Below the pieces are notes generated by a model, which saw only the letters and a list, made by a program, of their open reading frames with translations, did no database searches and was not told where the DNA came from. A program made the position numbers and the translations under genes. Below, piece after piece: positions 1 through 37,460 of a DNA stretch of 37,460 nt (positions within the stretch are counted from its first letter, which is position 1; each line of letters starts with the position of its first letter). The DNA comes from Sulfurimonas sp. (lineage in GTDB: Bacteria; Campylobacterota; Campylobacteria; Campylobacterales; Sulfurimonadaceae): the NCBI GenBank assembly GCA_030247515.1, contig JAOTSA010000009.1, positions 1-37,460 of the forward strand, in the 5' to 3' direction.

Positions 1-8
1 ATGTATAA

Positions 9-29
9 CATCCCAAAAATTGAGGGATG
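9..29 (-). terminator. Possible dnaJ terminator hairpin
   Basis: A 6-bp inverted repeat (CATCCC / GGGATG) with a 9-base loop starts three bases beyond the dnaJ stop codon. On the minus strand the loop contains a T-run, but only TTAT follows the stem. It is therefore a weak intrinsic terminator at best. Confidence 0.4.
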
Positions 30-32
30 CTG

Positions 33-1151
33 TTACTTGAACCAACTCTTCATTTTCTCGATTGCAGAGTCTAAAACACTTTCATGCGGTTTTGACTCTA
101 TGCCAAAAGAATCTTGGAGTTTTAGGAGTAGTTCTCGCTGTTCGTCGGTTAGTTTGTTTGGGTATGTGATGTTGACTTGCGCTATCAAGTTTCCTTTGCC
201 ATGACCGTGAACATCCTCGATTCCCTCGCCTCTAAAAACAAAATGCTGTTTGTCTTTTGTTCCAACGTCAAGTTTTAGCTCCAGTTCACCCGTGAGTGAT
301 GGGATGCTTAGTGTATCGCCTGCAACTGCTTGCGTGAAAAATACTGGAATAGCGATATAGATATCATTGCCATCACGCTGAAAATGTTTGTCTGCTTTGA
401 CGCTAAAAGTGACGTAAAGGTCGCCTCTTGTACCACGCTTACCGATGTTTCCTTTTCCTGAAACTCTTAGTCGATTACCGTTGTCGATGCCTTTTGGTAT
501 CTTAATAGTAACACTGCCACGCTCTTCATGGTAGCCTTTGCCATCACAACTGTTGCATTGTGCAGCAGGAGCAGAACCAGTTCCATGACACGCTGGACAA
601 GTTTGTGAGAATGTCATAAAGCCTTGCTTCATAAAGACTTGACCTTGACCTCTACACTGACTACAAGTAGATAATTTGCCATCTTTAGCACCAGTGCCAC
701 TACAACTGTTGCACGAGTTTTTGTACTTAAACTCTACCTCTTTTTCGCATCCAAAAACTGCTTCGCTGAAAGTGATGTGCATATCAACGTTCATGTCGAG
801 GTTGTATTTTTCCATATCGGATGGGTTTTGACGACGGCGTGAAGAGCCGCCAAATCCGTTAAACATCTCTTCAAAGATAGAGCCTAAATCGTCAAAACCG
901 CCAGAAGAGCGTCTGCCGCCCATCCCTTGAAGTCCTTCTTTACCGTATCTGTCGTAAATGCTCTTTTGCTTTTCATCGCTTAAGCATTGGTATGCTTCGT
1001 TGCATAGTTTAAAATTGTGTTCTGCTTCGCTATCACCTGGATTTTTGTCTGGGTGGTAAATTTTAGCCATCTTTCTATATGCTTTTTTGATGGTTGTCTG
1101 GTCTGCATCTCGTGAGACTTCTAAAATTTCATAATAGCTCAAATCTTGCAT
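33..1151 (-). CDS. dnaJ: Chaperone DnaJ (Hsp40)
   Basis: Cytoplasmic co-chaperone that delivers unfolded clients to DnaK and stimulates its ATPase. All domains are visible in the 372 residues. The J domain occupies about residues 1-70 with the HPD motif at 33-35, and a Gly/Phe-rich linker covers about 72-105. The zinc domain has four CxxCxGxG-type repeats, with cysteine pairs at 147/150, 163/166, 185/188 and 199/202. A beta-rich client-binding C-terminal domain follows. Length is normal for full DnaJ, which separates it from zinc-finger-less CbpA. The start is supported by AAGGA nine bases upstream. It is divergent from mltA; no grpE or dnaK is nearby. Confidence 0.96.
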   Translation of the reverse strand: MQDLSYYEILEVSRDADQTTIKKAYRKMAKIYHPDKNPGDSEAEHNFKLCNEAYQCLSDEKQKSIYDRYGKEGLQGMGGRRSSGGFDDLGSIFEEMFNGFGGSSRRRQNPSDMEKYNLDMNVDMHITFSEAVFGCEKEVEFKYKNSCNSCSGTGAKDGKLSTCSQCRGQGQVFMKQGFMTFSQTCPACHGTGSAPAAQCNSCDGKGYHEERGSVTIKIPKGIDNGNRLRVSGKGNIGKRGTRGDLYVTFSVKADKHFQRDGNDIYIAIPVFFTQAVAGDTLSIPSLTGELELKLDVGTKDKQHFVFRGEGIEDVHGHGKGNLIAQVNITYPNKLTDEQRELLLKLQDSFGIESKPHESVLDSAIEKMKSWFK

Positions 1152-1183
1152 CTTTTTCTATCCTTGCCTGAAATTTTTTCGCA

Positions 1184-1189
1184 ATTATG
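1184..1189 (-). promoter_or_regulatory. Candidate -10 box for dnaJ
   Basis: CATAAT on the minus strand lies about 33 bases upstream of the dnaJ start in the divergent gap, with the AAGGA ribosome site between them. No convincing -35 is seen, as is usual for sigma70 promoters in this phylum. Confidence 0.35.
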
Positions 1190-1219
1190 GCGTTTAAAAT
1201 TTAATCTTCACATTTGCTT

Positions 1220-1228
1220 TGGTATAAT
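1220..1228 (+). promoter_or_regulatory. Extended -10 promoter of the mltA operon
   Basis: TGG-TATAAT is a perfect -10 hexamer (1223-1228) with an extended TGn element. Transcription would start near 1234-1236, at or next to the lipoprotein ATG at 1236. No Shine-Dalgarno-like sequence lies between box and start, so the message may be leaderless. Confidence 0.6.
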
Positions 1229-1235
1229 CGCATTT

Positions 1236-2420
1236 ATGAAAAGAAATATACTTTATATAATCGCTATTTTACTTTTAGTCGGATGTTCTAAAGAACCAAC
1301 TGTTATTGTGGATGAAACACATTTTAAGAGACCTTTTGAAGTTCAAGAAAAAGTCGCAGATGGTGTGCCGAGCGTGCAAAAAAGCGTTCAAAAGGTAAAG
1401 CTTCCTATCGTACCCAATGTAGAGCTTATCCCTAGCAGTTTTGAAGAGCTTCCTAACTGGGAGAGTGAAGACCATGTAGCGGCTTTAAACTCTTTCATCA
1501 CAAGCTGTAAAACAACTAAAACAAAAGCACTTTATGAAGAGTTGTGTCATGCCGCAAAAGAGACGCCAAATCCCAAAGATTTTTTTATGCAAAACTTTGC
1601 ACCTTATCAGGTTGACGCATCGGATAAAAAAGATGATGGGCTTTTGACAGGTTACTATGAACCACTTCTAAGAGGCTCATTGAAAAAAAAAGCACCTTAC
1701 ATCTATCCAGTATATGCAACTCCCAAAGATTTGATTACCATAAAATTGGCAGACCAGTATCCAGAGCTTAAAAACTATAGGTTGCGTGGAAGAATGGATG
1801 GAAACAACGTTGTTCCATACTACTCTCGAAAAGAGTTGAGCAAGCGAAAACTTGATGCTGAGATTGTTTGTTATGTGGACTCCAGAATTGATCTTTTTTT
1901 CCTTGAAGTGCAAGGTTCAGGAAGGGTTTCGCTTGAAAACGGAGAGATGATGTTTGTAGGCTTTGACAATCTCAATGGACACAAATATAAATCTATCGGA
2001 AAGTATCTTATAGAGTTGGGCGAAATGAACTACGCAGAGGCTTCTATGCAAGGAATCAAAAAGTGGTGTGATCAAAACCCATTGCGTGTTGATGAGTTGC
2101 TAAACTATAATGATTCTATGGTCTTTTTTAAAAAGAAAAATCAGCCTGCCACTGGAGCATTGGGCGTTATATTGACACCTGAACGCTCTGTTGCCATTGA
2201 CCAAAGCTATCTTCCTCTTGGAAGTATGCTCTATATGAGTGCAGATGCAAAAGAGAAGAACTTAAGCAGAATCGTCCTAGCACAAGATACGGGCGGTGCT
2301 ATCAAAGGGAGTGTGCGTGCTGATTTCTTTTGTGGATACGGAGATGAAGCTGGGCAAATTGCAGGCAGACTAAAAGCACCTCTGAAACTGTGGATATTAT
2401 TGCCAAAAAAAGAGTCATAA
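1236..2420 (+). CDS. mltA: Membrane-bound lytic transglycosylase A, lipoprotein
   Basis: MltA-family lytic transglycosylase, which cleaves the MurNAc-GlcNAc bond of peptidoglycan to give 1,6-anhydro ends. The start was set at the ATG that yields a lipoprotein signal (MKRNILYIIAILLLVGC, lipidation Cys17), not at an open-frame extension 30 codons upstream that would cross the promoter. The C-terminal 3D domain shows family blocks such as VQGSGRV, DQSYLPLGSMLYM and LAQDTGGAIKGSVRADFF, with catalytic Asp candidates in the latter. At 394 aa it is close to the family norm. It is the first gene of a run with recR, mlaA and mlaC. Confidence 0.92.
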   Translation: MKRNILYIIAILLLVGCSKEPTVIVDETHFKRPFEVQEKVADGVPSVQKSVQKVKLPIVPNVELIPSSFEELPNWESEDHVAALNSFITSCKTTKTKALYEELCHAAKETPNPKDFFMQNFAPYQVDASDKKDDGLLTGYYEPLLRGSLKKKAPYIYPVYATPKDLITIKLADQYPELKNYRLRGRMDGNNVVPYYSRKELSKRKLDAEIVCYVDSRIDLFFLEVQGSGRVSLENGEMMFVGFDNLNGHKYKSIGKYLIELGEMNYAEASMQGIKKWCDQNPLRVDELLNYNDSMVFFKKKNQPATGALGVILTPERSVAIDQSYLPLGSMLYMSADAKEKNLSRIVLAQDTGGAIKGSVRADFFCGYGDEAGQIAGRLKAPLKLWILLPKKES

Positions 2421-2445
2421 TGTCTTTTTTGATAAGGAGTGTTGT

Positions 2446-3015
2446 GTGGAGAGTTCTTTAAGTAAATTCAATAAGCTTGTTGATGCACTTCAAGAGCTTC
2501 CGACAATCGGCAAAAAATCAGCGATACGTTTAGCATACCATATTGTGATGAAAGATAGTTTTGTCGGGATGAAGATATCACATGCCATAGAAGATGCGCT
2601 TGGTAACATACAAGAATGCAGCTCTTGCGGTGGTATGAGTGAAGACATGTTATGCACAATCTGTTGTGATGAGAACAGAGATGCAACTCTTCTTTGCATT
2701 GTTGAAAATGCTAAAGATATTCTTCTTTTAGAGGAGAACAGACTTTTTGAAGGGAGGTATTTTGTTTTGGAATCTTTAGAAAATTTTAATCTCTCAAAGC
2801 TTGAGAAGATAGTTGCCTCTGGTGTGAAAGAGATAGTTTTTGCCCTAACGCCTTCTATCGCAAATGATGCTGTTATGTTATATATTGAAGATAAATTAAG
2901 TGATTTTGATATAAACTTCTCAAAAATTGCGCAGGGTGTTCCCACTGGTGTGAGTTTAGAAAATATAGATTTGTTGTCTCTTAGCAGAGCGTTGACAGAT
3001 AGAGTGAAGGTATGA
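2446..3015 (+). CDS. recR: Recombination mediator RecR
   Basis: RecR acts with RecO (and RecF) to load RecA on SSB-coated DNA during gap repair. An N-terminal helix-hairpin-helix region (LQELPTIGKKSAIRLAYHI) is followed by a four-cysteine zinc motif (CSSCGGMSEDMLCTIC) and a Toprim domain (LCIVENAKDILLLE). It is 189 aa, normal for this phylum. The start is GTG, preceded by AAGGAG with six bases of spacing. The Toprim block reads ALTPSIANDAVMLYI, diverged from the usual TNPTxEGEATA pattern. Its 3' end overlaps mlaA by four bases (ATGA). Confidence 0.93.
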   Translation: MESSLSKFNKLVDALQELPTIGKKSAIRLAYHIVMKDSFVGMKISHAIEDALGNIQECSSCGGMSEDMLCTICCDENRDATLLCIVENAKDILLLEENRLFEGRYFVLESLENFNLSKLEKIVASGVKEIVFALTPSIANDAVMLYIEDKLSDFDINFSKIAQGVPTGVSLENIDLLSLSRALTDRVKV

Positions 3016-3806
3016 AAATGAGGCTGATTTTAACCATGACAAGTTGTGCGCTTGTTTTTGGGCTAAGTGCGTGCAGCTCCAAAAGTGTTGAAAAACCGCA
3101 TGAAGCAGTAGAACCACCACAAAAAAGCAGTAGCGTGGATGATGAGTTGGCATCTTTTGCAGAGGAGATGGAAGTTCAAGAGATTTATGACCCATTGAGC
3201 GGTTACAACCGTGTCATGACAAATTTTAATGACACTGCATATGAATATGTTCTCAAGCCAGTTGCAACTGGTTATAAAAATGTGTTGCATATTGAGATTC
3301 GCAACTCTATAGGGAATTTTTTTGAAAATATCCATTTTCCAGTGCGATTTGCCAACACGCTTTTGCAAGGTAAACTCTCTTATGCCACAGAAGAGACGGG
3401 AAGATTTGTTATAAATACAACTGTTGGTGTTTTTGGACTGTTTGACCCCGCAAAGAGCTATTTTGAGCTTCAAGCGCATGATGAGGATTTTGGGCAGACA
3501 CTTGGATTTTATGGTGTTGGAAACGGTCCTCACATTGTACTTCCGCTTCTTGGACCATCAAATTTGCGTGACGCTTTGAGTCTGTATCCTGACTCTCTTT
3601 TAAGTGTTTTAGATTATGATGAGAGAAGTTACTGGACGCTCACAGACACACCAGCTGAGTATATCGGTGCAAAAGCAGTAGAAAAAACAAATGCTATCTC
3701 TTTGTACATGGATAAATACGACAAGATAAAAGCTGATGCGGTTGACTTGTATCCATATTTAAGAGACATGTATGAACAGCGTAGAAAAAAACAGATTGAG
3801 GAGTAG
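3012..3806 (+). CDS. mlaA: MlaA (VacJ) outer-membrane lipid asymmetry lipoprotein
   Basis: Outer-membrane component of the Mla system, which removes phospholipid mislocalised to the outer leaflet and passes it to periplasmic MlaC. A type II signal peptide ends in LSAC (lipidated Cys21). The conserved block DPLSGYNRVMTNFND is typical of VacJ/MlaA and is followed by the amphipathic helical domain (VRFANTLLQGK, ETGRFVINTTVGVFGLFDPA). It has 264 aa. It overlaps recR by ATGA and is followed three bases later by mlaC, its functional partner. The inner-membrane MlaFED parts are not in this window. Confidence 0.94.
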   Translation: MKMRLILTMTSCALVFGLSACSSKSVEKPHEAVEPPQKSSSVDDELASFAEEMEVQEIYDPLSGYNRVMTNFNDTAYEYVLKPVATGYKNVLHIEIRNSIGNFFENIHFPVRFANTLLQGKLSYATEETGRFVINTTVGVFGLFDPAKSYFELQAHDEDFGQTLGFYGVGNGPHIVLPLLGPSNLRDALSLYPDSLLSVLDYDERSYWTLTDTPAEYIGAKAVEKTNAISLYMDKYDKIKADAVDLYPYLRDMYEQRRKKQIEE

Positions 3807-3809
3807 TTT

Positions 3810-4412
3810 ATGAAGTATATATATAAAGTAGTTTTAGCCCTGAGTGCAGTGTTCTTCTTTGCACAAAGTTTAGCAGCGGATGAGCAAACAGTACTGAAAA
3901 AGCATTTTTTGACCAAAATAGATGAAGTTATTTGTATAGTTGAAAGCAAAAAACTTACAAGAGACCAGAGAAATGGCGATATTGTCAAGGCACTGACTCC
4001 AATGTTTGATTTTGAGCTTATGGCAAAACTAAGCCTTGGAAACAGATGGAAAGACCTCTCTGATGCAGAAAAAGAGAAGTTTGTTGCACTTTATGTGGAG
4101 CGCATGAAACAGTCTTACTCATCAAAAATTGATGCCTATAAAGATGAAAAAGTAGAGATAAAAAAGGCAGAACAAACTAAAGAAGATAGGATAACTCTAG
4201 TAACTGACCTTGTCAGTAAAACCCAAAAACTTGAAATCGCCTATAAATTTCATAAGCCCAAAACTCCTATTGCGTCAAAAGACAGCTGGCTTATTTATGA
4301 TGTAGAGATTTTGGGAGTAAGTATTTTAAAGACAGATATAGCACAGTTTAAAGAGTTTTTAAATACCAAAAGCATAGCTGAACTTATAGATGTTTTGATA
4401 AAACAGTCATAA
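3810..4412 (+). CDS. mlaC: MlaC/Ttg2D periplasmic phospholipid-binding protein
   Basis: Periplasmic shuttle carrying phospholipid between MlaA and the MlaFEDB inner-membrane complex. A Sec signal peptide covers about the first 23 residues (VVLALSAVFFFAQSLAA). The body matches the MlaC/Ttg2 fold, including MFDFELMAKLSLGNRWKDLS and the C-terminal WLIYDVEILGVSILK. It has 200 aa, typical length. The three-base gap after mlaA indicates co-transcription. A long inverted repeat lies just downstream. Confidence 0.93.
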   Translation: MKYIYKVVLALSAVFFFAQSLAADEQTVLKKHFLTKIDEVICIVESKKLTRDQRNGDIVKALTPMFDFELMAKLSLGNRWKDLSDAEKEKFVALYVERMKQSYSSKIDAYKDEKVEIKKAEQTKEDRITLVTDLVSKTQKLEIAYKFHKPKTPIASKDSWLIYDVEILGVSILKTDIAQFKEFLNTKSIAELIDVLIKQS

Positions 4413-4431
4413 TACCAAATGTTCAAAATTT

Positions 4432-4460
4432 TACATCACAATTTTAAAAATTTTGATGTA
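4432..4460. repeat. 14-1-14 imperfect inverted repeat before the GH17/GT2 gene
   Basis: TACATCACAATTTT (4432-4445) and AAAATTTTGATGTA (4447-4460) are reverse complements with one mismatch, around a single central base. It starts 20 bases after the mlaC stop. Its right end overlaps a candidate -10 (TACAAT, 4459-4464) for the next gene. The near-zero spacer and lack of a T-run favour an operator over a terminator. Confidence 0.5.
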
Positions 4461-4489
4461 CAATTCGATTCATTTTCCTAGGAACACCA

Positions 4490-7171
4490 TTGAAATACAT
4501 TCTCGTTTCTCTACTGCTTGCTTCGCTTCTTCAGGTTTTTTTATGGCTTAACAGCGATAACAAATTTATTACTCCTCCCGATGCTGAGGATATCATCGAA
4601 TCACTCTCTTATGCACCTTATACAAAAAAGAATGAAAAAGAGATGCTTAGCGATGAAGAGGTTATCAGGGATTTAAAACTCCTAAAAAAGTTTACTAACA
4701 CTGTTCGTTTCTACTCTGCGGATGATTCTCGAAAAGTTCTGCCTTTTGTTAAGCAACTTGGCATGAACGCACACATGGGGCTTTGGCTCTCTGGAGTTCC
4801 TGAGGACAACGAAAAAGAGATAGCTTTGGCTAAAACTCTTATTACTGATTATTATGACAACTTAGCATCTGTTATTGTTGGAAATGAGGTTCTGCTTCGT
4901 GATGACCTTAAGCCTGATGAACTGGTTGTGCATATCAGAGATTTTAAAAGCTTTGTAAACGATATTTTCAAAACAAGAAAAAATGTCAAAGAACAAGCAA
5001 TTCAAGACGAGCTTGCAAAGATAAAAAACAAGCGTAAAAAAGATGCAAAAGAGAAAGAACTTCGAGTAGAACTTGCAAAAAACAAAGAACATACTGTAGC
5101 AGTTACAACAGCTGAAATCTGGAACATGTGGTTGCTTTATCCTGATTTGGCAGATGAAGTTGATATGATAAATATCCATATTCTTCCATACTGGGAGAAT
5201 ATAAAAGCGGAGAATTTTGAAGCATTCTTTAATGAGATTTACCAAAAAATACGAGATGTTCATAAAACAAAACCTATCATAGTAGGTGAGTTTGGATGGC
5301 CAAGCCAAGGGTACAACAACCAAGGTGCAGTGGCAAGTCCGCAAAATCAGGCGATGATAATTAGAAGATTTTTGGGAATGGCAAAGGAAAATGGCTTTAG
5401 CTATAACCTAATGGAAGCTTTTGATCAGCCTTGGAAAGGTGTTGACGAGGGAAGTGTTGGGCAGTATTGGGGTATTTTTGATGCACATCGTAATCTCAAA
5501 TTTGAGATGCAAGGCGTCGTGCTTGTAGAGCCATATTGGTTTATGCAGATGGTTGCAGCTGCCATTATTGGAGCATTTCTGACGTTCTATGGACTCAGAA
5601 ACCAAAATATCAACTTTTTACATGCCATTACCTACGGTTTAGCCGCACAAGGTATCTCTTTTGGTATTGTTATGGCGGCAGTTTATCCATTTATCCACTA
5701 CATGAACTTTGGTATGTGGATTATGTGGGGGATGGGTTCTATTTTGATGATACCGCTCACACTCATAACACTTGCAAAAGCAAATGAGCTTTTCAAGTGT
5801 ACTATTGGAAAGCCACCTGAGAGACTTATACCGCTTGATTTGAAGTCGGATAGAGTTCCTTTTGTGAGTATTCACGTTCCAGCATATAAAGAGCAACCAG
5901 CGGTTTTAGAAGAGACGCTTCTTGCTCTTGCAAAACTAAAATATACCAATTATGAAGTCCTTGTTATTATAAACAATACTCCTGAAGAGTTCTATAAAGC
6001 ACCTATCAAAGCACTTTGTGAAGAGCTTGGCGAAAAGTTTGTCTATTTGGATATCCAATGTACAGGATTTAAAGCAGGCGCACTTAACAAAGCATTAGAG
6101 TTTACAAATCCAGAGTGCGAGATACTTGCTGTTATTGATGCTGATTATGTAATCAAGCCAAATTGGCTTATTGATTTGGTACCTATTTTTGATGATTCTA
6201 AAGTTGCATTGGTTCAAGCACCGCAAGACCACAGAGACGGCGATGAATCACTTATAAAGACAGCTATGAATGCTGAATATGCAGGCTTTTTTGATATTGG
6301 TATGGTTGAACGCAACGAAGAGAATGCTATCGTGGCACATGGAACTATGCTTATGGTACGCAAAAGTGCATTTGATGAAGTTGGGCAGTGGAATACAGAT
6401 ACAATTGTTGAAGATAGTGAACTAGGGCTTAGACTCTTTGAAGCTGGCTATATTGGACACTATACAAATCGCCGTTATGGACATGGACTACTACCAGATA
6501 CTATTGAAGCGTTTAAAAACCAACGTCACCGTTGGGCATACGGTGCGGTGCAGATTCTCAAAAAACATTGGCAACACTTTAAACCATCATCCAAAACGCT
6601 TACCCGTGCGCAAAAACATCACTTTATCACAGGTTGGTTCTTCTGGCTCTCTGACGCACTTGGACCAGTAACGGCAGTGCTAAATATTTTATGGGTTCCA
6701 GTGATTATTTTTGTAGGAGTAACTATCCCGACGATAGCACTTACAGTACCGATTTTAACGGCATTTTTAGTTAATGTGATTCACTCATTTGTACTTTATA
6801 AAACAAGAGTAGGAGCAAAGTTTTATCACTCTACGCTAGGTGCAATTGCAGCAATGAGCTTGCAACTTATGATCTTTAAAGCAGTATATGACGGATTTGT
6901 TAAAGACCGTCTGCCATTTAAGAGAACAGAAAAGGGCGGCAACAGTAAAATAAGTATCAGCAGTCCAGTTAAAAATGAGATAATCTTGGCAACACTGCTT
7001 TTAGGCTCATTTGTAGCACTTATCATGACAAACCATCAAGATATCGTTGAGATATATGTTTTCTCTGCTACGATTTTGATTCAGAGTGTGCCTTATGTCT
7101 CTGCAATCATTCTTCGACTTATCGAAAAAAGCTCTTATAAAAAAGAGACCTCCCAATCTACAAATATATAG
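4490..7171 (+). CDS. NdvB-like bifunctional GH17 / GT2 beta-glucan synthase
   Basis: Predicted inner-membrane enzyme polymerising and remodelling a beta-1,3-type glucan. The TTG start has AGGAA five bases upstream and begins a membrane anchor (residues 1-20). Residues about 60-340 form a GH17 domain with acid/base Glu133 (VIVGNEVLLR) and nucleophile Glu267 (IIVGEFGWPSQG). Two or more membrane spans follow (about 350-430). The GT2 domain (about 455-690) has DAD at 550-552, ED at 641-642 and QRHRW at 678-682, then C-terminal spans. The GH17-GT2 order matches Pseudomonas NdvB, whose GH17 part is a glucanosyltransferase. A Lys/Glu-rich insert (about 160-200) interrupts GH17. It is monocistronic; product and linkage are inferred. 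Confidence 0.85.
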   Translation: MKYILVSLLLASLLQVFLWLNSDNKFITPPDAEDIIESLSYAPYTKKNEKEMLSDEEVIRDLKLLKKFTNTVRFYSADDSRKVLPFVKQLGMNAHMGLWLSGVPEDNEKEIALAKTLITDYYDNLASVIVGNEVLLRDDLKPDELVVHIRDFKSFVNDIFKTRKNVKEQAIQDELAKIKNKRKKDAKEKELRVELAKNKEHTVAVTTAEIWNMWLLYPDLADEVDMINIHILPYWENIKAENFEAFFNEIYQKIRDVHKTKPIIVGEFGWPSQGYNNQGAVASPQNQAMIIRRFLGMAKENGFSYNLMEAFDQPWKGVDEGSVGQYWGIFDAHRNLKFEMQGVVLVEPYWFMQMVAAAIIGAFLTFYGLRNQNINFLHAITYGLAAQGISFGIVMAAVYPFIHYMNFGMWIMWGMGSILMIPLTLITLAKANELFKCTIGKPPERLIPLDLKSDRVPFVSIHVPAYKEQPAVLEETLLALAKLKYTNYEVLVIINNTPEEFYKAPIKALCEELGEKFVYLDIQCTGFKAGALNKALEFTNPECEILAVIDADYVIKPNWLIDLVPIFDDSKVALVQAPQDHRDGDESLIKTAMNAEYAGFFDIGMVERNEENAIVAHGTMLMVRKSAFDEVGQWNTDTIVEDSELGLRLFEAGYIGHYTNRRYGHGLLPDTIEAFKNQRHRWAYGAVQILKKHWQHFKPSSKTLTRAQKHHFITGWFFWLSDALGPVTAVLNILWVPVIIFVGVTIPTIALTVPILTAFLVNVIHSFVLYKTRVGAKFYHSTLGAIAAMSLQLMIFKAVYDGFVKDRLPFKRTEKGGNSKISISSPVKNEIILATLLLGSFVALIMTNHQDIVEIYVFSATILIQSVPYVSAIILRLIEKSSYKKETSQSTNI

Positions 7172-7172
7172 A

Positions 7173-7194
7173 AAGAGGGCGTTTTTGCCCTCTT
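7173..7194 (+). terminator. Hairpin terminator after the GH17/GT2 gene
   Basis: A perfect 8-bp stem AAGAGGGC / GCCCTCTT with loop GTTTTT starts two bases after the stop codon. The tail is only CATTT, so termination may be incomplete. Confidence 0.65.
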
Positions 7195-7275
7195 CATTTA
7201 AAACTTTTCTAAAAAACTTCCTCTAAATTCGTTAAAATAATAAGTAAGAGACGATACAAATACAAAGGTACAATG

Positions 7276-9591
7276 ATGAAAGATATTTATGAAAAAATGG
7301 CTCTTTTTTATCTTGGGAAAAATGCAAAAGACGACTCTCTGAGTCTTTACAAATCTAAACATCTTACGACACATGCCGCCATAATTGGGATGACAGGTTC
7401 AGGAAAAACTGGGCTTGGCATAGGGCTTATAGAGGAGGCGGCAATTGACAATATCCCATCCATCGTTATCGACCCAAAAGGCGATATGGGTAATCTTTGT
7501 CTTGCTTTTGCACAGATGCGACCAGAGGATTATCTGCCGTGGGTGGATGAGAGTGAAGCACTCAATAAAGGCAAAACCCTTCAAGAGATGGCAGAGGATT
7601 TGGCATCAAGCAACAAAGCGGGTATTGAGAGTTTTGGACAAGATTTGGAGCGTGTGCAGAGATTTGCCGCCGTGCCAAAAACCATCTACACCCCTGGGAG
7701 TTCGGCAGGTGTGGGCGTCAATATCTTGGGGAGTTTTGCCGCACCGCCGCAGAGTGTGCTTGAAGATGAGGAGACATTTGCTTCACTCATCAACACAACA
7801 TCACTCTCGCTTCTCTCACTCGTGGGCATCGCAAGTGATTCGATAGGCTCACGGGAGCATCTTTTGCTCTCAACTATTTTTAGCCACTTTTACGTGGGCG
7901 GTAACTCTCTTTCTATGGAGATACTTATCCAAAACATCATAACGCCGCCATTTGAGAAGATAGGGATGCTCTCTCTTGACACATTTTACCCGCAAAACGA
8001 TAGGATGAAACTCGCAACTCTCTTTAACGGTGTTGTTGCTTCTGTTACTTTTTCGGCATGGCTCAAGGGTGAGGCTCTTGACATCCAAAATATGCTTTAT
8101 GATGAAGAGGGTAAAGCAAAAATAGCTATTTTTTCCATCGCTCATCTCTCGGATGAAGAGAGAATGTTTTTTGTTTCCTTGCTCTTAAATGCCTATATAA
8201 GCTGGATGCGCAGCCAAAGAGGAAGTGCTGTGCTTAAGTCGATTCTTTATATGGATGAGATTTTTGGCTTTTTTCCGCCTTTGAAAAATCCGCCCTCAAA
8301 AGAGCCTATGCTTCTGCTTTTAAAGCAGGCAAGAGCTTTTGGATGCGGTATCATCCTCTCAACCCAAAACCCTGTGGACATCGACTACAAAGGGCTTTCA
8401 AACATAGGAACGTGGTTTATAGGCAAGCTCCAAACCAAGCAAGACATCGCAAAAGTGGTGGATGGCATCGCTGCAAATTCGGAGTTTTCAAAAGAGGAAA
8501 TCGCCAAACAGATAGCCACACTCAAAGGGCGACACTTTTTTGTAAAAAATGTACATGAGGAGCAGACGCAGGAGTTTTACACACGCTGGGCGCTCTCGTA
8601 TCTCAAAGGTCCTATGAGTAAAGATGATATAAAAACAGTTATGCAAGCGAAAAAAGAGGCATTGCCGCAACCAAAGGAGAGAGATGTATTTGTGCAAACG
8701 GGCATGACAAAACCTCTGCTGAATGAAAATATCAAAGAGTATTTTATCTCTGCAAATGAGGATTCTTGCTTTTATCCTTACCTTTATGCAGAGCTGAAAC
8801 TGAGATTTTTCAACCAAAAAAAGGGGATAGATACACAAGAAAACCTCTTTTACAAACTCCCACTGGATGCAAAAACTTTTACCATAGAGTGGCAAAATGC
8901 CCATGAAGAGGTATTGGTGCAAAAATCTCTTCAAGCCCCTGCAAATGCCTATTATGCCCAGCTTCCAGAGCTTGTCTTAAGAGAAAAATCACTGAAAGGT
9001 TTTGAGAGAGGCATGAGTGATTTTGTTTATGAGAGCAAAAATCTTGAGCTTTTTATGTGTGAGGATTTGGATTTGGAGTCCAAACTTCATGAGAGCAAAA
9101 GAGATTTTTTAGTGCGTATGGAAGATACGCTCAAGGAGTTACGAGAAGAGCGCATACAAAAGCTTCAAGAGAAGTTTGGCAGTGACTATGAAAAACTCCA
9201 AGACAAGCTCCAAAAACTCGACATGAAACTCAAAAAAGAGGAGGCGGAGGCGAGTTCCAAGATGGCTGATACGCTCATTGGAGTTGGGATGACACTCGTA
9301 AGCGCATTTTTTGGCAAAAAAACTTTGAGTGCTTCTACCATCAGCAAGGGAGCAAGTACGCTCTCCAAAGGTAAAGACGTACTCAAAGAGCGGACAGATG
9401 TCGCAAATGCCCAACTGCTTTTAAGTGATGTTCAAGAGGAGATGCAGCTGCTTGAACAACGTCTCAAAGAGGAGATAGAAGAGATAACAAAAGAGCTTGA
9501 TATCAAAAACTACTTACCCCAGAGCCTCATCATAAAGCCAAAGAGAAGTGACATCGTTATCACAGACTTTGCGCTTCTTTGGGAGAGATAA
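7276..9591 (+). CDS. HerA/VirB4-like P-loop ATPase with coiled-coil C-terminus
   Basis: ATPase of the HerA-FtsK superfamily (COG0433-like); its biological role is unknown. Walker A is GMTGSGKT near residues 38-45, followed by SIVIDPKGDMGNL, typical of HerA/VirB4. Walker B is ILYMDEIFGF near 324-333, and STQNPVDIDYKGLSNIGTW follows, the usual sensor region of this group. After about residue 600 the protein is charged coiled coil, interrupted by a Gly/Ala/Ser-rich hydrophobic stretch (MADTLIGVGMTLVSAFFG). The second of two adjacent ATGs was chosen because AAAGG lies seven bases upstream of it. No NurA, Sir2 or nuclease neighbour is present. It could be DNA-processing, defence or membrane-associated. 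Confidence 0.75.
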   Translation: MKDIYEKMALFYLGKNAKDDSLSLYKSKHLTTHAAIIGMTGSGKTGLGIGLIEEAAIDNIPSIVIDPKGDMGNLCLAFAQMRPEDYLPWVDESEALNKGKTLQEMAEDLASSNKAGIESFGQDLERVQRFAAVPKTIYTPGSSAGVGVNILGSFAAPPQSVLEDEETFASLINTTSLSLLSLVGIASDSIGSREHLLLSTIFSHFYVGGNSLSMEILIQNIITPPFEKIGMLSLDTFYPQNDRMKLATLFNGVVASVTFSAWLKGEALDIQNMLYDEEGKAKIAIFSIAHLSDEERMFFVSLLLNAYISWMRSQRGSAVLKSILYMDEIFGFFPPLKNPPSKEPMLLLLKQARAFGCGIILSTQNPVDIDYKGLSNIGTWFIGKLQTKQDIAKVVDGIAANSEFSKEEIAKQIATLKGRHFFVKNVHEEQTQEFYTRWALSYLKGPMSKDDIKTVMQAKKEALPQPKERDVFVQTGMTKPLLNENIKEYFISANEDSCFYPYLYAELKLRFFNQKKGIDTQENLFYKLPLDAKTFTIEWQNAHEEVLVQKSLQAPANAYYAQLPELVLREKSLKGFERGMSDFVYESKNLELFMCEDLDLESKLHESKRDFLVRMEDTLKELREERIQKLQEKFGSDYEKLQDKLQKLDMKLKKEEAEASSKMADTLIGVGMTLVSAFFGKKTLSASTISKGASTLSKGKDVLKERTDVANAQLLLSDVQEEMQLLEQRLKEEIEEITKELDIKNYLPQSLIIKPKRSDIVITDFALLWER

Positions 9592-9596
9592 AAGAG

Positions 9597-10082
9597 ATGA
9601 AAAAACTATATATCATAAGACATGCAAAATCAAGTTGGAAAGATGAAGCTTTAAATGATTTTGATAGACCGCTAAACAAAAGAGGCAAACAAAACGCTCC
9701 TTTTATGGGAAAAAGAGTGAAAGAGAGAGGCATAACGCCTGATATTATCGTATCAAGCCCTGCCATGAGAGCCAAAACAACAGCAAAGATGATTGCCAAA
9801 GAGGTAAATTACTCTAAAGATATTCTCTTTAATCAAGATATCTATGAGTCAAGCCCAAGCAGGCTTCATGAGATATTGACTAATATTGATAATAATTGCG
9901 GCATACTTTTTTTAGTAGGACACAACCCATCTCTAAATATGTTGGCAGGATATTATGTTGATTTTAGCCAAAATATCCCCACGTGTGGAGTTGTCGAGAT
10001 AGAGTTTGATTGCGATAAATGGGCGGATATAAGTGCAAAAAATGCAAAATTTATATCATTTGATTATCCAAAAAAAATATAA
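9597..10082 (+). CDS. sixA: SixA-type phosphohistidine phosphatase
   Basis: Histidine-phosphatase (RHG) family, SixA branch, which removes phosphate from phosphohistidine in signalling or PTS carrier proteins. The catalytic motif IIRHAKSSWKD has its nucleophile at His9, RPLNKRGKQNAP is SixA-like, and the second histidine is in VGHNPSLNMLAG. It has 161 aa. The ATG starting MKKLYIIRHAK was chosen over a TTG six codons upstream. It lies five bases after the ATPase gene and 16 bases before pyruvate kinase. The substrate here is not evident; in E. coli targets include NPr of the nitrogen PTS and, as first proposed, ArcB. Confidence 0.9.
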   Translation: MKKLYIIRHAKSSWKDEALNDFDRPLNKRGKQNAPFMGKRVKERGITPDIIVSSPAMRAKTTAKMIAKEVNYSKDILFNQDIYESSPSRLHEILTNIDNNCGILFLVGHNPSLNMLAGYYVDFSQNIPTCGVVEIEFDCDKWADISAKNAKFISFDYPKKI

Positions 10083-10098
10083 GGATACTTTATTATTC

Positions 10099-11562
10099 AT
10101 GAAAAAAAGAACAAAAATAGTAGCAACGATTGGACCATCATCCGATAGCTTAGAAAAAATCATAGCTTTGATTCGAGCTGGAGTAAATGTTTTTAGACTA
10201 AATTTTTCTCACGGTACTCACGAGTATCATGCCGCTGTTTTACAAAGGATTAGAGAGGCGGGCAAACTGACAAATCTGTTTATCGGAGTTTTGCAAGACA
10301 TTAGCGGTCCAAAGATAAGAGTAGGGGCTTTAGAGGGTTCTTTTGAGATAGCAGTTGGCGAAAGAATAGAGATTTTAAAAAATGATATAGTCGGATACAA
10401 AAACCAAGACAGTGGCTATACACTAAGTATATGCGAGCCGAAAATTTTGCAAAATCTTCAAGTAGATAGTTTTATCTTTTTTTGTGATGGACAAATAAAG
10501 ACAAAAGTAGTGCAAATCCAAGATGACAGGGTGGTAGTAGAGGCGCATAGCGGCGGCGTATTGTCCTCTCACAAAGGGGTGAATTTTCCAAATACCAAGC
10601 TAGGGCTTGATGTGCTTACGCCAAAAGATATAAAAGATATAGAGCGGGGTGTAAAAAACGATGTGGATTTTATGGCTATATCGTTTGTTCAGCATGCTGG
10701 GGATATCATAAAAGCCAGAGAAATTGTGACTTCTTTTGGCGGGGATGTGCAACTCTTTGCCAAAATAGAAAAATTTGACGGTGTTGAAAATATTGATGAA
10801 ATCATAGATGCCAGTGACGGGATAATGGTCGCAAGAGGCGATTTGGGTATAGAGATTCCCTACTATGAAGTGCCTCAGGTTCAAAAAATGATTATCAAAA
10901 AAGCAAATGAGATGAGTAAGCCAGTAATTACCGCTACTCAAATGCTTCTCTCCGTGACAAACTCCAAAAGCGCGACAAGAGCTGAGATAAGCGATGTCGC
11001 AAATGCGATACTTGATGGCAGTGATGCGGTAATGTTATCCGAAGAGACAACCGTCGGCAAGTACCCGATTGAAGCAGTAACGATTATGATGGAAACCATC
11101 AAGGCTACAGAGAGATCGACTTATCCTTACTATAAATTTGGAGATTTTGAGATGCATGATTTTACGGATAGTATAAACTACTCCGCCGCAAGGTTGTCAA
11201 ATCATCTCAAAACAGATGGGATTATTGCTATGACAAACTCTGGCAATAGTGCCAAAAAAATAGCAAGATACAGACCAAATCAGACCATTTACGCAGGCTT
11301 TCATTCGCAAAAAACAGCAAGAATTCTTACCATTGTTTGGGGAGTTGTCCCTGCGTTTTTGGTAAAAAAAGGCTCAATCGGACAGATGCTAAACCAACTT
11401 TTAAACGATGGGATAAAGCGCAATTTAATTAGCCTTGAGAGAAGTTATATACTCACTGCTGGTGATCCCTCTGGCGTAAGTGGCAGCACAAATATGATAA
11501 GGTCGCTTAGAAAAGAAGAAATGGAATTTTTTGTAGATTTAACAGATTTAGAGTGCTGTTAA
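10099..11562 (+). CDS. pyk: Pyruvate kinase
   Basis: Transfers phosphate from phosphoenolpyruvate to ADP, giving pyruvate and ATP. The chosen ATG gives MKKRTKIVATIGPSS, the canonical N-terminus; the open frame extends 22 codons further back into sixA without family similarity. Visible signatures are FRLNFSHG, the lysine in LFAKIEKFDG, MVARGDLGIEIP and KPVITATQMLLSV followed by RAEISDVANAILDGSDAVMLS. The last block of the ATQML motif reads LLSV instead of the common LESM. It has 487 aa, normal for bacterial Pyk including the C-terminal domain. AAGGA lies 13 bases upstream, rather far. Confidence 0.95.
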   Translation: MKKRTKIVATIGPSSDSLEKIIALIRAGVNVFRLNFSHGTHEYHAAVLQRIREAGKLTNLFIGVLQDISGPKIRVGALEGSFEIAVGERIEILKNDIVGYKNQDSGYTLSICEPKILQNLQVDSFIFFCDGQIKTKVVQIQDDRVVVEAHSGGVLSSHKGVNFPNTKLGLDVLTPKDIKDIERGVKNDVDFMAISFVQHAGDIIKAREIVTSFGGDVQLFAKIEKFDGVENIDEIIDASDGIMVARGDLGIEIPYYEVPQVQKMIIKKANEMSKPVITATQMLLSVTNSKSATRAEISDVANAILDGSDAVMLSEETTVGKYPIEAVTIMMETIKATERSTYPYYKFGDFEMHDFTDSINYSAARLSNHLKTDGIIAMTNSGNSAKKIARYRPNQTIYAGFHSQKTARILTIVWGVVPAFLVKKGSIGQMLNQLLNDGIKRNLISLERSYILTAGDPSGVSGSTNMIRSLRKEEMEFFVDLTDLECC

Positions 11563-11590
11563 GGGTGATGATTTTTGATAGGAGCTTTAA

Positions 11591-12610
11591 ATGCAGTACA
11601 GATATATAGGAAAAACAGGGCTTAGAGTAACTTCTATCGGGCTTGGGACAATGAGTTTTGGCAGTTGGAGCGATGAGGCGGAGGCTTTTAGGATTATGGA
11701 TAAGGCGTATGAGAGAGGGATTAACTTTTTTGATACCGCCGAACTCTATCCCGTACCGCCGAGAGTTGAAGATGTGGGCATAACCGAGACCATCATCGGA
11801 AAATGGCTAAAGGGTAAACCAAGAGACAGCATCATCTTAGCTTCAAAAGTTGCAGGTGCAGCAAATGGATGGTTTGTTCCTCCTATCCGCCATGGCTATA
11901 CCGCTATTGATGCGTTTCATATCAAAAAAGCCATCGAGGGGAGTTTGAAGCGGTTGCAGAGTGACTATATAGACCTCTACCAAATGCACTGGCCAGATTC
12001 CGTCGTCCCAATAGAAGAGTCGTTAAAGGCGTTTGATGCGCTGACAAAAGAGGGCAAGGTAAGGTACATCGGAACTTCAAACGACACCGCTTACGGACTT
12101 ACAAAAGCAAATGAGATTTCAAAACGTTTGGGGATTGCAAGATTTGAGTCCATTCAAAACAACTTTTCACTCAACAATCCACGATTTTTGGATGAACTCT
12201 CATCTGTGTGCAAAAAAGAGCAAATATCGCTTCTAGCGTACTCGCCCATAGCAGGCGGTGTTTTAAGCGGTAAATATAACGGCGAGCTTTATCCGCAAAA
12301 TGCGAGATACTCGGACTATCTCATCAGCAAAAATATTCGCCTAAACTCTCAAGCCGCAAAGTTTGTAAATGAAAAATCTCTTAAAGCAACCGCACGCTAT
12401 CTTAGTATCGCAAAGGAGCTTGAAATCTCTCCCGTAACTTTGGCGGTGGCATACACAAAACAGTTTGATTTTGTTGCTTCCACGATTATCGGGGCAAGAA
12501 ATACAGCACAAATGGATGAGTCCCTTGCGGCACTAGATGTGACTTTAAGCCAAGAGACAATGAGTGAGATAAAAGCAGTGCAGCAAGAGATAATGTACCC
12601 GATGGGATAA
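11591..12610 (+). CDS. tas: Aldo/keto reductase, Tas-like
   Basis: NADPH-dependent aldo/keto reductase with a TIM-barrel fold. The catalytic tetrad is readable as Asp48 and Tyr53 (FFDTAELYP), Lys86 (LASKVAG) and His133 (YQMHWPD). The N-terminus (KTGLRVTSIGLGTMSFG), ELYPVPPRVED, IGTSNDTAYG and the C-terminal FVASTIIGARNTAQMDESL closely follow E. coli Tas, including the YPVPP loop. It has 339 aa. AGGAG lies six bases before the ATG. The physiological substrate of Tas is not established. It converges on cinA with an eight-base gap. Confidence 0.9.
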   Translation: MQYRYIGKTGLRVTSIGLGTMSFGSWSDEAEAFRIMDKAYERGINFFDTAELYPVPPRVEDVGITETIIGKWLKGKPRDSIILASKVAGAANGWFVPPIRHGYTAIDAFHIKKAIEGSLKRLQSDYIDLYQMHWPDSVVPIEESLKAFDALTKEGKVRYIGTSNDTAYGLTKANEISKRLGIARFESIQNNFSLNNPRFLDELSSVCKKEQISLLAYSPIAGGVLSGKYNGELYPQNARYSDYLISKNIRLNSQAAKFVNEKSLKATARYLSIAKELEISPVTLAVAYTKQFDFVASTIIGARNTAQMDESLAALDVTLSQETMSEIKAVQQEIMYPMG

Positions 12611-12618
12611 GCTTGTGG

Positions 12619-13344
12619 TTATTTATAACTGATATTTTCTTGTTCTAAATACTCTTTAAATAGATTGAAATACTTTTGTACATAACTCTCATCGCTTGAG
12701 CATAGTGATATTTCAACAGAGGCTCTCCCATCTCGCAGCATCGGCAGGGACGAGAACTCTATCTCTTTTGGAACCTCTTTCATGATATGTATCAGAGTGT
12801 TTTCACTGGTTTGTGCGAGAAGTGTAAGTCTGTACTTTTTGACGCTTTTGCTAAAAAACTTCTCTATAACGGCAGTGAGCATTGGGTGTGACATCTCTGG
12901 AAAACCAGGGGTAAAAAAATATTTATCTTGTAGTGAAAAGCCAGACATGTTGTTGATGGGGTTGAAAAGAAGTTGTGAGTTTTGTGGCAAATCTGCCATA
13001 TGGATTCGATGCGGATAAGCATCTTCTCCAAATCTCTCTAAGATATCTTGTTCAAATTTTTTGTGTTGCTCCAGTGGTTTTGCAGTAAAAATCTCCGCTG
13101 CAACAGCTCTTGTCAAATCATCAGGAGTTGCCCCGATACCGCCAAAAGAGAACATCACACCATCTGCATCTTCTTTGATAAATTGGTAGGTTTTTCGAAT
13201 TAAATTTTCATCATCTTTTATAATAAATGAAGCAAAAAGCTCATGTCCGTACTTTTGCAACTCATTTTTTAAAAACTCAAAATGCTTATCAATTCTTCGA
13301 CCATTTAGTATCTCACTGCCGATAATACATGCATAAAAATTCAT
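12619..13344 (-). CDS. CinA N-terminal (MoCF) domain protein
   Basis: Molybdopterin-binding-fold protein of the COG1058 group, similar to the N-terminal domain of CinA. The evidence is CIIGSEILNGRRIDKH, MFSFGGIGATPDDLTRAVA and PGFPEMSHPML, all typical of CinA/MoaB-like folds. At 241 aa it lacks the C-terminal NMN-deamidase (PncC) domain of full CinA, about 410 aa. Stand-alone versions are common, so this is not necessarily a truncation. Function is uncertain; ADP-ribose pyrophosphatase activity is reported for CinA-type MoCF domains. It is divergent from the acidic protein and convergent with the aldo/keto reductase. Confidence 0.85.
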   Translation of the reverse strand: MNFYACIIGSEILNGRRIDKHFEFLKNELQKYGHELFASFIIKDDENLIRKTYQFIKEDADGVMFSFGGIGATPDDLTRAVAAEIFTAKPLEQHKKFEQDILERFGEDAYPHRIHMADLPQNSQLLFNPINNMSGFSLQDKYFFTPGFPEMSHPMLTAVIEKFFSKSVKKYRLTLLAQTSENTLIHIMKEVPKEIEFSSLPMLRDGRASVEISLCSSDESYVQKYFNLFKEYLEQENISYK

Positions 13345-13377
13345 TTTTTAATCCACCACTTTATCTTTTTTATGTAT

Positions 13378-13383
13378 TATACT
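13378..13383 (+). promoter_or_regulatory. Candidate -10 for the acidic protein-adk operon
   Basis: TATACT within TGTATTATACTG precedes an AAGGA ribosome site (13392-13396) and the ATG at 13403. The predicted start near 13390 leaves a leader of about 13 bases. Confidence 0.45.
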
Positions 13384-13402
13384 GAAAAAATAAGGATGCA
13401 AG

Positions 13403-13693
13403 ATGTCATACGCACAGCAGTTAGAAGAGTTGATTACAAAGAGTGTTATTCCTGATATCGATGAAAGATTGGATGAGATTTTTCAAGAGATTGCAGATAG
13501 CAAAGAGGCAGGCGAGGAAGCAAAAGAGGAGATAGAAGAGCTTAGAGAGTTTAAAGCAGACCTCCAAGATCTACTTGAGGATATAAAAAGTGGCGATATT
13601 GAAGAAGATGAGTGTAAAGAGTTAATTGACGATATTTTAGAGGCTCAAAATGGTGAAGATGAGGAAGATTTTGGTTTTGAGGATGAAGAGTAA
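13403..13693 (+). CDS. Small acidic, helical protein of unknown function
   Basis: A 96-aa protein not recognised as a named family. It is extremely rich in Glu/Asp and predicted mostly helical, probably a coiled coil (about residues 20-75, for example EEAKEEIEELREFKADLQDLL). It ends in an acidic tail (NGEDEEDFGFEDEE). No signal peptide, membrane segment or cysteine is seen. AAGGA sits six bases upstream of the ATG, and the gene is three bases from the long-form adk, so the two are translated from one message. It is likely cytoplasmic, perhaps a binding partner or DNA-mimic-like protein, but nothing proves that. Confidence 0.75.
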   Translation: MSYAQQLEELITKSVIPDIDERLDEIFQEIADSKEAGEEAKEEIEELREFKADLQDLLEDIKSGDIEEDECKELIDDILEAQNGEDEEDFGFEDEE

Positions 13694-14342
<649 letters not shown>

Positions 14343-14344
<2 letters not shown>

Positions 14345-14368
14345 TTGAACCTTTTAGGGGGTTCAATT
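14343..14368. terminator. Bidirectional terminator between the two adenylate kinases
   Basis: A 9-bp perfect stem AATTGAACC / GGTTCAATT with an eight-base loop overlaps both stop codons. T-runs follow on each strand (TTTTT at 14372-14376 for the plus gene; a T-run in the last codons of the plus gene read on the minus strand). It serves both convergent operons. Confidence 0.8.
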
Positions 14369-14936
14369 ATATTTTTGACTTTATAAAATCTTCCATTTCC
14401 AAGACTATCTCTTCTATAGTTCTCTCACCGCTGATTGTGTGTAGAAAACTTCTATCATTATAAAATGCTTTTATATCTTCAAGAGGTTCAGTATAAACTT
14501 TCATACGGTTGTTAAAAATCTCTACCTTGTCATCCTCTCCACGAGAGCGTCCTAAAACTCTATCTCTTGCGGTATCTTCGCTTACATATACTTCTATAAC
14601 ACTGCAAAGTTTTAAAGATGAATCTTTTTTTAGATAATCATCCAAAGCATTTAACTGTTCCATACTTCTAGGGTAACCATCAATGATGATAGTGTCGGTA
14701 GGGGCATTTTTGATAGCATTTACTATAGTTTCTATGGCTATTTTGATGGGAACTATAAGTCCTTTGGATATATAGCTCTCTATCTCCGCACCAAGAGCAG
14801 AGCCGCTTGCGACCTCTGCACGGAGCATATCGCCTGTGGAGTAGTGCGTTATCTCACTGTTCTGCTTTGCGATAAGCTCTGCATCAGTTGTTTTGCCAGA
14901 ACCTGGTGCGCCGATGATAAGAAATAGCTTTTTCAT
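14367..14936 (-). CDS. adk: Adenylate kinase, short Campylobacterota form
   Basis: Adenylate kinase lacking the long LID. P-loop GAPGSGKTT (8-16), TDAELIAKQNSEITHYSTGD, IIIDGYPRSMEQLNALD and VLGRSRGEDD with a short lid. At 189 aa it closely follows Helicobacter pylori Adk (about 191 aa), so this is likely the ancestral lineage enzyme. Its start overlaps the aspS stop by one base (TAATG), so the two are translationally coupled. A larger Adk of gammaproteobacterial type faces it across 22 bp. Confidence 0.92.
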   Translation of the reverse strand: MKKLFLIIGAPGSGKTTDAELIAKQNSEITHYSTGDMLRAEVASGSALGAEIESYISKGLIVPIKIAIETIVNAIKNAPTDTIIIDGYPRSMEQLNALDDYLKKDSSLKLCSVIEVYVSEDTARDRVLGRSRGEDDKVEIFNNRMKVYTEPLEDIKAFYNDRSFLHTISGERTIEEIVLEMEDFIKSKI

Positions 14937-16678
14937 TATCTGATTTTTATATGAAGATCTCTTAGTTGTGTAGCGTCCACTTCACTCGGTGCTTTTGTCA
15001 AGACACAAGAAGCTTTTTGTGTTTTAGGGAATGCTATAACATCACGGATGCTTGATTTTTTAGAGATTAACATCATAAGTCTGTCAAATCCGATAGCAAA
15101 ACCGCCGTGTGGAGGTGCGCCAAACTTGAGTGCGTCAAGCAAGAAACCAAACTTCTCTCTAGCTTCTTCTTCGCCGATGCCAAGAAGCTTGAAAATCTCC
15201 TCTTGCATCTCCTCTTTATGGATACGGATACTTCCTCCGCCAAGCTCAGTACCGTTTAAAACGATATCGTAAGCGATAGAGTCTATCTCTTCTACATCGT
15301 CTTTATCTGTATCTTTTGGCTGTGTAAATGGATGATGAAGTGCTTTTACTCTTCCCTCTTCAACCTCAAACATAGGGAAATCAACAACCCATACAAACTC
15401 AAAAGCATTTTTATCCACAAGATTCATCTTCTCATGCTCTGCTATAAAGATTCTAAGACGACCCATATAGTCCCAAACCGTCTTTTTATCTCCAGCACCA
15501 AAGAAGACGACATCGCCAACTTTAAGCCCAAGTCTCTCTACAAGAAGTGCGATGTCTGCATCCGTGAAAAACTTGATAAGCGGACCTTTTAAGCCATCCT
15601 CTTTCATCTGAAAGTATCCAAGCCCTTGCGCACCAAACTGGCGTACAAAATCTTCAAAAGTTTTCATCTCTCTTTTTGAGAAAACCAAATCCGCACCTGG
15701 AACTTTTAGAGCTTTTATGCGGTTTTTATGTGGTTTTTGTGCGATATTTGTAAATATCTCATTATCGCATCTCTCAAAGATATCGATAACATCAACCATT
15801 TTTAGGTCGTATCTCAGGTCTGGTTTGTCAGAACCGTACCACTCCATCGCATCTCTGTAAGCTATACGGTTAAAAGGAGGTTTGATTTCAACGCCACAAG
15901 CTCCAAACATTGCAACGAGGAGCTTTTCTGCCACAAGCATGACATCTTCTTGGTTACAAAAACTCATCTCTACATCTATCTGGGTAAACTCTGGCTGACG
16001 GTCAGCTCTTAAATCTTCATCACGAAAACATTTTGCTATCTGAAAATATCTGTCGAATCCACCTACCATAAGAAGCTGTTTGAAGAGTTGCGGAGATTGT
16101 GGAAGAGCGTAAAATTCGCCGCTGTGAACACGAGATGGCACTAGATAGTCTCTCGCACCCTCTGGAGTTGATTTTGTAAGTATCGGTGTTTCGACTTCCA
16201 AAAAGCCGTTTTCATCCAAGATGTTTCTAGCTGCAATCGCCGCTTTTGAGCGAAGACGGAAAGTCTCATACATAGATGGGTCTCTTAGCTCTAAGTAACG
16301 GTATCTAAGTCTTGTCTCTTCACCGACATTTTTATCGCCGATAACAAAGGGAACTGCCGCTGATCTGTTTTCTATGATTAGCTCATCCACAACGATTTCA
16401 ATCGCACCTGTTTTTAGACGAGGATTTGTTAAGCCCTCACCACGTAAACGAACCTTGCCTTTTGCAACAAGAACAAACTCATCACGAACCATGCTTGCTA
16501 TTTTGTGAGAAGATGCGCTGTCTTCTGGGTCACATGTAAGCTGAATCAGACCGCTTTTGTCTCTTAAATCTATAAAAACAATCCCGCCATGGTCACGGTA
16601 GCTGTTTGCCCAACCTGCCAAAACAACGCTTTTGCCTACATCTGCTTGGCTTAAATCTGTACAATAATGAGTTCTCAT
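14936..16678 (-). CDS. aspS: Aspartyl-tRNA synthetase
   Basis: Class II synthetase charging tRNA-Asp. The N-terminal OB-fold anticodon domain ([22 protein letters not shown]) is followed by class II motif 2 ([20 protein letters not shown]), a GAD insertion domain characteristic of bacterial AspRS, and motif 3 ([13 protein letters not shown]). It has 580 aa, normal. Relatives in this phylum are usually non-discriminating and also make Asp-tRNA-Asn for GatCAB; that is inference here. AAGGA lies seven bases before the ATG. It leads an operon with the short adk. Confidence 0.96.
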
Positions 16679-16716
16679 AAATAAGTCCTTAGTGCGTCTT
16701 AAAATAATTTTTGCGA

Positions 16717-16722
16717 ATTATA
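16717..16722 (-). promoter_or_regulatory. -10 box of the aspS promoter
   Basis: Perfect TATAAT on the minus strand, 38 bases upstream of the aspS ATG, in the divergent gap with nadK. AAGGA (16686-16690) lies between box and start. Confidence 0.6.
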
Positions 16723-16766
16723 TCTAAACTTCTCTTAGCCCATTTAAAACAGTGCCTATTTTTATG

Positions 16767-16772
16767 TATAAT
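16767..16772 (+). promoter_or_regulatory. -10 box of the nadK-recN-tatD operon
   Basis: Perfect TATAAT preceded by ATG, giving a predicted start near 16779. This rules out translation from ATGs or GTGs upstream of that point and favours the TTG at 16800 for nadK. Confidence 0.55.
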
Positions 16773-16799
16773 TTACGAAAAAGTTCAAAAGAGTACTAT

Positions 16800-17654
16800 T
16801 TGAAAAATAAAACGATTAAAAAAGTTGGTGTTGTTTTAAGACCATCTACGCCTGAACTCAAAGATGGTTATGAGAAACTGGAAACTATTTTTAAGAAATA
16901 TGCCATTGAAGTTTTGCTTGAGAGTGCAAGTGCGGCTATGATTGGCACATCTGGACGTGATTTTGAAGCAATCTGCAAAGAGGCTGATTTTTTAATTAGT
17001 TTTGGAGGAGATGGAACACTTATAGCGACTGTGAGAAAATCTTTTGATTATGACATCCCCATTCTCGGTATCCATGCTGGAAATCTTGGATTTTTAACTG
17101 ATTTGTCACTTGAAGAGCTTGACTCTTTTGTAGAAAAAATTACGCAAAGCAGATACAGAATAGATGAGAGAGCAGTTTTAGAGGCGACTGTCATAAAAAA
17201 TGCTCAAGAGTTCAAAATGTACGCTTTTAATGATGTTGTGTTAACACGCACAAGAGTTTCAAACATGATACATGTTGAAGCACTTGTGGATGGTCGCTCT
17301 TTTAACACCTATTATGGCGATGGAGTGGTTGTCTCCACGCCTACAGGCTCAACGGCGTATAATCTCTCCGCAGGCGGACCTGTTCTTTTTCCTATGAGTA
17401 ACGTTTTTGCACTCACACCGATATGCCCTCACTCTTTGACACAAAGACCCGTTGTATTGCCAGGGCGATTTACCATAGAGATGAAGACTTCAGAAGAGAG
17501 AGCTTTGATAATCATAGACGGTCAAGATGTCCATGAACTGGGGCTTGGAGAGAGTGTTTATATAAAGTTGGCGGCGAAAACCATCAAGTTAATTCACAGA
17601 GAAGAGTATAACTATTTTGATGTTTTAAAAGAGAAGTTAAGGTGGGGCGAATGA
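16800..17654 (+). CDS. nadK: NAD kinase
   Basis: Phosphorylates NAD to NADP. Signatures are FGGDGTL (GGDGT at 69-73), GIHAGNLGFLTDLS and the NAD-binding DGVVVSTPTGSTAYNLSAGGP. The TTG start gives 284 aa beginning KNKTIKKVGVVLRPSTPEL, typical of Campylobacterota NadK. The 16 codons upstream in the same frame run through a perfect TATAAT box and resemble nothing. No strong Shine-Dalgarno is seen. The last four bases overlap recN (ATGA). Confidence 0.93.
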   Translation: MKNKTIKKVGVVLRPSTPELKDGYEKLETIFKKYAIEVLLESASAAMIGTSGRDFEAICKEADFLISFGGDGTLIATVRKSFDYDIPILGIHAGNLGFLTDLSLEELDSFVEKITQSRYRIDERAVLEATVIKNAQEFKMYAFNDVVLTRTRVSNMIHVEALVDGRSFNTYYGDGVVVSTPTGSTAYNLSAGGPVLFPMSNVFALTPICPHSLTQRPVVLPGRFTIEMKTSEERALIIIDGQDVHELGLGESVYIKLAAKTIKLIHREEYNYFDVLKEKLRWGE

Positions 17655-19198
17655 TAGAGAGATTTTATCTAAAAGAGTATCTTAGTTTTAAAGAGGTTGC
17701 GATAGAGCCAAAAAATGGGCTTGTTGTTTTTACGGGCCCTAGTGGGAGTGGAAAGTCGATTTTGATGCACTCTATCCTCTCCTCTTTTGGCTTGGCGTCA
17801 TGTGAAGCGGCTTTATGTGAGGCAAGTGTCGCTTGGGAGTTAGATACGCAAGAACATGGGATAGAAGAAGATGATGTTTATATCTTCAAACATCTCAAAA
17901 AAGAGAAATCAAGATACTTTATAAATAACCAAAATATCTCTAAAAAAAGCTTAAGCACACTTGCCTCAAACTACTTAAAGCACCTCTCGCTAAGGGATTT
18001 TAGCGACTTTGAAAATGAAAATCTGCTTTTGATACTAGATAGCAGAATCCAAAAACACTCTCCAGAGATAACCAAACTGCTAAGTGAGTATAGAGATGTT
18101 TTTTTAGAACACAAAAAAGTGAAAAAAGAGCTATCCATCATAGAAGAGGAGCAAAAAAGAGTTACAGAACTCAAAGAGTTTGCAGCTTTTGAGATTCAAA
18201 AAATCAGAGATGTTAATCCAAAAATATCGGAAGATGAAGAGCTTTTGGAGATAAAAAAAGAGCTATCCAAAAAAGAGAAAGTTTTAGAGAGCATAACACG
18301 AGCAAATGCTATTTTTGAGTATGAGCATAGTGTCGTTGGCACACTTGAGTTGCTTGGTGTGGATAGCTCCTCTTTTAACGATGCGATGAATGAGCTAAGA
18401 GCGGTAATGGAGAGTGCGCAAGAGCGTTTTGAGATGCTTGAAGATGTGGATGTTGAAGAGGTTTTAAACCGCTTAGAGGTGCTTAGTGAACTCAAAAGAA
18501 GATATGGCAACATAGAAGATGCACTTAGATATAAAGAGCAAAAGATAAAAGAGCTTGAAAAGTATGAAAATATAGAGATAACAAAAGGAGATTTGGAGTT
18601 CCAAGAGGCGTCTTTGGCGAAAAAAGTCAAAGAGTTTTCTCAAAAACTTACACAATTGCGCCATGCAGAGATAAGCCTGTTTGAGCGTGATTTGAACCGC
18701 TATCTCAATGAACTCTACCTTCGTGATGCAAAAGTTGAGATAATTCAAAAAGAGCTTGACGTTTTTGGAGCAGATGAGATGGTGCTTAAGCTTCATGGTA
18801 CAGATTTGCAAAAGATAAGTACGGGAGAGTTTAACAGGCTTCGTCTTGGGGTTTTGGCACTCAAATCAGAGGGCATGAACAAAGAGGGCGGTGTGTTGAT
18901 GCTTGATGAGATAGATGCAAATCTAAGCGGGGAAGAGTCGATGAGTGTTGCGAAAGTTCTAAGAGGTCTCTCAAAACATTTTCAAATATTTGTTATCTCC
19001 CATCAGCCACAACTCACATCTATGGGTAATCAGCACTTTTTAGTATATAAAAAAGAGGGTCTCTCCTATGTCAAAGAGCTAAATTTGGATGAGAGAGCAG
19101 AAGAGGTGGCAAGAATTATCAGCGGAGAGAGGATTACAGAGGAGGCAAAAGGGTTTGCCAAAGAGCTTCTTTATCTCTGTCAGGGAGAAAATATATGA
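17651..19198 (+). CDS. recN: DNA repair protein RecN
   Basis: SMC-like ATPase acting early in double-strand-break repair. Walker A GPSGSGKS lies near residues 29-36. A long coiled-coil middle (about 150-340, rich in EEQKRVTELKEF-type heptads) is followed by the signature STGEFNRLRLGVLALK and Walker B GGVLMLDEIDANLSGEES, then the His-switch VISHQPQLTSMG. It has 515 aa, slightly shorter than E. coli RecN, as in this phylum. The ATG overlapping the nadK stop was chosen, with AGGTGGGG upstream. It overlaps tatD by four bases. Confidence 0.93.
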   Translation: MIERFYLKEYLSFKEVAIEPKNGLVVFTGPSGSGKSILMHSILSSFGLASCEAALCEASVAWELDTQEHGIEEDDVYIFKHLKKEKSRYFINNQNISKKSLSTLASNYLKHLSLRDFSDFENENLLLILDSRIQKHSPEITKLLSEYRDVFLEHKKVKKELSIIEEEQKRVTELKEFAAFEIQKIRDVNPKISEDEELLEIKKELSKKEKVLESITRANAIFEYEHSVVGTLELLGVDSSSFNDAMNELRAVMESAQERFEMLEDVDVEEVLNRLEVLSELKRRYGNIEDALRYKEQKIKELEKYENIEITKGDLEFQEASLAKKVKEFSQKLTQLRHAEISLFERDLNRYLNELYLRDAKVEIIQKELDVFGADEMVLKLHGTDLQKISTGEFNRLRLGVLALKSEGMNKEGGVLMLDEIDANLSGEESMSVAKVLRGLSKHFQIFVISHQPQLTSMGNQHFLVYKKEGLSYVKELNLDERAEEVARIISGERITEEAKGFAKELLYLCQGENI

Positions 19199-19971
19199 TT
19201 ATAGATACTCATGCACATCTTGACGATGCAAGATACGATGATGACTTAAAAACAGTTTTACAAAGAGCCAGAGATGGTGGAGTAAAGCGTTTTATCATCC
19301 CTGGGGCAGACCCAAAGAACCTCTCAAGGGCAGTTGCCATAGCTGAGTCAAACAGTGATGTTTACTTTGCCATAGGCGTACATCCTTATGATATGGATGC
19401 TTTTGATGCGCTTGATTTTGAGTCATATATAAACCATCCAAAGTGCGTTGCGGTGGGCGAGTGCGGACTTGACTACTTCAGGCTTGAGGGAAGTGATAAA
19501 GAGAAAGAGAGAGAAAAAGAGAGACAAAAAGAGGTTTTTCTCTCTCAAATAGAGATAGCAAAAAAGTATAAAAAGCCCATAATTGTGCATATAAGAGATG
19601 CTTCAAGAGATGCAAAAGAGATTTTACTCTCAAGTGGTGCGGACAAAGTAGGAGGCGTTTTACACTGTTACAATGCTGATGAAGAGTTGCTTGTTTTGGC
19701 AAAAAACGGATTTTATTTTGGCATAGGAGGGGTGGTTACTTTTAGCAATGCAAAAAAACTTCTTCATGTGTTACCAAAAATCCCACTTGAAAAACTTCTC
19801 TTAGAGACGGACGCTCCATATCTTACACCAACACCCCATAGGGGAGAGCGAAACGAGCCTTTTTATACAACTTTTGTTCTAAAAAAGATAGCTGCCATAC
19901 TGGAAATAGAAGAGGAAAAAATAGAGGAAATAACTACAAAAAACGCACTTTCGCTTTTTGATATTTCATAG
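19195..19971 (+). CDS. tatD: TatD-family metal-dependent DNase
   Basis: TIM-barrel metallohydrolase of the TatD group, a 3'-5' DNase/RNase in E. coli. Metal ligands are visible as IDTHAHLDD (His6, His8), the Glu in VAVGECGLDY, histidines in PIIVHIRDA and GVLHCYNA, and Asp in LLETDAPYLTP. It has 258 aa. Residues about 100-112 form a Lys/Glu/Arg low-complexity insert (DKEKEREKERQKE) encoded by a purine tract. It overlaps recN by ATGA, and its last codons form the left arm of the operon terminator. Confidence 0.93.
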   Translation: MIIDTHAHLDDARYDDDLKTVLQRARDGGVKRFIIPGADPKNLSRAVAIAESNSDVYFAIGVHPYDMDAFDALDFESYINHPKCVAVGECGLDYFRLEGSDKEKEREKERQKEVFLSQIEIAKKYKKPIIVHIRDASRDAKEILLSSGADKVGGVLHCYNADEELLVLAKNGFYFGIGGVVTFSNAKKLLHVLPKIPLEKLLLETDAPYLTPTPHRGERNEPFYTTFVLKKIAAILEIEEEKIEEITTKNALSLFDIS

Positions 19972-19993
19972 TATCAAGGGGCGTTCTTTTTTT
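19952..19993 (+). terminator. Intrinsic terminator starting inside tatD
   Basis: A 12-bp stem pairs CGCTTTTTGATA (19952-19963, tatD codons) with TATCAAGGGGCG (19972-19983), including three G-U pairs. The eight-base loop contains the stop codon. TTCTTTTTTT follows directly. Confidence 0.8.
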
Positions 19994-20006
19994 ATTTGGA
20001 TAATTT

Positions 20007-20015
20007 TGGTAAACT
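20007..20015 (+). promoter_or_regulatory. Candidate extended -10 for the mltD-like gene
   Basis: TGG-TAAACT after a T-rich stretch, similar in layout to the mltA promoter. It lies between the tatD terminator and the AAGGAG ribosome site at 20035-20040. Confidence 0.4.
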
Positions 20016-20048
20016 TTAAGATTCAATTTATAAAAAGGAGCTACAAAT

Positions 20049-21170
20049 TTGAGATATATCATTCTATTTTTACTCCCTCTTTTACTCAGTGCAAATCTTG
20101 CCTACCTTACAAACCAAACTCAAGAAATAGCTATATTAGAATCTTTTGACATAGAAGCATCTTTTTTGTATGACCCAATCATGAATGAAATGAAAAATAG
20201 TAAAAAAGATATTTATGATGAACAGAACTTTTTTCAGGCTATGGATGAAGCACATCTTTTTATCCCTACAGTTAAAAATATTTTGGCAAAGCATGGCATA
20301 CCTTCAGAATTTCTATTTTTGGCGATGGCAGAGTCGAGCTTTTTAACAAAAGCCTACTCAGTCAAAAAAGCGTCTGGTTTTTGGCAGTTTATGCCTGAAA
20401 CGGCAAAACTCTATGGCTTAAGAATAGATTCTTATGTGGATGAGAGAAGGGATGTCGTCAAATCAACAGAAGCAGCGGCAAAATATCTAACCACTCTTTA
20501 TGATAAATTTGGCAAGTGGTATCTTGCCGCTATTGCATTTAACTGTGGCGAGGGAAAGCTCACAAATGCTATAAGCAGAGCTAAAAGTGATGACCTTTTA
20601 GTGTTGCTCAACCCTAAAGAGCAGTACATCCCAAAAGAGAGCAGATTTTACATAAGAAAAATCCTCTCTCTTGCGCTTATGGGCAATGATGAGCAATTTT
20701 TATTGAACAGCGAGTATGATTATCTGCTTAACAGAGCTAACGCTTACTCAATTTCTACGGTTAAAGTACCAAAAGGAGAGTCTCTTAAGAGGGTATCAGA
20801 GCTTGTTGGGATTCCATTGTCAGAGTTGCAAAAGTTAAACAAGCATCTTAAACATGATTTTGCACCGCCTCATCTCAAAGCCTACGATATTTATATCCCT
20901 TATGTCAAACTTTCTGATTTTAAACAGAAATATGTTGAGGAAGAGATGAAGAAATTTTACAAGATTCATGTTGTTGCAAAGGGTGAAGATATCTTTACAA
21001 TAAGCAAAAAATACAATATTAATCATAGTGTTATCAAAGATTTTAATGCTCTCAAAGGAAATAAATTGAGTCTAAATCAAAAACTAATTATCCCAGTAGA
21101 AAACAGAGTTGCATCTGCTGCGAATATTGGCGGAGACTTTGTTTATAAAGTAAAACAAGAAAAGGCTTGA
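20049..21170 (+). CDS. mltD: MltD-like lytic transglycosylase with two LysM domains
   Basis: Periplasmic peptidoglycan lytic transglycosylase. A Sec signal (about residues 1-18) precedes an SLT domain (about 70-200) with the catalytic Glu in LAMAESSF (Glu95), ASGFWQFMPETAKLYGL and AIAFNCGEGK. Two LysM peptidoglycan-binding modules follow (about 238-284 and 305-350). The TTG start is supported by AAGGAG eight bases upstream. It has 373 aa, shorter than E. coli MltD. It lies upstream of rlpA, another glycan-strand-acting enzyme, on the same strand with a 77-base gap. Confidence 0.9.
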   Translation: MRYIILFLLPLLLSANLAYLTNQTQEIAILESFDIEASFLYDPIMNEMKNSKKDIYDEQNFFQAMDEAHLFIPTVKNILAKHGIPSEFLFLAMAESSFLTKAYSVKKASGFWQFMPETAKLYGLRIDSYVDERRDVVKSTEAAAKYLTTLYDKFGKWYLAAIAFNCGEGKLTNAISRAKSDDLLVLLNPKEQYIPKESRFYIRKILSLALMGNDEQFLLNSEYDYLLNRANAYSISTVKVPKGESLKRVSELVGIPLSELQKLNKHLKHDFAPPHLKAYDIYIPYVKLSDFKQKYVEEEMKKFYKIHVVAKGEDIFTISKKYNINHSVIKDFNALKGNKLSLNQKLIIPVENRVASAANIGGDFVYKVKQEKA

Positions 21171-21247
21171 AATCCTTTTTTAAATTGAATACAATCTCAA
21201 TTCTCAAAGCAGATAGCTTAAAATTTAGAAGATGAAAGAGAGGGCAG

Positions 21248-22057
21248 ATGGAAAAACTCTTTATATTAGCTGCATTTTTGTTGCTTTTCATGACAGGTTG
21301 TAGCTCAAAAGTAAAGAGTGTTTATAGTGAGCCTTCTGCACCACAAAGTTATCCTGATACACAAGGTTCATATAGTCCTGTTGTAAATCAAAAAGATTAT
21401 CAGCATCCAACAATGCGACCTTATGAAATTAGAGGTATCAAGTACTATCCGACTGTTGTTAAAGTTGGCGACATTCTTCATGGAAATGCAAGCTGGTATG
21501 GTCCTGACTTTCACGGTAAATCAACTTCTAATGGTGAAACTTACAATATGCATGACATGACAGCGGCACATAAAACTTTGCCAATGAATACGATTGTGAG
21601 GGTTACAAATAAAAATAATGGTAAAACAGCAGTTGTAAGGATAAACGATAGAGGTCCTTTTGTTGAGACAAGGATTATTGACCTCTCAAATACTGCAGCA
21701 CGCAATATAGATATGGTTGGTGCTGGAACTGCTCCCGTAAAGGTTGAAGTCCTTGGTTTTATCTCTAAAGACTATAGGAGTATCCCTCTGCTTAGAGAGT
21801 TAAAAGAGACTCCTCCAGATCAGAGCGTTGATGGATTTGCACTTCAAATAGGCTCTTTTGCAAAGCTTGAGGGGGCGGTTGCTACACAGAAAAAATACAA
21901 CAACACAGACGGATATAAAACGATTGTAAAAGATGTTGAGACAAGTAGCGGAAGGTTGTTTAAAGTTTGGCTTAAAGGTTTTAGAAGTGAACAAGAAGCA
22001 AGAGATTACAAAGCACTTGGAAACTTTCAAGGTTCATTTATAGTAAGAGAGGATTAA
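21248..22057 (+). CDS. rlpA: RlpA-like septal lytic transglycosylase, lipoprotein with SPOR domain
   Basis: Outer-membrane lipoprotein of the RlpA family; in Pseudomonas RlpA cleaves stem-peptide-free glycan strands at the division site. The lipobox is FMTGC (Cys18). The double-psi beta-barrel spans about 75-175 (ASWYGPDFHGKSTSNGE, MTAAHKTLPMNT, RINDRGPF). The C-terminal SPOR domain (about 190-269, DGFALQIGSFAKLEGA) binds denuded septal glycan. It has 269 aa. GAGAGGG lies close upstream of the ATG. hisB follows three bases after the stop. Confidence 0.92.
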   Translation: MEKLFILAAFLLLFMTGCSSKVKSVYSEPSAPQSYPDTQGSYSPVVNQKDYQHPTMRPYEIRGIKYYPTVVKVGDILHGNASWYGPDFHGKSTSNGETYNMHDMTAAHKTLPMNTIVRVTNKNNGKTAVVRINDRGPFVETRIIDLSNTAARNIDMVGAGTAPVKVEVLGFISKDYRSIPLLRELKETPPDQSVDGFALQIGSFAKLEGAVATQKKYNNTDGYKTIVKDVETSSGRLFKVWLKGFRSEQEARDYKALGNFQGSFIVRED

Positions 22058-22060
22058 AAA

Positions 22061-22633
22061 ATGATAAGTAAAAGCAGAAAAACAAAAGAGACGGACATCA
22101 CTGTCTCTTTGGATATGAGCGGAGTGCAAAAGAGCAAGATAGATACAGGTGTGGGCTTTTTAGACCACATGCTTGATAGTTTTTCAAGACACTCTTTGAT
22201 TGATTTAGAGATTTCATGCAAGGGTGATACGCACATAGATGACCATCACAGTGTTGAAGACATCGGCATCGTTCTTGGCTCGCTTTTGGCAGAAGCTATC
22301 TATCCTGTCTCAAACATGGAGCGTTTTGGAAGTGCAAGTATCGTGATGGATGAGGCATGTGTGAGTTGTGATTTGGATTTGAGCAACCGCCCTTATCTTG
22401 TTTTTGAAGTAGATGTTGCAGGCAAAGTAGGAAGTTTTGATACAGAGCTTGTTGAAGAGTTTTTCAAAGCCCTTGTTTTAAATGCTAGAGTGAGTGCGCA
22501 TATAGTGCTTCAAAGAGGAAAAAACAAGCACCACATCATAGAAGCGGCATTTAAGTCTTTTGCGGTCGCTCTTCGCCGTGCAATGCAAAAAAATGAAAAA
22601 GTCGGTATCCCAAGCACGAAAGATATGCTTTGA
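22061..22633 (+). CDS. hisB: Imidazoleglycerol-phosphate dehydratase
   Basis: Dehydrates imidazole-glycerol phosphate to imidazole-acetol phosphate in histidine synthesis. Manganese-binding motifs are present: GVGFLDHMLDSFSRHS, DDHHSVEDIG and KHHIIEAAFKSF. At 190 aa it is the monofunctional enzyme, without the histidinol-phosphatase domain of enteric HisB. It sits in an envelope-gene run with no other his genes, an arrangement conserved in this phylum as far as I recall. Its stop overlaps the kdsC TTG start (TTGA). Confidence 0.95.
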   Translation: MISKSRKTKETDITVSLDMSGVQKSKIDTGVGFLDHMLDSFSRHSLIDLEISCKGDTHIDDHHSVEDIGIVLGSLLAEAIYPVSNMERFGSASIVMDEACVSCDLDLSNRPYLVFEVDVAGKVGSFDTELVEEFFKALVLNARVSAHIVLQRGKNKHHIIEAAFKSFAVALRRAMQKNEKVGIPSTKDML

Positions 22634-23124
22634 TTAAGTTAATCGTACTAGATGTTGACGGTTGTCTCACAGATGGAAAAATCATCTATGCTTCAGATGG
22701 GAGCGAGATAAAAAACTTTAATGTAAAAGATGGTCTTGCTATCAGTTCATGGATAAAAATGGGCTTTGGGGTAGCTATTATCACTGGAAGAAGCTCTGAG
22801 ATTGTTGCAAAAAGAGCAAAAGAGCTTGGGATTTCCCATCTTTTTCAAGGTGTAAAAGATAAAGAGAGTTTGCTTCAAGAGTTGCTTGGCACGCTTGGAC
22901 TGAACTCTTATGAAGTAGCAGCCATCGGCGATGATTTGAACGATTATAAGATGTTGTGTGGTGTGGGCAGAAGCTTTACTCCAAAAGATGGCGCAAAAGA
23001 GATAAGAGAGCTTGTTGATACCGTTTTAAAATACAAAGGCGGCGATGGAGCAGTACGTGAAATGATAGATATTCTCATAAATGAGGGTGACTTAAAAGAA
23101 CAATTTATGGCTCTTTGGTTATAA
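22630..23124 (+). CDS. kdsC: KDO-8-phosphate phosphatase
   Basis: HAD-family phosphatase hydrolysing KDO-8-P to KDO for the lipopolysaccharide core. Motif I is VLDVDGCLTDG (nucleophile Asp8, Asp10), the motif II region is AIITGRSSEIV, and motif IV is AIGDDLNDYKML. At 164 aa with no cap domain it fits the tetrameric KdsC class. The TTG start overlaps the hisB stop by four bases, indicating coupling. lptC and lptA follow, so KDO synthesis and LPS transport genes are linked. Confidence 0.93.
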   Translation: MIKLIVLDVDGCLTDGKIIYASDGSEIKNFNVKDGLAISSWIKMGFGVAIITGRSSEIVAKRAKELGISHLFQGVKDKESLLQELLGTLGLNSYEVAAIGDDLNDYKMLCGVGRSFTPKDGAKEIRELVDTVLKYKGGDGAVREMIDILINEGDLKEQFMALWL

Positions 23125-23128
23125 TGAG

Positions 23129-23650
23129 ATGAATATAAACTATTTTTTTCTTGCTACTTCTTTTTTACTTTTGATGGTTTATTTTGTCTTTAAGCCTTTA
23201 GAGATAAAAGAACAGCCATCTGGGGATGTGCCTCTTTTTAATATAGCGTCGTTTACTATGTATGAGTTAAACACGAGTGGACTTTTAACGATGATGAATG
23301 GATCAGCGGCAACCAGATATAAAAACAGATATGCAGTTGAGGGAATAGACTATACAGACAACTCTAAAAAATATATCGCAAACATGAAGTCTAAAAGCGG
23401 AATATACAAGGATGATATCGTCTATTTGGAGGGTGATATCATTTATCAGCGTGAAGATGGCTTGACATTTCAAACGCAAAAAGCAAACTATAACAAAAAA
23501 ACAAGTACAGCGGTTGTGGATGGAGAGTATCTTCTTTATAGAGGAAAAGACAGAGTTGAGGGAAGAGAACTTCGCTATAATAGCTCATTAGAGACTATCA
23601 GCTCTCAAGATGTAACAGCAAAATATCAGATACAAGAGAGAAAAAGATGA
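23129..23650 (+). CDS. lptC: LPS export protein LptC
   Basis: Bitopic inner-membrane protein receiving LPS from LptB2FG and handing it to LptA. One N-terminal membrane helix (residues 5-21) precedes a periplasmic beta-jellyroll domain (about 40-165), with repeats such as YKDDIVYLEGDIIYQREDGL typical of the OstA-like fold. It has 173 aa. Sequence similarity to E. coli LptC is low; the call rests on topology and on its place between kdsC and lptA. It overlaps lptA by ATGA. Confidence 0.85.
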   Translation: MNINYFFLATSFLLLMVYFVFKPLEIKEQPSGDVPLFNIASFTMYELNTSGLLTMMNGSAATRYKNRYAVEGIDYTDNSKKYIANMKSKSGIYKDDIVYLEGDIIYQREDGLTFQTQKANYNKKTSTAVVDGEYLLYRGKDRVEGRELRYNSSLETISSQDVTAKYQIQERKR

Positions 23651-24141
23651 GAGAAAAGATTTTTTTAACTATTTTTTTAACGGCATCACTGTTTGCACAA
23701 GAGCTTCAAGTAAAAGCAAAGCTCTTTAATGCCGACCAAAAAGCAGGGATTTCTACATTTGAGGGCAATGTTAATGTTATCAAAGGGAGTGATGAGCTTA
23801 ACGCTTCAAAAGTTACGATTTATACAAATTCCAAGCAAGAGCCGACAAAATTTATGGCAGAAGGTAACGCTTCATTTAAAATAAAAACGTTGGAAGGCGC
23901 TCTTTATACAGGAAAGGCGCAAAAAGTAATCTATCTGCCTCAACAAAAGGAGTATCACTTCTTTCAAGAGGTTCATTTAAAACAGCTTGATGAGAAAAAA
24001 GAGATTATTGGCGATGAGGTTATCCTAAAAACGATTGAGGGCAAAGCATATGCAAAAGGCGCACAGCAAGAACCTGTAATTATGATTTTTACAATGCCAG
24101 AAGAAAAAAAACAAGAGACAAAGAAAGAAAAAAATGATTGA
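23647..24141 (+). CDS. lptA: Periplasmic LPS-binding protein LptA
   Basis: OstA-like protein forming the periplasmic bridge for LPS transport. A short signal peptide ends near residue 17 (FLTASLFAQ). The jellyroll repeats include FNADQKAGISTFEGNVNVIKG, a typical OstA opening, and QKVIYLPQQKEYHFFQEVHL. It has 164 aa with a Lys/Glu-rich C-terminal tail. It overlaps lptC by four bases at its start and engB by eight bases at its end. Confidence 0.9.
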   Translation: MREKIFLTIFLTASLFAQELQVKAKLFNADQKAGISTFEGNVNVIKGSDELNASKVTIYTNSKQEPTKFMAEGNASFKIKTLEGALYTGKAQKVIYLPQQKEYHFFQEVHLKQLDEKKEIIGDEVILKTIEGKAYAKGAQQEPVIMIFTMPEEKKQETKKEKND

Positions 24142-24751
24142 AATAGTAGATGCAAAATTTCTCATATCTGCTGCCAATGTAGCAGGTGCGATAGAGTCGG
24201 ATGAGCAAAATGAGGTCGTTTTTATGGCACGCTCCAATGTTGGCAAGAGTTCCCTGCTCAATGCGCTTACCAACCATAAAGGCTTGGCTAAAGTCTCCTC
24301 TACACCTGGAAAAACTAGACTTATCAACTATTTTGATGTTACGTTTCTTGATAGAGAGAGTGCGCAGAAAAGTTTTGCGAAATTTGTTGATTTGCCTGGT
24401 TTTGGATATGCAAAAGTTGCCAAATCTCTCAAGTATGATTGGGAAAAAAACCTTACAGATTTTATAGTTTCAAGAGAACAGATTAAGGTATTTATTCATC
24501 TAGTCGATGCAAGACACCCTTTTTTAGAGATTGACCAGTCTGTAAGCGATTTTTTACTCGAACATGCACAGCCATCACAGCATATAATTCAAATATTTAC
24601 TAAAATTGACAAGTTAAATCAAAAAGAGCAAAATGAACTCAAAAGAGTATTTCCTGATGCGCTTATGGTCTCAAGTTCCAAAAAAAGAGGGTTGGGAAAG
24701 ATTGTGTCGCTGATATATTCTATCTTAGAGGAGCCTCTTGATGAACATTGA
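24134..24751 (+). CDS. engB: Ribosome-biogenesis GTP-binding protein EngB (YsxC/YihA)
   Basis: GTPase needed for large-subunit ribosome assembly. G1 ARSNVGKSS (32-40), G2 region SSTPGKTRLINYF, G3 VDLPGFGYAKV, G4 FTKIDKL and G5 VSSSKKRG are all present. It has 205 aa, typical. The start lies within the last codons of lptA. Confidence 0.95.
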   Translation: MIEIVDAKFLISAANVAGAIESDEQNEVVFMARSNVGKSSLLNALTNHKGLAKVSSTPGKTRLINYFDVTFLDRESAQKSFAKFVDLPGFGYAKVAKSLKYDWEKNLTDFIVSREQIKVFIHLVDARHPFLEIDQSVSDFLLEHAQPSQHIIQIFTKIDKLNQKEQNELKRVFPDALMVSSSKKRGLGKIVSLIYSILEEPLDEH

Positions 24752-25202
24752 ATTAACAAGAGCGAAGTTGTCTGATATCGCCGAGATGCAAAGATTGGTT
24801 ATCCCTGAAGTTGAGGCTGGAGTTATTTTGGCAAGAAGTTCTGATGAGATAGCAACAAATATCAGATCTTATATACTTGCAAAAGCCAACGATGAGATTG
24901 TCGGTTTTTGCGCACTCCACATTCATACGCCTTCACTCGCAGAGATTAGGTCTTTGGTTGTCAAAGAGGAAAAAAGGGGCATGGGGATAGGGCAACAGCT
25001 TATCGCAAAAGCAGTACAAGACGCACAAACTCTTGGACTTCAAAAAGTGTTAAGCCTCACATATAAGCAATCTTTTTTTGAAAAACTTGGATTTGTAGAA
25101 ATTCCAAAGGAGTCACTGCCAGAACATAAGATTTGGGCTGACTGTATAAAATGTAAACATTTTCCCGTATGCAACGAAGTCTCTCTTATCAAAACCCTCT
25201 AA
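24741..25202 (+). CDS. GNAT acetyltransferase, short N-acetylglutamate synthase type
   Basis: GNAT-fold N-acetyltransferase. The acetyl-CoA loop is EEKRGMGIGQQLI, and the C-terminal block WADCIKCKHFPVCNEV is characteristic of the short (about 150 aa) ArgA-like synthases that start arginine synthesis from glutamate. This was chosen over a generic GNAT because of that cysteine block and its length (153 aa). The ATG preferred here has AGAGGAG seven bases upstream; a TTG one codon earlier is possible. It overlaps engB by 11 bases. No other arg gene is in the window. Confidence 0.8.
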   Translation: MNIELTRAKLSDIAEMQRLVIPEVEAGVILARSSDEIATNIRSYILAKANDEIVGFCALHIHTPSLAEIRSLVVKEEKRGMGIGQQLIAKAVQDAQTLGLQKVLSLTYKQSFFEKLGFVEIPKESLPEHKIWADCIKCKHFPVCNEVSLIKTL

Positions 25203-25621
25203 CACCATACTTTTATGGTGTTTTGTTTCTTCTCTACACTGCACTTAGTGGTATTCATCTTTTTTTGCCACCGCTTTTTGCAATACTCTATTTTTACTTT
25301 TCCAAAGCACTTAAGAATGAGGATTCTATAGCTCTTTTTTTACTTATTTTTTGTCTTATTCTTTTTGAGGCTGCAAATGGGTATGTACTATTTAGCGCAA
25401 TTATCTACTTTTTTCTCCTCCACAGATACATTGTGCCAAAAATCATGCAAAGTTTCAGTTGTGCTGCATGCATAAGGTTTATCGTTGCTCTTTTGGTTTA
25501 CTTGGGTTTTTTTCTTTTTTACTCTCTTCTTTCAAGTGTATTTATGTTTCCATCGCCACATATCAACTCCTATGTGTTTTACTATATAGCGATTGAGTTT
25601 TTGATTTTGAGTGTATTATGA
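25169..25621 (+). CDS. MreD-like integral membrane protein
   Basis: A 150-aa hydrophobic protein with about four to five membrane segments and almost no soluble part. It does not show a signature I recognise, but its size, topology and place directly before mrdA (ATGA overlap) fit MreD, the partner of RodA/PBP2 in lateral wall growth. The first ATG lies 34 bases inside the GNAT gene and has no ribosome site, so translation is probably coupled; a TTG at 25223 is an alternative start. Confidence 0.6.
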   Translation: MQRSLSYQNPLTPYFYGVLFLLYTALSGIHLFLPPLFAILYFYFSKALKNEDSIALFLLIFCLILFEAANGYVLFSAIIYFFLLHRYIVPKIMQSFSCAACIRFIVALLVYLGFFLFYSLLSSVFMFPSPHINSYVFYYIAIEFLILSVL

Positions 25622-27402
25622 AAGTTAAACTTATCCTTTTTCTTTTTGCTATTGTATGGCTTGCGCTTGTTGTAAGAGTCTTTTTACTCTCAGTACAATC
25701 AAACAGTTATTATAATAGGCTCTCTTATAACAATACTATCAAAATTGAGCAGATTGCACCTGTGCGAGGGGAAATTGTTGATATAAACAACAGACCCGTG
25801 GCTATTAATGAGCTTGGTTTTAAGATACAGCTTGCCCCTCATTTGATGCTTCAAAAAAATCTTCAAACTTTTGAGGCAGAGCTTGATATGCTTGTTTCAC
25901 TATTGCCACATTTGGATAGGGAGAAGATTGTCAAAGAGTATAAAAAAGTTGACTCTTACTACAATCACAACTTTATTGATATTGTTGAATTTGTCTCTTA
26001 TGAACAGATTATACCTGTTTACTCCATCTTAAGTTTAAGAGAAAATATCAACGTCATCTCTTCTCCAAAGAGATACTATCCATACAGTGATGTCGCCGCT
26101 CACGCTATTGGCTATGTTGGGCGTGCAAATAAAGAGGATATCAAAGATGATTCTCTGGTTGAACTCATAGGATATAGCGGAAAGTCTGGCATAGAGAGAT
26201 ACTACAACGAATATCTTCAAGGTCTCTCAGGCAAGAGAGAGATAAAAGTAAATGCGAACAATCAAGAGGTGGAAGAACTCTCAAGCGAAAAGGCGGTAGA
26301 AGACAGAAAACTAATGCTCAATATTGATATTGAACTCCAAAGATATATAGCAACCCTTTTTGAGAAAAAATCAGGAGCGGTAATAGTTATGGGAGTAAAT
26401 GGTGCTATTTTGTCTGCAAGCAGTTTTCCAGAGTATGATTTAAATACCTTTGTGACAGGGATAAGCAGTGATATTTGGGAGAAGCTCTCAAACAGTTTGG
26501 ACAAACCTTTTACAAACAAGCTTATTCATGGACTCTACCCTCCCGGTTCAGTTATAAAAACAGGACTTGGTTTGCTCTACATCACTTCGCCAGAAGTTGG
26601 TCCAAATTTTAACGATTTTTGTACAGGTTCTATGCCTCTTGGCTCAAGAGTATTTCGATGTTGGAAAAAAGATGGACATGGAAGTACAGATATAAAAAAA
26701 GCAGTTCGAGAGAGTTGTGATGACTACTTTTACAAAGGAAGTCTCAAGCTTGGTATAGACAAGCTGAGTGATGGGCTTATGCGCTATGGGCTTGGGAAAA
26801 AAACAGGTGTGGATTTGCCAAATGAGTTTATAGGAACAGTTCCATCACGGGAGTGGAAAAGAAAAAAATTTAACAAAAATTGGTATGTAGGAGAGACAGT
26901 CAACACATCCATAGGTCAAGGAGATTTTTTGACTACTCCAATGCAAGTTGCACAGTTCACTGCACTTATGGCGACAGGAAAACTCCCCCGTCCCTATTTT
27001 GCAAATATGCTTGGAGATAAGGTCTTAGAGCCAGAACTTCAAGAAGTGTTGAGTGAAGATGAGTTGAAAAGATTGCCGACTATCCAAAAAGCCATGTATG
27101 AAGTATGTAATGTGCAGGGCGGAACAGCAGTTAATCACGTAAAAACAAAAGTCAAAATTGCAGGAAAAACAGGAACAGCGCAGGTTGTAGGTATCATGCA
27201 AGATGTTAAAGAGAGGGAGCTGGAGCATGAGATGGAGTACTACACACGTTCTCACGCATGGTTTGCAACATACGGTCCGTACGAAAACCCACAATACGTG
27301 GTTATAGCCATGGTAGAACATGGAGGACATGGAGGAGCTGCTACTGGGGGAATCGTCTCTAGTATTTATGACAAACTTTTGGAATTGGGATATATAAAAT
27401 AA
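25618..27402 (+). CDS. mrdA: Penicillin-binding protein 2 (elongasome transpeptidase)
   Basis: Class B PBP that cross-links peptidoglycan during cell elongation together with RodA. An N-terminal membrane anchor (about 5-25) precedes the dimerisation/pedestal domain beginning IAPVRGEIVDINNRP. Transpeptidase motifs are SVIK (Ser311-Lys314), SCD (366-368) and KTGT (517-520). It has 594 aa, normal. The start overlaps the MreD-like gene by ATGA. Confidence 0.96.
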   Translation: MKVKLILFLFAIVWLALVVRVFLLSVQSNSYYNRLSYNNTIKIEQIAPVRGEIVDINNRPVAINELGFKIQLAPHLMLQKNLQTFEAELDMLVSLLPHLDREKIVKEYKKVDSYYNHNFIDIVEFVSYEQIIPVYSILSLRENINVISSPKRYYPYSDVAAHAIGYVGRANKEDIKDDSLVELIGYSGKSGIERYYNEYLQGLSGKREIKVNANNQEVEELSSEKAVEDRKLMLNIDIELQRYIATLFEKKSGAVIVMGVNGAILSASSFPEYDLNTFVTGISSDIWEKLSNSLDKPFTNKLIHGLYPPGSVIKTGLGLLYITSPEVGPNFNDFCTGSMPLGSRVFRCWKKDGHGSTDIKKAVRESCDDYFYKGSLKLGIDKLSDGLMRYGLGKKTGVDLPNEFIGTVPSREWKRKKFNKNWYVGETVNTSIGQGDFLTTPMQVAQFTALMATGKLPRPYFANMLGDKVLEPELQEVLSEDELKRLPTIQKAMYEVCNVQGGTAVNHVKTKVKIAGKTGTAQVVGIMQDVKERELEHEMEYYTRSHAWFATYGPYENPQYVVIAMVEHGGHGGAATGGIVSSIYDKLLELGYIK

Positions 27403-27411
27403 AGGTATGAT

Positions 27412-28128
27412 ATGAGAGAAATTTTTAGTAGAGTTGAAGATGGGTTGGTAGTTGTTGTTGAATCAGAGGTTGATTTGGAGTGTCAAAAAGAGTCACCTTG
27501 GTTATGTAGTGTTTTTGTAAAGTTTGTAAATAACAATAGTGACTTTGAGGGTTTTGATATTTTTTTGGAAACAAAAGAGTCTCTTATCATGGCGTTAGAG
27601 CATGAAAACGGTGCAGTATATGCAGGCTCAAGAGCAAAAGATGATTGGAATGAGTTCTATTTTTATGCAAAAAGTGCAAAAAATTTGGAGACTGTTGTTG
27701 CAAAAATGCTCAAAGAGAGCGGTTACAAGTATGAAAGCAGTGTTGTAAAAGATGCAAAGTGGGATTTTTACCATAAAAATCTTTTTCCTACTGAGTTGGA
27801 ATTTCACAATATTGAGAGTGATAAAATCATATTTTTACTAGAAGAAGAGGGCGATGAACTCTCAACCCAAAGAGATGTAGAACATTATGTCTCGTTTGAT
27901 ACTGCTACTCAAAAAGATAGATTTGTTGAGAATGCTTTGGAGTGCGGATTTGAATTTAAAGATGATATAAGTTCTGAAGAGTTTGAGCATGGCGTGGCAC
28001 TTATAAAAAAACACTCTGTAGTGAGTGAAGATGTAAGAAAAGTTGTCGAAGAACTATATCAGCTTGCAAAAAAAGAGCATGGTTATTATGAGGGGTGGAG
28101 TACGGTGTTGGTTGCAAAGGACGATTGA
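27412..28128 (+). CDS. DUF695 + RraB-like two-domain protein
   Basis: A 238-aa soluble protein. Residues about 1-125 resemble DUF695 (for example FDIFLETKESLIMALEHEN). The C-terminal part (about 130-236) resembles RraB, an inhibitor of RNase E in enterobacteria; supporting blocks are the start FPTELEFHNIESDKIIFLL and the end HGYYEGWSTVLV. The role here is unknown; members of this phylum generally rely on RNase J/Y rather than RNase E. AAAGG lies six bases before the ATG. It follows mrdA by nine bases, so co-transcription is likely. The domain assignment is by eye. Confidence 0.7.
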   Translation: MREIFSRVEDGLVVVVESEVDLECQKESPWLCSVFVKFVNNNSDFEGFDIFLETKESLIMALEHENGAVYAGSRAKDDWNEFYFYAKSAKNLETVVAKMLKESGYKYESSVVKDAKWDFYHKNLFPTELEFHNIESDKIIFLLEEEGDELSTQRDVEHYVSFDTATQKDRFVENALECGFEFKDDISSEEFEHGVALIKKHSVVSEDVRKVVEELYQLAKKEHGYYEGWSTVLVAKDD

Positions 28129-28134
28129 TTTAGC

Positions 28135-29951
28135 ATGAAAAAAATGTTTGCAATTAGTGGAATTATAAACTACCTAATAGTTGTTTTTTTAAATGCTTTT
28201 ACTGATTTGGGTCATAAGATAATCATCCAAAACACCGTATTTAAGGTGTATGACGGAACAACCCAAATCATGCTCACGGCAGTTGTAAATGCTTTGATGC
28301 TGCTTCATTCATCTTGGCATTTTCTCCCTCTGGCTATTTAAGCGACAGATTTGCAAAAAATATCGTGATGAAGCACGCCGCTCTTTTGGCTGTTTTTATC
28401 ACTCTTGCCATCACTTTTTGCTACTATCAAGGTTGGTTTTTTACCGCTTTTGCCCTTACATTTTTACTTGCCCTCCAAAGTGCGCTTTACAGTCCCGCAA
28501 AATACGGATATATAAAAGAGTTGGTTGGTTCAAAATATATAAGTGAGGGAAACGGTGCGCTTCAAGCGGTTACAACAAGTTCGATTTTGCTTGGCATCAT
28601 CGTCTATACCATACTTTTTGAGACGCTTTTAGGCGATGTTTTTGCTACAAAAGAGGATATTTTAAGAACTATTGCACCGCTTGGGTGGCTTTTGGTTTTG
28701 GGCTCGGTTGTTGAGTATCTGCTTGCTCTCAAATTGCCAAACATGAGTGTAAAGACAACACGCAAAAAATTTGAGTTTGCAAAATATATAAAGGGTTTTT
28801 ATCTCAAAAAAAACCTCATAATGCTTAGAAGAAAAAAAGAGGTTTTTGACTCTGTCATAGCACTTAGCCTTTTTTGGTCGGTTTCTCAGGTCGTTTTGGC
28901 TATTTTTGGCGAGTACGCAAAGAGTGAGCTTAGCATTACAAATACGATTGTCGTTCAGGGAATTATGACTTTTTCGGTTATCGGCATAGTTGTCGGCTCG
29001 ATGTTATCGTCCGCTTTTTCAAAGTACTACATCAACAGCGGACTTGCAGCACTCAGCGCATTTGGCATTGCACTGTTGCTTTTTATGATTCCTTTTACTG
29101 TAAACACGCTTCTTTTGGGAGTAGAATTTGTCCTCTTTGGACTCTTTAGCGGCATGCTTTTAGTACCGCTAAATGCAAAGATACAGTATCTCTCTCCCGA
29201 TATCCATCTTGGAACAGTTTTAGCAGGTAATAACTTTGTCCAAACGCTTTTTATGTTCTCTTTTTTAATGTTAACAACGCTCTTTGCCTACTTTGGCATG
29301 AATGCAAAAATCCTCTTTTTTGTTATGGGTTTTGTCGCACTCTATCTGCTCTATAAGCTTTTAAAGAGATATCTTGTCATGGCGGTTTGGACGCTCTTTG
29401 AGTCAATTTTAAAAATCCGTTACAAATGCACATACATAGGTCTTGAACATATCCCACAAAACACGCCGATACTCTTGGCAGGAAATCATGTTAGTTGGCT
29501 TGACTGGTTTATACTTCAGCTTCCACTGGAGGAGAGAGTTGTTTTTTTGATTGATAAAGATATATATAACAATAAATTTCTAAAACCGATTTTTAAATTA
29601 GGCGAATTGATTCCTATCTCGCAAAAAGCTTCAAAAGATTCTTTTTTTGAAACCTCAATGAAATTAAAAAATGGTAAAATAATCGCCATATTTCCCGAGG
29701 GTGAAATAGCGAGAAGTTCTAGCGTGTCAAAGTTTTACAGAGGATATGAGTTTATAGAGCGTGGCGGTGCGGTAATAGTGCCGTTTCATATTGATGGAAT
29801 TTTTGGAAGTGTTTTTGCAAGACATAAAGGCGATGCAAAGAGATGCTTCTTAAAAAAGAGAGAGATTACGCTTACCTTCGGAGAGCCGATTTCTAGGCAT
29901 ATAAGTGCGGATGAACTTAGAGAAATAGTTATAAATTTGAAAAGGATATAA
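28135..29951 (+). pseudogene. LplT-PlsC fusion (lysophospholipid transporter/acyltransferase), frameshifted
   Basis: Two overlapping frames form one product: 28135-28341 encodes the first membrane segment of an MFS/LplT transporter and 28314-29951 the rest plus a PlsC acyltransferase. The frames join around 28303-28310: upstream reads ...VNALMLL, downstream ...FILAFSPSGYLSDRF. Restoring one base (for example CTTCCATTC for CTTCATTC) gives a continuous protein of about 605 aa. The acyltransferase has HVSWLD (His392 of the second frame) and FPEGE (460-464). It resembles Aas without its acyl-ACP synthetase domain. The remaining frame is intact for over 500 codons, so this is a recent mutation or a sequencing error. 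Confidence 0.85.
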
Positions 29952-29953
29952 AT

Positions 29954-31138
29954 TTGAGAACAACATTAATCATAGGTGCAGGTGGAGTTAGTCGTGTAGT
30001 TGTATATAAATGTGTACAAAATGCGGATGTTTTTGGGAAAATCATACTAGCGAGTAGAACGCTAAAGAGATGTCAAGATATAAAAGATGAGTTACCAAAT
30101 GCAGATATTGAAGTAGCAAGTGTGGATGCAGATAGCACGGATGAGGTTATAAAACTTATAAATTCATGCAAACCGAGCATAGTTATAAATGTCGCACTTC
30201 CGTATCAGGATTTGGCGATTATGGATGCGTGTATTGCTACAAAAACTCCATACCTTGATACTGCAAACTATGAACACCCAGATGAAGCAAAGTTTGAGTA
30301 CAAGCTTCAATGGGAGAGAGATGAGAAGTTTAAAGAAGCGGGAATCATGGGACTTTTGGGAAGCGGTTTTGACCCTGGGGCTACAAATGTATTTTGTGCT
30401 TATGCTCAAAAACACTACTTTGATGAGATTCACACTATAGATATTTTGGATTGTAACGCTGGCGACCATGGATACGCATTTGCAACAAACTTTAACCCTG
30501 AAATCAACCTCCGTGAAGTTAGCGCAAACGGTAGATATTGGGAGAACGGCGAGTGGATTGAGACAAAACCGCTTGAAATCATGCAGGTTTGGGATTATCC
30601 TGAAGTAGGACCAAAAGATAGTTATCTGCTCTACCATGAAGAGATGGAGTCTTTGGTGCAAAACATCAAAGGGCTAAAGCGCATCAGATTTTTTATGACA
30701 TTTGGACAAAGCTACATCAAACATATGGAAGTGTTGCAAAATGTCGGAATGTTGGGAATTGAACCAGTTGAGCATAAAGGCATGATGATAACTCCGATTG
30801 AGTTTTTAAAAACGCTTCTGCCTGACCCTGCATCTTTGGGTTCAAGAACTAAAGGCAAGACAAATATCGGTATTTTGGCTGAGGGTATCAAAGACGGCAA
30901 AAAGAGAAAGATATATATCTATCAGGTAAAAGAGCATGAAGAGTGCTACCGTGAGACAAATTCTCAAGGCGTATCTTACACAACGGGTGTTCCTGCGATG
31001 ATAGGCGCAAAACTTATGTTAAAAGGCATCTGGAGCGGTGTTGGTGTCTTTAACATGGAACAGATGGATCCTGATGCGTTTATGGAAGAGATGAACACAC
31101 AAGGACTTCCTTGGCAGATAAAAGAGCTAGAAGCGTAA
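29954..31138 (+). CDS. Carboxy(nor)spermidine dehydrogenase/synthase
   Basis: NADPH-dependent enzyme of the saccharopine-dehydrogenase (Lys1/Lys9-like) family that condenses aspartate semialdehyde with a diamine (putrescine or diaminopropane) to a carboxylated polyamine. The nucleotide-binding motif is GAGGVSRVV at 8-16; other family blocks are NVALPYQDLAIMDACI and GLLGSGFDPGATNVF. It has 394 aa. The TTG start has AAAGGA seven bases upstream. The next gene encodes the matching decarboxylase, which makes the assignment firm; whether the product is spermidine or norspermidine cannot be told from sequence. Confidence 0.9.
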   Translation: MRTTLIIGAGGVSRVVVYKCVQNADVFGKIILASRTLKRCQDIKDELPNADIEVASVDADSTDEVIKLINSCKPSIVINVALPYQDLAIMDACIATKTPYLDTANYEHPDEAKFEYKLQWERDEKFKEAGIMGLLGSGFDPGATNVFCAYAQKHYFDEIHTIDILDCNAGDHGYAFATNFNPEINLREVSANGRYWENGEWIETKPLEIMQVWDYPEVGPKDSYLLYHEEMESLVQNIKGLKRIRFFMTFGQSYIKHMEVLQNVGMLGIEPVEHKGMMITPIEFLKTLLPDPASLGSRTKGKTNIGILAEGIKDGKKRKIYIYQVKEHEECYRETNSQGVSYTTGVPAMIGAKLMLKGIWSGVGVFNMEQMDPDAFMEEMNTQGLPWQIKELEA

Positions 31139-31141
31139 TCG

Positions 31142-32290
31142 ATGCAGAGTTTAGAAAAAATCGCTACACCGTACTATATTTGCCATGAGTCTCTTCTTCG
31201 TGCAAACCTTGAAATCTTAAATCGTGTACAGATTGAGAGCGGAGCTAAAGTGATTTTGGCTCTCAAGGGTTTTGCGATGTGGAGTACATTTCCTCTCGTA
31301 AAACAGTATCTCAAAGGGTGTACATCAAGCGGACTGCACGAGGCACTTTTGGCACGGGAAGAGTTTGCAAAAGATGATAAAAATCTTGAAGTTCACACAT
31401 ATTCGCCTGCATACAAAGATGAAGATATAGATGAGATAGCACGCATATCCGACCATATCGTTTTTAACTCGCCAAATCAGCTCTTTAAGTACGCTGATAG
31501 GGTAAAAAAGATAAATCCTGCCGTGAGTCTATCGCTAAGAATAAACCCTGAACAGTCCTCATCCCCAAAAGATATCTACAACCCTTGCGGGCTTTACAGC
31601 CGTCTGGGAACAACGCTTGCAAATTTTGACGAGAGAGTTTTAGAACATATCGATGGGCTTAACTTTCATGCACTTTGCGAACAGGATGTTGATGCGCTTG
31701 AAGAGGTTTTAGAGGCGTTTGAAGAGAAGTTTTCAAGGTACTTTAAAGACATGAAGTACATAAATTTCGGCGGCGGTCACCATATAACCAAAAAGGGTTA
31801 TGATGTTGAGAAACTCATAAGCATCATCAAAGATTTCAGAGCCAAATACGGTGTTGAAGTTTACTTAGAACCTGGAGAAGCAGTAGGCTGGCAGACGGGC
31901 GAGCTTGTAAGCAGTGTGCTAGACATTGTTCACAACGGCATGGATATAGCCATCTTAGACACATCGGCAGAAGCGCATATGCCCGACACTCTTGCCATGC
32001 CTTATCGTGCGATGGTGCGTGGAAGCGGCGAAGCGGGAGAGAAAAAACACACTTACAGATTTGGCGGAAACACTTGTCTAGCTGGCGATATCATGGGAGA
32101 TTACTCTTTTGATGAGCCGCTCAAAGTTGGCGATAAAGTGATTTTTGAAGACCAAATCCACTATACATTTGTAAAAAACACTACATTTAACGGCATCAAA
32201 CTCCCATCGCTTGTTATAAAAAGAGAAGATGGAATCGTGGAGCTTATAAAAGAGTTTGGATATCAAGATTATAGAAATAGATTGTCGTAA
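31142..32290 (+). CDS. nspC: Carboxy(nor)spermidine decarboxylase
   Basis: PLP-dependent alanine-racemase-fold decarboxylase that turns carboxyspermidine or carboxynorspermidine into the free polyamine. The PLP lysine is in ILALKGFAMW (Lys42). GLNFHALCEQD, the glycine-rich phosphate loop FGGGHHITKKGYD and YLEPGEAVGWQTGELV are characteristic, as is GGNTCLAGDIMGDY at the second active-site half. It has 382 aa. It starts three bases after the dehydrogenase, giving a complete two-step alternative polyamine route, as in Campylobacter and Vibrio. Confidence 0.93.
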   Translation: MQSLEKIATPYYICHESLLRANLEILNRVQIESGAKVILALKGFAMWSTFPLVKQYLKGCTSSGLHEALLAREEFAKDDKNLEVHTYSPAYKDEDIDEIARISDHIVFNSPNQLFKYADRVKKINPAVSLSLRINPEQSSSPKDIYNPCGLYSRLGTTLANFDERVLEHIDGLNFHALCEQDVDALEEVLEAFEEKFSRYFKDMKYINFGGGHHITKKGYDVEKLISIIKDFRAKYGVEVYLEPGEAVGWQTGELVSSVLDIVHNGMDIAILDTSAEAHMPDTLAMPYRAMVRGSGEAGEKKHTYRFGGNTCLAGDIMGDYSFDEPLKVGDKVIFEDQIHYTFVKNTTFNGIKLPSLVIKREDGIVELIKEFGYQDYRNRLS

Positions 32291-32293
32291 ATC

Positions 32294-32315
32294 CATCCCT
32301 CACGAGGGATGTTTT
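32294..32315. terminator. Terminator between nspC and hisS
   Basis: A 7-bp perfect stem CATCCCT / AGGGATG with tetraloop CACG is followed by TTTT on the plus strand. It lies in the 26-base gap between the convergent stops. It is good for nspC; the hisS side has no clear T-run. Confidence 0.65.
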
Positions 32316-32316
32316 A

Positions 32317-33540
32317 CTAAATAGGTCTGTTAAACTCTTCATGCAAGAGAGTTTTTTCTGTTTTATCTTCCAAATCTTTTACCCAAATCGTACCATTTTG
32401 AAGCTCATCTTCGCCGATAACACAGCAAAATCTTGCATTTACTTTGTCTGCCGCTTTGAGATGATTTTTGAGATTTTTTGGTTTGTAGTCTAAAACTACT
32501 TTGTCGCTACCTCTTTTTTGATGCGTCATTTGCATTACCAAATTAACCGCACTCTCATCCATAGCACCCATGTAGTAGCCATCTCTGAAAGTTTGTGGCA
32601 TGACGATAAGCTCCATAAGTCTCTCGATTCCCATAGCAAAACCAACGGCTGGAGTAGGGCGACCATCCAAAAACTCTACAAGCCTGTCATAGCGTCCACC
32701 ACCTGCGATGGCACTTTGGCTTCCTATGTCGTCACTTACAAACTCAAACGCCGTTTTGGAGTAGTAGTCAAGCCCACGAACTAGATGTGTGTCTATCTCA
32801 TAAGCGATGCCACTTTGCGTAAGAAGTGTTTGAAGTGTAGCAAATTCACCGTTACAGTTTGGACACAGGTTGTTGATGAGTTTTGGCGCATTTGTGTAGA
32901 TGCTTTGGCACTTTTCATCTTTACAGTCGAGTACACGGATGGGGTTGGTGTCCACTCTTCGTGTGCAATCCTCGCAAATGTGCTCTTTGTGAACCGTTAC
33001 AAAATCAATCAGTTTTTGGCGGTAAGGCGGCATGCACTCGTTGCACCCAAGTGAGTTTAGTTTGAGTCTGTAGCCAATTCCAAGTTCCCTTAAGATGTCA
33101 CTTGCCATCATAATCATGCTCACATCTTCATGAACACTCTCAACCCCAAAACTCTCAACGCCAAACTGATGAAACTGTCTAAGTCTCCCTTTTTGCGGTC
33201 GCTCATAACGAAACATAGCTCCATGATAGAAAAAGCGGTGGATGCCACCAGCACGGTCAAGCTTTTTTTGGATAAATGCACGCACAACGCCCGCTGTTCC
33301 CTCAGGGCGTAAACAGACATCGTTTTCCCCTTTGTCGATAAACTGGTACATCTCTTTGCCTACGATATCGCTTGATTCGCCAACAGAGCGTTTAAAAAGT
33401 GCCGTCTCTTCTAAAATGGGAGTTTCTATAAAGTGAAAACCGTATCTTTGCGCTACTCTTGTCGCAACAGACAAAAAGTATGTAAATCTCTCATAATCTT
33501 CACTTAAAATATCGTTCATGCCTCGAAGGGAGCTAATCAT
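32317..33540 (-). CDS. hisS: Histidyl-tRNA synthetase
   Basis: Class II synthetase charging tRNA-His. Motif 1 region RGMNDILSEDYERF, motif 2 FRYERPQKGRLRQFHQ, the HisRS signatures LVRGLDYYSKTAFEFV and AGGGRYDRLVEFLDG, and motif 3 PAVGFAMGIERLMEL are all readable. It has 407 aa, with the anticodon domain at the C-terminus. Two CxxC pairs between motifs 2 and 3 (CEDC, CPNC) suggest a metal-binding insertion. It is convergent with nspC and divergent from the globin-sensor gene. AGGAAA precedes the ATG. Confidence 0.95.
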   Translation of the reverse strand: MISSLRGMNDILSEDYERFTYFLSVATRVAQRYGFHFIETPILEETALFKRSVGESSDIVGKEMYQFIDKGENDVCLRPEGTAGVVRAFIQKKLDRAGGIHRFFYHGAMFRYERPQKGRLRQFHQFGVESFGVESVHEDVSMIMMASDILRELGIGYRLKLNSLGCNECMPPYRQKLIDFVTVHKEHICEDCTRRVDTNPIRVLDCKDEKCQSIYTNAPKLINNLCPNCNGEFATLQTLLTQSGIAYEIDTHLVRGLDYYSKTAFEFVSDDIGSQSAIAGGGRYDRLVEFLDGRPTPAVGFAMGIERLMELIVMPQTFRDGYYMGAMDESAVNLVMQMTHQKRGSDKVVLDYKPKNLKNHLKAADKVNARFCCVIGEDELQNGTIWVKDLEDKTEKTLLHEEFNRPI

Positions 33541-33608
33541 CTGTTTTCCTACTCTACTGTGTATCTTTTTTTAGGTTGAAAGGATACCATTTTTCCCTTT
33601 TATTTCGT

Positions 33609-33614
33609 TATAAT
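33609..33614 (+). promoter_or_regulatory. -10 box of the globin-PsiE gene
   Basis: Perfect TATAAT after a T-rich stretch (TTTTTCCCTTTTATTTCG). The predicted start is near 33621, with AAAAGG (33633-33638) seven bases before the ATG. No FNR-like box is seen in this gap. Confidence 0.6.
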
Positions 33615-33645
33615 CGACGACTTAAGTTTAAAAAAAGGCATACAA

Positions 33646-34545
33646 ATGCAGCATCATGAGAGTCTCAAAGAACACTATAAATTTACAAAAGAGGAGGCTC
33701 TTCTTCTGCAAACACTCCAGCCTAGAATGAGCGAACTAGCAGAGGATTTTATCAACGAATTTTATGACTATATATGGGGATTTGGCTCAACTGCAAAGTT
33801 TCTCAAAAACCAACAAATTATCGACTATCATCGCAGTAAGATAAAAGCATGGTTTGTCAATCTTTTTTGCGGTAAATATGACCTGCCTTACTTTACATAT
33901 CTCTACAAAATAGGTGAGATACATGTGCGCATCGGACTTCCGACGCATTATGTAAACTCCGCTTTTACTTTTGTAAGAACATTTATCATTAAAAATATCC
34001 AAGAAAATGAGCTGGATGAGGTAAAACGAGCTCAACTAATAGTTGCTTCTGAAAAAATCATAGATATGAATCTTGACACGCTGACAAGTTCCTACAGAGA
34101 AGAGGAGCTTAGCAAGTTTCTCTCTTTGTCAAGGTTTGAAAAAACCATCCTCAGCGGTCTAAAAAAGTTTAACTCCTACATCAACTTTTTTCTGGCAGGG
34201 TCATTGGCACTTGTGGCATTTTTTGCCATCGGGCTTTTTGTATATGATATCTATCTGCTCTTTTTCTCAGATATCGGTATAGAGAAGGGAATTTTGACTG
34301 TTTTGGGAAGTTTGCTCGTACTTTGGGCAGCGATAGAGCTTATTCATGAAGAGATAAACCATCTCCAAGGCAAAGGCTTTGCGATAGGTGCTTTTATCAT
34401 GCTTGCCATGGCAGCACTCATCAGAAAAGTGCTGATTTATTCGCTCTCTTCGGAAAAAGGAAACGATTTGCTTGTTATCGGTGCAGTGATTGTTGCTTTG
34501 GCATTTGCCTACTGGCTAGTCAATGCAAAAAACAAAACTGCCTAG
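33646..34545 (+). CDS. Globin-coupled sensor fused to PsiE-like membrane domain
   Basis: A 299-aa protein with an N-terminal protoglobin/globin-coupled-sensor domain (about 1-155). The haem-ligand region is KIGEIHVRIGLPTHYVNSAF, proximal His93, with a distal Tyr candidate at 40 or 43 (FYDYI). Four membrane helices (about 180-208, 216-233, 244-265, 272-292) follow. Their pattern, IHEEINHLQGKGFAIGAFI, ALIRKVLIYS and VALAFAYWLVNAK, matches phosphate-starvation-inducible PsiE. The globin should sense O2 or NO in the cytoplasm; PsiE function is unknown. It has its own TATAAT promoter and converges on the HPP gene with stop codons interlocked in CTAG. The domain calls are by eye but well supported. 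Confidence 0.85.
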   Translation: MQHHESLKEHYKFTKEEALLLQTLQPRMSELAEDFINEFYDYIWGFGSTAKFLKNQQIIDYHRSKIKAWFVNLFCGKYDLPYFTYLYKIGEIHVRIGLPTHYVNSAFTFVRTFIIKNIQENELDEVKRAQLIVASEKIIDMNLDTLTSSYREEELSKFLSLSRFEKTILSGLKKFNSYINFFLAGSLALVAFFAIGLFVYDIYLLFFSDIGIEKGILTVLGSLLVLWAAIELIHEEINHLQGKGFAIGAFIMLAMAALIRKVLIYSLSSEKGNDLLVIGAVIVALAFAYWLVNAKNKTA

Positions 34546-35096
34546 TACCAATAAAGCGGATAGTGTCTTTTTGTGTTGCTTGAGAGGTTGTTTACAACAA
34601 GCGCTATTATAAGCATAATGAACGCCCCAAGCATAATGGGCGTGAATGGATAGAGCCATTCAAGAGAGCGTATCTGCTCGCTTCCTATGACATAAATGAG
34701 TGCAGTTGCTCCACCAGGAGGGTGCATGGTCAAGGTAAGGTGCATCACAAAAACAGAGAGAGCGACACTCAAAGCACACAAAAGTGCCAAATCCAAAACC
34801 CCGTCAAACATTTTCACCAAAAAAACAGATACTAAAGCAGAGAGAACATGACCGCCTAAAAGGTTTCTAGGCTGTGAAAACGGTACTTCAGGCGCACCAT
34901 AAACCAAAACGGCGGAAGCCCCAAAAGAGCCAAGGAGAAAGAAGCTGTCATGAGCTGAAAATGAGTTACTGAAGATGGACATGGCATAAATGCCCACAAA
35001 TGCACCAAAAACAGACCAAAGTATCTTGCTTATGGGCTTTCGTGTAGGTCTGATGCTCTTAGAGCGCATTCTTGCAAAATAGTTTCTAAGACGCAT
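34542..35096 (-). CDS. HPP-family integral membrane protein
   Basis: A 184-aa protein with about four to five membrane segments and the name-giving HPP motif in LTMHPPGGATALIYV. The HPP family includes cyanobacterial and chloroplast members shown to transport nitrite; the bacterial function here is inferred only. GAGAGGG lies four bases before the ATG. Upstream are a candidate -10 and a perfect FNR/DNR-type box. It lies downstream of tmk on the same strand but probably has its own promoter. Its last four bases are shared with the end of the opposing globin-PsiE gene. Confidence 0.88.
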   Translation of the reverse strand: MRLRNYFARMRSKSIRPTRKPISKILWSVFGAFVGIYAMSIFSNSFSAHDSFFLLGSFGASAVLVYGAPEVPFSQPRNLLGGHVLSALVSVFLVKMFDGVLDLALLCALSVALSVFVMHLTLTMHPPGGATALIYVIGSEQIRSLEWLYPFTPIMLGAFIMLIIALVVNNLSSNTKRHYPLYWY

Positions 35097-35124
35097 AAAT
35101 CCCTCTCAAATATAACGATAACGA

Positions 35125-35130
35125 ATAATA
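35125..35130 (-). promoter_or_regulatory. Candidate -10 box of the HPP gene
   Basis: TATTAT on the minus strand, giving a predicted transcription start near 35118 and a leader of about 22 bases containing GAGAGGG. It lies 22 bases downstream of the palindromic box at 35153-35166. Confidence 0.45.
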
Positions 35131-35152
35131 GAGAGTTTTTTGCCAAGAGGCA

Positions 35153-35166
35153 TTGATATATATCAA
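35153..35166. promoter_or_regulatory. Perfect FNR/DNR-type box TTGAT-N4-ATCAA
   Basis: TTGATATATATCAA is a perfect 14-bp palindrome identical to the FNR/DNR consensus half-sites with a four-base spacer. Its centre (35159.5) is about 41.5 bases upstream of the predicted HPP transcription start, the class II activator position. It overlaps the tmk stop codon. Confidence 0.6.
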
Positions 35167-35741
35167 ATATGATTGATATTGTCGATTATCTCTTGTGTTA
35201 TGGTGTCTATATTTTTTGTGGCATCTATAACTACAAGCTCGATATTTAGGAGTTTTGCGGCTGTTATAAGTGCTTCTTGGATTTTCAAAAGGTACTCTTC
35301 TCCTCTTAGTTCTATGCCGTCAAGTTTTTTTTGCGAGAGTCTAAAGATGAGTTCCTCTTTTGTAAGAGAGAGTAAAAAAACTTTTTGCGGATAGACTCCG
35401 CCTGTTGCAAATCTGTTGAGATGTAAGATGGCTGTTTCGCTGATTTCGCCTTGAATGAGAGCATACGCAACGCCGCTTACAACGCTTCTGTCAGAGATAA
35501 TCATCTTGTCAATATTTGGCTCAACCACCTCTTTCATGTGTTCCGCACGGTCTGCCAAAAAGAGTAAAAATTCCGCTTTTTTGCTTTTGGTTTTAGCACT
35601 AAGCACTATCTCCCGTATCTCTTTTCCAGCCTCAGTTCCTCCTGGTTCTTTTGTGATGATAGCCTCTGGAAAATGGGTACGTAAACGCTCTATTTGCGTG
35701 CTTTTGCCTGCTGTGTCAATGCCCTCTATTGCAATGTACAT
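35163..35741 (-). CDS. tmk: Thymidylate kinase
   Basis: Phosphorylates dTMP to dTDP. P-loop IEGIDTAGKST (Thr in place of the common Gly/Ala before AGKST), the DR(Y/S) block ISDRSVVSGVAYA and the TKEPGGTEAGKEIR loop are typical of bacterial Tmk. It has 192 aa. The start overlaps the coaD end by 16 bases. It is the last gene of the flgA-ubiX-coaD-tmk run before the HPP gene. Confidence 0.94.
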   Translation of the reverse strand: MYIAIEGIDTAGKSTQIERLRTHFPEAIITKEPGGTEAGKEIREIVLSAKTKSKKAEFLLFLADRAEHMKEVVEPNIDKMIISDRSVVSGVAYALIQGEISETAILHLNRFATGGVYPQKVFLLSLTKEELIFRLSQKKLDGIELRGEEYLLKIQEALITAAKLLNIELVVIDATKNIDTITQEIIDNINHI

Positions 35742-36217
35742 GACTGCATCTCCTTGATGATTTTTTGCACCTCTTTTGGAACGAGATGCTCTGTTTTTGC
35801 GTTGAATTTAAGAAGATTTCTTACGATGGAGGAGCTTATAAAAGCGTGTTGCAGTTTTGGCATAAGGTAAACCGTCTCGATGGTGTCGTCCAGTGAGTTA
35901 TTCAAGTAACCAAGCTGTAACTCATACTCAAAGTCGCTTACGGCACGCAAACCACGAATCAAAACAGTCGCTTTATATGTGTGGGCAAGCTCAACTGTGA
36001 GATTATCAAAGCCTACGACTGTTACATTTTGAAGATTTTTGACTGCCTCTTGCGCCATCTCTATGCGCTCCTTTAGTGTAAACATCGGTTTTTTGTCTGA
36101 AGAGATTGCCACTGCGACTATGATTTCGTCAAAGAGATTTAAAGCTCGCTCAATGATGTCAAAATGCCCATTGGTAATGGGGTCAAACGTCCCAGGGTAG
36201 AGTGCTATTTTTTTCAT
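35726..36217 (-). CDS. coaD: Phosphopantetheine adenylyltransferase
   Basis: Penultimate step of coenzyme A synthesis: pantetheine 4'-phosphate + ATP to dephospho-CoA. The nucleotidyltransferase motif is YPGTFDPITNGHFDI (TNGH), with IRGLRAVSDFEYELQ and the ISSSIVRNLL block. The ATG that overlaps the ubiX stop (ATGA) was preferred to one three codons upstream; it gives MKKIALYPGTFDP and 163 aa, standard for CoaD. Confidence 0.94.
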   Translation of the reverse strand: MKKIALYPGTFDPITNGHFDIIERALNLFDEIIVAVAISSDKKPMFTLKERIEMAQEAVKNLQNVTVVGFDNLTVELAHTYKATVLIRGLRAVSDFEYELQLGYLNNSLDDTIETVYLMPKLQHAFISSSIVRNLLKFNAKTEHLVPKEVQKIIKEMQSCTLQ

Positions 36218-36744
36218 GATTCCCATCTTTTGTAGAGACTATTTTCGATACCAAGGAGGTCAAACCATTTGCCAATAACAAAGTTTTCCATCTCATCAAG
36301 CGTCTGTTGCTCCGAATAGTACGCCATAACAGGGGGAGCGATGATAACCCCAAGTGTTGCGAGTTTGTGCATATTTTCAAGCGCAATCGCCGAAAAAGGC
36401 ATCTCACGTGGAGCAAGAATGAGCTTTTTATGCTCTTTTATCATTACGCTTGCGCATCTGGTAACTAGGTTGTCCGCTATGCCACATGCTATCTTTGCAA
36501 GAGTATTCATACTGCAAGGTGCGATTATCATCGCATCCACCCCAAAAGAGCCAGATGAGATACTTGCTGCGATATTTTCATCATCATGCACTACGACATT
36601 AAGCTCTTTGTCCAAAACTACACCCGCATTTTTTGTCATGATGAAGTGTTTCTGCGTCTCTTGCGGAAGGAGTTGTAAGATTTTAAGACCCAAATTTACA
36701 CCGCTTGCACCGCTTGATGCCACAACTATTTTTTCAATTTTCAC
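36214..36744 (-). CDS. ubiX: Flavin prenyltransferase UbiX
   Basis: Makes prenylated FMN, the cofactor of UbiD-type decarboxylases used in quinone and aromatic acid metabolism. Family blocks are ASSGASGVNLGLKIL (FMN phosphate loop), IIAPCSMNTLAKIACGIADNL and LILAPREMPFSAIALENM. It has 176 aa. The start is GTG with GGAG five bases upstream, and it overlaps the flgA stop (GTGA). UbiD is not in the window. Confidence 0.94.
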   Translation of the reverse strand: MKIEKIVVASSGASGVNLGLKILQLLPQETQKHFIMTKNAGVVLDKELNVVVHDDENIAASISSGSFGVDAMIIAPCSMNTLAKIACGIADNLVTRCASVMIKEHKKLILAPREMPFSAIALENMHKLATLGVIIAPPVMAYYSEQQTLDEMENFVIGKWFDLLGIENSLYKRWES

Positions 36745-37460
36745 TTTATCTCCGCTGCATCAGAGCCTATAACTCTTGCTTTTAAAATTTTTCCACTGCC
36801 GTTTTGAACATCAATTATATCATTTACTTTACCGTCTTGAAGAGCTTTTGCACTAAAAGTTATCATTATGCCATCCTCAAAAAAGTTAACACTAATCATA
36901 GAATCTCTCTTCACAACATCCAAAATCTCCACATCACGCACGGTTAGAATAGTATCTTTTGGTATGTGTCTTTTGACCTGAAGTGATTTTTGCTCTATGT
37001 TTTGAAGCGGTTGTTCTCTGAAATCTTCCAAAGCCACGATTTTTTTAACACAGTTTGTAAGTGTAAGCTGCGTCTCTTTTTTGATGGTATCTCTGCTTTT
37101 ATAAACTGCAACATCAGCAACAATAGTGTAGTCAAAGAAGAATTTTTTATTTTCCGCTGTTTTGATACTTAAAATGCCCTCATTAGACAAAAAATCACGG
37201 CTTTTTATCTCAACGCTGTACGTTTTTGGTAAAGACGCAAGATAGCTGCGAGGCGCAACAAAAACAGATTTTATATTTATATCTTCATAGTTACTTTGAT
37301 AATACTCTTTGAGTTTTTCCTCTATTAAAGAGGTGTCCACTGAACTTTTTAAGATGAAATTTATGTAATTTTCTTTTGTGGTATAGTTTTTATAACCATG
37401 TTTTATAAGTATTGCCAAAAGTTCTTTAGACTTTATTTTTTGTGAATATCTGTTTTGCTT
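36741..37460 (-). CDS. flgA: Flagellar P-ring assembly protein FlgA (5' end beyond window)
   Basis: FlgA is the periplasmic chaperone for P-ring (FlgI) assembly in the flagellar basal body. The C-terminal half carries the SAF-type domain (QVKRHIPKDTILTVRDVEIL, DVQNGSGKILKARVIG). The frame stays open with no stop through to the last base of the window, so the internal TTG near 37418 is not the real start; signal peptide and true start lie outside. At least 239 codons are present. The stop overlaps the ubiX GTG start, so flagellar and cofactor genes are linked here. Confidence 0.85.
   Translation of the reverse strand, partial: KQNRYSQKIKSKELLAILIKHGYKNYTTKENYINFILKSSVDTSLIEEKLKEYYQSNYEDINIKSVFVAPRSYLASLPKTYSVEIKSRDFLSNEGILSIKTAENKKFFFDYTIVADVAVYKSRDTIKKETQLTLTNCVKKIVALEDFREQPLQNIEQKSLQVKRHIPKDTILTVRDVEILDVVKRDSMISVNFFEDGIMITFSAKALQDGKVNDIIDVQNGSGKILKARVIGSDAAEIK

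Follow-up and report, generated by a model that had tools for sequence, protein, structure and literature searches.

Does a gene joining a glycoside hydrolase family 17 (GH17) domain to a GT2 domain in a Sulfurimonas genome encode a synthase of periplasmic beta-glucan of the NdvB type, and what does the block of charged residues inserted in its GH17 barrel mean for such an enzyme? In the available passages of PMC10237404 the GT2 domain of these proteins is proposed to make a beta-1,3-glucan which the GH17 domain cuts and cyclises, two GH17 domains from Pseudomonas are cited for non-Leloir transglucosylation, and a homologue from Arcobacter butzleri ED-1 is assigned to clade 3 and modelled. Judging by these passages, enzymes of this kind are already known, Campylobacterota members included, so that the occurrence in this phylum, pointed out in an initial annotation of the locus, is true without being news. 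In the open-licence literature this was the only paper found joining Arcobacter and NdvB; the same literature yielded no experimental study of NdvB glucan in Campylobacterota, no paper linking ndvB with Sulfurimonas or with mlaA, none relevant to a periplasmic glucan in Sulfurimonas and none combining NdvC with glycoside hydrolase family 17. Taking all lines of analysis together, we consider it likely that the locus encodes an NdvB-type synthase of periplasmic beta-glucan, furnished with a lineage-specific arm off the catalytic cleft and likely to be accompanied by an NdvC-like partner.

The ndvB-like gene occupies positions 4490..7171 on the + strand of the window (the whole stretch of DNA that was analysed, 37,460 nucleotides) and, according to ORF analysis, Pfam, tblastn and alignment, codes for a GH17-GT2 membrane protein of 893 aa; its reading frame is intact, with coordinates and strand confirmed. 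Translation starts from TTG, and this codon together with the purine-rich GGA-type site upstream of it holds an identical position in 11 of 11 loci picked for inspection; elsewhere the start codon is variable (ATG in L055, GTG in L015). Pfam models PF00332 (Glyco_hydro_17) and PF13641/PF13632 (GT2) follow one another in a single membrane protein, both above their curated cut-offs. When plasmid records were searched by tblastn, the annotated ndvB of P. aeruginosa, adjoined by dapE in locus L106, was the sole match covering at least 80% of the window protein (34.6% identity over 97% of the query, E 3e-144); dapE beside ndvB is the arrangement described for Pseudomonas in the passages available from PMC10237404. 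The domain order and this similarity bear out the initial assignment of the gene to NdvB-type enzymes, and the source is a Campylobacterota genome as annotated. The protein is probably an active member of the NdvB family.

Among about 394-397 Campylobacterota genomes searched, NdvB is present in 52, while a further 41 (397 searched) gave weaker matches to the NdvB query only, those with a listed place being GT2. For comparison, 55 Campylobacterota proteins were aligned with P. aeruginosa NdvB (56 proteins in total), identical proteins being counted once and ORFs shorter than 780 aa or below 900 bits summed being dropped, which left out fragments and broken copies (e.g., L039, L048, L062, L064, L065, and L079). 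Rows added later, including L172, stand outside this set and the tree built from it.

The protein starts with a putative membrane anchor (residues 1-22; 4490..4555, + strand), recognised by hydropathy and by a helix at 2-21 in the AlphaFold model, and continues with the GH17 barrel expected to be periplasmic (residues 35-341; 4592..5512, + strand), in which the Glyco_hydro_17 model matches residues 262-340, scoring 32.5 bits (cut-off 28.2). The closest solved relative of this N-terminal part is 4wtp, a fungal beta-1,3-glucanosyltransferase, on which the barrel model superimposes with Z 30.5 and rmsd 2.2 over 256 aligned residues. Both glutamates regarded as catalytic in the passages available from PMC10237404 are unchanged in 56 of 56 aligned proteins, namely, the acid/base Glu133 of the VGNE motif (VGNEV; codon 4886..4888, + strand) and the nucleophile Glu267 within GEFGWPS, the ExGWP motif (codon 5288..5290, + strand). 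Membrane helices at about residues 351-429 (5540..5776, + strand; hydropathy and model) precede the GT2 domain. Beyond GH17 the full-length model is weak (mean pLDDT 65.4, pTM 0.45, residues 635-726 below 50), and the orientation of domains was for this reason taken from the published Pseudomonas model.

The charged insert, whose existence within the barrel was correctly recognised at the outset, spans residues 158-201 (4961..5092, + strand) as delimited by alignment, model and composition; 55% of its 44 residues are charged, with a net charge of +6. That it could be a loop common to the relatives, an objection raised beforehand, is not borne out: the number of residues between Q150 and Q206 equals 12 in 32 of the 55 Campylobacterota proteins and likewise in P. 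aeruginosa NdvB, 24 in 10/55, 43 in 3/55, 57 in 9/55 and 48 in a single protein (L081), with an in-between length of 34 found in L172. The insert is also absent from 4wtp, where phmmer aligned the blocks 52-156 and 201-337. On a tree inferred after removal of the insert columns, the 12 rows with 43 and 57 residues are united in a single clade (SH-aLRT 99) adjoining those with 24, and L081 falls outside both groups, its exact position and the root being unsure given the long branches of L081 and L055 and the very long one of the outgroup. In the structural prediction the insert comprises the last part of a lengthened alpha4 (to 176), a turn and a second helix (181-197), so that a hairpin of helices 142-176 and 181-197 appears between beta-4 (125-132) and beta-5 (204-210), with block pLDDT of 76-94 over 141-200. 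In (beta/alpha)8 barrels the connections that lead from helix to strand are located at the end remote from the active site. Being placed in the alpha4-beta5 connection, the predicted hairpin would be found opposite the cleft, which makes direct contact with substrate unlikely, and the early suggestion that the insert alters substrate binding is probably wrong. As modelled, the insert is a lineage-specific helical hairpin on the far side of the barrel from the cleft, and its helix lengths suggest that it measures some 30 angstroms; since the GH17 cleft faces the membrane helices in the Pseudomonas model of PMC10237404, as far as its available passages go, the arm would point away from the membrane, into the periplasm.

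Whether this arm has any function at all is a separate matter, and the strongest competing explanation, fully compatible with the enzymatic reading, assumes a neutral Lys/Glu/Ala-rich loop grown by slippage and tolerated where the barrel is permissive. We give this functionless origin a substantial chance, though somewhat short of even. Within the class with 57 residues the insert retains 51% mean pairwise identity versus 78% for the rest of GH17, and such fast divergence fits a loosely constrained loop too. The underlying DNA is rich in A (55%) and in purines (71%) if compared to the whole gene (32% and 53%, respectively), locus L036 carries a 30-base repeat in 3.1 copies in the same region, and a similar insert outside the clade (L081) along with the in-between length of L172 likewise speaks for it. 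On the other hand, the length of 57 is kept in 9/9 members of the class even though pairwise identity of the insert drops to 25%, the long inserts of 13/13 rows carry a positive net charge (+2 to +8), the model predicts an ordered hairpin, and a search for tandem repeats in the window copy found none.

The second part of the enzyme raises the problem of its catalytic competence. The GT2 domain, supposedly cytoplasmic (about residues 440-690; 5807..6559, + strand), was assigned by Pfam models matching residues 459-745 above cut-offs and by matches to cellulose synthase BcsA, its closest solved relative. D550 and D552 of the DAD motif (residues 550-552; 6137..6145, + strand), E641 and D642 of the ED motif (6410..6415, + strand), and Q678, R681, and W682 of QRHRW (residues 678-682; 6521..6535, + strand) are unchanged in all 56 aligned proteins. 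An exception is seen in the DD motif, which has lost its first Asp: INN stands in 55/55 Campylobacterota rows, Ile494 in the window protein (codon 5969..5971, + strand), versus DNN in P. aeruginosa NdvB. The claim of two complete active sites accordingly holds for GH17 and falls slightly short for GT2. Alignment between Campylobacterota and P. aeruginosa at Ile494 is secure owing to the same YEVLVI-NNT context; the HMMER alignment to BcsA sets the two Asn on the two Asp of BcsA, its register being loose by one residue. In PMC10237404, so far as its available passages extend, the DD motif is listed, written DNN for P. fluorescens SBW25, and its Asp is said to help coordinate UDP-glucose in BcsA. 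With a single NdvB from outside Campylobacterota in the comparison, aligned sequences reveal the loss of Asp relative to Pseudomonas NdvB as a variant of the whole Campylobacterota branch and not of the window gene alone, and we keep it within the NdvB family. Ile in every Campylobacterota row implies that the donor or the activity may differ, and one might suppose that the GT2 half is impaired or accepts another donor, leaving the protein to act mainly as a GH17 transglucosylase on the glucan of another synthase. We regard this as unlikely, because the other motifs (GFKAG, DAD, QAPQ, HGT, ED, and the whole QRHRW) are invariant in a 37-row alignment and none of the other stretches measured is as conserved as the GT2 region (90% mean pairwise identity in the class with 57 residues), which favours an active transferase.

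In the window, mltA, recR, mlaA, and mlaC precede ndvB on the same strand; the mlaA-like lipoprotein gene (3012..3806, + strand; Pfam MlaA, 223.7 bits) is followed by an mlaC-like gene directly upstream of ndvB (3810..4412, + strand; Pfam MlaC, 121.4 bits). All 12 rows of the long-insert clade have ndvB behind mla or MMPL genes, 11 of them directly, after mlaC or a gene for an MMPL-family transporter, the distance being some 4 kb in G252; in L034 an MMPL transporter alone is seen before ndvB, at the contig end. Outside the clade, an MMPL transporter gene and ndvB overlap in L081. The 10/10 rows with 24 residues showed no mla gene, several of them having little upstream DNA. Six own-genus relatives with shorter inserts (24 residues in G357, G448, G450, G458, and the broken copy of G239; 34 in G429) gave no match to the mlaA of the window, while own-genus genomes with long inserts in the same draw do match it. 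Within the genus this correlation between long insert and mla is real, with few events behind it. A strict link was nevertheless dropped, as 12/23 ndvB genomes of Arcobacteraceae (family f7; read to unequal distances), whose proteins have no arm, carry mlaA-mlaC-MMPL genes upstream in the same orientation, beginning at a distance of 3-13 kb, and in L057 the MMPL gene is downstream in the opposite direction. In Sulfurospirillum (g28) no mla genes were met within the 4-7 kb read on either side in 15/15 ndvB genomes, nor up to about 21 kb upstream in G182 and G206. Six relatives from the genus devoid of ndvB (L165-L170) possess the mlaA-mlaC-MMPL cluster with other genes after it, so that chance may have put ndvB next to the cluster elsewhere. 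The placement before ndvB in 12/12 long-insert rows, the overlap in L081 and the Arcobacteraceae cases gave rise to the idea that the charged arm serves for docking and ties glucan synthesis to outer-membrane lipid transport; we hold it to be very improbable, and were it true, the glucan synthase would be coupled to lipid carriers supplying, for example, phospholipid head groups to decorate the glucan. The proximity of mla/MMPL genes is a recurrent neighbourhood to which no meaning is assigned. Still more remote is a synthase of cellulose, beta-1,6-GlcNAc or other exopolysaccharide in place of NdvB, since the NCBIfam models CelA and PgaC do match the GT2 domain, but with 109.1 and 95.4 bits versus cut-offs of 699.1 and 422.3, respectively, and GT2 is joined to a GH17 barrel in a protein whose only plasmid-record match of the coverage given above is NdvB.

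For the NdvB-type synthase thus preferred, the question arises whether it acts alone. Pfam reveals two GH17 places in the own genome, PF00332 having given no match in 14 control genomes, a control uninformative on sensitivity. The second belongs to a protein of 639 aa (C89:13780-15696) encoded on a contig separate from that of ndvB, in which the GH17 match (34.1 bits) is followed by nine hydrophobic segments according to hydropathy, or about ten membrane helices in a model with pLDDT 83.1 and pTM 0.78. Both GH17 glutamates are kept there, and the insert is lacking. In Foldseek searches aimed at the fold of its membrane domain, the rows shown were GH17 and other barrel enzymes (PDB) or weak matches (viral library), uninformative on that domain. 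NdvC proteins are built from GH17 followed by a multi-helix membrane domain. The second protein displays the same layout, shared with a Bradyrhizobium GH17-membrane frame (L104), to which it is similar over residues 17-510, i.e., into the membrane domain, at 33% identity. On a GH17 tree it groups, apart from NdvB, with GH17-membrane proteins of Bradyrhizobium and Azospirillum (13 rows, support 95/90), that of Bradyrhizobium barranii being among the neighbours. Matches extending well into the membrane domain were obtained in 44/394 genomes, every one of them among the 52 with NdvB; 42 are nearly full length, the match starting at residue 48 in G361 and ending at 520 in G392. Eight of the 52 (G122, G127, G203, G252, G292, G336, G357, and G359) showed the GH17 of NdvB as the sole match, which means that the partner is not essential, and no match was found in the remaining 342 of 394 genomes. 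These 52 NdvB and 44 partner genomes are related and should not be counted as independent. The ndvB and partner genes overlap head to tail by 4 bases in L050 and L051, two MAGs labelled Sulfurovum. According to the passages available from PMC10514313, NdvB (GT2 plus GH17) and NdvC produce the periplasmic glucans of group 4. Judging from its sequence relations, the second GH17 membrane protein is a probable candidate for an NdvC-like partner, and from the tree, the co-occurrence and the precedent of group 4 we propose an NdvB/NdvC-like pair. This co-occurring NdvC-like enzyme is what is new here.

If the enzyme works like NdvB of Pseudomonas, its GT2 domain would polymerise glucose from a nucleotide sugar into beta-1,3-glucan on the cytoplasmic side, and the chain would cross the membrane helices to reach GH17 in the periplasm, there to be cut and rejoined in the course of elongation or ring closure, while the NdvC-like partner might branch or join the chain through beta-1,6 links. 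The arm, if it has a role, would serve positioning or contact with partners, be it peptidoglycan, anionic material of the periplasm or another periplasmic protein, and not the reaction as such. MdoG/OpgG, belonging to the OpgGH route to group 1 periplasmic glucans, was found in 0/391 genomes including the own one, the E. coli control being positive. Free oligosaccharides derived by PglB are known from Campylobacter. Replacement of these compounds by the NdvB product was considered and dropped, STT3 being present in 275/394 genomes with no simple complementarity; it occurs in all 13 own-genus ndvB genomes and in all 15 of Sulfurospirillum, G008 and G030 (g14, family f7) lack a match, and no g14 genome was seen among the matches. 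Bacteria possessing both NdvB and the NdvC-like enzyme may make a periplasmic glucan yet to be looked for, and the GH17-GT2 synthase with its co-occurring counterpart provides a concrete, testable candidate where OpgG was not found. The graded arm (12, 24, 34, 43, 48, and 57 residues) and the replacement of Asp by Ile in GT2 are natural variations suitable for testing the mechanism of NdvB.

Set against known systems, the window protein shares with Bgt17A of Rhizomucor miehei (4wtp) the GH17 barrel and its catalytic Glu pair, whereas the latter is a fungal single-domain enzyme without insert and without GT2. The NdvB and NdvC of Bradyrhizobium japonicum, according to the passages available from PMC10514313, resemble the present case as a GH17-GT2 protein supplemented by a second protein; here the two genes are located on separate contigs, and the matched Bradyrhizobium protein is at most a candidate NdvC. 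Arcobacter butzleri ED-1 belongs to the same phylum and, by the available passages of PMC10237404, exhibits the same architecture, but the compared proteins with 12 residues, Arcobacteraceae rows among them, have no arm. Pseudomonas NdvB and the "Orphan" cyclic-beta-glucan synthases display the same succession of anchor, periplasmic GH17, helices, cytoplasmic GT2 and again helices, as given in the same passages. The window protein and P. aeruginosa NdvB also have in common VGNE, ExGWPS, DxD, ED, QRxRW, GFKAG, and HGT. Unlike its Pseudomonas counterpart, the window gene has no dapE neighbour, is preceded by mla genes and encodes Ile where the DD motif has Asp, and its product exceeds P. aeruginosa NdvB, with its loop of 12, by 45 residues between alpha4 and beta5.

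Besides ndvB, the source genome of the window carries a second GH17 gene on the minus strand (contig C89, 13780-15696; the same gene in locus L067, 8778-10697), whose product, with about ten membrane helices, is NdvC-like. Among the 394 Campylobacterota genomes compared, a match extending into the membrane domain of this protein was found in 44 of the 52 genomes with NdvB, and the remaining 342, all outside these 52, gave no match to it. Genome G203 possesses ndvB twice (loci L080 and L018), and in the genome comparison nothing there matched the membrane region of this NdvC-like product. In some MAGs ndvB is split into several frames or shortened (loci L064, L039, L048, L079 and, from genome G399, L179); such copies are either pseudogenes or assembly errors.

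Upstream of ndvB the window encodes mltA, recR, mlaA and mlaC (1146-4412), and no MMPL/HpnN-like transporter gene occupies the position directly before ndvB. Of the 12 long-insert rows, seven have a gene of this type immediately 5′ of ndvB (for instance, L033, 3440-5926), and a relative is present on contig C21 of genome G000 (L146, 199-2679). Elsewhere in the window, judging by translations alone, two genes that seem adenylate-kinase-like lie end to end on opposite strands (13697-14344, plus; 14367-14936, minus), and a long frame (28314-29951) resembles a transporter-acyltransferase fusion of the lysophospholipid recycling type. A pair of adjacent genes at 29954-32290 likewise resembles carboxynorspermidine dehydrogenase and decarboxylase, and looks like an alternative spermidine route.

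As for the GT2 domain of NdvB itself, alignment places Ile494 (5969-5971) at the position of the DD-motif Asp of P. aeruginosa NdvB, and Ile occurs there in all 55 aligned Campylobacterota NdvB proteins.
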